DNA from: Blattabacterium cuenoti
Lineage (GTDB): Bacteria; Bacteroidota; Bacteroidia; Flavobacteriales; Blattabacteriaceae
Direction of reading: 5' to 3'
Assembly (NCBI RefSeq): GCF_014251635.1
Contig: NZ_CP059194.1
Location: forward strand, 1-64,000
DNA: 64,000 nucleotides
Under the pieces are notes generated by a model. That model saw nothing but the letters and a program-made list of their open reading frames with translations. It was not told the origin of the DNA and did not search any database. Below, one piece after another: positions 1 through 64,000 of the stretch. The position numbers were made by a program, and so were the translations under genes. Within the stretch, counting starts at the first letter, position 1; each line of letters starts with the position of its first letter.

Positions 1-1254
1 ATGGATAATGAAGCTTTAATCGATTCTTTTTCAGATTTTAAATATGAAAAAAATATAGACAGAGTAAGTCTTATGGCCATTTTAGAAGAATCTATACGAT
101 GTGTTTTAAGAAAAAAATATGAATCATCACAAAATTACGATATCATTGTCAATCCAGATCAAGGCGATTTAGAAATATGGAGAAACCGTATAGTGGTCCA
201 AGATGGAAAAGTAAAAGATATAAACAAAGAAATAGAATTATCTATAGCTAGAAAAATAGAACCCGATTTCGAAATTGGAGAGGAAGTTACAGAGAAAGTA
301 GAATTACAATCTTTAGGAAGAAGGGCAATTTTATCTCTAAGACAAAATTTGCTTTCTAAAATTAACGAATATGATAATACGAATATTTATAAAAAATTTA
401 AAAATAAAATAGGAGAAATTATTAATGTGGAAGTCTATCATATTTTGCCTAAACAGATAATTATGAGGGATGATGAACAAAACGAAATGGTTTTACCTAA
501 ACAAGAACAAATTCCAAGTGATTTTTTTAGAAAAGGAGATCCAGTTAGAGCTTTAGTTAAACGAGTAGACTGGAAAGACAATAAACCTTTTGCTATTCTT
601 ACGAGAAAAGATGAATCTTTTTTAGAAGAGCTTTTTAAGCTGGAAATTCCAGAAGTTTCTGATGGCTTAATTACAGTAAAAAAAGTGGCACGTATTCCAG
701 GAGAAAAAGCTAAAATAGCGGTAGAGTCTTATGATGATCGTATAGATCCAGTTGGAGCTTGTGTGGGGATGAAAGGCTCTAGAATTCACCCTATAGTCAG
801 AGAATTAAAAAATGAAAATATAGATGTTATTAATTATACCTCTAATACACAATTATATATAACGCGATCTTTAAGCCCCGCTAAAGTTTCTATGATGGAA
901 ATTAATGAAGAACATAAGTATGTTAATGTATATGTAAAAATTGAAGAAATATCAAAAGCAATTGGGAAAGGGGGACAAAATATAAAATTAGCAAGTCAAT
1001 TAACCGGATACAAAATACATATATTCAGAGATTATCCTTATGAAGATGATGTAGAACTAACAGAATTTTCTGATGAAATAGAATCAGACGTTTTAGAAAA
1101 ATTTCATAAAGTAGGTTTAAATACAGCAAAATCCGTTTTAAATTACAGAAAAAATGATTTAAGTAAACGAACTAATCTTGAAGAAAAAACTATAAACAAA
1201 GTATTCACCATATTGAGAAAAGAATTTGAAGAAGAATTAAATATAAATACGTAA
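1..1254 (+). CDS. nusA: Transcription termination/antitermination factor NusA
   Basis: NusA binds RNA polymerase and nascent RNA and modulates pausing, termination and antitermination. The 417-residue protein has the typical layout: an N-terminal polymerase-binding domain (about 1-125), an S1 RNA-binding domain (about 135-200) and two KH domains. The KH GxxG-type loops are visible as VGMKGSRI near residue 255 and IGKGGQNI near residue 320. The C-terminal acidic repeats of some proteobacterial NusA are absent, as is usual outside that group. The ATG is the first base of the window and the opening MDNEALIDSFSDFK looks like an intact Bacteroidetes N-terminus, so the gene is probably complete. 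infB follows after 53 bases, the conserved nusA-infB order; any upstream rimP lies outside the window. Confidence 0.96.
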   Translation: MDNEALIDSFSDFKYEKNIDRVSLMAILEESIRCVLRKKYESSQNYDIIVNPDQGDLEIWRNRIVVQDGKVKDINKEIELSIARKIEPDFEIGEEVTEKVELQSLGRRAILSLRQNLLSKINEYDNTNIYKKFKNKIGEIINVEVYHILPKQIIMRDDEQNEMVLPKQEQIPSDFFRKGDPVRALVKRVDWKDNKPFAILTRKDESFLEELFKLEIPEVSDGLITVKKVARIPGEKAKIAVESYDDRIDPVGACVGMKGSRIHPIVRELKNENIDVINYTSNTQLYITRSLSPAKVSMMEINEEHKYVNVYVKIEEISKAIGKGGQNIKLASQLTGYKIHIFRDYPYEDDVELTEFSDEIESDVLEKFHKVGLNTAKSVLNYRKNDLSKRTNLEEKTINKVFTILRKEFEEELNINT

Positions 1255-1307
1255 TTTTTTCTTTTTAATATTTTTATTTTTGTTCTTAATACATTTTATA
1301 TTTTTAT

Positions 1308-3917
1308 ATGACTGATAAAATCAGATTAAAAACAGTATTGACAAAATTTAATATATCCTTACAAAGAGTAATTAGTTTTTTACAAAAAAAAGGAATTGAA
1401 ATAGAAAATAATCCTAATGCTAAAATAGAAGAACAAGTATATAAATTTCTTGTCAGAGAATTTAAAACTTACAAAGAAATACGAGATGCGTCTGAGAAAG
1501 TTTTTTTGCAAAAAAGAATAGAAAAAGAAAAAATAAAAGAAGAATTATTAAAATCAAAACACATTCACAATTATCAAATTATACGAGCTAAATCAGATAG
1601 ATTAATTGAATTTAAGAAAGTAGGAAAAATAGATATTGAGACATTAGACAAAAAATATGGGACTAAAGAAGAAAAAAAAAATAAATTATATCAACATAAA
1701 GAGAAAAAAATAGATAATAGATTTAAAAATAATAATAAACCTGAACATATTGATACAATTTATCAAAAACTAGATGGAGTTATGTTAACAGGAGATAGAA
1801 TAGATCTATCTCAATTTGAAAAAAAAAGAACAAGATCAGAAACTAAAAAAAAACGAAAAAGAATTAAAAAAGAAATTTTCATTGAAGAAATAAAAAATAT
1901 TACTACAGGAAAAAAACAAAATAAAGAAAGAAAATCCTCTTTTAACAAACATTCTAATGAAAAGAAAATAGATAAATCCAAAAGTAAAAAAAATGCACAA
2001 AAATCAGTAATTACTGATGAGCAAATAAAAAAACAAATTAAAGAAACTTTGGAAAAGTTATCTTCCAAAAAAATGAAATCAAAAGCTTCAAAAATTAGAA
2101 AAGAAAAACGTCAGTCTAAGAAGGAAAAGAGGCTTTTGCAAAATGAAATAGAAAATAAAAGAGAGGAAAAAATTCTTAAACTAGCAGAATTTACTACAGT
2201 TAATGAATTAGCATCTATGATGAAAGTTAATGCTACTGATGTGATTATGTCTTGCATGTCTTTAGGAATTATGGTAACTATGAACCAAAGATTAGATGCA
2301 GAGATATTAACTTTAGTTGCAGATGAATTTGGTTACAATGTAAAATTTATTGGTCTAGACTTAGAAGAGGCCGTTCAAGATGATAAAGATTTAGAGGAAC
2401 ATTTAAAACCCAGACCTCCCATCATTACTGTAATGGGACATGTCGATCATGGAAAAACATCTTTATTAGATTATATTAGAAATACTAATGTCATTGCAGG
2501 GGAAGCAGGCGGAATTACACAACATATAGCCGCTTATAGTGTAGAATGTTCCAATAATCAAAGTATTACTTTTTTAGATACTCCGGGTCATGAAGCTTTC
2601 ACCGCTATGCGTGCAAGAGGAGCACAAATCACAGATATTGCAATCATAGTTATAGCGACGGATGACCAAGTTATGCCACAAACCAAGGAAGCAATTAGTC
2701 ATGCTCAAGCAGCTAATGTTCCTATTCTTTTTGTTTTCAATAAAATAGATAAATCTAATGCAAATTCAGATAAAATTAGAGAACAATTAGCTAATTTGAA
2801 CTTTTTAGTAAAAGAATGGGGAGGAAAATATATTACTCAAGAAATATCAGCAAAATTGGGAACTGGAATAGATGAATTATTAAAAAAAGTACTTTTAGTT
2901 TCTAAATCATTAAATTTAAAAGCAAATCCAAATAAACCTGCTATAGGAACTGTTATAGAAGCTTCTTTAGATAAAGGGAGAGGATACATTAGTACTTTAC
3001 TTCTACAAGGAGGAACATTGAAAGTTGGAGATTATATTTTAGCAGGGAGTCATCATGGAAAAGTAAAAAGTATTTTAGATGAACGAGGAAAATCTATTTC
3101 ATTAGCAGGACCGTCTAAACCTATTACTATACTGGGATTGAATGGGGCTCCTACAGCCGGAGATAAATTTAAAGTATTTAAAGATGAAAAGGAAGCAAAA
3201 CAACTTGCTTCTAGAAGAGAACAATTGCAAAGGGAACAAAATATACGGGCCCAAAAACATCTTACATTAGATGAAATAGGAAGACGTATAGCGTTAGGGG
3301 ATTTCAAAGAATTAAAAATTATTATTAAAGGAGATGTAGATGGATCAGTTGAAGCTATTGCCGATTCTCTTCAAAAATTATCTACAAATACTATTATGAT
3401 CAATCTTATTTATAAAGGAGTTGGTCAGATTACAGAATCTGATGTATTATTAGCAAGTGCTTCAGATGCTATTATTATAGGATTTAATGTTCGTCCTAAT
3501 ATTGGATCTAAAAATATAGCAAAAAAAGAAAATATAGAAATACGAACTTATTCTATCATATACGATGTGACCAATGATATTCAGGAAGCGATGGATGGGA
3601 TGTTATCTCCAGAAATTAGAGAAAAAATACTAGGAAATGCTGAAATTAGAGAAATATTTAAAATACCAAAAACAGGAACTATAGCTGGATGCATGGTAAT
3701 AGAAGGAAAACTATTACGTCAAGCGAAGGTAAGATTAATTAGAGAGGGAATTGTGATTCATAATGGAGAATTTACTTCTCTTAAACGTTTTAAAGAAGAT
3801 GTTAAAGAAGTTTCAAAAGGATATGAATGTGGATTAGGAATCAAAAATTATCATAATATTAGATCTGGAGATATTATAGAAGTTTATGAAGAGTTATCTG
3901 AATATAAAAAAAATTAA
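1308..3917 (+). CDS. infB: Translation initiation factor IF-2
   Basis: GTPase that delivers initiator fMet-tRNA to the 30S subunit and promotes subunit joining. The 869-residue protein begins with a short IF2N-type segment, then a very lysine-rich linker (about 60-290). The G domain follows, with P-loop GHVDHGKT at about 377-384, DTPGH at about 424-428 and NKID at about 478-481. The beta-barrel and C-terminal fMet-tRNA-binding domains come after it. All G-motif residues are conserved. The linker holds several long A tracts, including a run of ten A at 1672-1681, yet the frame stays open throughout. It sits directly downstream of nusA, and aspS starts 13 bases after its stop. Confidence 0.97.
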   Translation: MTDKIRLKTVLTKFNISLQRVISFLQKKGIEIENNPNAKIEEQVYKFLVREFKTYKEIRDASEKVFLQKRIEKEKIKEELLKSKHIHNYQIIRAKSDRLIEFKKVGKIDIETLDKKYGTKEEKKNKLYQHKEKKIDNRFKNNNKPEHIDTIYQKLDGVMLTGDRIDLSQFEKKRTRSETKKKRKRIKKEIFIEEIKNITTGKKQNKERKSSFNKHSNEKKIDKSKSKKNAQKSVITDEQIKKQIKETLEKLSSKKMKSKASKIRKEKRQSKKEKRLLQNEIENKREEKILKLAEFTTVNELASMMKVNATDVIMSCMSLGIMVTMNQRLDAEILTLVADEFGYNVKFIGLDLEEAVQDDKDLEEHLKPRPPIITVMGHVDHGKTSLLDYIRNTNVIAGEAGGITQHIAAYSVECSNNQSITFLDTPGHEAFTAMRARGAQITDIAIIVIATDDQVMPQTKEAISHAQAANVPILFVFNKIDKSNANSDKIREQLANLNFLVKEWGGKYITQEISAKLGTGIDELLKKVLLVSKSLNLKANPNKPAIGTVIEASLDKGRGYISTLLLQGGTLKVGDYILAGSHHGKVKSILDERGKSISLAGPSKPITILGLNGAPTAGDKFKVFKDEKEAKQLASRREQLQREQNIRAQKHLTLDEIGRRIALGDFKELKIIIKGDVDGSVEAIADSLQKLSTNTIMINLIYKGVGQITESDVLLASASDAIIIGFNVRPNIGSKNIAKKENIEIRTYSIIYDVTNDIQEAMDGMLSPEIREKILGNAEIREIFKIPKTGTIAGCMVIEGKLLRQAKVRLIREGIVIHNGEFTSLKRFKEDVKEVSKGYECGLGIKNYHNIRSGDIIEVYEELSEYKKN

Positions 3918-3930
3918 TAATGAATAATGT

Positions 3931-5643
3931 ATGTATAGAACACATAATTGTGGAGAATTGAGTCGAAAAGATATTGGAAAAGAAGTGATATTATCTGGAT
4001 GGATTCAAAAAATAAGAAATTTAGGATCTTTATTTTTTATAGATATTAGAGATTATTTTGGGATTACACAACTAATTATTTCTAAAAAATTAATAAAAAG
4101 AAATTCTTTTTTGGGAAAAGAATTTTTAATTAAAGTAAAAGGAAAAGTGGTAGAAAGATTATCTAAAAATTACAATATTTCTACAGGGGAAATAGAGATT
4201 TCCATATCTCATATAAAGATATTAAATTCATCTCTATCACTTCCTTTTACTATAGAAAATCAAACAGATGGAAATGAAGAAATTAGAATGCTTTACCGAT
4301 ATCTTGATATCAGAAGAAATCCTATTAAAAATAATTTGATTCTTCGTCATAATTTAGCTTTGGAAACACGTAATTTTCTTTCAAAAAATGGATTCTTGGA
4401 AATAGAAACTCCTGTATTGATAAATTATACTCCAGAAGGAGCTAGAAGTTTTGTCGTTCCTTCTAGAACACACATTAATAAATTCTATACATTAGCTCAA
4501 TCTCCACAATTATTTAAACAATTGTTAATGATAGGAGGAATTGACAAATATTTTCAGATTGTCAAATGTTTTAGAGATGAAGATTCTCGTTCTGATAGAC
4601 AAATAGAATTTACACAAATAGATTGTGAAATGTCTTTCGTAGAAGTACACGATGTATTAGTATTTTTCGAATATTTTATTAAACATATATTCAAAACAAT
4701 TAAAAATATTCAATTAGATCCTTTCCCTTGTATTTCTTATTATGATGCCATAAAAATGTATGGAACGGATTCTCCTGATATTCGTTTTGATATACATTTT
4801 GTCGAATTGAATGATTTTGTTAAAAAACAAGATATTAATTTTTTGAAAATACAAGAATTGGTAATAGGAATTAAAATTAAAAAATGTTATAATATTCATG
4901 AAAATAATAAAATGAATTGTTTTCTGAAAAAAATAGAAAATAAAAATTTTTTTTGGATAAAATATTTATATGATCAAACTTTACTTTATTCTAATCAAAA
5001 TTTTTTAAATCAAGAAATTGTAAAAATATTCATAAAATATTTTAAAGCTACACCCGGTGATTTATTATTTTTTTCTTATGGAGAAAAAAGTAAAACTAGA
5101 GAAGAATTTGGTAAAATACGACTAAAAATAGCAGATTTTTTGAATTTAAGAAATTCTAAAATATTCAAACCTTTGTGGATTACAGATTTACCTCTATTAG
5201 AATGGGAAGAAAAATCGAAAAAATATAAATCTGTACATCATCCATTTACTAGTCCAAAAGAAGAAGATATTCATTTATTAGAAAAATATCCAAAAAATAT
5301 TCGTTCTAAATCTTATGATTTGATTATAAATGGAATAGAAATTGGGAGTGGATCTATACGTATTCACAATAAAAACGTACAAAATTTAATTTTTAAACAT
5401 TTAGGATTGTCTCAAAAAGAAATAGAATCTAGATTCGGTTTTTTTATAAAAGCTTTTGAATATGGTATTCCTCCTCATGGAGGAATAGCTTTTGGATTAG
5501 ATAGATTAATTAATACTTTAGAAGGAAATGAGAATATGAAAAATTTCATAGCCTTTCCAAAAAATAATTATGGAAAAGATATAATGATAAATGCTCCATC
5601 TTTTTTAGAAAAAGAAAAATTAAAAGAACTACATCTGTGTTAA
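3931..5643 (+). CDS. aspS: Aspartyl-tRNA synthetase
   Basis: Class II aminoacyl-tRNA synthetase charging tRNA-Asp. The 570-residue protein has an N-terminal OB-fold anticodon-binding domain (about 1-105), then the class II core with motif 2 (FRDED, about 214-218) and motif 3 (GGIAFGLDRL, about 517-526). The insertion domain between motifs 2 and 3, characteristic of bacterial AspRS, is present but highly divergent and Lys/Asn/Phe-rich, and the whole protein is slightly shorter than typical bacterial AspRS (about 585-590). The start is 13 bases after infB, suggesting co-transcription. Its last 15 bases overlap the convergent ppa gene. Confidence 0.96.
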   Translation: MYRTHNCGELSRKDIGKEVILSGWIQKIRNLGSLFFIDIRDYFGITQLIISKKLIKRNSFLGKEFLIKVKGKVVERLSKNYNISTGEIEISISHIKILNSSLSLPFTIENQTDGNEEIRMLYRYLDIRRNPIKNNLILRHNLALETRNFLSKNGFLEIETPVLINYTPEGARSFVVPSRTHINKFYTLAQSPQLFKQLLMIGGIDKYFQIVKCFRDEDSRSDRQIEFTQIDCEMSFVEVHDVLVFFEYFIKHIFKTIKNIQLDPFPCISYYDAIKMYGTDSPDIRFDIHFVELNDFVKKQDINFLKIQELVIGIKIKKCYNIHENNKMNCFLKKIENKNFFWIKYLYDQTLLYSNQNFLNQEIVKIFIKYFKATPGDLLFFSYGEKSKTREEFGKIRLKIADFLNLRNSKIFKPLWITDLPLLEWEEKSKKYKSVHHPFTSPKEEDIHLLEKYPKNIRSKSYDLIINGIEIGSGSIRIHNKNVQNLIFKHLGLSQKEIESRFGFFIKAFEYGIPPHGGIAFGLDRLINTLEGNENMKNFIAFPKNNYGKDIMINAPSFLEKEKLKELHLC

Positions 5644-6126
5644 ATGATTTTGATATCGTAAACAAGATTGTTGATATACAGAAATAGCTTCTTTTTGATC
5701 TTTCCAATTTCCTATTTTCACTTTTTTGTTTTCTAAATCTTTATATACCAAAAAAAAATGTTCTATCTCTTTTTTTGTATGTAAAGGAATTTCATCAATA
5801 TTATTTATAATATTATAATTAGGATCTGCAACTGGAACACAAATAATTTTTTCATCTTCTCCTTTTTCATCTATCATGAAAAAAATTCCTATAGGTTTTA
5901 CTGTTATTAAACAACCTGGTATTGTAGGTTCCGTTAGGAAAACCAATACATCTAATGGATCCCCATCCATAGAAAGAGTTTTTGGAATAAAACCATAATC
6001 TGTCGGATAACTCATAGGAGAATACAAAACTCTATCTAATCGAATGAGATTATTTTTTTTATCAAATTCATATTTATTTCTGCTTCCTTTGGGAATTTCT
6101 ATGAGTGCATCAAAACTGACTTTCAT
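5629..6126 (-). CDS. ppa: Inorganic pyrophosphatase (family I)
   Basis: Soluble pyrophosphatase hydrolysing PPi to phosphate, which pulls forward tRNA charging and polymer synthesis. The 165-residue protein carries the family I metal-binding signature DGDPLDVLVF near residue 55, plus the conserved YGFIPKT stretch and lysine/tyrosine-rich substrate site. Length is normal for bacterial family I enzymes. It converges on aspS with a 15-base overlap of coding ends. The E2 acyltransferase gene lies 10 bases upstream on the same strand, so the two are probably one transcript. Confidence 0.95.
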   Translation of the reverse strand: MKVSFDALIEIPKGSRNKYEFDKKNNLIRLDRVLYSPMSYPTDYGFIPKTLSMDGDPLDVLVFLTEPTIPGCLITVKPIGIFFMIDEKGEDEKIICVPVADPNYNIINNIDEIPLHTKKEIEHFFLVYKDLENKKVKIGNWKDQKEAISVYQQSCLRYQNHLTQM

Positions 6127-6136
6127 AATTTTTATA

Positions 6137-7324
6137 TTATATTTTTGTATAACAATTAAATTTTTCTAAATATAAAGCTACTTTTTTAGCAAAACATCCA
6201 CCTAAAACACCATCTATTACACGGTGATCATAAGAATGAGATAAATAAATTTTATGTCGTATTCCTATTAAATCTCCTTCTGGAGTTTCAATAATAGATA
6301 ATTTTTTTTGAATAAGACCTATCGCCATAATAGCAACCTGCGGTTGATGTATAATTGGTGTTCCAAAAAGATTTCCAAAACTCCCAATATTACTAATAGT
6401 ATAAGTCCCCCCTTGAGTTTCTTCAGGTTTTAATTGATACGATTTAGCTCTTTTTATTAAATCATTAATAATTTTTATTAATCCTACTAAATTGTAAGAA
6501 TCTGCATTTTTTATTACAGGAACAATCAAATTACCATTAGGTAAAGCAGTAGCTAAACCTATATGGATATTTCTTTTTTTTATTATATTTGTACCATTTA
6601 CTGAAATATTTATCATAGGAAGATCTTTTATTGCTTTGACTACACATTCCACAAAAACAGACATTAAGGTTAATTTTTCTCCTGTATTTTTCTGAAAAGA
6701 ATCTTTTATTTTTTCTCTCCATTTTACTATATTAGTCACATCCGCTTCAACAAAAGAAGTGACATGTGCGGAAATATTTTTACTATTAACCATATGTTCT
6801 GCCGTAACCCTACGCATTCTATCCATCTCAATTATTTCTTCATTTTTATTATTTATCCCTATAACACCTATAACATTATTATAAGGAATAACAATATTTC
6901 TTTTTTTAATACTAATATATTTTAATATATCTTTCTTAGTTACACGCCCTTTATTTCCAGTCCCTTCTATTGTATCCAATTCATAAAAACTGATCCCTTC
7001 TCTGTGAGCAATAGTCCGCACAAGAGGAGAATAAAAACGTTTTTTACTTTTTTCTATTGGAATATTTTCTAAAGAAAATTTTTCTTCCGTTTCTAAAATA
7101 GCAATGAAACTTCCTACTTTAGCAACTTCATTCGGAGAAAATAGTTTCTTTTTTAAAATACCATTTACAGGGGAAGATATTTCAGAATCAACTTTATCTG
7201 TAGCTATTTCTACCAAAAGATCTTCTTTTTTTACAAAATCTCCCTCTTCTTTTAACCAACGAATGATAGTAGCCTCAGCTATACTTTCACCCATGGCTGG
7301 AAGGGTCAAATTATACTCGGCCAT
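6137..7324 (-). CDS. 2-oxo acid dehydrogenase E2 (dihydrolipoyl acyltransferase), branched-chain-like
   Basis: Core E2 subunit of a 2-oxo acid dehydrogenase complex, transferring an acyl group from lipoamide to CoA. Residues 1-75 form one lipoyl domain with the lipoylated lysine in ATDKVDS (K44). About 97-137 is a peripheral-subunit-binding domain, and about 165-395 is the CoA acyltransferase domain with the catalytic SYDHRVIDG motif near residue 367. The N-terminus LPAMGESIAEATI resembles the Bacteroidetes branched-chain/generic E2 rather than the pyruvate dehydrogenase type. A second E2, clearly partnered with sucA, is at 56780-57982, so this copy likely serves another complex whose E1 genes are not in this window. 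The exact substrate is not decidable here. Confidence 0.9.
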   Translation of the reverse strand: MAEYNLTLPAMGESIAEATIIRWLKEEGDFVKKEDLLVEIATDKVDSEISSPVNGILKKKLFSPNEVAKVGSFIAILETEEKFSLENIPIEKSKKRFYSPLVRTIAHREGISFYELDTIEGTGNKGRVTKKDILKYISIKKRNIVIPYNNVIGVIGINNKNEEIIEMDRMRRVTAEHMVNSKNISAHVTSFVEADVTNIVKWREKIKDSFQKNTGEKLTLMSVFVECVVKAIKDLPMINISVNGTNIIKKRNIHIGLATALPNGNLIVPVIKNADSYNLVGLIKIINDLIKRAKSYQLKPEETQGGTYTISNIGSFGNLFGTPIIHQPQVAIMAIGLIQKKLSIIETPEGDLIGIRHKIYLSHSYDHRVIDGVLGGCFAKKVALYLEKFNCYTKI

Positions 7325-7339
7325 CTAGATTAATCGTTT

Positions 7340-7347
7340 TATATTTG
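7340..7347 (+). promoter_or_regulatory. Bacteroidetes-type -7 box upstream of nnr
   Basis: TATATTTG matches the Bacteroidetes sigma-A -7 consensus TAnnTTTG. It lies in the 100-base divergent spacer between the E2 gene and nnr, about 78 bases before the nnr ATG. No convincing TTTG -33 partner is visible at the expected distance, so the call is weak. Confidence 0.35.
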
Positions 7348-7424
7348 CAGATACTAATCAGATTTCACAATCTAATCAAAATAGAAAATTTACAAAACCA
7401 AAAATAATAAATTCATTTTAAAAA

Positions 7425-8963
7425 ATGAAAATTCTTTCTTTAAATCAAATTAGAAAAGCCGATCAATATTGTATTGATTCCGAATCAATTTCTTCTGTTC
7501 AGCTAATGGAAAGAGCAGCTAAAGGCTGTTTCGATTGGATTATTCATAATAAATATTTCAAAATTAAAGAAATTCCATTTATAGTATTAGCGGGAAATGG
7601 AAATAATGGGGGGGATGGGCTATCTTTAGCTTATATGTTACACTTATATGGAGCAACAGTATCGGTATATGTAGTTGCTATATCTAATCATTTTTCAAAT
7701 GAGTTTTTGATTAAAAAAAATCAAATATTACAGTACAATATAAATTTTAAAACAATTAATGAAAAAGAAAAATTTCCTTTTTTAAATCAGAAAAGTTATA
7801 TTATTGATGCTATTTTTGGAATAGGATTTAATCGTGCAATTAATCAATATTGGAAATCTTTTTTTCATTATATCAATAAAATAAAATTTAAAGCGGTTAT
7901 ATCTATAGATACTCCATCTGGACTTTTTATAGAAAAAAGCCATGAAAATTTTGAAGGAATAATAAAAGCTACTCATACTTTAACTTTTCAAGTTCCAAAA
8001 TTATCTTTTTTATTACCAAATTACGCTGATTATGTTGGGAAGTGGGATTTAATAAATATTGGGTGGAAAGATGATTTTTTTCGTAAAATACAAACTAAAA
8101 ATTTTTATATAGATGATGTATATATTCATACTACATACAAAAAAAAAATAAGAAAAAAATTTTCGCATAAAGGAAATTATGGACATGGAATGATTATAGG
8201 TGGAAGTTTTGGCATGATAGGATCTGTAGCACTTTCCGCAACTGCTAGTTTTCGCACTGGAATAGGAAAATTAAGTGTATATGTTCCTTCCTGTGGATAT
8301 CAAATTATACAAAATGTACTTCCAGAAGCTATTGTAAATACAGATTATAAAACAGATTGGATCAGTAACATCCCTATTCCCAATCCCAATGAGAAAATAA
8401 ATGCAATAGGAATAGGTATGGGAATGGGGACTCACCCTCAAACTGTATATGCTCTAGAATCTTTTTTATTAAAAAATAAAAAAATACCAATGGTAATTGA
8501 TGCAGATGCTATAAATATATTATCACATCAATTTCAATTATTGGATCTTCTTCCGAAAGAAACTATCCTTACTCCACATCCAAAAGAATTTCAGAGATTA
8601 TGTCGTAGTTCATGGAAAAACGATTATGAAAAATTACATATTTTAAAAAAAATGTCTACAAAACATAAGGTTTTTATTGTATTAAAAGGAGCTCATTCCG
8701 TTATTTCAACTCCTAATGGAACATTGTATTTTAATAGTACAGGAAATACAGGAATGGCAACGTCTGGCAGTGGAGATGTTCTGACTGGAATGATTATGAG
8801 TTTTTTATCTCAAGGATATTCTCCAAAAGAATCATGTATAATGGGAGTTTATTTACACGGATTATCGGGAGATCTTGCTTCAAAAAAATTAAGCGAAGAA
8901 GCCATAATGGCTAATGATATTATTAATTATATTGGGAAAGCCTATCTAAAAATTAAAATTTGA
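7425..8963 (+). CDS. nnr: Bifunctional NAD(P)HX epimerase/dehydratase
   Basis: Repairs hydrated NADH/NADPH. The N-terminal YjeF domain (about 1-215) epimerises R- and S-NAD(P)HX; its GNGNNGGDGL loop is at about 59-68. The C-terminal ribokinase-like domain (about 230-512) is an ADP-dependent dehydratase, recognised by NYGHGMIIGGS near 250, DADAIN near 360, TPHPKEF near 385 and the GSGDVLTGM anion-hole/catalytic motif near 448-456. At 512 residues it matches the usual length of the fused enzyme. It is transcribed divergently from the E2 gene and converges on lnt with a 41-base gap. Retention of this repair enzyme fits a redox-active metabolism (mdh, sucA, cytochrome c biogenesis nearby). Confidence 0.95.
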   Translation: MKILSLNQIRKADQYCIDSESISSVQLMERAAKGCFDWIIHNKYFKIKEIPFIVLAGNGNNGGDGLSLAYMLHLYGATVSVYVVAISNHFSNEFLIKKNQILQYNINFKTINEKEKFPFLNQKSYIIDAIFGIGFNRAINQYWKSFFHYINKIKFKAVISIDTPSGLFIEKSHENFEGIIKATHTLTFQVPKLSFLLPNYADYVGKWDLINIGWKDDFFRKIQTKNFYIDDVYIHTTYKKKIRKKFSHKGNYGHGMIIGGSFGMIGSVALSATASFRTGIGKLSVYVPSCGYQIIQNVLPEAIVNTDYKTDWISNIPIPNPNEKINAIGIGMGMGTHPQTVYALESFLLKNKKIPMVIDADAINILSHQFQLLDLLPKETILTPHPKEFQRLCRSSWKNDYEKLHILKKMSTKHKVFIVLKGAHSVISTPNGTLYFNSTGNTGMATSGSGDVLTGMIMSFLSQGYSPKESCIMGVYLHGLSGDLASKKLSEEAIMANDIINYIGKAYLKIKI

Positions 8964-9004
8964 GTTAATTTCATTCATATTTATTTATTTTTTTATTGTT
9001 TATC

Positions 9005-10648
9005 TTATCTATATTTGACGTTATATATGTTATATATAATGGTATATAATAAAATTATGATCGTTGTTAATAAACTAATTTTTGATATAAAATCTCCATA
9101 TTTAATGTAAAAAGTTTTCTTTTTATTAAGATATATTTTATTATACAATACACCTTCTTCTCCATAAGGAATATGGGATATGATTTCTCCTCTTTCGTTA
9201 ATAAAACAAGAGATTCCTGTGTTTGCGGATCTAGCTATGTATTTTCGATTTTCAATCGCTCTAATACGAGCATAATACATATGTTGTTTATGCCCTTGTG
9301 ATAAACCCCACCATCCATCATTAGTAATAATGACCATAAACTCCACATTTTTTTTTCTAAAAAAATTAGAAACATATTCACCAAAAACAGATTCATAACA
9401 AATAATAGGAGCTATTTTTATTCCTAAATAAGGATGTTTAAAAACAGAAGGATAATTTTCTTTTCCAAGTTCCATTACAGTTCCTCCAAAATTAAGTAAT
9501 ATATTTCCTAATATAGGGGAAAGGATTTTCTTATAAGGAAAAGTTTCTACTGCTGGAACTAATTTAGATTTATGATGAAATTCAATATTTTCATTAGTCC
9601 CTATTTGAATGACGGAATTAAAAACATCTATCCATTGTATATTTTTCGTTTTTTTTGAAAAAATAGGAATGGAAGTTTTGCTCTTATTTTTTTTTTTATT
9701 ATATAAAGAAATTAATTCTACTCCTGTTATAAATACTGTATTTGGGGATTTATTTCTCAAATAATCTTTAAATACAGAAATGATTTTATTTTTATTTATA
9801 TTTTTTATTTGTATTTTTTCTGAAAACATAGTTTCGGGAGCTATAATCATCATAGATTCTTTAGATATTTTTTGATCTATTAATTTTTTTAATTTTGAAA
9901 TTAATTTGTTTGTGGAAATATAATATTTTTGATTGTACGGATCTATGTTTGGTTGCAAAATTAATACGTTTGCAGTACGTTCATATTGATTTCTTTTATA
10001 TCTTATATAAATAAGATTTGAAATAAAAATCATGATAAAAATTATTCCTATATAAAAAAATATTTTTTTATATAATGATAAAATATTTTTATCATTTTTA
10101 TACTTAATAATAGATTCTGAAAATCCAATATTCACAATCCATATCCATATAGACCCCCCTAAAATTCCTGTATATTCATACCACTGAATCCATTCAGTGT
10201 AATTCGCAAAACCATTTCCTAAATTCAACCAGGGCCAAGATAATTCCCATTCTAAATGCATTTTTTCGAAAGAAACCCATAAACAAACTAGAAATACATA
10301 TCCTATTTTTTTGTCTTTTACATGCTTTTTAATCCATGAATAAAAAGAAAAAATAATTGACATAAAAAGAGCATTACATAACACAGGGGTTAAATAAGCT
10401 TCTAAAGCAAAAGTTCCATTAATTCTTTTTGCATAAGATAACCACCATGTAGAAATAGCATTCCATGTTAAGAAACTAATAAAAGAACATAATAAAATAT
10501 AAAATAAAGAATGATTCAAATAATTTTCTACATATAATAAAGGAACAAAAGCGATAAATAAATATATAGGAAAACCATCTGTAGGCCATCCTAATCCTAA
10601 CAAAATGCCAGAAAGTACACTGTATATAAAAAATTCAATTTTTTTTAT
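9005..10648 (-). CDS. lnt: Apolipoprotein N-acyltransferase, start codon unusual
   Basis: Inner-membrane enzyme that N-acylates the N-terminal cysteine of outer-membrane lipoproteins. The N-terminal half has several membrane helices; the C-terminal half is a nitrilase-like periplasmic domain with the Glu of APETMF, the lysine of HHKSKLVP and the cysteine of ICYESVFG, followed by NDGWWG. Homology begins at a stretch resembling xKKIEFFIYSVLSG. The codon where a Met is expected is ATA (10646-10648). The only in-frame ATG upstream is at 10742-10744, inside the tmRNA gene, and no ATG, GTG or TTG lies between the tmRNA end and this point. An ATT at 10664-10666 is the other candidate. The start chosen here is therefore an inference; the body of the gene is intact. 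Confidence 0.85.
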   Translation of the reverse strand: MKKIEFFIYSVLSGILLGLGWPTDGFPIYLFIAFVPLLYVENYLNHSLFYILLCSFISFLTWNAISTWWLSYAKRINGTFALEAYLTPVLCNALFMSIIFSFYSWIKKHVKDKKIGYVFLVCLWVSFEKMHLEWELSWPWLNLGNGFANYTEWIQWYEYTGILGGSIWIWIVNIGFSESIIKYKNDKNILSLYKKIFFYIGIIFIMIFISNLIYIRYKRNQYERTANVLILQPNIDPYNQKYYISTNKLISKLKKLIDQKISKESMMIIAPETMFSEKIQIKNINKNKIISVFKDYLRNKSPNTVFITGVELISLYNKKKNKSKTSIPIFSKKTKNIQWIDVFNSVIQIGTNENIEFHHKSKLVPAVETFPYKKILSPILGNILLNFGGTVMELGKENYPSVFKHPYLGIKIAPIICYESVFGEYVSNFFRKKNVEFMVIITNDGWWGLSQGHKQHMYYARIRAIENRKYIARSANTGISCFINERGEIISHIPYGEEGVLYNKIYLNKKKTFYIKYGDFISKISLLTTIIILLYTIIYNIYNVKYR

Positions 10649-10677
10649 ATAAAATTTTAACTCAATATTAAAAAAAG

Positions 10678-11079
10678 TGGAGCTGGCGGGATTCGAACCC
10701 GCGTCCAAACAAGTAGTATAAAAGATTTCTACATATTTATCCAAAAAAAGTTTTTTACATTTTTATCCCAGTTTTGGATCTCGAATAAAAATGAAAGATT
10801 CAAAATATAGTTTCAGAAAACTTAAGAATCATATGTTTTCTTATCCTTAATAGTTTACAGTATCTCTATATCAAAAATTATAAGGATGAATTTCTGAGAG
10901 ATATTTTGCTTCTGCATTTTTGCAGACTAAGACTATAATGTATTAACATTAAGCAGCAAAAGCGTATTCTTTTTCGCCATTTATATATTTTGTAACGCTG
11001 TATTTTCGTGTAATACCTTACGTGACACGATATGCTTTCTTTTATTACTTATCTTGCTGTCAAATCCAAAATCAGCCCC
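10678..11079 (-). ncRNA. ssrA: Transfer-messenger RNA (tmRNA)
   Basis: Rescues stalled ribosomes by adding a degradation tag. Read on the minus strand, the 5' end GGGGCTGATTTTGGATTTGA starts at 11079. The 3' end closes with the T-arm-like GGGATTCGAACCCGC-type segment (seen reversed at 10686-10702) and an encoded CCA at 10678-10680. The tag frame at 10949-10978 reads GEKEYAFAA then TAA, which fits the Bacteroidetes pattern GExxYAxAA and implies a GGC resume codon. Length is about 402 nt. It is a one-piece tmRNA, not a permuted two-piece form. It lies immediately upstream of the lnt coding region on the same strand. Confidence 0.95.
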
Positions 11080-11132
11080 TAATTTTAAATCATTATTATA
11101 ATTATATTAATTAGACCACTTTGAAATTAAAA

Positions 11133-12374
11133 TCAGATCAAACTGGTTTTATCTGATGCATCTATTCTTATAAATATAAATAATAAAACTGTAAAAGACC
11201 AAAGAGATGACCCTCCATAACTAAAAAAAGGTAAAACAATTCCTATTGTAGGAAAAAGACCCATAACCATTCCTAAATTAATAATAAAATGAATAAAAAG
11301 AATATTTCCAACCGAATAACCAAAAATTCTTCCAAAAATATCTTTTTGTCTTTCAGATAAAAAATAAATACGACTAATAAATAATAAATAAAATATAATT
11401 AGAATTACACTTCCTATAAAGCCCCATTCTTCTCCTACTGTACAAAAAATATAATCCGTATGTTGTTCAGGAACAAATTTTCCTTTTGTAACAGTTCCTT
11501 TTTGATATCCTTTTCCAAAAAACTTTCCAGAACCAATGGCCGTTTTAGAATATAATAAATTATATCCTACACTATCTCTATATTTTCTATCAAATTCATT
11601 TTGAAATAAAATATTGATTCTATCTTTGTGATGTTGTTTTAAAAATTTTTGAAAAAAAAATGGAGAGAAAATAGAAAAAACTGAAAAACTAATAAATAAA
11701 AATATATAAAAAAATAAATCAATAAGCGATAATTTTCTCTTAAAAATAAAGAAAAAAATAAAAATAATGAATAAAAATAAAACTATAATCCAAGGGGGTA
11801 AACTCAATGAAAGTACAAATAAAAAAATATAAAATAAAAAATAAAATATAAAAGAAATAGACAGCCCTTCTCTATACAAAGTAAGAAGAAAAGAAGAAAA
11901 AATAATAGAAGAACCAGGATCAGGTTGTAAAAATATTAAAAAAGTAGGTAACACTAATATAATAGATATATATAATAATACTTTATTATTATTTTCAATA
12001 TCTTCTTGACTCATAATATGTGCTATCATTAAAGATGTTGATATTTTAGCTAATTCAGATGGTTGAAAACTAATAGGGCCAAAAACATACCAAGATTTTG
12101 ACCCATTTATATTTTTTCCAAAAAAAAATATCCCAACTAAAAGAAATAACGTAAGTAAAAAGAAAAATGGAGTTATATGTTTATAATAAATAGGTTTAAA
12201 TAAAAAAATAATGAATATGAAAAGAACACTTAATAATATCCATATTAATTGTTTTTCTGCTTTTTCGTGAGAAACTGAATATAAATTCATATATCCAAAA
12301 AAAATCATAATAATATAAAAGAGAACAATTACCCAATCTATGTTTCTAAGCGATATTTTATTTCTTTTTGTCAA
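11133..12374 (-). CDS. rodA: Rod-shape peptidoglycan polymerase RodA (SEDS family)
   Basis: SEDS-family glycosyltransferase that works with PBP2 to synthesise lateral-wall peptidoglycan. The 413-residue protein is almost entirely membrane helices. Family features are WYVFGPISFQPSELAKI near 92-108, LIFLQPDPGSSI near 147-157, AIGSGKFFGKG near 280, EQHTDYIF near 302 and a C-terminal PFFSYGGSS. Its start lies inside the end of mrdA (17-base overlap), giving tight coupling with its partner. It is the last gene of the mreB-mreC-mreD-mrdA-rodA operon and is followed after about 50 bases by ssrA. Confidence 0.95.
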   Translation of the reverse strand: MTKRNKISLRNIDWVIVLFYIIMIFFGYMNLYSVSHEKAEKQLIWILLSVLFIFIIFLFKPIYYKHITPFFFLLTLFLLVGIFFFGKNINGSKSWYVFGPISFQPSELAKISTSLMIAHIMSQEDIENNNKVLLYISIILVLPTFLIFLQPDPGSSIIFSSFLLTLYREGLSISFIFYFLFYIFLFVLSLSLPPWIIVLFLFIIFIFFFIFKRKLSLIDLFFYIFLFISFSVFSIFSPFFFQKFLKQHHKDRINILFQNEFDRKYRDSVGYNLLYSKTAIGSGKFFGKGYQKGTVTKGKFVPEQHTDYIFCTVGEEWGFIGSVILIIFYLLFISRIYFLSERQKDIFGRIFGYSVGNILFIHFIINLGMVMGLFPTIGIVLPFFSYGGSSLWSFTVLLFIFIRIDASDKTSLI

Positions 12375-14262
12375 TAGAATTTTTTGTATAAGAGTTATTA
12401 AACTTTTTCATTCTTGCTATTGAATTGTATACTTTTTTCAATCCTGAAGTCATTATTTTTTTTTCAAGATTTTTTCTATTCACATTATTTTTGATATACT
12501 TTTCCGCAATAAGGCTAGCAATAGGTCCAGCCCAACGAGAGCCAAATCCTCCATTTTCTATTATAACAGAAATAGCAATTTTAGGATCTTCTACTGGAGC
12601 GAATAATATAAAAATAGAATGATCAGGCAAAGAAACTATTTTATGATTTACTTTAATAAAATTTTGAGACGTTCCTGTTTTTCCAGCCATTCTAATATCA
12701 GATGATTTAAAACTTTTTCCAGTTCCAATAACAAAAACTTTCTCCATCCCATGAATAATTAAATCAAAATATTTACTTTTAACTTTAGTATGTTTAGCAA
12801 CAGTATAATTAGGGTTGTATACAGGTTTATGATTAATTTTTTTTACGATATGTGGGGTATAAAAAAATCCGCGATTTGCTATGGCACAAACCATATTAGC
12901 TAATTGCATAGGAGTTACATTGATTTCTCCTTGACCAATACTATTAGAAATAATCGTAATAGCATTCCACTTTGTTGTTCCATATTTTTTATTATAATAA
13001 TCTCCAGAAGGAATAACACCTTTTTCTCCTGTAGCTAAATCGTTATATAAATAATTTCCAAAGCCGAAACTTTTGACAATATCACACCATTCATTAACTC
13101 CTTTTGTCAAATTTTTAGGATATTTTTCTATAACACGTTTATAAACTTGTGCAAAATAATTATTGCAAGAAACAGCAACAGCTGTTTCTATTCCTATAGG
13201 AAATCCATGAATTCCAGAATGACAATGAATTCTTTTTTTTCCATATTTAAATCCCTTATAACATATGAAAGTTGTCTTGGGGTCTACTACCCCCATTTGA
13301 AGCCCTGCTAATTCAGTTAATAATTTAAATGGAGAAGCGGGTGGATAACGAGCTTGTGTCGTTCTATCAAATAAAGGATAATCTATCGTATCTTTCATTA
13401 ATTTTTTAAATTCTTTAGATCTGTTAATACCTACAAATAAATTAGGATTATTAATGGGACTAGACACTAAGGATAAAATTTCTCCATTTTTAGGATTTAT
13501 AGCAACTATTCCTCCTTTTTTTTGATACATAAGCTGTTCTACATAATTTTGTAAATTCCAATCTATAGTTAAAGAAACATCATTTCCACTTACAGCTTTA
13601 ATATTATTTTTACTATTATTATAACCTCCTATAATGCAGCCTTTTCTATCTCTTACCCAATATTTTACTCCTTTTTTTCCTCTCAAAATTTTTTCATAAG
13701 ATTTTTCTACTCCAGCCCAACCAATAAAATCTCCTATTTGATAATAACTAGATTCTTTCTTAATATCTTTTTGACTTACTTCTCCAATATATCCTAGAAC
13801 ATTAGCTGAACTTTCTACTTTATAATCTCTAAGAGAACGTTTTGTCCAATCAAACCCTTTGTATTTATAAAGTTTTTCTTGTATACTTGCAAATTTTTCT
13901 TTTGAAATGAAAGGTAAAAAAACAGATGGTAAATATTTAGAATAAATTTTTGCTTTTTCTAAATTTTTAGAAAAAGTATTTTTTTCAATTCCTACAAGAT
14001 TACAAAATTCTGTAATATCAAAATGTTCATCTATAAGAATAGGAATAACTATTAATTCATAAATAGATTTATTAAAAACCAATAAATTTTCATTTCTATC
14101 AAAAATTGATCCTCTTTCAGGAATAACAATTTCTTGTTTTATTGAAGTGTTAAAAGCGTTCAAAATATATTTTTCCGTATATATCTGTATATAAAATAGC
14201 CTTATTATTAATATAATAGCCACAAAACTCAACAATATGTAAAATTTATATAATTTTTTCAA
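12358..14262 (-). CDS. mrdA: Penicillin-binding protein 2 (transpeptidase)
   Basis: Class B PBP, the DD-transpeptidase of the elongation machinery. The 634-residue protein has an N-terminal membrane anchor (about 5-26), a pedestal domain starting with PERGSIFDRN near 53, and the transpeptidase domain. The active-site motifs are SPFK (Ser about 310), SCN (about 364-366) and KTGTS (about 528-532). The SxxK motif reads S-P-F-K with an alanine before the serine instead of the common glycine; the catalytic Ser and Lys are kept. It overlaps mreD by four bases upstream and rodA by 17 bases downstream. Confidence 0.95.
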   Translation of the reverse strand: MKKLYKFYILLSFVAIILIIRLFYIQIYTEKYILNAFNTSIKQEIVIPERGSIFDRNENLLVFNKSIYELIVIPILIDEHFDITEFCNLVGIEKNTFSKNLEKAKIYSKYLPSVFLPFISKEKFASIQEKLYKYKGFDWTKRSLRDYKVESSANVLGYIGEVSQKDIKKESSYYQIGDFIGWAGVEKSYEKILRGKKGVKYWVRDRKGCIIGGYNNSKNNIKAVSGNDVSLTIDWNLQNYVEQLMYQKKGGIVAINPKNGEILSLVSSPINNPNLFVGINRSKEFKKLMKDTIDYPLFDRTTQARYPPASPFKLLTELAGLQMGVVDPKTTFICYKGFKYGKKRIHCHSGIHGFPIGIETAVAVSCNNYFAQVYKRVIEKYPKNLTKGVNEWCDIVKSFGFGNYLYNDLATGEKGVIPSGDYYNKKYGTTKWNAITIISNSIGQGEINVTPMQLANMVCAIANRGFFYTPHIVKKINHKPVYNPNYTVAKHTKVKSKYFDLIIHGMEKVFVIGTGKSFKSSDIRMAGKTGTSQNFIKVNHKIVSLPDHSIFILFAPVEDPKIAISVIIENGGFGSRWAGPIASLIAEKYIKNNVNRKNLEKKIMTSGLKKVYNSIARMKKFNNSYTKNSIDKKK

Positions 14263-14774
14263 TGTTTAATTTTTTTGAAAAAAAAATATATAATACATAA
14301 AATAGTTGTAAAAATACTGCTATATATTGTTCTAAATAAAACAATTTTGTTAAAAACAGTTCCTTTTAACATTTCTAGTATAAACAAAGAAGAATGATGT
14401 ACAAAAACTAACGAAAGTATATAAAGCATTTTCCTAATAAAAGGCAATTCATAGATAGAAAAATCATTTCTATTTACAAAATTTTTTCCATCAAAAAACT
14501 GTAGAAATTTCAATCTTAAAAAAGCAGATAAAGTAGAAGAAAAAGCATGAATCCCTCCAGAATTCATACAATGGTCAATGATCCATCCTATTAAAAACGA
14601 TAAAAATAAGAACAAAAATTTATTTCCATTATATGGAAATACTAATATAAAAAGAATATATATATAAGAATAGTATCCTAAAAATAGAAATAAAGGATTA
14701 AATATTGAGATTTGAACTAAACAAAGAAAAAAAATATAAAATATAGAAATAACAAAATTTTTTATTAAATTCAT
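14259..14774 (-). CDS. mreD: Rod shape-determining protein MreD
   Basis: Small integral membrane protein of the elongasome. The 171-residue sequence is weakly conserved but shows about five hydrophobic helices, and a polar stretch around WIIDHCMNSGGIHAFSS that resembles the conserved D...GlHa region of Bacteroidetes MreD. Identification rests mostly on position, between mreC (one shared base at the junction) and mrdA (four-base overlap), and on topology. High Phe/Ile/Leu content is partly AT bias. Confidence 0.88.
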   Translation of the reverse strand: MNLIKNFVISIFYIFFLCLVQISIFNPLFLFLGYYSYIYILFILVFPYNGNKFLFLFLSFLIGWIIDHCMNSGGIHAFSSTLSAFLRLKFLQFFDGKNFVNRNDFSIYELPFIRKMLYILSLVFVHHSSLFILEMLKGTVFNKIVLFRTIYSSIFTTILCIIYFFFKKIKH

Positions 14775-15607
14775 TACTTATTTTCAACTTTATAAAGTTG
14801 AACATCATTCCATTCTTTTTTTAATAAATTTTTTACAACATAAGCGTTTTCTATAGTAGAAAAATTAGCCATGAGTTTCACTTTTATAATATAATTAGCA
14901 TGTTCTTCATCAAATTTATAAGAATGTACACTTCCAATCTGAATTCCTTCAGGAAAAGTAGCGGATTTTCCATCTGTTTCTACAATGTCACCTTTGTGTA
15001 TAGTGGAATGTCTGGGAATATCATATAAAACTACATATTCATGATTCAGGCCATCCCAACTAAGAGTCCCAAAATATTTATTTTTTTTTAGTCTGGCATT
15101 AACTTTAATTTTTGGGTTTAACAGAGAAATTGCCACACTAAAATGTGGGGAAGTTTTTATAATGATTCCTGCAATTCCATTAGATAATATAATCCCCATA
15201 TCTGGCTCTATTCCATCTATATTTCCTTTGTTTATAGTTATATAATTATCCTGTTCATGAATGCTATTATTTATGATTTGTACTGGAGTGAAAGTGTACT
15301 GTTGTAAATAATTAATATCTTCTTCTTTAAAATCTTTAGATATTTTTCTTATCTTAGAAAAGATTTGAGCTTCACGTAACCTTTTATTTTCATTTAATAG
15401 TTTTTTATTTTCAATTTCTAATAAAAAATAGCTACGTAGTTTATATATGACTTCATAAATTTTTCCAATCATAAAATTGGAAGAACCTGCATAAATATAT
15501 TGATGAAATTTTGAATTTGAAAAAGAAAGAAAAATGGCAGAAAATTCTAGCAAAAAAAATAAAATAAAAAAACGCCATTTCAAAAAAAAATTAAAAAATT
15601 CACGCAT
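14774..15607 (-). CDS. mreC: Rod shape-determining protein MreC
   Basis: Periplasmic scaffold linking MreB to PBP2. The 277-residue protein has an N-terminal transmembrane helix (about 12-28), a short coiled coil rich in Glu/Lys/Asn (about 58-85) and a beta-rich MreC domain. Within that domain NKGNIDGIEPDMGIILSNGIAGII (about 123-146) and the C-terminal FPEGIQIGSVHS are typical. It lies 18 bases downstream of mreB and directly abuts mreD. Confidence 0.94.
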   Translation of the reverse strand: MREFFNFFLKWRFFILFFLLEFSAIFLSFSNSKFHQYIYAGSSNFMIGKIYEVIYKLRSYFLLEIENKKLLNENKRLREAQIFSKIRKISKDFKEEDINYLQQYTFTPVQIINNSIHEQDNYITINKGNIDGIEPDMGIILSNGIAGIIIKTSPHFSVAISLLNPKIKVNARLKKNKYFGTLSWDGLNHEYVVLYDIPRHSTIHKGDIVETDGKSATFPEGIQIGSVHSYKFDEEHANYIIKVKLMANFSTIENAYVVKNLLKKEWNDVQLYKVENK

Positions 15608-15625
15608 AAAATTAATCTATCAACC

Positions 15626-16666
15626 CTATTTCATTAAAAATGTAAATTTATCAATATTTTTTAATGCAACACCTGTTCCTTTCACTACAGCCCTCAAAGG
15701 GTCCTCTACTAAATAAACAGAAAGTCCCGTTTTTTTGGAGATTCTTTTATCTAATCCTCTTAAAAGAGCCCCCCCTCCAGCCATATATATTCCTGTTTTA
15801 TAAATATCTGCGGCAAGTTCAGGAGGTGTTCTAGAAAGAGTTTCCATTACGGCATCTTCAATTCGTAAAATTGATTTATCTAGAGCAGGAATTGTTTCTT
15901 TATAAGAGATATTCATTTCTTTAGGTTTTCCTGTAGGAAGATCTCTTCCTTGTATGTGAATATCATCTGGAGGGGTTTCTATAGATTCCATTGCCGCTCC
16001 TATATCTATTTTTATTTTTTCTGCAGTTCTTTCTCCAATATATAGATTATATTTAGAACGAAGAAAATAGGCTATATCATTAGTAAAAACATCTCCAGCT
16101 ATTTTTATAGATTTTTGACAAACTATTCCACCTAAAGCGATCACGCCACATTCTGTTGTTCCTCCTCCTATATCAATAATCATATTTCCTTCTGCTTTAG
16201 TTACAGAGATACCTGAACCAATAGCTGCAGCCATGGGTTCTTCTATAAGATAAACTTCTTTAGCATTAAGATGTTGAGCGGAATCCTTTACTGCTCTTTT
16301 TTCCACTTCGGTTATTCCAGATGGAATACAAATTACCATTGTTAATGACGGAGTAAAAAATTTATTATTAACTCCTGGAACTTTCTTAAGAAACTCCTTT
16401 ATCATAAGTTCTGCCACTTGATAATCTGCAATAACTCCATCTTTCAATGGCTTGTATATTTTAATATTATCATGTGTTTTTCCTTGCATTTGTTTAGCTT
16501 CTTCTCCTACAGCTAACACTTTATTTGTTCTTACATCTATAGCTATTATAGAAGGTAAATCAACTATTACCTTATTATTGTGCATAATTAATGTATTTGC
16601 TGTTCCTAAGTCTATAGCTATTTCTTGAGTGAAAAGATTCTTCATAAAATCAACTACTAATCCCAT
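15626..16666 (-). CDS. mreB: Rod shape-determining actin homologue MreB
   Basis: Bacterial actin that organises lateral wall synthesis. The 346-residue protein shows the actin-fold nucleotide motifs: IAIDLGTANTLI (about 16-27), MIIDIGGGTTECGVI near 165-179 and MAGGGALLRGLDKRI near 295. EEPMAAAIGSG precedes the second phosphate loop as in the family. The chosen ATG gives MGLVVDFM, close to the Bacteroidetes consensus; an internal ATG eight codons on is possible. It is first in the minus-strand operon, transcribed divergently from folK. Keeping a full mre-PBP2-RodA set suggests the symbiont still builds a rod-type cell wall. Confidence 0.96.
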   Translation of the reverse strand: MGLVVDFMKNLFTQEIAIDLGTANTLIMHNNKVIVDLPSIIAIDVRTNKVLAVGEEAKQMQGKTHDNIKIYKPLKDGVIADYQVAELMIKEFLKKVPGVNNKFFTPSLTMVICIPSGITEVEKRAVKDSAQHLNAKEVYLIEEPMAAAIGSGISVTKAEGNMIIDIGGGTTECGVIALGGIVCQKSIKIAGDVFTNDIAYFLRSKYNLYIGERTAEKIKIDIGAAMESIETPPDDIHIQGRDLPTGKPKEMNISYKETIPALDKSILRIEDAVMETLSRTPPELAADIYKTGIYMAGGGALLRGLDKRISKKTGLSVYLVEDPLRAVVKGTGVALKNIDKFTFLMK

Positions 16667-16751
16667 TAATATTTTTTTTATGAAAAGATTTACCTAATTT
16701 AAATAAAAAATACAGTTTTTCAGTATATTGAATATATTAATAATTTTTCTT

Positions 16752-17264
16752 TTGAAAGAATTAAAAGAACATGATGTCTTTTTATTACAGGGAAGTAATA
16801 AAGAAAATAAAAAAAAATATTTAGATAAATCTTTAATCTTAATATCTCAAGAAATCGGGGAAATTATTAAAACTTCATCATATTTTGAAAGTGAAGCATG
16901 GAATATGAAAAGTTCTTTTATTTTTTATAATAGAGCTTTACATATAAAAACAAATTATTCCCCTGTTCATCTTTTAAAAAAAATATTAAATATAGAATCC
17001 TTCATAGGAAGGAAAAGAAGTTCTTCTAATTATAGAAGAGAGTATCAAAACCGAGAAATAGATATAGATATTTTATTTTATGATCATATCATTATATATA
17101 GTTTTATTTTGACAATTCCGCATCCATTATTACATTTACGAAGATTCGTTTTAGAACCTATGTGTGAAATAGCTCCAAATAAAAATCATCCAATATTTAA
17201 TTTTACGATTTTAGAAATGTTAGGATTATGTTTAGATAAATTATATGTAAAAAAAATTTTTTGA
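16752..17264 (+). CDS. folK: 2-amino-4-hydroxy-6-hydroxymethyldihydropteridine diphosphokinase
   Basis: HPPK transfers pyrophosphate from ATP to 6-hydroxymethyl-7,8-dihydropterin in folate synthesis. The family motifs are VFLLQGSN at the N-terminus, the REIDIDILFYD metal-binding segment and IPHPLLHLRRFVLEPMCEIAP in the C-terminal half. The start is uncertain. The frame has a TTG at 16728 and another at 16752; the second places only a few residues before the GSN strand, as in most homologues, so it is used here. It is divergent from mreB, and the lptD-like gene follows on the same strand after about 30 bases. Confidence 0.88.
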   Translation: MKELKEHDVFLLQGSNKENKKKYLDKSLILISQEIGEIIKTSSYFESEAWNMKSSFIFYNRALHIKTNYSPVHLLKKILNIESFIGRKRSSSNYRREYQNREIDIDILFYDHIIIYSFILTIPHPLLHLRRFVLEPMCEIAPNKNHPIFNFTILEMLGLCLDKLYVKKIF

Positions 17265-17296
17265 ATGAATTTTTATTCTAAATAATAAAAAAAAAT

Positions 17297-19474
17297 TTGA
17301 ATCAAATTCAACTTTATATTTATATCATATTGTTCATTTTTTCTATCTCTATTTTTTACGGAAAAGAAAATGATGATATAATACATCATAAAAATAAAAA
17401 TGATTTCTTTTTTTTGAAAGATGTTTTAAAATACAAATCAAATATACAAGAACATGATATAAAAAAAGGAAAATCATATTTAAGAGGACGAGCTACTATA
17501 GAATATGATAATTCAAAAATTGAAGCGGATTATATAGAATTAGATTGGAAAAATGGAAATTTATACGCAAACTCAAAAGAAAAATCTGTTTTTTTACAAA
17601 ATAAAAATCACCAATATTTTTTTAGTAAAATTCATTTTGATTTAAAAAATAAAATAGGAGAAGCAAAAAATTTTTATACAAAAGAAGAAAATCATATTGT
17701 GATAGCTGATGATATTTTTCAAAAAAAAGAAGATATATTAATGAAAAAAGTAACATACATATCAGATCCTTTTTTTTTAAAAAATAAAGATAATTTTCCT
17801 GATTTTTATTTAAAAACAGATTATTTAAAATATTCTTATTCAAAAAAATATATTCTTTCTGGACCAATTTTTTTTTATTGGTACAGAGTTCCATTGCCTA
17901 TTTTTTTTCCTTTTTTGTATATGCCTATAAAATTTAATAAAGCATATTATAGTATTATATATCCAAAATTCGGAATTCAAAAAAAAAGAATTTACATGGA
18001 AGATCTGGGGTTATTTTTTCCCATTTCTGATTTATTAAATTTTAGGATAAATACTTCTATATATAATACTGAACAATGGAAAATTAAAACAAAAATAGAA
18101 TATAAATTAAAAGCGGATCATTATGGATTTATCAATTTTGATTATCAAAATATGTCCAATCAACATAAAAATTATTTATTTCAATGGAAACATAATTCAG
18201 ATTTGAAATCAAATCCAAAAATAAATTTCAATGCAAGTATTAATTATGATAATATTTTTTTACATAATGAAAATTTTTCTTATATCAATATAAGAAAAAA
18301 GTTATCTAATTATTTATGGTTTATGGATATTTATATGATTCAAAATCATGAGAAAAAAGAAATAAAATTTATAATTCCAGAATTAATTTTACATACAAAA
18401 AATATACTATTTCATGATAAAAAAAATTTATTTTTAAATCATATAAACATTGAAAATGAATTTCATTTTCAAAATTATATAGATTATCAAAAAACAAAGT
18501 ATTTTCATGCTGAATTTAATCACAATATGAGCATGACTGCTTATTTTCCTTTTTTTTATCCTTATTTAAGAATTTCATCTAAAATTTTATATAAGGATTT
18601 TTATGCATGGGATTTTCCTTATTTTCATATTTCAAGTCTTCAAGAAATGGATGTTTCAACAAACATTCTCTCTATTCCGTTTTATAAAATATGGAAATTA
18701 AAAGATACTTTACTATTAAAACATGAAATAAAACCGATTCTATCTTTTCATATGATATATTTTTCTCCTGTTTTTTATAACGCAAAAAATCATTTAAAAA
18801 AAAGAATAAATTTTATTTTAAATGACAATTGGATAATAAAAAATACACGGAATTGTATGGGGGTTTGTAAACAAATAGAAATTTTCAAAGAAATTAATTC
18901 CTCATTTATTGTTGATCATAATTTTATAAAATGGGAGAATTTTCATATTATGGGAAATACTGGTTTAACAAAAAATTTGGAAGCAAAATATAAAGTGGGA
19001 ATAAATTTTTTGGAAAAAAAACACAAAATGATATATTTTGATTTTTCTTTTTCTTCTAATTATGACATTACTTTTTTTCCTATAAAAAATAAATTTCAAA
19101 AAAAAGGAAAAAATCGTTATGATTACTTTTTTTTTGATCAAAAAAATTATGCTAAATACCCAATTCCGTTTAATTTAAAAATTGACTTTCATTCCAATTA
19201 TGAAAATTTTTTAGATAAAAAGAAATTATTTTATACTTTTTTAAGTTTTAATGGGTCTGTAAATATTACGAAATATTGGAAAATTAGTTTTCATACAGAT
19301 TACGATTTATTAAAAAATAAAATAATATTAGCAAATATTATTTTTGGTAGGGATTTAAGAAGCTTTGAAATGAGTTTTAATTGGAATATCGTAAAAAATT
19401 CTTCCTGGTATTTTTTCATAGGATTGAAAGACCCTTATTTAAAAAATATCATACAGTATAATGAAAAAAACTAA
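17297..19474 (+). CDS. lptD: LptD-like LPS assembly outer-membrane protein
   Basis: Outer-membrane beta-barrel that inserts lipopolysaccharide (or its remnant) into the outer leaflet. The protein is about 725 residues from a TTG start, with a hydrophobic signal segment (about 5-22), an OstA-like beta-jellyroll portion (RGRATIEYDNSKIEADYIELDW near 60-82), then a long run of alternating aromatic/polar strands expected of a barrel. PLPIFFPFLYMP (about 195-206) is the segment that best recalls Bacteroidetes LptD. It is shorter than free-living flavobacterial homologues. Context supports it: an lptA-like gene lies two genes downstream and lptB is in the same window. The gene name is by family and context rather than strong residue identity. 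Confidence 0.8.
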   Translation: MNQIQLYIYIILFIFSISIFYGKENDDIIHHKNKNDFFFLKDVLKYKSNIQEHDIKKGKSYLRGRATIEYDNSKIEADYIELDWKNGNLYANSKEKSVFLQNKNHQYFFSKIHFDLKNKIGEAKNFYTKEENHIVIADDIFQKKEDILMKKVTYISDPFFLKNKDNFPDFYLKTDYLKYSYSKKYILSGPIFFYWYRVPLPIFFPFLYMPIKFNKAYYSIIYPKFGIQKKRIYMEDLGLFFPISDLLNFRINTSIYNTEQWKIKTKIEYKLKADHYGFINFDYQNMSNQHKNYLFQWKHNSDLKSNPKINFNASINYDNIFLHNENFSYINIRKKLSNYLWFMDIYMIQNHEKKEIKFIIPELILHTKNILFHDKKNLFLNHINIENEFHFQNYIDYQKTKYFHAEFNHNMSMTAYFPFFYPYLRISSKILYKDFYAWDFPYFHISSLQEMDVSTNILSIPFYKIWKLKDTLLLKHEIKPILSFHMIYFSPVFYNAKNHLKKRINFILNDNWIIKNTRNCMGVCKQIEIFKEINSSFIVDHNFIKWENFHIMGNTGLTKNLEAKYKVGINFLEKKHKMIYFDFSFSSNYDITFFPIKNKFQKKGKNRYDYFFFDQKNYAKYPIPFNLKIDFHSNYENFLDKKKLFYTFLSFNGSVNITKYWKISFHTDYDLLKNKIILANIIFGRDLRSFEMSFNWNIVKNSSWYFFIGLKDPYLKNIIQYNEKN

Positions 19475-19490
19475 TTATTAATTAAAAATT

Positions 19491-19874
19491 ATGATACCAA
19501 AAAAATTTTCAATAGAAAAGATCCCATCTTATGGACCATATAATACATGTGTTCTTGTTGGAGGTTTTTTATTCGTTTCCGGACAAATAGCTATAGATCG
19601 AAATACAGAAAAATTAGTTTCAGATAACATAGAAATAGAAACAAGAAAAGTTATGGAGAATATAAAAATTATTCTTTCAGAAAATGGAATAGGATTTAAA
19701 AATGTAATCAAAACTTCTGTTTTTGTAACAGATATGAATTTTTTTCCAAAAATAAATAATGTATATTCTAAGTTTTTTCATGAAGGAGATTATCCAGCGA
19801 GAGAAACTATACAAGTTTCTGGTCTTCCTAAGAACGCCAATGTTGAAATATCTTTAATAGCATATAAAAATTAA
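19491..19874 (+). CDS. ridA: RidA/YjgF/YER057c/UK114 family enamine/imine deaminase
   Basis: Hydrolyses reactive 2-aminoacrylate-type intermediates made by PLP enzymes. The 127-residue protein has the family pattern YGPYNTCVLVGGFLFVSGQIA near the N-terminus and YPARETIQVSGLPKNANVEISLIA at the C-terminus, including the arginine used to bind the substrate carboxylate and the Glu of VEISLIA. It sits between the two Lpt-related genes with spacers under 20 bases. A PLP-dependent aminotransferase is encoded nearby, though the arrangement may simply be inherited order. Confidence 0.94.
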   Translation: MIPKKFSIEKIPSYGPYNTCVLVGGFLFVSGQIAIDRNTEKLVSDNIEIETRKVMENIKIILSENGIGFKNVIKTSVFVTDMNFFPKINNVYSKFFHEGDYPARETIQVSGLPKNANVEISLIAYKN

Positions 19875-19893
19875 TTATTTATTATAATCAATT

Positions 19894-21573
19894 GTGAAAT
19901 ATGAATTTTTAATTTTTGTTATTTTTTTATTATTCTCATTAAACAAAACATTTTCTAATTCCGATGAATTATTTTTGAATAAAACAAAAGGAGTTATACA
20001 AATAATTCATGCAGATATAATACAAAACAATAATAATAATCAAATTTTCGTTTTAATAGGAAACGTTCATTTAAAATATGAAAAGTATCATATTTTCTGT
20101 GATCAGGTTAGATATCACAAAAAAAAGAATAAATTTTATGGACATGGGAATGTCAGACTAGAATCAGAAAAAAATAAAATAATCTCTCAAAACATAGTCG
20201 GAAATTTTTTTGATTTTCAATTATCAGGAAATGTAATTTTATATCAGGATAAAATAAAATTAACAGCAGATGTAATGAATTTTAATTTTAAAAGAAAGCA
20301 GCTTCAAGCTATAAACGATGTTGTTCTGTTTTTTAATAAAATTAAATTAAAAACTAATATATTAGAATATAATTTTATACTAAACCAAGTTTTTTACAAA
20401 AAAAAAAGTATTATTTATTATGGAGATTATACCATATGTAGTCAAGAGGGTTTTTTTTACATTAATGAAAAAAAAATAGAGTTAAAAGATAAAATAAAAT
20501 TGATTAGTAAAAATTATACTGTATATGCTAATACGTTAGAATATCTGTTCAAACAAGAACAGATCAATTTTTGTACTGCCATCATAATGCAAAATAAAAA
20601 TACAAATTTTAATAATTTTATTTACACTAAAAAGGCAGTATTTTCAATTCAAAAAAAAATTTTTTTATTTAAAAATTATGTAAGTATTCATTATAATGGT
20701 AAAATTGTGAGAGGGAAATATTTGTTTTTCGATCAGAAAAAAAAATGTGGATTTATTCAAAATATTTTTATAGAAAATTCAAAAAATAGATGTTTTTTGA
20801 TAAGCGGATATGGAAAATTTGATTTTCATTCTGGTTCTTTAATTTTAGAAAAAAATCCTAAAATTATAAAAATGACAAAAACCGATCCAGTTTTTCTTTA
20901 TTCAAATATTTTAAAAATAAGTGTGAAAAAAAATAACGGATATTCAATTCAAGCTTTTTCTGTTAAAAGTTTTTTTTTGAATGAAAATATTCAAGGAAAA
21001 TGCGATTTTTTCAATTATGAATCTTCAAATGATTATATACAATTTGATGGAAATCCCATATTTTGGAATAAAAATCAACAAATTTCTGGAAAAATTATAT
21101 ATGTTTATTTTCGAAATAATAATTCTTTAAAATGTGTAAAAATTGTAAAAAATGCTTTTTACACAGAAAAAATGAACTCAGAAAAATTTAATCAGATAGA
21201 AGGAGATGTTATGATTGGCTTTTTTAATAAAAAAAATTATTTAGAAGAAGTGATGATTCAAGGAAATATTAATAGTATTATTTATCCTGATCCTGATCAA
21301 AAAATAATTAATAGGTTATCTTGTGAGATTTTATCAATATATTTAGATCAATCAAAAAAAATAGAAAAAATTTCTTGTACAAAAGGAGCACGTTCAGAAT
21401 TGATTCCAATACACAAAGAAAGTCCTAAGGGGTTGCTTTATCTTTCTAAGTTTTTTTGGAAAGAAAAAGAGAAACCAAATAAAAAACTTTTTATGTATCA
21501 AGAAATATACAAATATAAAAAAGAAAGCTTGCTAGAAGAAAAAGAAATTAAAGCTATGATAAAAAACAAATAG
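19894..21573 (+). CDS. OstA/LptA-like periplasmic LPS-transport protein
   Basis: Likely periplasmic bridge of the lipopolysaccharide export pathway. The protein is 559 residues from a GTG start, with a signal peptide (about 1-22). Repeated OstA-type beta strands follow, such as FVLIGNVHLKYEKYHIFCDQVRYH (about 50-73), KFYGHGNVRLESEKNKIISQNI and LSGNVILYQDKIKLTADVMNF. Each has the G-N-V...AD pattern of the LptA/OstA fold. It is much longer than proteobacterial LptA, but Bacteroidetes carry long OstA proteins next to a class III aminotransferase, as here. The central part is too divergent to assign domains. Confidence 0.8.
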   Translation: MKYEFLIFVIFLLFSLNKTFSNSDELFLNKTKGVIQIIHADIIQNNNNNQIFVLIGNVHLKYEKYHIFCDQVRYHKKKNKFYGHGNVRLESEKNKIISQNIVGNFFDFQLSGNVILYQDKIKLTADVMNFNFKRKQLQAINDVVLFFNKIKLKTNILEYNFILNQVFYKKKSIIYYGDYTICSQEGFFYINEKKIELKDKIKLISKNYTVYANTLEYLFKQEQINFCTAIIMQNKNTNFNNFIYTKKAVFSIQKKIFLFKNYVSIHYNGKIVRGKYLFFDQKKKCGFIQNIFIENSKNRCFLISGYGKFDFHSGSLILEKNPKIIKMTKTDPVFLYSNILKISVKKNNGYSIQAFSVKSFFLNENIQGKCDFFNYESSNDYIQFDGNPIFWNKNQQISGKIIYVYFRNNNSLKCVKIVKNAFYTEKMNSEKFNQIEGDVMIGFFNKKNYLEEVMIQGNINSIIYPDPDQKIINRLSCEILSIYLDQSKKIEKISCTKGARSELIPIHKESPKGLLYLSKFFWKEKEKPNKKLFMYQEIYKYKKESLLEEKEIKAMIKNK

Positions 21574-21585
21574 AATAAAATTCTT

Positions 21586-22773
21586 ATGAAAAAATTAGAA
21601 AAAGATTTTTTTCAATATCAAACTCAAATCAATCCATATCCTATGAATATTATGGTAAATTATGCTGAAGGTAGTTATATTTATGGAATAAATGGAAAAA
21701 AATATCTAGATTTTGTAGCAGGTGTTTCCGTAAATGTATTGGGGCATGGAAATAAAAAAATAAAAGAAGCTATAAAAAAACAAGTAAATAAATATTTACA
21801 TACTATGGTATATGGAGAGTTTATACAAACTCCTTGTATAAAGCTTTGCAAAAAAATATCAGAAAATATTCCACATCCACTTACTACTACTTATTTAGTT
21901 AATTCGGGAACAGAAGCAGTAGAAGGAGCTTTAAAATTAGCTAAATGTTATACGGGAAGAGAAGAAATTATATCCTGTAGATATTCTTATCATGGAAGCA
22001 CTCATGGTTCTATGAGTATTATGGGATATGAAAATTATAAAAGACCTTTTAGACCTTTGTTGCCTTTAGTTAAATTTATCACATTTAATCATATAGAAGA
22101 ATTAATTAATTCTATTACAGAAAAAACTGCTTGTGTAATTTTAGAAACTATTCAATGTTCTTCTGGAATTATATTACCTGATAATTTTTTTTTGAAAGAA
22201 GTAAGAAAACAGTGTGATAAAAAAAAAGCTTTAATGATACTTGATGAAATTCAAACTGGATTTGGAAGAACAGGGAAACTTTTTGCATTCGAGCATTATG
22301 AAATTGTTCCTGATATCCTAATAATGGGAAAAGGAATGGGGGGAGGAATGCCTATCAGTGGTTTTGTCTCATCCAAAAAAATTATGAAAACTTTTATTGA
22401 GATTGCTCCTTTAGGACATTTAACTACTTTTGGAGGAAATGCTGTTTCAGCTTCTGCTTCTTTAGCTACTTTAAATCAACTAATCAATTCCAATATTATG
22501 GAAAAAGTCCCAATGAAAGAGAAGTGGATTAGGGAATGTTTGATTCATCATGAAATCAAGAATATTCATGGTAAAGGTCTTTTTTTATCTTTTGAATTAA
22601 AAAATAAAGATACAGTGGAAAAATTTTTCAAAAATTGTATAAAAAAAGGATTAATATTATTTCGTTTTCTATTTCATAGTAATTTTGTACGTATATCTCC
22701 TCCATTGACTATCACAAAAAAGGAAATTCAAAAAGGATGCTCTATTATTATTGAAAGTTTAAATCAACTTTAA
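21586..22773 (+). CDS. Class III PLP aminotransferase (acetylornithine/aspartate aminotransferase family)
   Basis: Fold-type I, class III aminotransferase of 395 residues. The PLP lysine is in IMGKGMGGGMP (K249), the cofactor aspartate in LMILDEIQTGFGRTG, and the phosphate-binding NSGTEAVEGALKLA is near 105-118. The profile is closest to ArgD/ornithine-type enzymes, so N-acetylornithine or another omega-amino donor is plausible. In Bacteroidetes this gene commonly sits beside OstA and is annotated only as an aspartate aminotransferase family protein, so I give no gene symbol. The truA start follows after 13 bases. Confidence 0.9.
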   Translation: MKKLEKDFFQYQTQINPYPMNIMVNYAEGSYIYGINGKKYLDFVAGVSVNVLGHGNKKIKEAIKKQVNKYLHTMVYGEFIQTPCIKLCKKISENIPHPLTTTYLVNSGTEAVEGALKLAKCYTGREEIISCRYSYHGSTHGSMSIMGYENYKRPFRPLLPLVKFITFNHIEELINSITEKTACVILETIQCSSGIILPDNFFLKEVRKQCDKKKALMILDEIQTGFGRTGKLFAFEHYEIVPDILIMGKGMGGGMPISGFVSSKKIMKTFIEIAPLGHLTTFGGNAVSASASLATLNQLINSNIMEKVPMKEKWIRECLIHHEIKNIHGKGLFLSFELKNKDTVEKFFKNCIKKGLILFRFLFHSNFVRISPPLTITKKEIQKGCSIIIESLNQL

Positions 22774-22786
22774 AAAAATAATGTAA

Positions 22787-23533
22787 TTGAGATTTTTTAT
22801 TGAATTAGCTTATAATGGTAAATATTTTTTTGGATGGCAAATTCAAAAAAAAGTAAGTACAGTAGAAGAAAAATTAGAATATTGTTTATCAAAATTATTA
22901 AAAACGTCTATAAATGTTGTAGGCGCTAGTAGAACGGATAAAGGTGTTCATGCTAAACAAATGTTTGCTCATTTTGATTATGAAGAAAAAATCGAAAATA
23001 ATTTTGTAGATAGATTAAATATTTTTTTACCTAACTCGATTAGAGTCTTCAATATTTTTCCAGTAAAAAAAAATCTTCATGCAAGATTTGATGCTATAAA
23101 ACGAACATATAAGTATTATTTAACACAAGAAAAAAACCCATTCAATCAAGATTTCTCTTGGTACTGCTTTTATCCGATAAATATTCAAAAAATGAATATT
23201 GCTTCAAAAAAGCTTGTAGAATATAAGGATTTTAGTTCCTTTTGTAAAAAAAAAAGAACTAATGAAAATGCAAATAATATATGTCAAATTTATCATGCTT
23301 ATTGGTCCGAGGATAATAATGTTTTATGTTTTACTATTGAAGCTAATCGATTTTTAAGATCTATGGTTAGGTCGATTATAGGTACCCTGATTGATGTAGG
23401 GAGAAACAAAATTAGTATCGATGAATTTACAAAGATTATAGAATTAAAAAATTCTAATTTTTGCAAATTGATAGTTCCTGCATGTGGTTTATTTCTGACT
23501 CAGATTCTTTATCCAGAAGATATTTTTTTATGA
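22787..23533 (+). CDS. truA: tRNA pseudouridine synthase A
   Basis: Makes pseudouridine at positions 38-40 of tRNA anticodon stems. The 248-residue protein carries the catalytic motif GASRTDKGVHA with the nucleophilic aspartate at D51, the YKYYL strand and the C-terminal FLRSMVRSIIGTLIDVG motif. The start codon is TTG; the next residues RFFIELAYNGKYFFGWQ match the family N-terminus, so no ATG is needed further in. Its TGA stop overlaps the ATG of the downstream ABC transporter (ATGA), indicating translational coupling. Confidence 0.96.
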   Translation: MRFFIELAYNGKYFFGWQIQKKVSTVEEKLEYCLSKLLKTSINVVGASRTDKGVHAKQMFAHFDYEEKIENNFVDRLNIFLPNSIRVFNIFPVKKNLHARFDAIKRTYKYYLTQEKNPFNQDFSWYCFYPINIQKMNIASKKLVEYKDFSSFCKKKRTNENANNICQIYHAYWSEDNNVLCFTIEANRFLRSMVRSIIGTLIDVGRNKISIDEFTKIIELKNSNFCKLIVPACGLFLTQILYPEDIFL

Positions 23534-25281
23534 AAGAAAATTTGAAGAAAAAAAAATCCTCTTTAAAACAGTTGATTATAATTAGTTTAAATTATAAATT
23601 GATATTAATATTAACAATTATTACTTCTATATTAATTTCTTTTATTTCTGCTTATCGCCCTAAATTAATACAAAAGGCTATAGATATTCATATTCTTTAT
23701 AAAGATTTTTTAGGATTAAAAAATATATTGATGTTAATAATTATACTTCTTTTTTTAGAAAGTATATTTCATTTTATTTTATTATATCTATCTAATGTAT
23801 TAGCTCAAAATGTAATTGAAAGAATAAGAATTCTTTTATTTGATAAATTATTGCATTTTAAAAATTCTTTTTTTAATAAAACTCCAATAGGAAAATTAGT
23901 ATCTTATTCTATATCAGATATAGAAACGATAACTGTCATATTTAATGATGGAATTTTACTTGTTTCTGGAGATGTTTTAAGGATTATTATGATTATTATT
24001 ATGATGTACACAGTTCATCAAAAACTATCTTTTATAGTTTTTCTAACTATTCCTTTTATGTATATCATAACTCGTTTTTTTCAAAAAACGTTAAAAAAAA
24101 CGTTTCATGAAGAACGGATTCAAACCTCACGTTTGAATAGTTTTTTACAAGAAAACATCATAGGAATGTCTATTATTCAGCTTTTTCATAAGGAAAAAAA
24201 GGAATATTCAAAGTTTGAGTCTATTAATCGTAATTTAATGAATGCTCATTTTAAAACTATTTTTTATTTTTCTATCTTTTTTCCTATAGTAGAAATAATT
24301 TCTGCAATAACAATAAGTATCATCATATTTTATGGAGGATTTCATGCTATTGAAGTAGGGAACGTTAAACCAGGACAAATTATCGCTTTTATTTTTTTCA
24401 TTTATCTTCTTTTTCGTCCCATGCGACAAATAGCTGATAGATTTAATATTATACAAAGAGGAATTGCTGGAATAGAACGTATATTTTCTATATTAAATTC
24501 TGAAGAAATCATTATTAATAGAGGAAATTTTCGTTTTGAAAAATTAAAAGGACATATTGTATTTAATAATGTTTATTTTTCTTATATAGATGATGAAATG
24601 GTATTAAATGGAGTATCTTTTGATATTCAACCAGGAGAAAAAGTTGCTATAGTAGGATCAACAGGTTCGGGGAAATCTACGATTACTCATTTGATATCTA
24701 GATTATATGAAATAAAAAAAGGAAATATTTGGATCGATGGACATTCTATTCAAGATATAGAATTGAAAAATTTAAGATCTCATATAAGAGTAGTAACACA
24801 AGACACTTTTTTATTTAATGATTCAATTATTAATAATATTACTTTAGGGGATCCATCTATTAGTGTTGATAAAGTAGAAAATATGGCAAAAAAAATAGGA
24901 ATACATAATTTTATTACATCATTACCTAATGGATACAAATCTATTGTAAAAGAAAGAGGTAATTTACTTTCTCTTGGGGAAAAACAATTGATTTCTTTTT
25001 TAAGAGTACAAATGCATCCTTATTCTGTTCTTATATTAGATGAAGCGACTGCATCTTTGAATAAAGAATTAGAAAAAATGATTTATCATGCTACAGATCT
25101 TTTAACTAAACATAAAACTTCGATTATCATTACTCATCGTCTTTCCACATTAGAAAATGCTGATAAAATATTAGCGATTGATAAAGGATACATTGTAGAA
25201 AAAGGAACTCATAAAGAATTAATTCAATTAAATGGATACTATGCTGGATTATATAAAGAATCTTTTAGCAAAAAAAATTAA
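23530..25281 (+). CDS. Exporter-type ABC transporter, fused permease and ATPase (MsbA-like)
   Basis: Half-transporter with an N-terminal six-helix permease (about 10-310) and a C-terminal nucleotide-binding domain; in this family it acts as a homodimer, often exporting lipids or drugs. Walker A GSTGSGKST is at about 376-384 and Walker B is LILDEAT. The ABC signature reads LSLGE (about 480-484) rather than LSGGQ, and the D-loop reads SLN where SLD is usual, so the ATPase motifs are mildly eroded. The chosen ATG overlaps the truA stop by four bases; a longer frame from 23461 lies inside truA and is not needed. It overlaps the convergent PPIase gene by four bases. Substrate unknown; lipid A or phospholipid export is plausible given the Lpt genes nearby. 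Confidence 0.9.
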   Translation: MKENLKKKKSSLKQLIIISLNYKLILILTIITSILISFISAYRPKLIQKAIDIHILYKDFLGLKNILMLIIILLFLESIFHFILLYLSNVLAQNVIERIRILLFDKLLHFKNSFFNKTPIGKLVSYSISDIETITVIFNDGILLVSGDVLRIIMIIIMMYTVHQKLSFIVFLTIPFMYIITRFFQKTLKKTFHEERIQTSRLNSFLQENIIGMSIIQLFHKEKKEYSKFESINRNLMNAHFKTIFYFSIFFPIVEIISAITISIIIFYGGFHAIEVGNVKPGQIIAFIFFIYLLFRPMRQIADRFNIIQRGIAGIERIFSILNSEEIIINRGNFRFEKLKGHIVFNNVYFSYIDDEMVLNGVSFDIQPGEKVAIVGSTGSGKSTITHLISRLYEIKKGNIWIDGHSIQDIELKNLRSHIRVVTQDTFLFNDSIINNITLGDPSISVDKVENMAKKIGIHNFITSLPNGYKSIVKERGNLLSLGEKQLISFLRVQMHPYSVLILDEATASLNKELEKMIYHATDLLTKHKTSIIITHRLSTLENADKILAIDKGYIVEKGTHKELIQLNGYYAGLYKESFSKKN

Positions 25282-26537
25282 CAATTATATTTTAAATAAT
25301 AAGTTTTTTTTAAAATTTCTTTTGCCCAATTTATTATTTTGTCTTTTTTTTTGAAATTTATTACAAAGTCTTTTAATGTACTGTAGTCTTTTTCAAAAGA
25401 CGCTGATTTAGATGGAATTTCATCCAATAATTTGATTATGATAAATGCTTCTTTTCCGTTTATAATTTCCTTATAAGGATTAGTCATTTTTCCTCTTTTT
25501 AAAAAAAGGAACGTTTTTTTCATATTTTTTGATAGTTTATTTTCTTCTATCCAAATACGCTTCTGGATCATTACATCAACTATTTTATTTTTATTCAATA
25601 AATTAGGTATTTTATCTAAATCTATTTTATTATTAAAAAAACGTTTTTTAAAGGATTCTGCAAATAATTTTGTTTTATGTAATTCATATTTTGAATATTT
25701 AGGTTTTATTAAAATGTGTCTAAAATCAATCTCATCTTTTTTTCTTTTTTCTAGTTTAATAAGATGAAAACCTAAATCCGTTTCAAACGGTTCAGATATT
25801 TCTCCTTCTTTTAAAGCAAGGACTAAATGTCTAAATTTTTGTGGAAGATTATTTATCTTTATCCCCTTTATATTTATAAAACCTCCCTTTAATGCTGAAG
25901 AATCATCTTCAGAAAATAAAATAGCTTTAGTGGAAAAATCAGTATCAGAATGTATTTCTTTTTTTATTTTATTTAAAAAATCAATTATTTTTTTTTTGTT
26001 AATATCACTTAATTTTGGATAGAATATTATATAAGAAATACATATCTTTTTCGGAAAAATAGGGATTTTATTCTGTTTAAAAAAATATTTAACTTCTTCA
26101 GGAGAAGTTTCCACATCATCCGTTATTTTTTTATAAAATATTTCTGTATACTGTTTGTTTTTAATTTTTTCAGTTAATTCTTTTAAGAAATCCTTATTTT
26201 CAAGTTGTGTTAAAAATTCTTCTTGATTTACATATTTTTCCCTCATTTCTGATAGAAATGCTTGAGTTTTCAATTCTAATTCTTGATCGTTGATTTGTAT
26301 ACTTTCATCTTTTTTAGCATAATAAAGCATTAATTTCTGAATTATAAAATTATTTAAACCATCAGTATTGCAAAACGATTTTTTATCATCACTATTCTTT
26401 ATATCAGAATCTAAAATAATATCGTTTCCTATGACTGCAAAAATCCCACTTATCTTTTCTAAATCAGAAGAATTAGAATAAGAAAAATAACTACATATAA
26501 ATGCAATAAAAAAACATTTTATAATAAAATTATTCAT
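25278..26537 (-). CDS. SurA-like periplasmic peptidylprolyl isomerase
   Basis: Periplasmic parvulin-type chaperone for outer-membrane proteins. From the ATG at 26537 the protein starts MNNFIIKCFFIAFICSYFSY, a good signal peptide; an upstream ATG at 26573 adds twelve mostly charged residues and is less likely. A SurA N-domain-like helical part (about 25-150) precedes a parvulin domain with GGFINIKG, LKEGEISEPFETDLGFHLIKL and then a second DFRHILIKP start. The second parvulin copy quickly loses family residues. It is divergent from lptB and converges on the ABC transporter with a four-base overlap. Its context among Lpt, TamB and Lnt genes supports a role in envelope biogenesis. Confidence 0.85.
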   Translation of the reverse strand: MNNFIIKCFFIAFICSYFSYSNSSDLEKISGIFAVIGNDIILDSDIKNSDDKKSFCNTDGLNNFIIQKLMLYYAKKDESIQINDQELELKTQAFLSEMREKYVNQEEFLTQLENKDFLKELTEKIKNKQYTEIFYKKITDDVETSPEEVKYFFKQNKIPIFPKKICISYIIFYPKLSDINKKKIIDFLNKIKKEIHSDTDFSTKAILFSEDDSSALKGGFINIKGIKINNLPQKFRHLVLALKEGEISEPFETDLGFHLIKLEKRKKDEIDFRHILIKPKYSKYELHKTKLFAESFKKRFFNNKIDLDKIPNLLNKNKIVDVMIQKRIWIEENKLSKNMKKTFLFLKRGKMTNPYKEIINGKEAFIIIKLLDEIPSKSASFEKDYSTLKDFVINFKKKDKIINWAKEILKKTYYLKYNC

Positions 26538-26589
26538 CACATACAAATATTCATATTTTTTTCTTTTTTTCAAAAAAAATCATTGATTT

Positions 26590-27321
26590 ATGACTTTGGA
26601 AGCCAAAAATATATGTAAAAAGTATAAAAATAAACATATTATAAATAATATTTCAATTCAATTGAACAAAGGAGAAATAGTAGGATTAATAGGTCCTAAT
26701 GGTGCAGGAAAAACAACTTCTTTTTATATTATGGTCGGTTTAATTAAACCAGACAAAGGAAAAATATTTCTTTTCAATCAGGATATTACATCAAAACCAA
26801 TGTATAAACGTTCAAAAAAAGGAATTGGTTATTTATCTCAAGAACCATCTATATTTAGGAAACTATCTGTGGAAGATAATATTTTATGCATATTAGAAAT
26901 GTATAAAATATCAAATCAAGAGAGAAAAAAAATAGTAGAAAAATTAATTGAAGAATTAGGATTGCAAAAAATACGAAATCATCGAGGAGATCTTATTTCT
27001 GGAGGAGAACGAAGACGAACCGAAATTGCTAGATGTTTAGCTATAAATCCTAAATTTATTCTTTTAGATGAACCTTTTTCTGGAATCGATCCAATTTCTA
27101 TAGAAGAATTACAAAAAATAATTCTTTCTCTTAAAAAAAAAAATATAGGTATATTAATTACAGATCATAATGTACAAGAAGTTTTTACAATAACAGATCG
27201 TATTTATTTAATATTTAATGGAAAAATCATGAAATGTGGGTCCACTACAGAAATTATGCAAGATTCTGTAGTAAGAAAAATTTATTTAGGAAATAGAATT
27301 ATAAATTTTAAAAAGAAATGA
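26590..27321 (+). CDS. lptB: LPS export ABC transporter ATP-binding protein LptB
   Basis: Cytoplasmic ATPase powering lipopolysaccharide extraction from the inner membrane. The 243-residue protein has Walker A GPNGAGKT (about 35-42), the LptB-typical RSKKGIGYLSQEPSIFRKLSVEDNI segment (Q-loop), signature SGGERRRTEIAR, Walker B FILLDEPFSGIDP and switch His in ITDHNV. All catalytic residues are intact. Its stop overlaps the start of the thiamine pyrophosphokinase gene (ATGA). With the lptD-like and OstA-like genes nearby, it indicates a retained LPS-type export route. Confidence 0.95.
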   Translation: MTLEAKNICKKYKNKHIINNISIQLNKGEIVGLIGPNGAGKTTSFYIMVGLIKPDKGKIFLFNQDITSKPMYKRSKKGIGYLSQEPSIFRKLSVEDNILCILEMYKISNQERKKIVEKLIEELGLQKIRNHRGDLISGGERRRTEIARCLAINPKFILLDEPFSGIDPISIEELQKIILSLKKKNIGILITDHNVQEVFTITDRIYLIFNGKIMKCGSTTEIMQDSVVRKIYLGNRIINFKKK

Positions 27322-27944
27322 ATCACAGGTTTCATGGTCCTGAAGTGGGATTATTTCTAAATGGAGAAATTCCTCCTTTTTCAGGAAAAAAATTTCTTTC
27401 TTATAAAAAAATATTTGCAGCAGATGGGGCTTTTTATTATTTAAGTGCATTTGGAATTTCAGTAGATTATATAATTGGTGATTTTGATTCTATTTCAAAA
27501 AATGATATCCCTATAGAAACTCGTTTATTGAATGCTTGTGATCAAAAATATACTGATTTTGATAAAGCTTTAAATATCATTTATCATAAAGGATTTTTTA
27601 ATATAAATGTTTGGGGTGCAAGTGGAATGGAACAAGATCATTTTTTAGGAAATTTATCTATAGCTTTAAAATATAAAAAAAAGTTATCTATCATGTTTCA
27701 TGATAAATATCACTGCTATTTTTTTTCTGATAAAAAAACTTCTTTTTATCAGAAAAAAAATAAAAAAGTATCTTTATTTCCATTTCCTAAAGTAGAAGGA
27801 TTGTCCACTTGTGGACTAAAATATTTTATAGATAAAGGATCATTACAAATAGGAAAAAATATAGGGATCAGAAATGAAGCCTTTAATCATAAAATAGAAA
27901 TCAATTATAAAAAAGGAGAATTATTGATCTTTATAGAAAAATAA
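27318..27944 (+). CDS. Thiamine diphosphokinase
   Basis: Transfers pyrophosphate from ATP to thiamine, giving thiamine diphosphate. The 208-residue protein shows the family motifs FAADGAFYYL (about 33-42), IIGDFDSI (about 52-59), TDFDKAL and GASGMEQDHFLGN. Thiamine diphosphate is the cofactor of SucA, whose gene is also in this window. Translation is probably coupled to lptB through a four-base overlap. Bacteroidetes forms are annotated thiamine pyrophosphokinase; a specific symbol is not certain. Confidence 0.92.
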   Translation: MNHRFHGPEVGLFLNGEIPPFSGKKFLSYKKIFAADGAFYYLSAFGISVDYIIGDFDSISKNDIPIETRLLNACDQKYTDFDKALNIIYHKGFFNINVWGASGMEQDHFLGNLSIALKYKKKLSIMFHDKYHCYFFSDKKTSFYQKKNKKVSLFPFPKVEGLSTCGLKYFIDKGSLQIGKNIGIRNEAFNHKIEINYKKGELLIFIEK

Positions 27945-27964
27945 AATTTTGTATTTGTAAAAAA

Positions 27965-28897
27965 TTAATCATTAAACTTTTTAAGTTTATTGATCATGTT
28001 TTTTACATGATCTGCAGATTTTATTAAAAGATCATTTTCTTTACGATTTAATTGCAATTCTATAATTTTTTCTATTCCAGATTTTCCTATAATAGATGGA
28101 ACTCCCAAATATATATTTTTTAATCCATATTGTCCTCTTAAAAAAACAGAACATGGAAAAATTCGCTTAGAATCCTTTAAAATAGACTCCGCTATTTTTA
28201 TTACAGATGCACTGGGGGCCATCCAAGCAGATGTTCCTAACAAATCAACTATTTCTTCTCCTCCTTTTTTTGTTTTTTCAACAATTGCATCATTTTCTTC
28301 TTCTGATAAAAATTCTTTAATAGGAATACCTGATACAGATGTATATCTATATAAAGGAACCATTGTATCCCCATGTCCTCCTAACAATAAAGATTGTATA
28401 TCAATAGGAGAAATATTTAGTCTTTTTGATAAAAAAAAACGATATCTGGTAGAATCCAATATTCCAGCCATACCAATGACACGGGAAGAATCTATCTTTG
28501 CCGTCATATAACTTACATACGCCATAACATCTAATGGATTAGATACTATAATGAATTTAGCTTTTGGAGAGAAAAAAATAGATTTTTTAGTTACAGAACG
28601 GATAATTTCTGCGTTAGTCTGAATAAGATCGTCTCTACTCATTCCAGGTTTTCTAGGAATTCCAGAAGTAATAATGATAATTTCTGAATTTTTTGATTTA
28701 GAATAATCATTAGTTGTTCCAATAACTTTAGTATTTGATTCCGTCATAGGAAGCATTTGAGATATATCTAAGCTTTTTCCTTCTGAAAGTTTTTCTCTAA
28801 TATCTAACAAAACAATTTTTCGGACTATATTTTTTTGAGCTAATAAACTAGCGCAAGAAGCTCCTACATTCCCCGCTCCAATAATAGTTACTTTCAT
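27965..28897 (-). CDS. mdh: Malate dehydrogenase
   Basis: NAD-dependent oxidation of malate to oxaloacetate in the TCA cycle. The 310-residue protein begins with the Rossmann motif GAGNVGASCA (about 7-16). The substrate arginine loop GIPRKPGMSRDDL (about 80-92) is the malate-type pattern rather than lactate-type. VSNPLDVM and the catalytic His in GGHGDTMVP are present. Length and motifs are standard for the LDH-like MDH of Bacteroidetes. It is divergent from gcvP across an 87-base spacer. Confidence 0.95.
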   Translation of the reverse strand: MKVTIIGAGNVGASCASLLAQKNIVRKIVLLDIREKLSEGKSLDISQMLPMTESNTKVIGTTNDYSKSKNSEIIIITSGIPRKPGMSRDDLIQTNAEIIRSVTKKSIFFSPKAKFIIVSNPLDVMAYVSYMTAKIDSSRVIGMAGILDSTRYRFFLSKRLNISPIDIQSLLLGGHGDTMVPLYRYTSVSGIPIKEFLSEEENDAIVEKTKKGGEEIVDLLGTSAWMAPSASVIKIAESILKDSKRIFPCSVFLRGQYGLKNIYLGVPSIIGKSGIEKIIELQLNRKENDLLIKSADHVKNMINKLKKFND

Positions 28898-28938
28898 TTT
28901 ATTTTTTTATTTATTTAATGATAAGCTTATTTTTTACC

Positions 28939-28946
28939 TAAATTTG
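28939..28946 (+). promoter_or_regulatory. Bacteroidetes-type -7 box upstream of gcvP
   Basis: TAAATTTG fits TAnnTTTG and lies 38 bases before the gcvP ATG in the mdh/gcvP divergent spacer. No clear TTTG -33 element is visible upstream, so the call is tentative. Confidence 0.4.
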
Positions 28947-28984
28947 TAATAAATATTAAATATAAACACAATTTTTTTATTATA

Positions 28985-31885
28985 ATGAAAGAGGATTACG
29001 TTAGAAGAAAAAAATTCTATTTTAGACATATAGGGCCATCCTATCGTGAAATTGATAACATGTTGAAAAAATTACAATGTTCTTCTATTAAGGATTTTGT
29101 AAATAAAACGGTACCCAAAGAAATACGTTTAAAAAGAAAATTAAATCTTCCCAACTCTATTTCTGAATATCAATATTTAAATCACATTTACAGAATAGGT
29201 AAAAAAAATAAAATTTATCGTTCTTATATAGGATTAGGATATAAAAATACTATAACTCCAAGTGTAATTCAAAGAAATATTTTGGAAAATCCTAGTTGGT
29301 ACACGCCATATACTCCTTATCAATCAGAAATATCTCAAGGGCGTTTAGAAGCTTTAATTAATTTTCAAACTATGATTTCAGATTTAACCGGAATGAAAAT
29401 TAGTAACGCTTCGATGTTAGATGAATCTACAGCAGCAGCTGATGCTATGTTCATGATTTTTCAAGAAAAAATAAAAAAAAAACAAATAGATAATAACTAT
29501 TGTTTTTTTATTTCAGATGAAATTCTTCCACAAACTTTTGCTGTTTTAAAAACAAGATGTTTTGGGTTGGGAATACATATCATAAATGATACTCATAAAA
29601 ATTTAAAAAGGAAATATAATAATAAAAAAATATTTGGATTGATAATATCTTATCCTTCTATTCTAGGAGAAATATATGATTATCGGGAAACAGTTGAATA
29701 CGCAAAACGTCACAATATATCAATAATTGTTTCTACGGATCTTTTATCTTTATCTTTGTTAAAACCGCCTGGAGAATGGGGTGCTGATGTAGTTATCGGA
29801 TCCAGTCAATCTTTTGGAATCCCTATGGGATATGGTGGTCCTCATGCTGCTTTTTTTTCCACTCATGAACAATATAAACGTTTTCTTCCTGGAAGAATTA
29901 TCGGAATGTCTGTAGATAAAAAAAACAAAAAAGCTTTTCGTATGGCTTTACAAACAAGAGAACAACATATCAAAAGAGAAAAAGCCACTTCCAATATTTG
30001 TACATCGCAAGTCCTTCCTGCTGTAATGGCCTCTATGTATGCTTTATATCATGGAAAAAAAGGATTAATAGAAATAGCAAAATCTATTCATGAGTATGCT
30101 AAAAAATTGGAATTTTTATTGATTAATAATATCAATCATCTTTTTCAAGTGAATACTTTTTATTTTGATACTCTTAGAATTAAAACAGATCATATAAATA
30201 CATTAAAAAAAGTGGCGGAACGTAAAAAAACTAATTTTAGATATGTAGATGAAAATCATTTAACTATTACTTTAGATGAAACAACCTGTCAAGAAGATAT
30301 AAATCATATTCTATCAATTTTTCATGAATCATATAATAAAGATAAAAAAACGTATAAAAAAATAAAATACCATACGAGTATTCATGATAATGAGAAATAT
30401 AAATTTCCAAATTTTTTTAAAAGAACTTCTAATTTTTTAGAACATAAAATTTTTCAAAGTTTTTATTCAGAAAATGAGCTGATGCGTTATATAAAGAGAT
30501 TGGAAAAAAAAGATATTTCCTTGGTTCATTCCATGATTCCACTTGGATCATGTACCATGAAACTAAATGCTTCTGCGGAATTATTTTCTTTAAGTCAACA
30601 CGAATGGAAAAATATACATCCTTTTGTCCCTAAAAAACAAGCAATGGGATATCATATTATTATTCGGAATTTAAAAAAATATTTGAAAGAAATTACTGGG
30701 TTTTCTGGTGTTTCTTTACAACCCAATTCAGGGGCTCAAGGAGAATATGCTGGACTTATGGTTATAAAACATTATCATCATTCATTACAAGAACATAAAA
30801 GAAATATAGCATTAATTCCTTCTTCTTCTCATGGAACTAACCCTGCATCAGCAAATATGGCTGGAATGAAAGTCATGTTAGTTTCCACAACAAGCGATGG
30901 ATCCATTAATAAAAATGACTTGTTAAAAAAAGCAAAAGAAAATAAAGATTTACTGTCAGTATTAATGATAACTTACCCTTCTACTTATGGAGTATATGAA
31001 AAAAATATTCAGGAAATTATAGATATAATCCATGAAAATGGAGGGCAAGTTTATATGGATGGAGCAAATATGAACGCTCAAGTAGGATTAATTCAACCGG
31101 CATATTTAGGTGTAGATGTTTGTCATCTTAACCTTCATAAAACTTTTGCAATCCCTCATGGAGGAGGTGGCCCTGGTATGGGGCCCATTTGTGTTGCTTC
31201 ACATTTAAAACCTTTTCTACCAACCCATCCTTTTCAAAAAGAAGAAGATTATAAAAAAAACGATAAAACACTAACTATTTCTTCATCTCCATATGGTTCT
31301 TCTTTAATTTTAACAATTTCTTATGCTTATATTCGCTTGTTAGGGCCAGATGGTCTTAAAAAATCTACAGAAATGTCTATATTAAATGCAAATTACATCA
31401 AAGAAAAATTGAAAAAATTTTTTAATATATTGTATGTAGGAGAAAACAATGCTGTAGCACATGAATTAATTATAGATTGTAGAGTTTTTAAATCCACGAA
31501 TGTAGAAGTTATAGACATAGCAAAAAGAATGATAGATTATGGGTATCATGCCCCCACCGTATCCTTTCCAGTAGAAGGATGCATGATGATAGAACCTACG
31601 GAAAGCGAGTCTAAAGAAGAAATAGATCGTTTTATTGACACCCTTATCAGTATAAGACAAGAAATTAAGGAAATTGAGGATGGAAAGTTTTCAAAGGAAA
31701 ATAATGTATTAAAAAACGCCCCCCATAGTATAGATATTTTGACTCAAGATGAATGGAAATATCCTTATAGTCGAGAAAAAGCTGCTTATCCTTTACGTTG
31801 GATTAAAGATAGAAAATTTTGGACATCAGTAAATCGCGTTGATGATGGATATGGGGATAGAAATTTAATATGTACATGTACATAA
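28985..31885 (+). CDS. gcvP: Glycine dehydrogenase (decarboxylating), P-protein
   Basis: PLP enzyme of the glycine cleavage system that decarboxylates glycine and passes aminomethyl to lipoyl-GcvH. The 966-residue single-chain form carries both halves: the N-terminal half opens RHIGPSYREIDNMLK, and the C-terminal half holds the PLP lysine in HLNLHKTFAIPHGGGGPG (K about 719). Length matches fused GcvP. The gcvH and gcvT partners are not in this window. The route feeds one-carbon units into folate, for which folK is also present here. The end of the gene faces tsaD across a 128-base convergent spacer. Confidence 0.97.
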   Translation: MKEDYVRRKKFYFRHIGPSYREIDNMLKKLQCSSIKDFVNKTVPKEIRLKRKLNLPNSISEYQYLNHIYRIGKKNKIYRSYIGLGYKNTITPSVIQRNILENPSWYTPYTPYQSEISQGRLEALINFQTMISDLTGMKISNASMLDESTAAADAMFMIFQEKIKKKQIDNNYCFFISDEILPQTFAVLKTRCFGLGIHIINDTHKNLKRKYNNKKIFGLIISYPSILGEIYDYRETVEYAKRHNISIIVSTDLLSLSLLKPPGEWGADVVIGSSQSFGIPMGYGGPHAAFFSTHEQYKRFLPGRIIGMSVDKKNKKAFRMALQTREQHIKREKATSNICTSQVLPAVMASMYALYHGKKGLIEIAKSIHEYAKKLEFLLINNINHLFQVNTFYFDTLRIKTDHINTLKKVAERKKTNFRYVDENHLTITLDETTCQEDINHILSIFHESYNKDKKTYKKIKYHTSIHDNEKYKFPNFFKRTSNFLEHKIFQSFYSENELMRYIKRLEKKDISLVHSMIPLGSCTMKLNASAELFSLSQHEWKNIHPFVPKKQAMGYHIIIRNLKKYLKEITGFSGVSLQPNSGAQGEYAGLMVIKHYHHSLQEHKRNIALIPSSSHGTNPASANMAGMKVMLVSTTSDGSINKNDLLKKAKENKDLLSVLMITYPSTYGVYEKNIQEIIDIIHENGGQVYMDGANMNAQVGLIQPAYLGVDVCHLNLHKTFAIPHGGGGPGMGPICVASHLKPFLPTHPFQKEEDYKKNDKTLTISSSPYGSSLILTISYAYIRLLGPDGLKKSTEMSILNANYIKEKLKKFFNILYVGENNAVAHELIIDCRVFKSTNVEVIDIAKRMIDYGYHAPTVSFPVEGCMMIEPTESESKEEIDRFIDTLISIRQEIKEIEDGKFSKENNVLKNAPHSIDILTQDEWKYPYSREKAAYPLRWIKDRKFWTSVNRVDDGYGDRNLICTCT

Positions 31886-31893
31886 TAAAATAG

Positions 31894-32008
31894 AGACCTT
31901 ATGGTCTACTTATGACTTTCGTTATTGTAAGAGGAGTGCCTACGATACGAGTAGATTCTATTATTAGAATAATAGATAAAAGAGATCCTACATGAAAATT
32001 CCTAACCC
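31894..32008. ncRNA. Possible structured RNA in the gcvP/tsaD convergent spacer
   Basis: The 128 bases between two convergent stops are visibly richer in G and C than other spacers and contain ordered inverted repeats. AGACC-TTAT-GGTCT is at 31894-31907. A perfect 8-bp stem with a TAGA loop is at 31957-31976. GTAG (31951-31954) can pair with CTAC (31988-31991) around that stem, and GTTA...AGGA upstream can pair with TCCTAAC downstream. Flavobacteria are known to have a short 6S-like RNA of roughly this size (6S-Flavo), which is one candidate; no diagnostic sequence was recognised and the strand is undecided. A 28-codon frame also runs through it on the plus strand (31912-31995), so a tiny gene is the alternative. 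Confidence 0.35.
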
Positions 32009-32013
32009 TATAT

Positions 32014-33054
32014 TTAAAATTTTTTAAATTTTGAATATGGGGTTACATGAATAGAATCAAATAGATTCCTTTCATATTTTAGTAATCCTGTAATGGCTAT
32101 CATAGCCCCATTGTCAGTAGTATATTCTTTTTTCGGAATAAAAACTTCAAATTTTTTATTTTTCTGATTTTTAGAAAAATACAGAAATATTTTTCTAATT
32201 TCAGAATTAGCGGAAACTCCTCCTGCCAAAACAATTCTGGAAATTCCAGTTATTATAATGGCTTTTTGTACTTTTTCTAAAAGAATTTCTGCTATTGTTT
32301 TTTGTATGGAAGCACAAATGTCATACAAATTTTGCTTTATAAACAATGTATTTTTTTTTAGTTCTTTCTTTATGAATTGAAAAACATCGCTTTTAAATCC
32401 ACTAAAACTGAAGTTTAGTCCACTTACTCTGGGTTTTGAAAAAATAAATTTTTTATCATTTCCATTCTTAGAAAAATACTCGATCATAGGTCCACCAGGA
32501 TAATAAAACCCTAACATTCTAGCTATTTTATCCAAAGCTTCTCCCACAGAATCATCTAAAGTAGCTCCTAATATTTCCATTTGAAAAAAATCATTAACTT
32601 TTATAATTTGAGTATGACCTCCACTTATAACTAAACTTAAAAATGGAAATTTTGGATAACAATTATTAAGATTAGCGTCTTGTATAAAATGAGAAAGAAC
32701 GTGAGCTTGTATATGATTCACAGTCAATAAGGGGATTCCTAATCCCATGGAAAATGATTTTGCAAAAGAAGCTCCTACTAATAATGGCCCGATTAATCCA
32801 GGTCCTAAAGTAAAAGATACTGCATCAATTTGATCTTGATTAATTTTTGCTGAAAAAATCGCTTGTTGAACTGCCTTTGCAAGATTTATGTCATGTAATC
32901 TTGAAGCTAATTCAGGAACAACTCCTCCATATTTTTTATGAATTTCTTGATGAATAATAATATTAGATAATACATTTCTATTTCTAATGATAGAAACACC
33001 TGTATCGTCACATGACGATTCTATTCCAATAATAATTATAGTTTCTTTTTTCAT
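32014..33054 (-). CDS. tsaD: tRNA N6-adenosine threonylcarbamoyltransferase
   Basis: Catalyses the last step of t6A37 formation in ANN-decoding tRNAs, with TsaB/TsaE partners. The 346-residue ASKHA-fold protein begins GIESSCDDTGVSI. It has the metal-binding histidines in HIQAHVLSHF (about 112-121), the SGGHTQI strand and FSFSGFKS, and GGVSAN near 276. All family motifs are intact. It is divergent from tamB with 25 bases between the start codons, a gene order common in Flavobacteriia. Confidence 0.96.
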   Translation of the reverse strand: MKKETIIIIGIESSCDDTGVSIIRNRNVLSNIIIHQEIHKKYGGVVPELASRLHDINLAKAVQQAIFSAKINQDQIDAVSFTLGPGLIGPLLVGASFAKSFSMGLGIPLLTVNHIQAHVLSHFIQDANLNNCYPKFPFLSLVISGGHTQIIKVNDFFQMEILGATLDDSVGEALDKIARMLGFYYPGGPMIEYFSKNGNDKKFIFSKPRVSGLNFSFSGFKSDVFQFIKKELKKNTLFIKQNLYDICASIQKTIAEILLEKVQKAIIITGISRIVLAGGVSANSEIRKIFLYFSKNQKNKKFEVFIPKKEYTTDNGAMIAITGLLKYERNLFDSIHVTPYSKFKKF

Positions 33055-33079
33055 AAAAAAAATAACAATATCTTTGAAA

Positions 33080-36000
33080 ATGAATAATGCTTTTTTCTAT
33101 AAATTTCATAAGAAAAAAATCCTTATTTTATTTTTTTTATTGGGATTATTTTTTTTTTATGTTTCTCATAAACAAGAAATAAAAGAAAAAACCTCCACAT
33201 TTCTTTTGAAAAGAATAAGGAATCATTTAAACGATAAAATTACCATAAAACATGCTTCTATTGATTTTTTAGAAAAAGAATTCATTTTTTATAATGTACA
33301 AATTTTAGACCACCATCGTTTTTCTTTTATTCATTTGTCTAAATGTAAAATATCTATTGATAATTTACTTTATTTTATTTTTATAAACTCTGATAATTTA
33401 AAAATAAAAAATATTTTTGTTGAAAATTCTTCTTTTTTTATAAAAAAATATTTTAATGAAAAAGAAAATAATGTTCTTGTTTTTATAAAAAATATTTTGA
33501 TTCATCAAAAATCAAATAAATTTAATGTCAATTTCATTACTTGCTCCAAATTAACAATACATAAATCTTATATAAAATATAAGAATATAAATACTAATAA
33601 AGGATTTCAACATTTTTTTTCCAGTTGCATAAAAAATGTTAAAATTGATAATAAAAAAGTAAAAGCTTCTATTTTTTCTTTTCAATCTAATAAAAGATTA
33701 CTTAAAAAAAGTAAGTTTCCTTTTATAGAAAATATATTTTGTGATTTAACCTATTATTACCCTTCAAGATTAAAAATTAACAATTTATTAATCAAAACAT
33801 CTAGCAGTTATCTAAAAGGATATCTTACTATATTTCAAGATAAAGCAGTAGGGAATAAAATACTTTTTCCGAAAATAAATATACAGTGCAAAATTTTTGA
33901 AGGATCAAAATTAGGTTCAGATTTAGGAATTTTTTTTTATAAAAAATGGGGGTTTTATACGAAAGTATTCATTCGAGGCTATATTCATGGAAAATTTAAT
34001 CATAAAGAAAAAACATTTTTTCTTTATGACATGTCTATAAAAGATTCACAGAAAAACAAATTATTAGCAGATAAAATTCATATTTCCTATGCAAAAAAAA
34101 AATGGAAAGAAATCAAATTTTTTAAAACTTTAATGCAATTAAATCCTTATATCATTAAAAATGTAATTCCATATAATTTAAATTACAAGTTTAAATTTGT
34201 AAAATTTATTTTAGATTTTAAACAATCTATTCTCTACAAAGGAGATTTTACCTTATCCTTATTTGATAATAAAAAGAATTTAAAAATAAAAGGCATTGTT
34301 CAAAATCGTTTTTTTGTCGCTCAAATATCTACTCATGTTGATTTTTTGAAAAACCAATATGCAGGAAGAATTTTTATAGAAAAAAAATATTTTTTGATAA
34401 AAAAGAAGAACAACATCTCTCATTTAACATCAAAAATTCCGCTTTTCATATATAATACGTTATCAAATTTATATGTAATGGATTTTGAAGGTAATTTTTC
34501 TAAATTTTTTATAACATTATTATTCTCTCATTCAAAATACAAAATGCATTTTATAGGAAAAGTATTTTCAAATTTTCAAAAAATATATATTAAAATATAT
34601 AACAAAAACGAAAATAACAAAAATATAAAAATAACATTTATTAAAAATGAGAATCAATCTTTTCAAAAGATCCGTATCAATATATATGATATGATTATTG
34701 GTCATATTTATGGAGATATAAAATATAAAAATTTATTACAAATTTCTTGTTTAAAGAATCCAGACAAAAAAGAAATAAAATACGCAATCTTTAATTTTCT
34801 AATTAAAAAATCTTTTTTTGATTTTATAAAACCAATAAAAAACAAAAATATATTTTCTGATATTCAAATTTCAGGAGAGAAAAAAGATAATGAATTTAAA
34901 ATGATTTTTTACACGAAAACTATGCAAGTGAATGATATTCTACTGGAAAAATTATTTATAATGGTGAATTCTTCTTTAAGAAAAAAGATTAAAATTTATA
35001 TAGAAAAGATCATTTACAAAAATTTTTTTTCGAAAAAAATAAATATATCTGTTTTAAATCAACAAAATTTTTGGATAATAAATTCTAAGTTTTTATTAAA
35101 ATTTAAAAAACAAGAATATAAAGAACAGATCCTGAATTTCTTTTGCAAGAAAGAAAAAAATTTTTTAGTGTGCTATCCTTTCCTTTCTAAATTAAATATA
35201 AATGGATATAACTGGTTTACTGATTACGATCATTATAAATCTGGAATCATTAAAATTGATTTTATCAATCAAAAATATATTATTGACAATATTATTTTTT
35301 TCTATGGAAAACAAAAAATCATTATTGATGCAAATTGTATTAAAAACCAAAAAAAAATATTTCAGTTTCATTTAAAAAATGTGCAATTAAAAAAAATTTT
35401 TTTTAATGAAAATATAGATGGGGTAGCAAATGGTTTCTTTTTATGTAAGAACATTTATAATCAAATTGAACCCAATGTTAATATAATTATTAAAAATTTT
35501 TCAATTAGAGAAACGATTTTAGGAGATTTTTTTATTTATTCTTTTCAAAAGAAGAAAAATAATTATGAAATCAATGGAATTATTAGAAAAAATTCTCATG
35601 ATGTTTTAAAGGTTTTTGGAAATATTAAAAATGAATCAAAAAATCAATCCAAACTTAATTTAAGTATAATTATTAAAAATTTTGGAATAGATAATTTTTC
35701 TTTTTTTTGGAAAAAAATGAATACTGAAGTAAAAGGGGCTCTAACGGGAACAATACAAGTTTTTGGTTATTTAAATGATCTTCAATATTTTGGAAAATTA
35801 GAACTTCACAAGTTTGGAATCAGAATCAATTCTACAAATACAAATTATGAAATTAAAAATACAGCTTATATTAATATTCTTTCCGAATCCTGTTCGTTAT
35901 CCACTTCTTGTTTTGTAGATACTAAATATAATACAAAAGGATACATTAATGGTTCTTTTTCACATAAAAACCTTATTCAATGGAATTTAATAAAATTATC

Positions 36001-37060
36001 TATTAATACAAAAAATTTGCTTGTTTTAGACTCAAATGAAAAACAAAATAATTTTTTATTTGGAAAAATATTTACTCATGGAAAAATTCAAATAATGAAA
36101 AAAGAAAATAAAATTCGTATTTCTATGAATAACGGAAAAATTATGAATTTTTCTCATTTATACATAAACCCTAAAACACTGAAGTTCCATAAAAAAAATA
36201 GATCTGAATCTGAATTAAATGGTTCAAAAAAAAAGGAGGAAAATAATTATTTTTTATTAATAGATAATATAAATACTATTATAAGCAAAAACACAAAAGT
36301 ATCAATATTTTTAGATAAAAATCACTTTATAGAATTGAGAGGGGAAGGTTTTCTTTTTATAAGAAAAAGATATAAAGAAAACATGCAAATTAGTGGTCAA
36401 TATTTTGTAAAAGATGGATTATATCATTTATACAAAGATGAAAGAATTCCAATAAAATTAGAAAAAAAATTTAAAATCAAACCAGGAGGCTCTATTACTT
36501 GGGAAAATAATTTTCATCAATCAAATATCAATTTGATCGTTTATGATACTAAATATGTAAACAATGTAATTGAATACATAGATAATATGAAAAAAAATAC
36601 AGAAAATATGATCTTTACAGAATTAAGAATTAATATTTCTGGTCAAATACAAAAACCTAATATTAATATGGATATTTTGTTTCCTGAAAGTAATGAAAAT
36701 ATCCAAAAAAAATTATCAGAAAAATTAAATTCTTTCGAGGAAAAAACAATGCAATTTGTTTCTGTTCTAATATTAGGAAAATTTTTATTAAAAACTGATA
36801 TTATAAAAAATTTTTTATATTTTTCTATATATGGAATTATTTTGAAAAAATTAAAAAATATACTATCATACAACAATCAAAGTCAAATTGATCAATTGAC
36901 AGATACAGATAATGATTCTATTTTATCAAATGCTAAAAATCATTGTTTTTATAGTTTATTTTTAAATGAAATAAAGAAAAAAATGCAATGTAATGATGAT
37001 ACATTAATTAATTTTATTTTAGTTAACATAAATCAAATATTGATATTCAAAAATCAATAA
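33080..37060 (+). CDS. tamB: TamB-like translocation/assembly module protein
   Basis: Large AsmA-like bridge protein spanning inner to outer membrane; in the family it assists outer-membrane protein insertion or phospholipid transport. From the ATG at 33080 it is about 1326 residues with an N-terminal membrane anchor (KKKILILFFLLGLFFFYVSH, about 11-30), a long beta-rich, Lys/Asn/Phe-rich middle and the conserved C-terminal TamB domain. That domain contains SGQYFVKDGLYHLY, PGGSITWENN and RINISGQIQKPNINMDILFP. The open frame extends upstream to 32987 but that part overlaps the tsaD start on the other strand and lacks homology. The middle is so AT-biased that only the two ends support the family call. 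Confidence 0.85.
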   Translation: MNNAFFYKFHKKKILILFFLLGLFFFYVSHKQEIKEKTSTFLLKRIRNHLNDKITIKHASIDFLEKEFIFYNVQILDHHRFSFIHLSKCKISIDNLLYFIFINSDNLKIKNIFVENSSFFIKKYFNEKENNVLVFIKNILIHQKSNKFNVNFITCSKLTIHKSYIKYKNINTNKGFQHFFSSCIKNVKIDNKKVKASIFSFQSNKRLLKKSKFPFIENIFCDLTYYYPSRLKINNLLIKTSSSYLKGYLTIFQDKAVGNKILFPKINIQCKIFEGSKLGSDLGIFFYKKWGFYTKVFIRGYIHGKFNHKEKTFFLYDMSIKDSQKNKLLADKIHISYAKKKWKEIKFFKTLMQLNPYIIKNVIPYNLNYKFKFVKFILDFKQSILYKGDFTLSLFDNKKNLKIKGIVQNRFFVAQISTHVDFLKNQYAGRIFIEKKYFLIKKKNNISHLTSKIPLFIYNTLSNLYVMDFEGNFSKFFITLLFSHSKYKMHFIGKVFSNFQKIYIKIYNKNENNKNIKITFIKNENQSFQKIRINIYDMIIGHIYGDIKYKNLLQISCLKNPDKKEIKYAIFNFLIKKSFFDFIKPIKNKNIFSDIQISGEKKDNEFKMIFYTKTMQVNDILLEKLFIMVNSSLRKKIKIYIEKIIYKNFFSKKINISVLNQQNFWIINSKFLLKFKKQEYKEQILNFFCKKEKNFLVCYPFLSKLNINGYNWFTDYDHYKSGIIKIDFINQKYIIDNIIFFYGKQKIIIDANCIKNQKKIFQFHLKNVQLKKIFFNENIDGVANGFFLCKNIYNQIEPNVNIIIKNFSIRETILGDFFIYSFQKKKNNYEINGIIRKNSHDVLKVFGNIKNESKNQSKLNLSIIIKNFGIDNFSFFWKKMNTEVKGALTGTIQVFGYLNDLQYFGKLELHKFGIRINSTNTNYEIKNTAYINILSESCSLSTSCFVDTKYNTKGYINGSFSHKNLIQWNLIKLSINTKNLLVLDSNEKQNNFLFGKIFTHGKIQIMKKENKIRISMNNGKIMNFSHLYINPKTLKFHKKNRSESELNGSKKKEENNYFLLIDNINTIISKNTKVSIFLDKNHFIELRGEGFLFIRKRYKENMQISGQYFVKDGLYHLYKDERIPIKLEKKFKIKPGGSITWENNFHQSNINLIVYDTKYVNNVIEYIDNMKKNTENMIFTELRINISGQIQKPNINMDILFPESNENIQKKLSEKLNSFEEKTMQFVSVLILGKFLLKTDIIKNFLYFSIYGIILKKLKNILSYNNQSQIDQLTDTDNDSILSNAKNHCFYSLFLNEIKKKMQCNDDTLINFILVNINQILIFKNQ

Positions 37061-37205
37061 AAACGAAATTATTGATATCATATCAAATTGAAGTATAATT
37101 ATATTAACTTAAAAAAATTATGAAATTTTTTATATTATAGAATGAAAACTATAAAATATATTGAAAAAAAATAATCCATTTCTTCAATAGAAAGTTTTGT
37201 ATCTT

Positions 37206-37220
37206 GGTATTTTTAATACC
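37206..37220. promoter_or_regulatory. 15-bp hyphenated palindrome upstream of the Lrp-type gene
   Basis: GGTATT-TTT-AATACC is perfectly symmetrical, lies 40 bases before the regulator's ATG and is followed by TTTATT. It may be an autoregulatory operator, since Lrp-family operators are about 15 bp and dyad-symmetric. Equally it may be a weak terminator hairpin for tamB. The rest of the 199-base spacer is plain AT-rich sequence. Confidence 0.35.
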
Positions 37221-37259
37221 TTTATTCAAAAAATTAAGAAAAAATAAAAATATAAAACA

Positions 37260-37787
37260 ATGATTCTAAGATATAATACATATAATACAGACGAAATCGA
37301 CAATACTATTGTCAGAAAACTAAACATAAATGCTAGAACACCTTATACTGAAATTAGTAAACAAATCAGTAAAGAAATTAAACCATTATCTGTTGGAACT
37401 GTTCATGTTAGAGTAAAAAAATTAGAAGATGCAGGGATTATAAAGGGGAGTACTTTAATTATAGGATATGAATCATTAGGTTTTCATTTAATAGCTTTTG
37501 TAGGTATATTATCGGATTCTCGTGAATCTAAATTAGTAAAAGAAGAATTAAAAAAAATACCAAATATAGTACAACTATATATTACTTCAGGAAAATATAA
37601 TCTGTTTTGTAGAATTATTGCTAGAGACCCTTCAGATGCAAGAGATGTTATTTCTAAAATAGGGGAAATAAAAGGAGTGCTTAGAACAGAATCTACTATT
37701 TGTTTAGAAGAAAGCATTAATGATGAAAATAGATTATTATCCAATATATTACAAAAACATCAAACGTCTTATAAAAAAAAAATATGA
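37260..37787 (+). CDS. Lrp/AsnC family transcriptional regulator
   Basis: The only DNA-binding regulator recognised in the window. The 175-residue protein has an N-terminal winged helix-turn-helix (about 12-62, with ARTPYTEISKQI and VHVRVKKLEDAGIIKG). The C-terminal RAM/AsnC ligand-binding domain follows, with SGKYNLFCRIIARD and IGEIKGVLRTEST. A run of four residues (KEIK) near the recognition helix makes the HTH slightly longer than usual for flavobacterial relatives. The gene stands alone, with a palindrome 40 bases upstream. Ligand and targets are unknown; amino acids are usual for the family. Confidence 0.93.
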   Translation: MILRYNTYNTDEIDNTIVRKLNINARTPYTEISKQISKEIKPLSVGTVHVRVKKLEDAGIIKGSTLIIGYESLGFHLIAFVGILSDSRESKLVKEELKKIPNIVQLYITSGKYNLFCRIIARDPSDARDVISKIGEIKGVLRTESTICLEESINDENRLLSNILQKHQTSYKKKI

Positions 37788-37915
37788 TTATAATAATATA
37801 ATAATTGAGAATTATTATTATAATTTTCCATCATTTCAATATGAAACTTCTTCTTTAAAAAAGAAAAAAAATTTTTCCTTCCAAAAAAATTGCATAAGCT
37901 TCAATTTTTTAGGTA

Positions 37916-39943
37916 ATGGCTAACTTCTTCGAGTTTTATAATAATAAAACTATTACATATAGAATTCTAGTTTTAATTATTGCAATCTTATTATTGACAT
38001 TTTTTTTCCCAAAAAAAGAAATTTTTAAATATGAATTTTCAGAAGGAAAAATTTGGTCTTACGAAGATTTATTTTCTCCATTTAATTTTTTAGTTCTAAA
38101 AAATAGTAAAGATATAGATTTAGAAATTAAAGAATTAAGAAAAAATCAAGAAATATTTTGTATTAAAAATGAAAAAATAGTAAAAAGTATAAAGAAAAAG
38201 ATAAAAAAGATTTCATTTATACGAAAAAACAAACATTACAATAAGATTGTCCATAAAACAATTAACACGATATACAAATATGGATATATAGAAAACTATA
38301 ATAATTTCACAAAAGAAAATCACATATTTCTTTTAAAGAAAAATAAAAAATGGATTCCGATTTTATACAAAAAAATTTTTAATCATGGAAAAGTTAATAA
38401 TATTATTGAAAATAATTTTAGAAAAAAAAGTTATCATGTAAGGATTTTAAAAAAAATTTTAATTAAAATTATTGTCCCAAATTTATTTTATAGCCAATAT
38501 TACACTGATTTTTTTTTTCAAAATAAAATACAATCTATAGAAAAAATTAAATATTCCTTTATCAAAGGAGATAATATTATTAAAAATAATGAGATTATAA
38601 ATCAAAACAAATTTAAGATTTTATCCCATTTCAAAAAAGAATATGAGAGTAAAGTATGGAACAAAAAAAAATATTATTGTCTTGTTATAGGATATTTTTT
38701 AATAATTAGTATGATATTTACTCTATTTATATTATATATTTTTCATTTTGAAAACAAAACATTTCATAATAATAGAGAAGTAAATTTTTTAATTATAAAT
38801 ATATTATTGATATCATTAATTACCATTACAGTTTTAAGATATCATTCTAAAATATTATATATAATCCCCTTTTGTATCCTCCCCATAAGTATACGAGCTT
38901 TCTTCAATTTTAATTTAAGTATTTTTATTCATTTAATAACAATTTTATTGTTATCCTTAATTACACCAAATAGTTTTGAATTTATTTTTCTTCAAATCAC
39001 TGCAGGTTTTTTAGTTATGTTGACAAAAAAAAATATTTGCAAAATGGAAAATCTCTTTATAGCTGTAGCAAAAATAACCATTACTTATGTTATTACTTTT
39101 ATTCTACTCACTTTAATCCGTGAAGGATCTTTAGAGAAAATTTCTTGGGATACTTTTTCTTTATTTTTTTTTAGTGGAGTTTTAACTTTATTTGTTCATC
39201 CATTAATATTTCTTTTTGAAAAATTATTGAATTTAACTTCAGATCTTTCATTATTAGAACTGTCTGATCCCAATACTCCTATATTAAGATTATTATCTAA
39301 AAAAGCTCCAGGAACTCTACAACATGCATTAACAGTAGCAAATATTGCCGAAGAAGCAGCTGTTGCAATTGGGGCTAATTCTCTATTAGTAAGAATAGGA
39401 GCAATTTATCATGATATAGGAAAAATTGAAAATTCTATATTTTTTACTGAGAATCAACATAATATTATTATTAATCCTCATGAAAAATTGACCCCAAAAG
39501 AAAGCGCTAAAATTATTTTAGAACATGTATCAGTAGGAGTTGTACTTGCAAAAAAATATCATTTACCTGATCCTGTTACTGATTTTATACGTACTCATCA
39601 TGGGAATAGTATTATTTACTTTTTTTATGAAAAACAAAAAAAAATATATCCCAATATAAAAGTGGATAAAAAACAATTTCAATATTCTGGTCCTAAACCA
39701 TTTTCTAAAGAAACTGCTATTGTCATGATAGCTGATTCTGTAGAAGCGGCTTCAAAAAGCATTAAAAACCCATCTTTTAAAGATCTGGAAAACTTAGTAG
39801 AAAATATAATAAAAAAACAAAAAATAGAAAATCAATTTTCCAATGCAGATATTACTTTAAAAGAAATAGAAAAAGTTAAACAAGTTCTAAAAAAAAAATT
39901 AAGGAATATTTATCACACGAGAATAGAATATCCTAACTATTAA
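37916..39943 (+). CDS. HDIG-domain membrane phosphodiesterase (PgpH/YqfF-like)
   Basis: Protein of 675 residues with an N-terminal membrane helix (about 15-38), an extracytoplasmic 7TMR-HDED-type region (about 40-250), a cluster of membrane helices (about 255-430) and a cytosolic HD domain. In the HD domain the metal site is seen in ALTVANIAEEAAVAIG, IGAIYHDIGKIE (His-Asp about 499-500) and the downstream HHGN and IADSVEAASKS. This architecture matches PgpH, which hydrolyses cyclic-di-AMP in Firmicutes. The same substrate is plausible but not shown for Bacteroidetes. The N-terminal domain is strongly Lys/Asn-biased. Confidence 0.88.
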   Translation: MANFFEFYNNKTITYRILVLIIAILLLTFFFPKKEIFKYEFSEGKIWSYEDLFSPFNFLVLKNSKDIDLEIKELRKNQEIFCIKNEKIVKSIKKKIKKISFIRKNKHYNKIVHKTINTIYKYGYIENYNNFTKENHIFLLKKNKKWIPILYKKIFNHGKVNNIIENNFRKKSYHVRILKKILIKIIVPNLFYSQYYTDFFFQNKIQSIEKIKYSFIKGDNIIKNNEIINQNKFKILSHFKKEYESKVWNKKKYYCLVIGYFLIISMIFTLFILYIFHFENKTFHNNREVNFLIINILLISLITITVLRYHSKILYIIPFCILPISIRAFFNFNLSIFIHLITILLLSLITPNSFEFIFLQITAGFLVMLTKKNICKMENLFIAVAKITITYVITFILLTLIREGSLEKISWDTFSLFFFSGVLTLFVHPLIFLFEKLLNLTSDLSLLELSDPNTPILRLLSKKAPGTLQHALTVANIAEEAAVAIGANSLLVRIGAIYHDIGKIENSIFFTENQHNIIINPHEKLTPKESAKIILEHVSVGVVLAKKYHLPDPVTDFIRTHHGNSIIYFFYEKQKKIYPNIKVDKKQFQYSGPKPFSKETAIVMIADSVEAASKSIKNPSFKDLENLVENIIKKQKIENQFSNADITLKEIEKVKQVLKKKLRNIYHTRIEYPNY

Positions 39944-39964
39944 TTCTATATAAATCAATAATGA

Positions 39965-39996
39965 TTTGGTTATTTAATAGATCTATTTTAGATTTG
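39965..39996 (+). promoter_or_regulatory. Bacteroidetes promoter of the tRNA cluster
   Basis: TTTG at 39965-39968 and TAGATTTG at 39989-39996 match the Bacteroidetes -33 (TTTG) and -7 (TAnnTTTG) elements with a 20-base spacer. The -7 box ends nine bases before tRNA-Ser, an expected position for the start site of a tRNA operon. It is one of the two complete promoters I can see in the window. Confidence 0.7.
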
Positions 39997-40005
39997 TATT
40001 TTTTT

Positions 40006-40090
40006 GGAGAGTTGCCGGAGTGGTTAACGGAACAGTTTGCTAAACTGTCGGTATGCAAGTACCGCGTGGGTTCGAATCCCACATTCTCCG
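40006..40090 (+). tRNA. tRNA-Ser (anticodon GCT)
   Basis: Acceptor stem GGAGAGT pairs with ATTCTCC; the discriminator is G. The anticodon loop TT-GCT-AA reads AGC/AGU serine codons. A long variable arm (GGTATGCAAGTACC) marks it as a class II tRNA, and the T arm GTGGGTTCGAATCCCAC is canonical. CCA is not encoded. It is first in a three-tRNA cluster and only four bases before tRNA-Pro. Confidence 0.96.
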
Positions 40091-40094
40091 CAAA

Positions 40095-40169
40095 CGGGGT
40101 ATAGCGAAGTTTGGTTATCGCGCCTGGTTTGGGACCAGGAGATCGTAGGTTCAAATCCTGCTATCCCGA
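40095..40169 (+). tRNA. tRNA-Pro (anticodon TGG)
   Basis: Acceptor CGGGGTA pairs with TATCCCG, with A discriminator. The anticodon stem-loop CCTGGTTTGGGACCAGG has anticodon TGG, for CCN proline codons. D arm and T arm (TAGGTTCAAATCCTG) are present. No CCA is encoded. It lies between tRNA-Ser and tRNA-Arg in the cluster. Confidence 0.96.
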
Positions 40170-40188
40170 TATTTTACTGATAATGTGG

Positions 40189-40262
40189 GATCACGTAGCT
40201 CAAATGGATAGAGCAACTGCCTTCTAAGCAGTAGGTTACAGGTTCAAATCCTGTCGTGATCA
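40189..40262 (+). tRNA. tRNA-Arg (anticodon TCT)
   Basis: Acceptor GATCACG pairs with CGTGATC, with A discriminator. The anticodon loop CT-TCT-AA reads AGA/AGG, the favoured arginine codons of AT-rich genomes. The T arm ACAGGTTCAAATCCTGT is canonical and CCA is not encoded. Its last three bases are also the complement of the clpP stop codon on the other strand. Confidence 0.96.
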
Positions 40263-40937
40263 TTTTTTACTTTTACCTTCTAATATTTCATCTATCATTC
40301 CGTATTCTTTAGCTTCTATAGAAGTCATCCAGTAATCCCTATCTGAATCTTTTTCTATCTTTTCAATAGGTAATCCTGAATGTTTTGAGATAATCTCATA
40401 AAGCTCTTTCTTCAATTTTAAAATCTCACGAACGGTTATCTCAATATCTGAAGCCTGACCTTGTGTCCCTCCTATAGGTTGATGAATCATAATTCTAGAA
40501 TGTTTTAATGCTGATCTTTTATTTTTTACTCCCGCACAAAGTAATACAGCCGCCATAGATGCAGCCATTCCAGTACAAATAGTTGCTACATCTGGTTCTA
40601 CAATTTGCATTGTATCATATATCCCTAATCCAGCATAGACATCCCCTCCTGGTGAATTAATATATATTTGTATATCTTTCATAGAATCTACAGATTGCAA
40701 AAATAATAACTGAGCTTGCACTATATTAGCAACTTGGTCTTCTATTGGAGTTCCTAAAAAAATTACCCTATCCATCATTAAACGAGAAAAAACATCCATT
40801 TGAGCAACATTTAGTTTTCTTTCTTCAACAATATAAGGAGTCATAAACTTAATATATTCATTAATGGTTAAACTACTAATCCTTTTATGTTTTATGGCAT
40901 ATAGCATAAATTCTTCTGATTTTTTATGAAAATCCAT
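40260..40937 (-). CDS. clpP: ATP-dependent Clp protease proteolytic subunit
   Basis: Serine protease chamber used with ClpX/ClpA-type unfoldases; it also degrades tmRNA-tagged proteins, and ssrA is in this window. The 225-residue protein has the catalytic Ser in GMAASMAA (S127), His in RIMIHQP (H152) and an Asp in DSDRDYW near 200. INSPGGDVYAGLGIYD is the usual oxyanion/handle region. The stop codon at 40260-40262 shares its three bases with the 3' end of the convergent tRNA-Arg gene. A good Bacteroidetes promoter lies just upstream. Confidence 0.97.
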   Translation of the reverse strand: MDFHKKSEEFMLYAIKHKRISSLTINEYIKFMTPYIVEERKLNVAQMDVFSRLMMDRVIFLGTPIEDQVANIVQAQLLFLQSVDSMKDIQIYINSPGGDVYAGLGIYDTMQIVEPDVATICTGMAASMAAVLLCAGVKNKRSALKHSRIMIHQPIGGTQGQASDIEITVREILKLKKELYEIISKHSGLPIEKIEKDSDRDYWMTSIEAKEYGMIDEILEGKSKK

Positions 40938-40960
40938 TTTTTTTATGTTGAAACTTTCAT

Positions 40961-40994
40961 CAAAGTTACTTTCTTCTATGTAAAATTTTACAAA
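40961..40994 (-). promoter_or_regulatory. Bacteroidetes promoter of clpP
   Basis: On the minus strand, TTTG (complement of 40991-40994) and TAACTTTG (complement of 40961-40968) match the -33 and -7 elements with a 22-base spacer. The -7 box is 23 bases from the clpP ATG. The 124-base divergent spacer with the flippase gene holds nothing else clear. Confidence 0.6.
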
Positions 40995-41061
40995 AAAGTT
41001 TATACATGCATAAAAAAATGTAGAAATTAGAAACTTTTAATCTTAAATAAAAGTATTTTTT

Positions 41062-42516
41062 TTGTACAAAAAATTAGCAATACAAACAATTATCTATTCT
41101 ATAGGATTCATATTTCCTAGAATCGTTAATTATGCTTTTTTAAAATTCTTTACTATTTTTTTTAAAAGAGAAGAATTTTCACTTTATACAGATATGTATG
41201 CATTATCTTTTATAGCGATAGGATTTCTTTCTTTTGGATTAGAAAACGCCTATTTTAGGTTTTTATATAAAAAAAATTGTAATAAAGAAATTGTTTTTTC
41301 AACGGGAGTTATAATGCAACTGTTGATTAGTTCTTTTTTTTTGATAATCTCTATATCTTTAATAAGATACTTATCTTCCATCGCTGGATATCATAATCAT
41401 CCAGAATATTTTTTCATGTTTTTCTTGATTGTATTTTTCGATACAATTTGTATTCTTCCTATGGCCTGGCTTCGTGTAAATGACAAACCTTTACAATATT
41501 CTGCAATAAATATTATAAATATCCTAATACAATCATTTCTAGTAATATATTTATTTTTTTGTTATGATAATGTTTATGATAAAAAAACTTTCTTTTTTTT
41601 CATTTTTAAATGGATCAATTCTTTTACAGATAAAATAGGTTATGTATTTTTTGCAAATATGATCTCTTCTTTAGGTAATTTATTTTTAATACTTCCTATT
41701 CTTTTAAAAAAAGTAACTATAAAAAAATTCAATAAAATTCTTGCTATGAATATGTTAAATTATGGTGTTCCTATTATGCTAGGAGCTATAGCTTTTTCTA
41801 TTAATGAAAATTTGGATAAAATTTTGATTAAAAGGTGGATTTCAGATGAAATTAATGGATCTTATTCTGCCTGTTATAAAATTGCGTCTTTTATGAGTCT
41901 GTATAATAGGATATTTAGATTAGGAATTGAACCTTTTTTTTTTAAAAAATCTAAGGATTCTGATGCGATATATTTTTATGAAGAAATCACTTATATGTTT
42001 ATTCTATTTGGCTTAATTTTTTATGTATTAGTATGTGGGAATATTAACATATTTATGAAATTTTTAATCGATAAAAAATATCATATTGCTATACCCATTA
42101 TTCCCATAATAATGATGGGAAATCTTATTTTGGGTGTTTACACAAATTTATCCATATTTTATAAAATTATAGATAAACCTATTATTGGAACTTATATATC
42201 CTTAATCGGTGTATTCATCACTTTTTTATTTAATACTATTTTTATTTTAATTTCTAATAATAGTTTTATGATTCCTGCTTGGGGAACGTTGACGTCTTAT
42301 GGGGCAATGCTAATAGTTTTATATATTTGGGGAAAAAAGCAATTTTTCCAATTTTGTAATAAAAAAATCAGAAATATTATAATACATTTTTTATTTGCAC
42401 TTTTTATCGTTTTTATAATAAAAAAAAAAATAGAATTCAGCTTAATTATACAGTTTTTATATTTAATAATTATTTTCTTTTTAGAAAAAAAAAGATTGAT
42501 TCATTTAATCAAATAA
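41062..42516 (+). CDS. Polysaccharide/lipid flippase (MOP superfamily, Wzx-like)
   Basis: Integral membrane protein of 484 residues with about 12-14 hydrophobic helices and the MOP-superfamily pattern. It opens with a helix followed by ...PRIVNYAFLKFFTIFF, and the middle has MLNYGVPIMLGAIAFSINENLDKILI, typical of polysaccharide biosynthesis flippases. Likely it moves an undecaprenyl-linked sugar across the inner membrane. The start codon is TTG. Flavobacteria conserve the order flippase, dUTPase, nucleotidyltransferase, and the same order is seen here. Substrate not known. Confidence 0.85.
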   Translation: MYKKLAIQTIIYSIGFIFPRIVNYAFLKFFTIFFKREEFSLYTDMYALSFIAIGFLSFGLENAYFRFLYKKNCNKEIVFSTGVIMQLLISSFFLIISISLIRYLSSIAGYHNHPEYFFMFFLIVFFDTICILPMAWLRVNDKPLQYSAINIINILIQSFLVIYLFFCYDNVYDKKTFFFFIFKWINSFTDKIGYVFFANMISSLGNLFLILPILLKKVTIKKFNKILAMNMLNYGVPIMLGAIAFSINENLDKILIKRWISDEINGSYSACYKIASFMSLYNRIFRLGIEPFFFKKSKDSDAIYFYEEITYMFILFGLIFYVLVCGNINIFMKFLIDKKYHIAIPIIPIIMMGNLILGVYTNLSIFYKIIDKPIIGTYISLIGVFITFLFNTIFILISNNSFMIPAWGTLTSYGAMLIVLYIWGKKQFFQFCNKKIRNIIIHFLFALFIVFIIKKKIEFSLIIQFLYLIIIFFLEKKRLIHLIK

Positions 42517-42525
42517 AAGTAAACC

Positions 42526-42897
42526 TTGCGAATCTATCAATTAACTTTAATTGCTAACCTAAAAAAATCTATTTTCATTAATTTTTTGGAAAGAAAATTG
42601 ATTTCGACAGGTATTTTTATTAAAATCTCGAAAGAGACTAGATGTTCTTTTCTTTTGAGAAGAAAATTTGTAGAGTCTATTTGTATAGTTCATCTCTCTG
42701 AAAAGAAAGAACATTCTTTGTATAAAGAGATTCAAATAATTGCGATCAATGTCTTTTTTAAAAAAATAATGATTGAACCCAATGAAAAATTAGTAATAGT
42801 AGATCTTGTTAAAGATGTTGAAATAAAATGGAAAAAATGTTCTATTTTAAGTAGAAGTATGAGAGGAAATAATAGTTTTGGAAGCACTGGAATATAA
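42526..42897 (+). CDS. Eroded dUTPase relative (Dut-like, catalytic motifs lost)
   Basis: The 123-residue frame from a TTG start aligns in order with flavobacterial dUTPase. FLERKLISTGIFIKI matches the ...LERxxVxTGLFIEL strand, MIEPNEKLVIVDLV matches the ...IENGERIAQLII region, and the C-terminal RGNNSFGSTG matches motif V (RGxGGFGSTG). Motif I (AxGxDL) is absent, motif II (RPRSGLA) reads LLRRKFV, and motif III, which holds the catalytic Asp of the DxDYRGEI loop, reads HSLYKEI. The frame is still open and flanked as in free-living relatives. It is probably an inactive or repurposed remnant. Identification is by partial motifs and gene order. Confidence 0.65.
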   Translation: MRIYQLTLIANLKKSIFINFLERKLISTGIFIKISKETRCSFLLRRKFVESICIVHLSEKKEHSLYKEIQIIAINVFFKKIMIEPNEKLVIVDLVKDVEIKWKKCSILSRSMRGNNSFGSTGI

Positions 42898-42908
42898 AAA
42901 AAAATGAT

Positions 42909-43940
42909 ATGAAAATTATAATACCCATGGCGGGAAAAGGATCACGTTTTCTTCCACATACTTTAAATACTCCTAAAGCACTGATATCTATTGGAGGAAA
43001 AACAATTTTGAGAAGATTAGTGGAAAGTTTATCCAAAATTATTCAAATTTTTTCCATAGAAGAAATTATTTTTATTATAGGAAACTTTGGAAATGATGTA
43101 GAGAAACAATTAATAAAACTATCTCATGATATGAGTGTTAATCCTGTTATCTATTATCAAATAATTCCTCTTGGTACTGCAGATGCTTTGTTAAAAGCTA
43201 AAAATTCTTTAACAGGAGAACCAATTATTGTTGCTTTTTCTGATTCTTTATTCTATCATGATTCTTTTGATAAAGAAATCACTGATCAAGTAGATAACAT
43301 TATATGGACAAAAAAAGTTAAAAACCCTCATTTATTTGGCATTGTAAAATGTGATTCTTCGGGAATTATTACTAATTTTATAGAAAAACCAAATAATTAT
43401 GTATCAAATATTGCAATTGTAGGACTTTATTATTTTAATAATAGTTTTCTTTTAAAAAAAGAATTACAATCTATGTTAGATCATAATATAAAAAATAAAA
43501 AAAATAAAGAAGAATATCAGTTAACATCTGTTTTAGAAAATATGAGAAAAAAAGGAGAAAAATTTACTAGCAAACAGGTTAAAGAATGGATGGATTTTGG
43601 AAATAAAAAAAGAACTATTTATTCAAATTCAAAAATATTATCTAGAGAGTCTAAAAATTCGGAATTAATTCATAGAAAAGTTGTTATAAAAAATAGTTTA
43701 ATTATAAAACCATGTTCAATAGAAGAAAACACAAATATTGAAAACAGTATTATAGGCCCTTATGTTTCAATTGGAAAATACACAAAAATAAAAAATAGCA
43801 ACATAAAAAAATCTTTAATTCAAGATTATACAACAATTCAACACGCAAATTTAAATCATTCAATAATAGGAAGTCACTCAACATATATAGGAGAAAAATC
43901 TAAAAAGGTAAGTTTAAGTGATTATTCTGTTTTTAAGTAA
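42909..43940 (+). CDS. Sugar-phosphate nucleotidyltransferase with hexapeptide-repeat tail
   Basis: Protein of 343 residues with an N-terminal nucleotidyltransferase domain opening IIIPMAGKGSRFLPHTLNTPKALISIGG, the GxGxR...PK signature. PLGTADALLKAK and a metal-binding Asp in VAFSDSLF follow. The C-terminal part (about 260-335) has imperfect I-x-N/S-S hexapeptide repeats, as in left-handed beta-helix tails. It resembles glucose-1-phosphate thymidylyl/uridylyltransferases and mannose-1-phosphate types; the exact sugar cannot be set from sequence alone. It follows the dUTPase-like gene by 11 bases and likely supports surface polysaccharide synthesis together with the flippase. Confidence 0.88.
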   Translation: MKIIIPMAGKGSRFLPHTLNTPKALISIGGKTILRRLVESLSKIIQIFSIEEIIFIIGNFGNDVEKQLIKLSHDMSVNPVIYYQIIPLGTADALLKAKNSLTGEPIIVAFSDSLFYHDSFDKEITDQVDNIIWTKKVKNPHLFGIVKCDSSGIITNFIEKPNNYVSNIAIVGLYYFNNSFLLKKELQSMLDHNIKNKKNKEEYQLTSVLENMRKKGEKFTSKQVKEWMDFGNKKRTIYSNSKILSRESKNSELIHRKVVIKNSLIIKPCSIEENTNIENSIIGPYVSIGKYTKIKNSNIKKSLIQDYTTIQHANLNHSIIGSHSTYIGEKSKKVSLSDYSVFK

Positions 43941-43968
43941 ATTAAAAATTCATTATTTTTATTTTTTT

Positions 43969-43976
43969 TATATTTG
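43969..43976 (+). promoter_or_regulatory. Bacteroidetes-type -7 box upstream of tatA
   Basis: TATATTTG matches TAnnTTTG and sits 13 bases before the tatA ATG. No obvious TTTG -33 element is present, so the short leader and missing partner keep confidence low. Confidence 0.4.
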
Positions 43977-43989
43977 ATCAAAAAATTCC

Positions 43990-44190
43990 ATGTACATAGA
44001 TTTTATTTATATTTTTTCTATACTACTTGGGACTTTTGGGACCACTGAAATTGTGGTCATTGTCATTCTTGCACTTTTATTATTTGGAGGGAAAAAAATT
44101 CCAGAATTAATGAAAGGATTAGGAACTGGATTGAAAGAATTCAAAAAAGCTTCTGAAACTGAAGAAAAAGATTCAGAAACAGAAAAATAA
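43990..44190 (+). CDS. tatA: Twin-arginine translocase subunit TatA/TatE-like
   Basis: Membrane pore subunit of the Tat system, which exports folded proteins. The 66-residue protein has an N-terminal helix, the TatA pattern [39 protein letters not shown] and a short charged tail. The FGxxE...FGxKKIPEL hinge is diagnostic. About fifteen residues precede the usual FGTTE start, so the true N-terminus may be shorter. tatC is not in this window. A separate -7 box suggests its own promoter, and the lytic transglycosylase gene follows. Confidence 0.92.
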
Positions 44191-44267
44191 AAATTTTTAT
44201 TTCATTTTATGTTTGTTTATTAGTACTTTTTTTCTAAAATTTTAGAAACTAATCAAACTAATAAATA

Positions 44268-45389
44268 ATGGGAACGACAACGATAAAAAATATTATGTTT
44301 TCTTTGTTCATATTGAAAAGTTTGGTAATACAATCTGTATCTAAACCATTTTTAGAACAAAAAAATGTAATAAACTTTCATAAAAATGTTTCTAATCCAA
44401 AATTAGATTTAAATAATATATATATAGAAAAATTATGGAAGAAAATATTAGGAGGAAAGAAAAAATTTTTATCTGGAAAAAAGTTATCTCATAATAATAA
44501 AAAAAATATTGTTATTATCAATATAACCCCCGAAGAATTAAGATTAAGACTAAATTTTCTGAATCAAAAATCTCAAATTAAAATATTAAAATATAATAGC
44601 ATTGTACATGCTTCTGTTGAAAGTTATCTTCGTATGGGAAAATATATAGGAAAAATAATTTCATTGTCAGATTTCTATTTTCCTATGTTTGAAGAAAAAC
44701 TTGAAAATTATCGCCTTCCAAAAGAATTAAAATATTTAGCTATTATAGAGTCAAATTTAAATCCAGTTGTTACTTCCAAGGCAGGAGCGAAAGGGATTTG
44801 GCAATTCATGCCTGAAACTGGAAAAATATATAATCTCAATATTAACAATATTTATGATGAAAGAAATGATCCGATTAAATCCACAGAAGCAGCTTGCCGA
44901 TATTTGAAGTTTTTATATAAAAAAATAGGAAATTGGGAATTGGTTTTAGCTGCTTACAATGCAGGTCCAGGAACCGTAGATAAAATTTTACAACGTCATA
45001 AAAATATGAAAGATTTTTGGAAATTATGGGAATTTTTTCCGAAAGAAACTCAGAATTATATTCCAAAATTTATTGCTATAAATTATGTAATGAATTATTA
45101 TAAAGAACATAATATTTCTACATATCATTTCTATTCTTCTCCTTACAAATATAAATATAAAGAAACTGTATTAATCCCTATAAAAGAAAAAATTTCGTTG
45201 AAATTTTTTGCTTATAATCTTAATATTCCTTATCAAGATATAATAATCCTTAATCCGCAATATCTTGTAGATAGTATTCCTTCTGGTAATAAATTAAGAC
45301 TACCAAAAAATAAGATTTTACTTTTAAAAAGTAAAGAGGGATTTTTTTTCAGAAAAAAAACAAAAGAGTTAACTATTATTCCTAAATAA
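44268..45389 (+). CDS. Membrane-bound lytic murein transglycosylase (MltD-like, SLT plus LysM)
   Basis: Cleaves peptidoglycan glycan strands. The 373-residue protein has a signal segment (about 8-25) and an SLT domain with catalytic Glu in [20 protein letters not shown] (E161). Q-F-M-P and [10 protein letters not shown] motifs follow. A single C-terminal LysM-like module ([21 protein letters not shown]...[10 protein letters not shown], about 305-355) completes it. Free-living MltD-type enzymes usually carry more LysM repeats. Its presence beside a full mre/PBP2 set fits a maintained wall. Confidence 0.92.
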
Positions 45390-45450
45390 TGGATACATAT
45401 TATGTATTATGGGTAAAATTAATTTTTTGAAAAAATTCACTTTCAAAATT

Positions 45451-46437
45451 ATGAATGAAAAAATTGAAAAAAAAAGAAAATCCTTACAACTTGTTTTGGA
45501 AAAAATGGACAAAATATATGGTAAGGGGACAGTGATGCAAATGGGAGATTCTCATATAGAAAATTTAGAAATTATTTCTTCTGGATCTTTAAGTTTAGAT
45601 ATTGCTTTAGGGATAAAAGGCTTTCCAAAAGGCCGTATTGTTGAAATATTTGGACCGGAATCTTCCGGAAAAACTACTTTAGCTTTACATGCTATAGCTC
45701 AATCTCAAAAATTAGGGGGGTTTGCTAGTTTCATTGATGCAGAACACGCTTTTGATCGTGTTTATGCTCAAAAAATAGGAGTCAATATAAAAGAATTAAT
45801 AATCTCTCAACCAGATAATGGAGAACAAGCGCTTGAAATTGTGGATAATTTAATTAGATCTAGTGTTATTGATCTCATCGTGGTAGATTCTGTCGCAGCT
45901 TTAACTCCTAAAAGTGAAATAGAAGGAGAAATGGGGGACTCTAAAATTGGATTACAAGCAAGATTAATGTCTCAAGCTTTGAGAAAGCTAACTTCTAGTA
46001 TAGGAAAATCTAAAAGCATATTGATATTTATTAATCAACTAAGAGAAAAAATAGGAATTTATGGGAACCCAGAAGTAACAACAGGAGGTAATGCTTTAAA
46101 ATTTTATTCCTCAATACGATTAGATATACGAAGAGGAAATCAAATCAAAAATGGAGAAAAAATATTAGGGAATAGGACAAGAGTAAAAGTCGTGAAAAAT
46201 AAATTATCTCCTCCTTTTAGAAGTGCTGAATTTGACATTATATACGGAAAAGGAATTTCAAAGATAGGAGAAATTTTGGATCTAGGAGTAGATTTAGGAA
46301 TTATTAAAAAAAATGCATCTTGGTTTAGTTATAGAGATATCAAATTAGGTCAGGGAAGGGATTCTGTAAGAGAATTTTTAGAAGAGAAAGAAAATATCAT
46401 AACTGAAATACAAAAAAATATATATAAAAATATATGA
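45451..46437 (+). CDS. recA: DNA recombinase RecA
   Basis: Strand-exchange ATPase for homologous recombination and repair. The core is intact: [10 protein letters not shown], Walker [19 protein letters not shown], Walker [11 protein letters not shown], loop L1 ([24 protein letters not shown]), INQLREKIG and L2 ([16 protein letters not shown]). The ATG at 45451 gives an N-terminus ([19 protein letters not shown]) the same length as other RecA proteins. An upstream ATG at 45409 would add fourteen hydrophobic/basic residues and is less likely. The C-terminal acidic tail is reduced. The stop overlaps the next gene's start by four bases. Confidence 0.96.
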
Positions 46438-47204
46438 AAATTACTTTTTTGGGAACTGGAACTTCTCAGGGAATTCCTATTATTGGATCTAGACATCCGG
46501 TATGTTTATCTAAAAATTCAAAAGATAAAAGACTTAGAAGTTCAATTCTAATTGAAAAAGATGAAAAAAATTTTTTGATAGATTGTGGCCCAGATTTTCG
46601 TTATCAAATGCTCAGAAATAATTATAAAAAGTTGAATGCTATTTTTATGACACATGAACATCAAGATCATATAGGAGGATTAGACGATATTAGACCAATT
46701 AATTCTAATATAAATAAACCTATTCCTATTTATGGTTTACGTAGAGTTGTAGAAAGTTTAAAAAAAAGATTTTCTTACATCTTTTTGGAAAATCAAAAAT
46801 CAAATTTTTCAAAAATTTCTGTACATGAATTAGATGATTACACGAATTTTTTTTTCGTAGAAAATTATAAAATTTATCCTTTATCCATATGGCATGGACA
46901 TCTTCCGATTTTAGGCTTTCGTATAGAAAATTTTGCGTATATCACAGATGCTAGCAGTATTCCTGTTAAAACCATACAACAATTAAAAGGAATCAATATT
47001 TTGGTATTAAATGTACTAAGGAAAATAGAAAAAAATCCTTTTTCTTTCATGCTTTCTGAAACTTTGAATATCATTCAACAAATTCGCCCTCAAAAAACTT
47101 ATTTAACACATATTAGTCATACATTCGGATTTCACGAAGAAATTGAAACACAATTACCTAAAAACGTATATCTAGCTTATGATAGATTAATTATATATGA
47201 ATAA
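46434..47204 (+). CDS. MBL-fold metallohydrolase (PhnP-like)
   Basis: Metallo-beta-lactamase-fold hydrolase of 256 residues. It opens with [16 protein letters not shown], then has the metal motif [13 protein letters not shown] (about 74-86), a second His in [12 protein letters not shown], an Asp in YITDAS and a late His in [12 protein letters not shown]. This is the PhnP/RNase Z-like subfamily (phosphodiester substrates). The conserved CxxC-type zinc site of PhnP is partly visible at the start (HPVCLS). The physiological substrate in Bacteroidetes is not established. Translation is coupled to recA by an ATGA overlap. Confidence 0.9.
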
Positions 47205-47237
47205 ATAAAAATTACAATTTCTTATGTAAGAATACAA

Positions 47238-47295
47238 TACAAATAAAATAAGTAAATGCAAACATTACAAATAAAATAAGTAAATGCAAACATTA
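47238..47295 (+). repeat. 28-bp tandem direct duplication over the ccsBA start
   Basis: Two exact head-to-tail copies of a 28-base unit (47238-47265 and 47266-47293, plus two further matching bases). Each copy contains the leader AAATAAAATAAGTAAATGCA, so the second copy supplies the real ATG at 47284. The first supplies an extra ATG at 47256 that opens a seven-codon frame MQTLQIK ending at TAA 47277-47279. Confidence 0.95.
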
Positions 47296-50200
47296 AAAAA
47301 TATTCTTTTTTCCACAAAAATTACCTCTTTTTTATTCTTATTGTTAGCTTTATCTATGGCGATAGCTACTTTTATAGAAAAAAAATATTCTACAGATGTA
47401 GCAAAAATATTTATTTATGAGTCGACTTGGTTTGAAGTTATCATGCTATTTACCATAATCAATCTAATAGGAAATATATGGAAATATAAATTATGGAATT
47501 ATAAAAAGTTACCTTTGTTCATTTTTCATTTCTCATTTATATTCATTTTTGTTGGTGGAGTTTTATCTAGATATTCCAGTTTTGAAGGAACAATGTCTAT
47601 AAGAGAGGGAGAAATAAATGGAAAAATTCTTTCTAGAAAAAATTACGTAAAATTAAAAATAAGTAAGGGATCTTACACTAGATTTTATCGTGATCCTTAT
47701 ATTTTTTCTTCTTTTCACAATGGATATAAAGGAAAATTTTTTTTTAAAGAAAATCCTTTAAAAGTAAAAGTTATAGATTATATCCCATGTGCAAAAGTTC
47801 TTCTTTCAAAAGAAAAACCTGAAGAGAAAATTATAAAAATAGTTTCAACAAATCAAAGAGAAAGAACAGAGCATTTTGTAAAAAATGGAGATATTATAAA
47901 TGTAAATGGAATTTTATTTTCTTTTAATAAAAAAATTCCTTTTGGAATTATAATTTTTGAAAAGAATAATAAACTTTACATAAAATCATCTTTTTCAGGT
48001 AAAACCATTAACATGGTTAATAAAAAAATCGATTCTTTTTTTAAAGATAACGTTATATTATTGAATAACAGAGCATTGTATCAAGTCAAGATAGATAAAA
48101 ATCATGAAATTATGCAATGGGTTATTCCTGAAGGAGTAGTAAAAGGAAAGTTAAAATATATACAGTCATGTAATCATGAACATGAAGAAGAAAATAATAA
48201 GTTGAGCGCAATTACGGCAAAAATATTTTTCAAAAATCAATTCAAATTAGTAACCTTTTTAGGAGGAAAAAATGCTCTAAATATGAGTAATCCTTTATTT
48301 TTTAAGGATTATAAAATATCCATCGGATATGGATCTATTTTTTGTCATCTTCCTTTTTTTTTAAAATTAAAAAAATTTAAAGTAGAAAATTATCCCGGTT
48401 CTGAATTTCCATCTACTTTTAAGAGTCATGTAACATTAATAGATCAAAATAAGGAAAAAAACTATTTGATTTATATGAATAATATTCTAAATTATAAAGG
48501 GTTTCGATTTTTTCAATCTGGATATGATCCAGATGGAAAAGGGACTCATTTTTCTGTTAATAATGATTATTTAGGAACATACTTTTCCTATATAGGTTAT
48601 ATTTTTATGACTATAGGGATGTTTTTTACTTTATTTTGGAAAGGAACTCGCTTTAGTTACCTAAAAAAAAAACTAAAATACTTGTCTTATAGAAATTGTT
48701 CAATCTTGTTTTTTATTTTGTCAAGTCTACATAATTTTGTGTATTCTCAAATACACGAATTAAAAAAAATTCCCTTAGAAAGTGTTTTCGACGCAATTCA
48801 TATTCCTAAAAAACATAGTGAAAATTTTGGACGTTTATTAATACAAGACCAGAAAGGTCGAATTAAACCTGTTAATACTATCGCCATTGAATTACTTAGA
48901 AAAATACATAAAAAAGATTCTATAGGAAGTTTAGATGCCAATCAATGGTTTATATCTATACATCAAGATAATATATTTTGGGCAAAAATACCTTTTATTA
49001 AAGTTGATAAAAAAGGAGGAAATAAATTTTTAAATGAAGTAAAAGCAAATCAACAATATTATGTTTCTCTTATGGATTTATATTTTATAGATTCAAGAAC
49101 TTCAAAACTTAAATTTCTTCTACAAGAAGATTATGAACGAGCTTTTTCTAAAGATCCTATTCAAAGAAATGAATATGATAAAGCGGTACTAAATCTTAGT
49201 GAACGTGTAGGAATAATACATGAAATATTTCAAGGAAAGTATATTCGGATTTTTCCTATCCCTCATGATCTCAATCATACTTGGTCTAGTTGGGTTTCAG
49301 ATTCAAATAAGTTGAATCCTTTAGGTTTATCTATGTTTAATAATTATCTTAAATCTTTATCATTTTCTCAAAATGAAAAAAATTGGAATATTGCGGATAA
49401 TGCAGTTCAAAAAATACGACTGTATCAACGTAAGTATGCTAAATCGATTTTACCATCGGATAATCAAATATCTGTAGAAATCATTTATAATAAATTAAAT
49501 ATATTTTATGTATTATCTTTTCTCTATGCTTTATTTGGAGTAATTATTATTATTAATTCTTTTTTGATGATTTTTTTAGAAAAAAAATACATGTATTTTT
49601 TTTCTAAAATATTTGTTTTCATTTTATTTGTTTTATTTATTTTCAATTTTTTTGGTTTAATTACCAGATGGTATATTTCTGGACATGCTCCATGGACTAA
49701 TGGATATGAATCAGCTGTTTTCATTAGTTGGAGTTTAATCGGTATAGGTTTCTTATTTTATAAAAATCAATTTGTTTCAGGAATCACAGCTTTAATTTCA
49801 TCTATTTTACTAATGATAGCGCATGGAAATGCTATGGATCCAGAAATAACCAATTTAGTTCCCGTTTTAAAATCTCATTGGTTAATTATACATGTAGCGA
49901 CAATCACATCAAGCTATGGTTTTTTTTTAACAGGAGCATTTTTAGGATTTTTAGTATTACTTTTTTTTATATTAAAGGTGTGTTTTCGTAATTATAGCAA
50001 AATTATTCATATTCACATTGAAAAATTGACTATTATTAATGAAATATGTTTGACTATAGGACTTTTTTTATTAACCATAGGAACTTTTTTAGGCTCTGTT
50101 TGGGCTAATAATAGTTGGGGCCGTTATTGGAGTTGGGACCCTAAGGAAACTTGGGCTTTGATTAGCATAATGATTTATGCGTTTGTATTACATATTCGCT

Positions 50201-50442
50201 TAATTCCATATTTAAGAAATATATTTATTTTTAATTTATCCAGTATATTCTCAATAAGTTCTATTTTAATGACTTATTTTGGAGTAAATTATTATTTGTC
50301 AGGATTACATTCTTATGCAAAAGGAAATCCTCCTTCTGTTCCTTTTTGGATATATTATAGTTTGTTGATTTTGTTAATTATCTCTATTTCATCTTATTAT
50401 TCATTTAGATTTTACAAAAAAATTAATATAAATAAACAGTGA
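47284..50442 (+). CDS. Cytochrome c biogenesis protein, ResB-CcsA fusion
   Basis: System II heme-delivery/ligation complex as a single chain of 1052 residues. The N-terminal half is ResB/Ccs1-like: membrane helices near 10-30 and 47-65, FHFSFIFIFVGGVLSRY, a large periplasmic region, FRFFQSGYDPDGKGT and another helix. The C-terminal half is CcsA-like, with several helices and the heme-handling WWD-type motif VWANNSWGRYWSWDPKETWALI (about 938-959), plus conserved histidines. Bacteroidetes carry this fusion. It implies retained c-type cytochromes. The start lies in a tandem duplication, and the stop overlaps plsC (GTGA). Confidence 0.93.
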   Translation: MQTLKNILFSTKITSFLFLLLALSMAIATFIEKKYSTDVAKIFIYESTWFEVIMLFTIINLIGNIWKYKLWNYKKLPLFIFHFSFIFIFVGGVLSRYSSFEGTMSIREGEINGKILSRKNYVKLKISKGSYTRFYRDPYIFSSFHNGYKGKFFFKENPLKVKVIDYIPCAKVLLSKEKPEEKIIKIVSTNQRERTEHFVKNGDIINVNGILFSFNKKIPFGIIIFEKNNKLYIKSSFSGKTINMVNKKIDSFFKDNVILLNNRALYQVKIDKNHEIMQWVIPEGVVKGKLKYIQSCNHEHEEENNKLSAITAKIFFKNQFKLVTFLGGKNALNMSNPLFFKDYKISIGYGSIFCHLPFFLKLKKFKVENYPGSEFPSTFKSHVTLIDQNKEKNYLIYMNNILNYKGFRFFQSGYDPDGKGTHFSVNNDYLGTYFSYIGYIFMTIGMFFTLFWKGTRFSYLKKKLKYLSYRNCSILFFILSSLHNFVYSQIHELKKIPLESVFDAIHIPKKHSENFGRLLIQDQKGRIKPVNTIAIELLRKIHKKDSIGSLDANQWFISIHQDNIFWAKIPFIKVDKKGGNKFLNEVKANQQYYVSLMDLYFIDSRTSKLKFLLQEDYERAFSKDPIQRNEYDKAVLNLSERVGIIHEIFQGKYIRIFPIPHDLNHTWSSWVSDSNKLNPLGLSMFNNYLKSLSFSQNEKNWNIADNAVQKIRLYQRKYAKSILPSDNQISVEIIYNKLNIFYVLSFLYALFGVIIIINSFLMIFLEKKYMYFFSKIFVFILFVLFIFNFFGLITRWYISGHAPWTNGYESAVFISWSLIGIGFLFYKNQFVSGITALISSILLMIAHGNAMDPEITNLVPVLKSHWLIIHVATITSSYGFFLTGAFLGFLVLLFFILKVCFRNYSKIIHIHIEKLTIINEICLTIGLFLLTIGTFLGSVWANNSWGRYWSWDPKETWALISIMIYAFVLHIRLIPYLRNIFIFNLSSIFSISSILMTYFGVNYYLSGLHSYAKGNPPSVPFWIYYSLLILLIISISSYYSFRFYKKININKQ

Positions 50443-51230
50443 ATTTTCATTCATATTTTTTTAAGAAATATTTAAGGAAAAAAAAAAGTACTTTATTCAG
50501 AGATGCATTTGGAAATTTTCATTTTATAAAACGTTTTTTAATTTTTACTTTTGGTTGTATTTCTTATAATCGTTATAATGGATTCAATCAGTTACATTTA
50601 GAAGGGACTGAATATATAAAGGATTTGCCTGATAAAAAAGTTCTTTTTGTCTCCAATCATCAAACTTATTTTGCCGATGTTTTTGCTATGTTTCATGTAT
50701 TTTGTAGCGTAAAAAATGGTTTTGTTAATAGTATTAGAAATCCTATTTATCTTTTAAATCCTAAAGTTAATTTATATTACGTGGCAGCTAAAGAAACTAT
50801 GGATCAAGGTTTGTTAACTAAATTATTTAGTTATTCAGGAGGGATTACTGTAAAAAGAACTTGGAGAGAAAGAAAAAAACAAATCAATCGTTCCTTAGAT
50901 GTGTTATCTGAAATTACTCGTATGGGAATAGCACTTAATGATGGTTGGTTAATTACTTTTCCGCAAGGAACAACTCAAGCTTTTGCTCCTGGACGAAGAG
51001 GAATAGTGCACGTAATCAGAAAGTATAGTCCTATTGTTGTCCCCATTGTTATAGATGGATTTAAAAAAGCTTATGACAAAAAAGGAATTCGCGTTAAAAA
51101 AAAAGGAGTTTTACAAAAAATGAAATTTAAAGAGCCAATTCAATTGGATTTGAAAAAAGATACAACAGATTCTATCATGGAAAAAATTATGGATGCTATA
51201 GAACAATCTCCTAAATATAAAAAAATATAG
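50439..51230 (+). CDS. plsC: Lysophospholipid acyltransferase (PlsC-like)
   Basis: Acylates 1-acyl-glycerol-3-phosphate to phosphatidate. The protein is 263 residues from a GTG start that overlaps the previous stop. The catalytic block reads SNHQTYFADVFAMFH, an H-x5-D spacing instead of the usual H-x4-D; flavobacterial relatives of this subfamily show the same spacing, so it is not a defect of this copy. Later motifs are ITFPQGTTQAFAPGRRG (substrate-binding P-x-G-T) and VVPIVIDGFKKAYD. No membrane helix is obvious beyond the N-terminal hydrophobic patch. Confidence 0.88.
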   Translation: MNFHSYFFKKYLRKKKSTLFRDAFGNFHFIKRFLIFTFGCISYNRYNGFNQLHLEGTEYIKDLPDKKVLFVSNHQTYFADVFAMFHVFCSVKNGFVNSIRNPIYLLNPKVNLYYVAAKETMDQGLLTKLFSYSGGITVKRTWRERKKQINRSLDVLSEITRMGIALNDGWLITFPQGTTQAFAPGRRGIVHVIRKYSPIVVPIVIDGFKKAYDKKGIRVKKKGVLQKMKFKEPIQLDLKKDTTDSIMEKIMDAIEQSPKYKKI

Positions 51231-51295
51231 AGGATTTAATTCATAAATACAACATAACATAATACAATACATAAATGTTTTAAAATAAAATAGTA

Positions 51296-53977
51296 ATGAA
51301 ATATAAATTGATAAAAGATACTTTTCTCAGTTTTTTTCAAAAAAAAAAACATAAAATCATTCCTTCTTTTCCCATCCATTCAATAAATGATCCCACTCTT
51401 TTTTTTGTTAATGCAGGGATGAGTCCTTTAAAAGACTATTTTTTAGGGCATGTAAGGCCTAAATACACTAGAATAGCAAATATTCAAAAATGTCTTAGAA
51501 TAACTGGAAAACATAATGATTTAGAGAATGTAGGATATGATAATTATCATCATACTATGTTTGAAATGTTAGGAAATTGGTCTTTCGGGGATTATTCAAG
51601 AAAAGAAGCGATAGAATGGGCTTGGGAGTTATTAATTAAAGTATATAATATTCCTGATCAAAATATTTATGTATCTGTTTTTATTGGAGATAAAAAAGAT
51701 GAATTATCCATGGATAAGGAAACTTTTAGATATTGGAAAACTTTAATTAACGAAAATAATATTCTTTTTTTTGGAAAGAAAGAAAATTTTTGGGAAATGG
51801 GATCGACAGGGCCTTGTGGCCCTTGTTCAGAGATTCATATAGATTTACGAAACGAAAAAGAAAAAAAAGGATTACCTGGAAAATACCTTATAAATAAAAA
51901 ACATCCTGAAGTTATAGAAATTTGGAATCTTGTTTTTATAGAATTTGTACGCAAATCAGATAGAACATTAGAAAAGCTTTTAACAAAACATGTAGATACA
52001 GGAATGGGGTTAGAAAGATTATGTATGGTTTTGCAAGGGAAAATTTCTAGTTATGAAACTGATGTTTTTTATCCTATTATTCAAGATATAAAAGATTATT
52101 TAGGAAATGTTTATAATCCAGAAAATTTTAATCAAAAAGTGGCAATAAGGATTATAGTAGATCATTTAAGAGCTATTGTTTTTTCTATTTCAGATGGACA
52201 ATTACCATCCAATAGTGGAGCTGGTTATATAATAAGAAGAATACTCAGAAGAGCCGTTATTTATGCCACTCGTTTTTTATATAAAAAAGAACCTTTTATT
52301 TATAAATTTGTAAATTCTTTAGTGATAGGAATGAAAGACTTTTTTCCAGAATTAGAAAATAAAAAAAAACACATACAAGACATTATTAAAGAAGAAGAAT
52401 TCTCTTTTTTCGGTGTTATTGAGAAAGGAAGTAAAAAAATTCAACATATAATTACAAAATATAAAGAAAAAAATGAAAAAATTATTGATGGAGAAAAAAT
52501 TTTTCAATTATATGATACTTATGGATTTCCCATGAAATTATCTAAAATTTTGGTTGAAAAAAATAATTTGTCCATTAATGAACAATCATTTCAAAAAAAA
52601 TTGTTAGAACAAAAAGAAAGATCTAAAAAAGAAAACAATTCCATCATAAAAAAAGACTGGATAAAAGTCCATAATGATATTCATCAAAATGCAAATTTTG
52701 TAGGATACAACTCAAAAGAATGTAATATAATCATATTAAAATATAGACAAGTAGAAAATAAATTAAAGAAAATACATTATTATGAATTAGTTTTTTCTAA
52801 AACTCCTTTTTATCCTGAGGGAGGGGGGCAATTGGGAGATACAGGTATTATAAAAAACAAAGTTGAAAAACTTAACGTTTTTAATACTAAAAAAGAAAAT
52901 TCCATTATTATACATTGTGTTCAAAAATTACCTTTAGATATTTTTTCTTCTTTTAAGGCTATAGTAAATCAAAATAGAAGAACAGAAATAGAAAAAAATC
53001 ATACTTCTACTCATTTATTACATTTCGCTTTGAAACAAATTTTAGGAAATCATATTCAGCAAAAAGGCTCTTATGTAGGAGACGATTATATAAGATTTGA
53101 TTTTTCTCATTATAAAAAAATAACTATTCAAGAATTGCATCATATAGAAAATTTAGTTCAAGAACTAATTTTTTCTGATCTTTTATTAAAAGAAAAAACG
53201 TTTAATTCTTTAGAAGAAGCTAAAAAAAATGCTTCTTTTAGTGAAATATTTGAAAATAAATATCAAAAAGAAGTTAGAGTCGTTACTTTTGGGGAATCTT
53301 CCGAGTTATGTATTGGGACTCATGTTAAACATACTGGATTAATTCAAGTTTTTGATATTTTATCAGAATCTTCTATTTCGCATGGAATACGTAGAATTAA
53401 GGCTATAACTTCGAAAAAGGCAATTCAACATTTGAAATCTATTCGTGATGAGTATTTGTCTTTAAAAAAGATGATGAAATGCACAGAATCTCCTATAAAA
53501 AGTTTTTCAATTTTGCAGAACTCTAATGAAAAATTAAAACAAGAAATATCAAATATTCACTTACAAAAAATCAGAAGATTAAAACAAAAATATCTTTCGA
53601 AAATCATCTATTTATCTTCTATAAAAATAAAATATATATGTGAAATTGATTCTCATCGAGAAAAAGAAATAGATATTATGAGGAGAATTGTCTTAGATTT
53701 AAGACATGAAATTCATAACTTATTTATGATTATAGGGTTTGTAAAAAATAAAAAAGTAATTATTTTCATATCTATTTCTGATTTTGTAATTAAAAATCAT
53801 AATGTTCATGCTCATAAAATAATATGTGAAATGGCCCCTCATATACACGGAAAATATTGGGGAAACTCTTCTTTTGCTACAGCTATGGGAACTAAAAAAA
53901 ATGGATTAAATTTAGTTTTAAAAGATGCAATAGCATATCAAAATCATTTACAAATTAAAAAAAATAATAAACTTTGA
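51296..53977 (+). CDS. alaS: Alanyl-tRNA synthetase
   Basis: Class II synthetase charging tRNA-Ala, with an editing domain. The 893-residue protein opens with the catalytic core (PTLFFVNAGMSPLKDYFLG, MFEMLGNWSFGDY, GCGPCSEIH-like TGPCGPCSEIH). The editing domain has HTSTHLLHFAL (about 566-576) and CIGTHVKHTG, the four metal ligands. A coiled C-Ala part follows and ends with WGNSSFATAMGT, where most AlaRS have GGGR.xxAxAGG, so that tail is divergent. A run of eleven A at 51339-51349 lies near the start without breaking the frame. Confidence 0.97.
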   Translation: MKYKLIKDTFLSFFQKKKHKIIPSFPIHSINDPTLFFVNAGMSPLKDYFLGHVRPKYTRIANIQKCLRITGKHNDLENVGYDNYHHTMFEMLGNWSFGDYSRKEAIEWAWELLIKVYNIPDQNIYVSVFIGDKKDELSMDKETFRYWKTLINENNILFFGKKENFWEMGSTGPCGPCSEIHIDLRNEKEKKGLPGKYLINKKHPEVIEIWNLVFIEFVRKSDRTLEKLLTKHVDTGMGLERLCMVLQGKISSYETDVFYPIIQDIKDYLGNVYNPENFNQKVAIRIIVDHLRAIVFSISDGQLPSNSGAGYIIRRILRRAVIYATRFLYKKEPFIYKFVNSLVIGMKDFFPELENKKKHIQDIIKEEEFSFFGVIEKGSKKIQHIITKYKEKNEKIIDGEKIFQLYDTYGFPMKLSKILVEKNNLSINEQSFQKKLLEQKERSKKENNSIIKKDWIKVHNDIHQNANFVGYNSKECNIIILKYRQVENKLKKIHYYELVFSKTPFYPEGGGQLGDTGIIKNKVEKLNVFNTKKENSIIIHCVQKLPLDIFSSFKAIVNQNRRTEIEKNHTSTHLLHFALKQILGNHIQQKGSYVGDDYIRFDFSHYKKITIQELHHIENLVQELIFSDLLLKEKTFNSLEEAKKNASFSEIFENKYQKEVRVVTFGESSELCIGTHVKHTGLIQVFDILSESSISHGIRRIKAITSKKAIQHLKSIRDEYLSLKKMMKCTESPIKSFSILQNSNEKLKQEISNIHLQKIRRLKQKYLSKIIYLSSIKIKYICEIDSHREKEIDIMRRIVLDLRHEIHNLFMIIGFVKNKKVIIFISISDFVIKNHNVHAHKIICEMAPHIHGKYWGNSSFATAMGTKKNGLNLVLKDAIAYQNHLQIKKNNKL

Positions 53978-54018
53978 TAGATATTTAAAATGTTTAAATT
54001 TGAAGTAAAAAATAGTAT

Positions 54019-56748
54019 ATGTATATGAATGATAGATATTCTTTTCTAAACGCCATTCATTTTAAAGATATAGAATTTTTATATAATAAGTACAAAGAAA
54101 ACCCTAATTCAATAGAATCAAGTTGGAGGGCATTTTTTAATGGATTTGATTTAGGAAAAGGAATCTATAAAAATGATATAAAATCAGAAAATGATATTAT
54201 CCAAAAAGAATTTTTAGTATATAATTTGATTCACGCTTATAGAAAAAGAGGTCATTTTTTCACGGAAACAAACCCCATACGGAAGAGAAGAAAACATTTT
54301 CCTTTTTTAGATTTGAAAGATTTTGGATTATCAGAAAAAGAATTAGATACTTATTTTGAAGTTGGAAAATCAATAGGTGTAGGAAAAACTTCATTAAAAA
54401 ATATAATTAATCAACTAAAAAAAATCTATTGTGGATCTATAGGAATAGAATACATGTATATTTCGGATTCTGAAAAAATTCAATGGATTGAAAAATGGTT
54501 CCAAAAAGAAAAATTGCAATTTTCTTCGGAAGAAAAAAAGTTTTTTTTGAAAAAATTAAATCAAGCAGTTACATTTGAAAATTTTATTCATACCAAATTC
54601 GTAGGTCAAAAAAGATTTTCTATAGAAGGAAATGAATCCACGTTACCTGCATTGGAAGAAATGATAGAATATACATCGGATAAATATCTTACTGAAGATT
54701 TCATAATTGGAATGTCACATAGAGGTCGTTTAAATATACTTTCTAATTTTTTTGAAAAAAATTATTCTCAGATATTTAGTGAGTTTCAAGGAAAAGAATA
54801 TAAAGAAAAAACTTTTTCTGGTGATGTTAAATATCATTTAGGATTTTCAAAAATAAAAAAAACTCGTAAAGGCAAATATATTAAAATGAATTTGGTCCCT
54901 AATCCTTCTCATTTAGAATCTGTAGATGCTATTGTAGAAGGAATTACGCGTGCTAAAATAGATATCATTTACAATCAAAATAGTAATTCTGAAAAAATTA
55001 TCCCTATTCTGATTCATGGAGATGCAGCCTTATCCGGGCAAGGAATTGTATATGAAGTTCTTCAATTATCTCAATTAAAAGGATATAAAACGGGAGGGAC
55101 TATTCATATAGTAATTAATAATCAAATAGGATTTACTACTAGTTATACTGAAGCACGTTCCAGTGTATACTGTACTGATATAGCCAAAACCTTGATGTTA
55201 CCAGTATTACATGTTAATGCGGATGATGTAGAATCTGTTATTCGATCAGTCTATTTTGCTGTAGACTTTAGAATGCGTTATCATGAAGACATTTTTATAG
55301 ATTTATTGGGATATAGAAAATATGGACATAATGAAGGAGACGAACCTAGATTTACTCAACCTTCTTTATATAAAGCAATTTCCAAACATCCTAATTCCTA
55401 CAATTTATACAAAAAGAAATTGGAAAAAGAAAAAATTATTAATAATGATGATATAAAAAATATGGAAAAAGAATATGAAGATATTCTTAATATGAAATAT
55501 CATGAGGCAAGTAATATTAAATGGAACGTATTGAACTCTTTTTTAGAAGAAGAATGGAAAAATTTTGCTATAGTATCTGATAATGAAACAATTTTTCAAA
55601 AAGTAGATACACGATTTTCTACCGAAAAGATGATCAAAATATCTAATCAAATTTTTTCTCTTCCTAAAGAGAAAAAATTCTTTAGAAAAACAGAATTTAT
55701 TTTTCAACAAAGATTAGAAATGATTAGAAAAGAATTAGTAGATTGGAGTATGGCTGAGCTACTGTCTTATGGAACTCTTTTGTATGAAGGAATTCATATT
55801 CGTTTATCAGGAGAAGATGTAGCAAGAGGAACATTTTCTCAACGTCATGCTATTGTTAAAACAGAAGAAGAGGAAGAAATTATTCTTCTTAATCAAATAT
55901 GTAGAAAACAAGGAAAAATACAAATTTTTAATTCTCCACTTTCAGAATATGGAGTTTTGGGTTTTGATTATGGATATGCTATGTATTCTCCTCATGTTTT
56001 AACTTTGTGGGAGGCTCAGTTTGGAGATTTTGTAAATGGGGGGCAAATCGTAATAGATCAGTATATTTCTTCTGGAGAAAATAAATGGAAAATTAGAAAT
56101 GGAATTGTATTATTGTTACCTCATGGATATGAAGGGCAAGGTCCGGAACACTCTTCTGCTCGTATTGAACGTTATTTACAACTTTGTGCTAATAATAATT
56201 TATTTGTAGTTAATTGCACTACTCCAGCGAATTTTTATCATATTATAAGAAGGCAAATGAAATTAAAATACCGAAAACCTCTTATAATCTTTACTCCTAA
56301 AAGTTTACTTAGAAATACGAGGTGTTTATCTAAAATAGTAGATCTTTCAACAGGAATCTTTCAGGAGATATTGGATGATCCTTATGTTAAAGACGTAAAA
56401 AAAATTACAAAATTAATTTTTTGTTCTGGTAAAGTTTATTATGAATTACTAAATAAGAAAGAATCCATTCAAGATGAAATAACCGCATTAATTCGTATAG
56501 AACAAATTTATCCATTAAAAATGGAAACAATTAAAAAGCTTCTAGATAAATATAAAAATAAAAAAGAAATTTTCTGGGTTCAAGAAGAACCAGAAAATAT
56601 GGGGTTATGGAGTTTTATTTTAAGAAAATTAGGAAATGTTATTCCATTTAATTTAATAGCTCCATCTGAAAGTTCTAGTCCGTCTACAGGATCTTATCCT
56701 GATTTCTTAAGAATTCAAAATGAAATATTAAAAAAAGCTTTTCTTTAA
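54019..56748 (+). CDS. sucA: 2-oxoglutarate dehydrogenase E1
   Basis: Thiamine-diphosphate decarboxylase of the TCA cycle. The 909-residue protein has the N-terminal E2-binding segment (FLNAIHFKDIEFLYNKYKENPNSIESSWRAFF), MSHRGRLN, the ThDP motif HGDAALSGQGIVYE...NNQIGFTTS, RKYGHNEGDEPRFTQP and the C-terminal ARGTFSQRHA, GYEGQGPEHSSAR. All are intact. sucB follows after 31 bases on the same strand, and sucC is 4.5 kb downstream. The thiamine pyrophosphokinase gene elsewhere in the window supplies its cofactor. Confidence 0.97.
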   Translation: MYMNDRYSFLNAIHFKDIEFLYNKYKENPNSIESSWRAFFNGFDLGKGIYKNDIKSENDIIQKEFLVYNLIHAYRKRGHFFTETNPIRKRRKHFPFLDLKDFGLSEKELDTYFEVGKSIGVGKTSLKNIINQLKKIYCGSIGIEYMYISDSEKIQWIEKWFQKEKLQFSSEEKKFFLKKLNQAVTFENFIHTKFVGQKRFSIEGNESTLPALEEMIEYTSDKYLTEDFIIGMSHRGRLNILSNFFEKNYSQIFSEFQGKEYKEKTFSGDVKYHLGFSKIKKTRKGKYIKMNLVPNPSHLESVDAIVEGITRAKIDIIYNQNSNSEKIIPILIHGDAALSGQGIVYEVLQLSQLKGYKTGGTIHIVINNQIGFTTSYTEARSSVYCTDIAKTLMLPVLHVNADDVESVIRSVYFAVDFRMRYHEDIFIDLLGYRKYGHNEGDEPRFTQPSLYKAISKHPNSYNLYKKKLEKEKIINNDDIKNMEKEYEDILNMKYHEASNIKWNVLNSFLEEEWKNFAIVSDNETIFQKVDTRFSTEKMIKISNQIFSLPKEKKFFRKTEFIFQQRLEMIRKELVDWSMAELLSYGTLLYEGIHIRLSGEDVARGTFSQRHAIVKTEEEEEIILLNQICRKQGKIQIFNSPLSEYGVLGFDYGYAMYSPHVLTLWEAQFGDFVNGGQIVIDQYISSGENKWKIRNGIVLLLPHGYEGQGPEHSSARIERYLQLCANNNLFVVNCTTPANFYHIIRRQMKLKYRKPLIIFTPKSLLRNTRCLSKIVDLSTGIFQEILDDPYVKDVKKITKLIFCSGKVYYELLNKKESIQDEITALIRIEQIYPLKMETIKKLLDKYKNKKEIFWVQEEPENMGLWSFILRKLGNVIPFNLIAPSESSSPSTGSYPDFLRIQNEILKKAFL

Positions 56749-56779
56749 AATTTAAATTATAATAAATAAAATTTAAATT

Positions 56780-57982
56780 ATGATAATACAAGTAAAAGTC
56801 CCTTCTCCAGGAGAATCAATTACAGAGGTCGAAGTATCCACATGGTTCGTAAAAAATGGAGATTATGTTAATAAAGGTCAAACAATAGCAGAAATAGATT
56901 CAGATAAAGCTACCTTAGAAATTTCTGCAGAAGATAATGGAATTATAAACTTAATGGTGAAAAAAGGAGAAAGAGTACGAGTTGGAGATATTTTATGTAT
57001 TATCGATTCTTCTAAAAAAGAGACGAAAAAACATATTGTTCATGAACAAAAAGATAATATTGAAAAAATATCTCCTATAAACCTAAAAATACCTTCTCCA
57101 GCTTCGAAAAAAATTTTGAAAGAAAAAAATATTTCTATAGAATCTATTCAAGGGACAGGAAAACATGGTAGAATTACAAAAACAGATTGTATTTTTCATT
57201 TAGAAAATGAAAAAAATGAAACTACTACTAGTATGGATAGACCAATTTATAGATCAAAAACAAGAACTCCTCTTTCTTCTCTAAGAAGAAATATTTCTGA
57301 AAGGTTGGTTTCTGCAAAAAATCAAATGGCTTCTCTTACCACGTTTAATGAAGTAGATATGCTAGAAATTTTTCTTATTAGAAAAAAATATAAAGATATT
57401 TTTAAGAAGAAACATGGAGTAAACTTGGGTTTTATGTCTTTTTTCACTATGTCTTGTGTAAGAGCTCTTAAACTTTATCCAGATATCAATGCTATGATTA
57501 GTGGAGAAGAAAAAATAAATTTTGAATATTATGATATTAGTATTGCTATATCTGGACCTAAAGGATTAATGGTCCCTGTAATTAGAAATGCTGAACATTT
57601 ATCTTTTCGTGGAATAGAACAAGAAATATATAAATTGTCAACACGGGTTCATAATGGAACAGTATCTATTGATGATATGTCAGGAGGAACTTTTACTATT
57701 ACTAATGGAGGTATTTTTGGGTCTATGTTATCTACTCCGATTATAAATCCCCCACAAAGCGCCATATTAGGAATGCATAAAATTATGGAAAGGCCTGTAG
57801 TGATAGATGGGTCTGTAGAGATACGTCCTATGATGTATTTAGCTTTATCTTACGATCATAGAATCATTGATGGAAGAGAATCTGTAGGATTTTTAGTATC
57901 TGTAAAGGAGTCTATAGAAAACCCTATAAAATTTTTGATGGGAGGAAGTGAAGAAAATATTTATAAAATATTAGAATTGTAA
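56780..57982 (+). CDS. sucB: 2-oxoglutarate dehydrogenase E2 (dihydrolipoyl succinyltransferase)
   Basis: E2 core of the 2-oxoglutarate dehydrogenase complex. The 400-residue protein has one lipoyl domain (SDKATLEIS, lipoyl lysine K43), a peripheral-subunit-binding domain (about 107-150; [31 protein letters not shown]) and a succinyltransferase domain with the active-site SYDHRIIDG near 362. It differs clearly from the E2 at 6137-7324 in the N-terminus ([18 protein letters not shown]), matching SucB. It is in a likely operon with sucA. Confidence 0.95.
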
Positions 57983-58034
57983 AATATAAAATAAAGGCAA
58001 GTTTTAGTTTTCTAGTTAAGGTTTAAAATAAAAC

Positions 58035-59162
58035 ATGAAAAAAATTTTTTTCATTATTTTTTCTTTTATTTTTTTATTAGAAGGAGTAGAAAAACAAGAA
58101 TCTAATAATAAAATAAAAATTATAATAAAAAAAAAAGAAGATAAATCACATCTTACAAAACCTATTAACATAATTTTTATGTTGCCTTTGTTTTTTAGTT
58201 CTAAAAAAATAAATCAAGAAAATAAAGAATTGAGCGATCATGCTTTGTCCTTTTATTTTGGGTCTAAAACGGCTATTGATTTTATTCTTAATAAGAAAAA
58301 AAAACAAAAAATAAATATCAAAATTTTTGATACTGAAAATGAAAAAAAAAGAGTAGATAACTTTATAGATTCATATGATTTTTCAAAAATTCATGCTATT
58401 ATAGGCCCTTTTTTTCGTTCTTCCTTAGAAAAAATTGCTAAAAATAACAATAAAATACCTATAATTTCTCCTTTTATATCTTCTGACCATTTAAATTTTT
58501 ATCCTAACATTGTTCAAGCTGAAGCAAAAGATATTTATCTAATAGAACCTATTTTGGAAGAAATTAAAATTATTCACCAAAAAGAAAAAATAAAAACTTT
58601 ATATCTGTTAGGAGAAGATCCATACAAAAAAATCACAAATTTAATAAAAAAAAAATTGTTACAATGGAACCCTCATTTTCAAGTTTTTTATTTTAAAAAT
58701 AATTCTTTTAATGTTATAAACGATATGCCTTTTTTTGCGATTTTTTTAGGAGGAAACCCTTTTTTAGGAAAAAAATTTATTGAATTTATCAAAAAGTTTT
58801 CTAAAAAAAAAATTATTCCTTTTGGAATAGGTTACAATAGCGTTTATTATGAGAATATTTCCTTATTAAGAGAATATAAATTCTTATTTACAACTAAGTA
58901 TCATTTTAACAAAAATGATCAGAATAAAAGAGAAATGTTTTTTTTTATAAGGAATAAACTTGGATCTCATTTAAACAAATACCAATTATTTGGATTTGAT
59001 TTATCTTATGATATATTGTGTCGTTTGATTGAAAACAACAATTTATTTAAAATCATAGATAAAAAACCTTTTTCAGGATTGATTAGCAAATATAGATATG
59101 AAAAAATTTATGATAAAGGAGGATATCTTAATAGAGGATTATGGGTAATTCGTTTACATTAA
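58035..59162 (+). CDS. Periplasmic-binding-protein-fold protein of unknown role
   Basis: The 375-residue protein has an N-terminal hydrophobic signal segment (about 3-18) and a type I periplasmic-binding fold suggested by INIIFMLPLFF (about 45-55). HAIIGPFFRSSLEKIAKNNNKIPIISPF (about 119-146), typical of the LivJ/branched-chain ligand-binding pattern, and FGFDLSYD-like LFGFDLSYDILCRL near the end add support. In Bacteroidetes similar proteins carry LysM repeats before this domain; none is visible here, so it may be a shortened form. No transporter genes flank it. Ligand and function unknown. Confidence 0.6.
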   Translation: MKKIFFIIFSFIFLLEGVEKQESNNKIKIIIKKKEDKSHLTKPINIIFMLPLFFSSKKINQENKELSDHALSFYFGSKTAIDFILNKKKKQKINIKIFDTENEKKRVDNFIDSYDFSKIHAIIGPFFRSSLEKIAKNNNKIPIISPFISSDHLNFYPNIVQAEAKDIYLIEPILEEIKIIHQKEKIKTLYLLGEDPYKKITNLIKKKLLQWNPHFQVFYFKNNSFNVINDMPFFAIFLGGNPFLGKKFIEFIKKFSKKKIIPFGIGYNSVYYENISLLREYKFLFTTKYHFNKNDQNKREMFFFIRNKLGSHLNKYQLFGFDLSYDILCRLIENNNLFKIIDKKPFSGLISKYRYEKIYDKGGYLNRGLWVIRLH

Positions 59163-59713
59163 ATTTTTTTTCTCACATAAGGATCAGGTCTATTTATATT
59201 TCCTATTTTTTTCATTTGTATTTTTATGATTTGAATTTGATCATGTAATAAACCAGAGATATCCATTTTTTTTGCTTCTAACAATAAGAATTCAGCTCTT
59301 TTCTTATTTCCCTTTGATAAGGACGCTATTGCCAAGTTTAGTTTAGCAATAGCTATATTTTGTTTAAATTTTAGTCCTGTATCTAAAGCCTTTTGCATAT
59401 AATGTTCTGATTTAGAAATATTGTTTTCTGAATACAGAATTCCATTCAAGAAATAATAATAAGCTATTTGATTTTTAGTTAACTGTAATTTAGGGTTTTT
59501 AACGTATCCTAAATATTTATTTAATCCTATCATATCCTTTTTCCGTATTTTAATAAAAGCTAATAATAAAAATTCATTTCTAAAAATCAGAAAAACAGGA
59601 ATCAAGCTTAATAAAAGTAGAATATATCCATATATATAATTCTTGTTAAAGAATGAAAAAATGGATACCAAGAAAATAAATATAAATAAACCCATTTTTG
59701 AATATTTACTCAT
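59159..59713 (-). CDS. Small membrane protein with TPR-like repeats
   Basis: The start used here is ATG at 59713 (MSKYSKMGLFIF), which overlaps the upstream esterase stop by eight bases; an ATG at 59737 inside that gene is possible. The roughly 184-residue protein has two N-terminal membrane helices (about 6-22 and 27-43). Helical repeats of TPR type follow (AYYYFLNGILYSENNISKSEHYMQKALDTGL; NLAIASLSKGNKKRAEFLLLEAKKMD). Function unknown; a membrane-tethered scaffold is plausible. Confidence 0.7.
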   Translation of the reverse strand: MSKYSKMGLFIFIFLVSIFSFFNKNYIYGYILLLLSLIPVFLIFRNEFLLLAFIKIRKKDMIGLNKYLGYVKNPKLQLTKNQIAYYYFLNGILYSENNISKSEHYMQKALDTGLKFKQNIAIAKLNLAIASLSKGNKKRAEFLLLEAKKMDISGLLHDQIQIIKIQMKKIGNINRPDPYVRKKI

Positions 59714-60398
59714 GATTAAAATTTTTATTCTTAACATTATAAGAAATATGTTTTTCTTTAATCCAATTGATAAGATCTTGATAATTCATATCATTTAAAG
59801 TATGTCCAGAGTTATATTCTTTATAAAATAAAGAAAGTATTTTCTTTTGCTTTAAAAATTTTAATCCTTTTTTTGCCCAATTCACAGGAATTATGGGATC
59901 ATATTTCCCATGAGATATAAAAAATTCTAAATCGGTATAATGATTTATTTTTTTTGGCAAAATACCATTTTCTAAATATCCACTTAAAGCGATTACTTTT
60001 TTTATTTTATCAGAATTTTTTAGTGCGATAGCGTAGCTTAAAATAGCGCCTTGACTAAAACCACATATCCATATTGGATTTTTTTTCAATTTATACTCTT
60101 TTATGGCTTCATGTATAAAAAATGATATTTTTTCAATAGTTTCTTTAGCCTGTACTATGTTAATGAATTTTTTTTCATTATCAAAATTTATATCATACCA
60201 AGAGTATTTATCTGTTCCAATAGAATAAAGACCTTGAATACTAATTGGAAATAAATTTTCTGGAAGATCTTTTTCAAAAGAAAAAAGATCTTTTTCGTTA
60301 CTTCCATATCCGTGAATCATCAAAAATAGGATATTTTCATTTCCACTTATGGATTTTTTTATAATATGTTTAATAGAAAGTTGATTTTTTAAAAGCAT
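59706..60398 (-). CDS. Alpha/beta hydrolase (phospholipase/carboxylesterase family)
   Basis: Serine esterase of 230 residues. It has the oxyanion motif MIHGYGSNEKDLF (about 27-39), nucleophile elbow WICGFSQGAILS (Ser about 116), the acid in HGKYDPIIPV and His in YNSGHTLND. This is the acyl-protein-thioesterase-like/phospholipase-carboxylesterase family. Substrate unknown. It lies between lolD (10 bases upstream) and the TPR protein gene on the same strand. Confidence 0.85.
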   Translation of the reverse strand: MLLKNQLSIKHIIKKSISGNENILFLMIHGYGSNEKDLFSFEKDLPENLFPISIQGLYSIGTDKYSWYDINFDNEKKFINIVQAKETIEKISFFIHEAIKEYKLKKNPIWICGFSQGAILSYAIALKNSDKIKKVIALSGYLENGILPKKINHYTDLEFFISHGKYDPIIPVNWAKKGLKFLKQKKILSLFYKEYNSGHTLNDMNYQDLINWIKEKHISYNVKNKNFNHE

Positions 60399-60407
60399 AA
60401 AATATTT

Positions 60408-61085
60408 TTATTTATCAATCTTGTATACTGTCCCGTTTTCTATTTTTAGTTTTTCATTTGCCATATCTGCTAATTGTAGATTATGAGTAACAATTAAAAA
60501 AGTTTGTTTTAATTGATGATTAAGTAAAGCAAAAAAATTATGTAATTCTTCTGCATTTTTTGAATCTAAATTACCAGAAGGTTCGTCTGCGAAAATTATT
60601 TTTGGATCATTAATTAAAGCCCTTGCTACAGATAACTTTTGTTTTTGACCTCCAGATAATTCTTCTACTTTTGAATTTTCATATTTAGATAAGTTTAATT
60701 TATTTAATAATTTTATGGCTTTTTTTTTAACATATTTTTTATTTTTTTTGTAGATAAAACCTGGTAAACAAATATTCTCTAATACAGTAAATTCAGGAAA
60801 AAATTGAGGAGTTTGAAATATAAAACCTATTTCTTGATTTCTTAAAATAGAGAGTTCTTTATCTGTAAGAGATAATATCTCTTTTTTATTGATTTTTAAA
60901 ATGGTTTTTATCTTTTTATTTATAGTCGGTTTTTCTAAAGTTCCTAAAATATGTAATAAAGTGCTTTTTCCTGCGCCAGACTCTCCTAAAATACACACCA
61001 TACTTCCTTTTTTTACCATAATATTGACTCCTTTCAAAATTTTATCTTTTCCAAAAGATTTGTAAATATTTTCAGCCTGAATCAT
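60408..61085 (-). CDS. lolD: ABC transporter ATP-binding protein, LolD-like
   Basis: Cytoplasmic ATPase of the lipoprotein-releasing system. The 225-residue protein has Walker A GESGAGKST (about 35-43), Q-loop FIFQTPQFFPEFTVLENI, signature LSGGQKQKLSVARAL, Walker B IIFADEPSGNLDS and switch His in VTHN. The FPEFTVLENI stretch resembles LolD Q-loop regions. No permease (LolC/E) gene is adjacent, so the partner is elsewhere or the name is approximate. It is first in its minus-strand group, divergent from sucC across a palindrome-bearing spacer. Confidence 0.85.
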   Translation of the reverse strand: MIQAENIYKSFGKDKILKGVNIMVKKGSMVCILGESGAGKSTLLHILGTLEKPTINKKIKTILKINKKEILSLTDKELSILRNQEIGFIFQTPQFFPEFTVLENICLPGFIYKKNKKYVKKKAIKLLNKLNLSKYENSKVEELSGGQKQKLSVARALINDPKIIFADEPSGNLDSKNAEELHNFFALLNHQLKQTFLIVTHNLQLADMANEKLKIENGTVYKIDK

Positions 61086-61167
61086 TTTTTCGTAAATTTA
61101 AAATTCTTCTTTTATTTTAAATAAATGAATAAACCAAATTATAAAGCTAAAAAAATCGTTTCAAAAA

Positions 61168-61185
61168 TAAACGAATTTTCGTTTA
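61168..61185. promoter_or_regulatory. Perfect palindrome in the lolD/sucC divergent spacer
   Basis: TAAACGAA-TT-TTCGTTTA, eight-base arms with a two-base centre, lies in the 124-base spacer between divergent lolD (83 bases away) and sucC (25 bases away). The CG dinucleotides stand out in this AT-rich spacer. It could be an operator for a shared regulator or a small hairpin. The rest of the spacer is plain AT-rich sequence. Confidence 0.45.
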
Positions 61186-61209
61186 AATTTACTTTTAAAA
61201 TTATTTTCA

Positions 61210-62400
61210 ATGAATTTACATGAATACCAAGGTAGAGAAATATTGAATTCTTTTTCAATTCAAGTTCCTGATGGAATGCTGGCTTTTTCACCTGAAGAAG
61301 CGGTAAAAGTCGCTAAAATCCTTTTTGAAAGAACTAAAAAAAATTCTTTAGTGATTAAAGCTCAGATACATGCTGGAGGACGAGGAAAAGCTGGTGGTAT
61401 TCAAATCGCAAAAAATTTGGATGAAGTTTATGAAAAATCAAAAAAAATTTTAGGAAAATTTTTGATTACTTCACAAACTTCCAAAAAAGGAAAATTAGTT
61501 CGGAAGATTTTGTTATCTGAAGATGTTTATTTTCATGAATTAAATCCTCCAACGGAGTATTATTTATCCATATTATTGAATCGTGATATAGGAAAAAATA
61601 TGATTATCTATTCTAAAGAAGGAGGAGTAAATGTAGAAGATATTTCAAGAAAAAATAAAATATATACAGAAATAATAGATCCATTATTAGGCCTTCAACT
61701 ATTTCAAACAAGAAAAATTGGTTTGGATTTAGGTCTTCATAATAATGAGTCTTTGAAATTTTTTAGTATTTTTTTATTTTCACTTTATAAGGCTTATATA
61801 GCTTTCGATGCTTTATTATTAGAAATCAATCCTTTGATAAAAACATTTAATCACAAATTCATTCCCGTTGATGTAAAAATTATTTTAGATAATAATGCTT
61901 TGTTCCGTTATAAAAAATACGATTTTATACATGATAGAGATGATCTGAATTCAATAGAAAGAGAAGCGATAGATGCTAAGTTAAATTTCTTAAAATTGGA
62001 AGGAAATGTAGGATGTATGGTGAATGGAGCTGGATTAGCTATGGCTACTATGGATATGATTAAGTCTTGTGGAGGAATTCCGGCTAATTTTTTAGATATA
62101 GGAGGGTCTGCTGATCGAGAACGTGTAGAAAAAGCATTTTATTTGATATTAAAGGATAAATCTGTAAAAACAATATTAATCAACATATTTGGAGGGATTG
62201 TTCGTTGTGATACGGTTGCAGAAGGAATTGTCAATTCTTATTCTAAAATTCATCATGATATTGAAATTCCTGTAGTTGTTCGTTTGCAAGGAACAAATGA
62301 AAAAGTAGCAAAAAAATTGATTAAAAAAAGTTTATTACCTATTTATTTTACTGATACTTTAAAAGAAGCTGCTGATAAGATTCAAGAAATTATAAGATAA
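61210..62400 (+). CDS. sucC: Succinyl-CoA synthetase (ADP-forming) beta subunit
   Basis: Beta chain of succinate-CoA ligase, giving substrate-level ATP in the TCA cycle. The 396-residue protein opens with MNLHEYQGREIL, then an ATP-grasp domain with IKAQIHAGGRGKAGGI (about 48-63) and LEINPL. The C-terminal CoA-ligase domain has GCMVNGAGLAMATMD, NFLDIGGSAD and INIFGGIVRCDTVAEGI. Length is standard. sucD is not adjacent; dnaX follows directly. Confidence 0.96.
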   Translation: MNLHEYQGREILNSFSIQVPDGMLAFSPEEAVKVAKILFERTKKNSLVIKAQIHAGGRGKAGGIQIAKNLDEVYEKSKKILGKFLITSQTSKKGKLVRKILLSEDVYFHELNPPTEYYLSILLNRDIGKNMIIYSKEGGVNVEDISRKNKIYTEIIDPLLGLQLFQTRKIGLDLGLHNNESLKFFSIFLFSLYKAYIAFDALLLEINPLIKTFNHKFIPVDVKIILDNNALFRYKKYDFIHDRDDLNSIEREAIDAKLNFLKLEGNVGCMVNGAGLAMATMDMIKSCGGIPANFLDIGGSADRERVEKAFYLILKDKSVKTILINIFGGIVRCDTVAEGIVNSYSKIHHDIEIPVVVRLQGTNEKVAKKLIKKSLLPIYFTDTLKEAADKIQEIIR

Positions 62401-62412
62401 GATTCATTTTTT

Positions 62413-63903
62413 ATGAAAAAAAATTTTTCTGTATTATCTGAAAAATATAAACCCTTAAAATGGAATGAAGTAATAGGACAAAAAGACATAATTTTTCTTT
62501 TAAAAAAAACAATACAAGAAAATTGTTTATCTAAAATTTTATTTTTCTTTGGTCCAGAAGGAGTCGGAAAAAATACATGTGCTCGGATTTTATCAAATGA
62601 ATTAAATTCTTTTTCAGAATTAGAAAATACCCCTTTGAATCTATTTGAAATTAATGGTCTATTTAATAATTCATTAGAATTTTTTGATAAAATCATCAGC
62701 CAATCTCGTTTTATCCCTAAAATAGGAAAATACAATGTATTTATCATTAATAATATACATATGTTTTCTCAATATTTTTTAAATTTTTTTCTAAGATTCT
62801 TAGAAGAAAAACATACACATGTATTATTCATTTTTTGTGGAACAGAAGAAAGAAAAATTCCAAAATTTATTTTATCACGTTGCCAAGTTTACGAATTCAA
62901 AAGTATTTCTACAAAAGAAATTTTTTTTCATTTAAAAATGATCGCTGAAAAAGAAAATATAAAAGTAGAAAGTGAAGCGTTATTGATTTTATCAAAACAT
63001 GTAAAAGGATCTATTAGTAAAGCTCTTTATTTATTTGATAAATTAATTTTATATAGTGAAAAAAAAATATCCAAAGATTTTATAATTCAAAAATTAGGAA
63101 TTATTGATATAAAGTATTATTTTAAAATAGTAGATTATCTTTTAGATAAAAAAATACATAAAGCGTTTATTTTATTGGATCAAATTTTACAAGAAAAAAT
63201 TGATTCTTATGATTATTTAATTATAGGATTAATCAAACATTTCAGAAATTTATTTTTATCTAAAAATTATGAAACAATTTCTGTTTTGAAATTTAAAAAA
63301 GAAATAATATTCTCTTACGTTGCGCAATCAAAAAAAATGTCTTATTTTTTTTTAGTGAATGCTTTAAATATTTGTTTTCGTTTGAAAAGAGAATATGAAA
63401 GATTAAATCAAAATTATCGATTAACAATCGAAATTTATTTAATACAGTTAGCATATTTGTTTCATAATAATAATAAAAATTCTTCCTTAATAGAAGAAGA
63501 AGAAAAAAAAAATGAAAAATTTTATAAGAATCATGAAATCATTCAATTCTTACAAAAGAATTGGACAGAATTTGTACATAAATTTTATGGGAAAATAAGT
63601 CCTATTTATTTATATTTTTTGAAAAATGAAATAGAATTTCAAATAGAAAAAAATAAAATATTTTTTATTATCCCATATAAATTAGGAAACCATAGTTTTT
63701 TGTTCATTCAAACACATTTTTTAAAATATTTTAAAGAAAAATTAAATAATCTACATTTAGAATTTGAAATAGTGAAAAAAAATTCAGATACAATAAAACA
63801 ATATAATCTTTTATATCAGAAAAATCAATTAATAGAAACATTAATAGAACGGTTGAATTTAAAAATTTCTTCTTCTGAAATACAAGAAAAAAAAAACTTT
63901 TGA
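62413..63903 (+). CDS. dnaX: DNA polymerase III gamma/tau subunit (DnaX), ATPase motifs substituted
   Basis: Clamp-loader ATPase subunit by homology. The 496-residue protein begins LSEKYKPLKWNEVIGQKDI, the DnaX N-terminus, and keeps the order of the AAA+ fold, with the SRC arginine-finger motif at 155-157. The P-loop reads GPEGVGKNT (47-55), with Asn where Thr/Ser normally coordinates magnesium. The Walker B region reads VFIINNIHM, with Asn113-Asn114 in place of the Asp-Glu of IIDEVHM. The Cys4 zinc module of proteobacterial DnaX is absent, as in other Bacteroidetes. A tau-like C-terminal part follows. Delta-prime also lacks ATPase motifs and has SRC, but the N-terminus and overall alignment favour DnaX. 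It starts 13 bases after sucC. Confidence 0.82.
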   Translation: MKKNFSVLSEKYKPLKWNEVIGQKDIIFLLKKTIQENCLSKILFFFGPEGVGKNTCARILSNELNSFSELENTPLNLFEINGLFNNSLEFFDKIISQSRFIPKIGKYNVFIINNIHMFSQYFLNFFLRFLEEKHTHVLFIFCGTEERKIPKFILSRCQVYEFKSISTKEIFFHLKMIAEKENIKVESEALLILSKHVKGSISKALYLFDKLILYSEKKISKDFIIQKLGIIDIKYYFKIVDYLLDKKIHKAFILLDQILQEKIDSYDYLIIGLIKHFRNLFLSKNYETISVLKFKKEIIFSYVAQSKKMSYFFLVNALNICFRLKREYERLNQNYRLTIEIYLIQLAYLFHNNNKNSSLIEEEEKKNEKFYKNHEIIQFLQKNWTEFVHKFYGKISPIYLYFLKNEIEFQIEKNKIFFIIPYKLGNHSFLFIQTHFLKYFKEKLNNLHLEFEIVKKNSDTIKQYNLLYQKNQLIETLIERLNLKISSSEIQEKKNF

Positions 63904-64000
63904 TAAACGATTCTTTTTTTTAATAATATTTTTATTCAAATTATTTATAATTTGTAGAAATGAAAGAGATATTTTATCTTTTTTTTTATTTATAAAATAT

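Follow-up and report, generated by a model that had tools for sequence, protein, structure and literature searches.

The first 64,000 nucleotides of the Blattabacterium cuenoti contig NZ_CP059194.1 (hereafter, the window) contain a dnaX gene, for the gamma/tau subunit of DNA polymerase III, in which residues of the predicted ATPase site have been replaced. ATP-driven clamp loading is, to our knowledge, treated as universal for the replication of cellular chromosomes, and the locus raises the question of whether this protein can still act as a motor and, if not, what it is kept for.

The dnaX gene and its motifs

The gene lies in a genome of 635,117 bp assembled as a single contig, and is flanked by sucC and a ClpC-like gene. 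The downstream product had been named FtsH, an assignment that was dropped as the sequence looks ClpC-like; the conclusions are unaffected. The features are as follows.

61210-62400, + strand: sucC, open reading frame, upstream neighbour of dnaX; selection control and synteny anchor
62413-63903, + strand: dnaX, DNA polymerase III gamma/tau, predicted pseudo-ATPase of 496 aa, identified with NCBIfam models and Foldseek
62443-62481, + strand: N-terminal KYxP...GQ box (Lys11, Tyr12, Pro14, Gly22, Gln23), intact, invariant across Blattabacterium DnaX
62551-62577, + strand: P-loop GPEGVGKNT, Gly and Lys kept, Thr54 replaced by Asn (from alignment)
62734-62754, + strand: Walker B strand NVFIINN (residues 108-114), Asp113 and Glu114 both replaced by Asn (from alignment)
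62875-62883, + strand: SRC motif, kept (from alignment)
63007-63024, + strand: sensor-2 GSISKA in place of G[A/S]xRDA, Arg202 replaced by Ser and Asp203 by Lys (from alignment)
63503-63512, + strand: run of ten A (A10) in the linker, rich in Lys and Glu, that joins collar to tail; in G003, G022 and G041 the run is A11, with a frameshift
63547-63903, + strand: C-terminal tau tail domain, retained; hhalign probability of 96% to tau tails of free-living Flavobacteriales, omega 0.25-0.31

The reading frame is open throughout, with no stops. The best NCBIfam models are PRK14971 (E=2e-89) and TIGR02397 (E=2e-67), both scoring under the curated cut-offs because of divergence, and the match to DnaX models is better than to other AAA+ families. 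An AF2 model calculated from a 6-sequence alignment (pLDDT 74, pTM 0.57) was used to search for structural homologues with Foldseek; all of the top matches were gamma/tau chains from the E. coli clamp loader (E 1e-22, TM 0.74 over the target), which are also the solved structures closest in sequence. The predicted fold is that of a clamp-loader AAA+ protein with a collar domain. The loss of a Cys4 zinc module was considered as a peculiarity of this DnaX and rejected, most free-living outgroups also being without the module.

A first-pass annotation, made from the letters of the window alone, had described the P-loop with Asn54, the Walker B residues IINN with Asn113 and Asn114, and a retained SRC motif and DnaX N-terminus within a long open frame. 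All of this is borne out by the codons: Lys53 is AAA at 62569-62571, Asn54 is AAT at 62572-62574, and Asn113 (62749-62751) and Asn114 (62752-62754) are both AAT. The loss at sensor-2, where the codon replacing Arg202 is AGT at 63016-63018 (Ser), had been missed. The protein thus has neither a Walker A motif of the form GxxxxGK[T/S], nor the Walker B Asp/Glu, nor the sensor-2 Arg; the SRC arginine finger is present. The KYxP...GQ box is intact, and we take it to be adenine-binding in clamp-loader AAA+ proteins.

Elsewhere in the same genome, at 159997-163928 (loci L002 and L003), a sequence of 1,931 bp is repeated in exact tandem at a spacing of 2,001 bp with 100% identity. The repeated unit takes in surE, an incomplete ruvB and a portion of an antisense frame, and its two copies meet at a short tandem repeat. 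The duplication is either very recent or an assembly artefact.

Genus-wide comparison and selection

The dnaX gene was gathered from 49 genomes of Blattabacterium, a genus of cockroach symbionts. It is full length and open in 42, frameshifted in the linker in four (G003, G022, G041, G044), reduced to a remnant in one (G020) and cleanly deleted at the sucC locus in two (G019, G021). The 46 proteins that could be aligned were compared with 15 DnaX sequences, ten from free-living outgroups and five from sister genera, all of which are canonical at the positions considered here. P-loop residues G47, G50, G52 and K53 are each invariant in Blattabacterium (46/46). Position 54 is Thr in all 15 comparison sequences and Asn in 41 of the 46, the exceptions being four Ser (AGT) and one His (CAT), each codon one step away from AAT. 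The Walker B Asp at position 113 is absent in 45/46 (34 Asn, five Lys, three Arg, two Gln, one His, one Asp), and position 114 is Asn in 24, Asp in 14, Glu in seven and Lys in one; the comparison sequences have Asp and Glu at these two positions in 15/15. The SRC Arg is kept in 27 and lost in 19, and the sensor-2 Arg is found in 0/46 Blattabacterium sequences versus 15/15 of the others. The annotation had derived all three of the changes it listed from single base events, which fails at position 114, where Glu to Asn needs two; the intermediate Asp is the residue seen in 14 relatives.

In a genome as AT-rich as that of this symbiont the Asn codons might be suspected of being sequencing or assembly errors, a refuting circumstance that the annotation itself had named. 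With Asn54 in 41 of 46 DnaX proteins, and the same residues at both Asn54 and Asn113 in dozens of other genomes, that explanation is refuted, and chance can likewise be dismissed.

Every Blattabacterium sequence holds at most two of five catalytic residues (46/46), versus all five in 15/15 of the comparison set. There is therefore good support for the earlier suggestion that the subunit may have stopped hydrolysing ATP, and it applies to the whole genus; since the residues are missing throughout, their loss is ancestral, at or before the base of the genus. The 15 comparison sequences share 84 identical positions, of which Blattabacterium conserves only 18 at a level of 90% or more. Each of the nine nucleotide-binding positions (the Gly and Lys of the P-loop together with the KYxP...GQ box) is among the 18, whereas the five hydrolysis positions are all missing from them, a partition with P of about 1e-7 for a set chosen after the alignment had been seen; we take the sorting of DnaX residues into nucleotide binding and hydrolysis to be established AAA+ knowledge. 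The alignments show that the residues for hydrolysis (Walker A Thr, Walker B Asp/Glu and sensor-2 Arg) were lost and those for holding nucleotide kept, which is the pattern expected of a protein retained for putative binding and not for hydrolysis.

The linker is a variable part of the protein. In two loci (L180 and L171, from G062 and G053) it carries several in-frame, near-perfect copies of a repeat of about 30 bases, with FPIQKKDSEK-like units, as a lineage-specific expansion. The poly-A tract lies exactly between the gamma-like and tail parts, with A10 in the window and A11 in the three frameshifted relatives (L007, L010, L159). In Thermus, slippage is known to give short and long forms of DnaX, and by analogy slippage at the linker tract could yield both forms here.

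Selection was estimated with an MG94-type codon likelihood written for the analysis. For dnaX, omega amounts to 0.29, 0.29, 0.30 and 0.25 in four clades, with likelihood-ratio statistics against 1 of 361, 287, 322 and 156; the values are approximate at these divergences, each tree-wide estimate assuming one value per segment. The two flanking genes gave lower values, sucC 0.13-0.17 and the ClpC-like gene 0.05-0.10. Omega is similar across all four DnaX domains, and the relaxation specific to the ATPase domain that had been considered is not seen. In the clade without dnaN, described below, dnaX has an omega of 0.25 and its five frames contain zero stops, whereas neutral simulation along the clade tree gave 45-50 per sequence. 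The window gene shows no neutral evolution, stops or frameshifts; the four frameshifted copies of its relatives are uncertain as to pseudogene status. The alignment over related symbionts and the selection test that the annotation had proposed thus yielded a genus-wide loss at omega 0.25-0.30, and Blattabacterium DnaX is, judged from its sequences, a retained pseudo-ATPase under purifying selection in all clades.

Loader partners, clamp and polymerase

The annotation had also proposed that the loader depends on another subunit, and had called for a search for a second dnaX or holB. The PF13177 (DnaX/HolB) profile was run against all 49 Blattabacterium genomes and TIGR01128 (HolA) against 18, including that of the window. 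holB was detected in 0/49 and holA in 0/18; besides DnaX itself, the two profiles matched only P-loop ATPases of other, unrelated kinds that look ClpB- and RuvB-like. A protein search of the window's own genome returned DnaX itself and weak RuvB matches, so that a second dnaX, for which the candidates were of RuvB/Clp type only, was rejected. Identical searches detect both holA and holB in free-living members of the order, and holB is a separate gene in the 300-kb sister symbionts (G064, G065, G069, G080, G082) and in a 1.3-Mb relative (G068). DnaX is thus the one loader protein detected, dependence on another subunit finds no support, and the second intact dnaX that would have spoken against a degenerate loader did not appear.

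The sliding clamp, DnaN, was detected in 41/49 genomes and is strongly diverged; where free-living relatives end in MPVML, nearly all Blattabacterium have MS[TIV]I. A DnaN profile built from Blattabacterium found no match in the other eight genomes, even with E allowed up to 10. In the DnaE tree the eight group together as a single clade, of which five members (G009, G010, G017, G045, G048) have kept dnaX full length and open. Among the 41, dnaN is frameshifted in three (G002, L061/L190; G018, L114; G049, L115), and these independent events outside the dnaN-less clade suggest ongoing erosion of the clamp. The converse is seen in G021 (L183), where dnaX is cleanly gone between sucC and the ClpC-like gene and dnaN is intact, providing a natural dnaX knockout beside dnaX-bearing sisters. 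As each gene can be kept without the other, retention and loss of the two are independent, a pattern at odds with a partnership of loader and clamp. Where present, dnaN has an omega of 0.25-0.30, like dnaX; being under purifying selection, the clamp must still serve something and reach DNA somehow.

DnaE was found in all 49 genomes. Nearly all free-living members of the order carry the clamp-binding motif Q[VLSA]S[LM]F before the OB domain of the polymerase; in Blattabacterium it is gone in 49/49, with lysine-rich sequence in its place (for example, L146). At the motif position, SLF is still present in the sister symbiont G065, whose ATPase is canonical and which also has holB. With no holA detected (18 genomes), no holB detected (49 genomes) and QxxLF missing from the polymerase (49/49 DnaE), Blattabacterium does not match the bacterial DnaX3-delta-delta-prime loader with its clamp-bound replicase. 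The loss of the DnaE motif, together with that of dnaN in a clade that keeps dnaX, suggests that Blattabacterium has abandoned or cut back clamp loading as such. The suggestion of the annotation that the loader works in an unusual way is closer to the evidence than its other proposal, except that it still presupposed a working loader.

The sisters have lost the opposite parts. DnaX of the 300-kb symbionts is 343-363 aa long, with a perfect ATPase and no tau tail. In G065, DnaE stops just after the clamp motif and is followed by a thioredoxin-like frame; its OB/C-terminal and tau-binding region was not found in the stretches read, which cover half of G064 and half of G065 and yielded one sister DnaE. 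Blattabacterium keeps both the tau tail of DnaX and the C-terminus of DnaE. This reciprocal domain loss, in which the sisters kept the ATPase and lost the tail and Blattabacterium did the opposite, is the main support for the tail acting as a scaffold for the polymerase. A strict scaffold partnership would also predict that the DnaE C-terminus evolves faster in genomes without dnaX; this was tested and not seen.

A proposed scaffold without a motor, and its parallels

On balance we lean towards DnaX being a pseudo-ATPase kept for structure and not for motor work, a nucleotide-bound, tau-type scaffold that holds DnaE in a replisome whose coupling to the clamp has largely gone; the scaffold role is what we infer. 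The protein would bind nucleotide statically, as its retained residues predict, and would oligomerise through the collar. By analogy with the contact in E. coli and Thermus, the tau tail would tether one or more DnaE, and perhaps the helicase, at the fork, where DnaE may then synthesise with a loaded clamp contributing little or nothing. A slowly dividing symbiont of 0.5-0.64 Mb could presumably afford such clamp-poor synthesis. The wider proposition is put forward more tentatively, as a serious possibility just short of a probable one: that replicase and clamp are uncoupled across the genus, with a DnaE that no longer binds beta, no ATP-driven loader left, and DnaX serving as a nucleotide-bound scaffold even after clamp loss in one clade. 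Blattabacterium seems to replicate its chromosome without the usual ATP-driven clamp machinery.

The deletion or wrecking of dnaX in G019, G020 and G021 means that the gene is dispensable in some lineages, which counts against the scaffold. Together with the four frameshifted copies (G003, G022, G041, G044) and an omega about twice that of sucC, it could instead indicate a relic, released or nearly released from selection, whose open frames are only transient while the genome erodes. This we consider unlikely, as the catalytic loss is genus-wide and predates the radiation, yet 42/49 frames are still full length; omega is 0.25-0.30 with likelihood-ratio statistics of at least 156, no stops have accumulated where 45-50 are expected neutrally, and the P-loop Gly and Lys are invariant in 46/46. 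Three of the four frameshifts are, moreover, one-base changes of the poly-A length, which slippage might rescue or which may be sequencing errors.

In E. coli, ATP binding, and not hydrolysis, opens the clamp. A DnaX homo-oligomer with intact nucleotide-binding residues could conceivably open or trap the clamp by binding nucleotide and nothing more, hydrolysis being slow or absent, in the species that have dnaN, and the persistence of that gene in 41/49 genomes under purifying selection is in keeping with this. The proposal is nonetheless improbable: neither delta, the clamp-opening wrench, nor delta-prime was detected, the polymerase motif is gone in 49/49, and DnaX occurs without dnaN in five genomes and dnaN without dnaX in G021. 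More doubtful still is a normal heteromeric loader whose hydrolysing subunit has diverged beyond recognition. Proteins evolve fast in Blattabacterium and the delta family is poorly conserved, but the searches for holA, holB and dnaX gave only DnaX and P-loop ATPases apparently of ClpB and RuvB type, and the same PF13177 search does detect holB in the 300-kb sisters. We also know of no bacterial loader in which a subunit other than DnaX carries the ATPase, so that a lost partner would not restore hydrolysis.

If the scaffold is accepted, Blattabacterium DnaX separates the motor role of the protein from its scaffold role, and in the genus the losses form a gradation that takes in the motif, delta, delta-prime, the ATPase, the clamp and the loader. 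The title of Kinjo et al. 2021 reportedly concerns raised mutation rates in Blattabacterium, on which the losses of DnaX and clamp may bear. We found no report of a dead but conserved DnaX in the literature, where an earlier mention in Blattabacterium papers or supplements is possible.

In comparison to E. coli gamma/tau, Blattabacterium DnaX has the same fold, domain order, P-loop Gly and Lys and a tail after the linker, but is without the Walker A Thr, the Walker B Asp/Glu and the sensor-2 Arg, and no delta or delta-prime partner was found for it. It resembles delta-prime (HolB), the natural non-ATPase stator, in being a predicted non-hydrolysing AAA+ subunit that in some members keeps SRC, and differs in its orthology to dnaX by sequence, its tau tail and its strictly kept P-loop Gly and Lys. 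A further comparison is with DnaX of Walczuchella and other 300-kb sisters (G064, G065, G080, G082), which belong to the same GTDB family and show similar or greater genome reduction. Unlike Blattabacterium, these keep GVGKTT, IIDE, SRC, the sensor-2 Arg and holB, and have lost the tau tail; the Walczuchella paper lists both delta and delta-prime, and scores Blattabacterium simply as having dnaX (PMC3971599).

Replication with little or no clamp machinery has precedents among symbionts. Portiera of Bemisia tabaci has lost dnaQ, dnaX, dnaN, holA and holB (PMC5322561), Uzinura is without dnaN and dnaX, and Sulcia is without dnaX (PMC3971599, table 3). In the clamp-less Portiera and Uzinura the genes were lost outright, whereas Blattabacterium retains an inactivated DnaX under selection, even after the loss of dnaN. 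The polymerase has a parallel in the 2013 DnaE1 survey of Timinskas et al., in the part available to us, where the clamp motif is present in 99% of DnaE1, five Bacteroidetes sequences, unnamed in that part, lack it, and the mechanism of their processivity is asked about (PMC3919608). Blattabacterium DnaE is like these motif-less enzymes; the genus, with 49 genomes, gives that question a concrete case, and the link to a dead loader is, as far as that part of the survey goes, new here.
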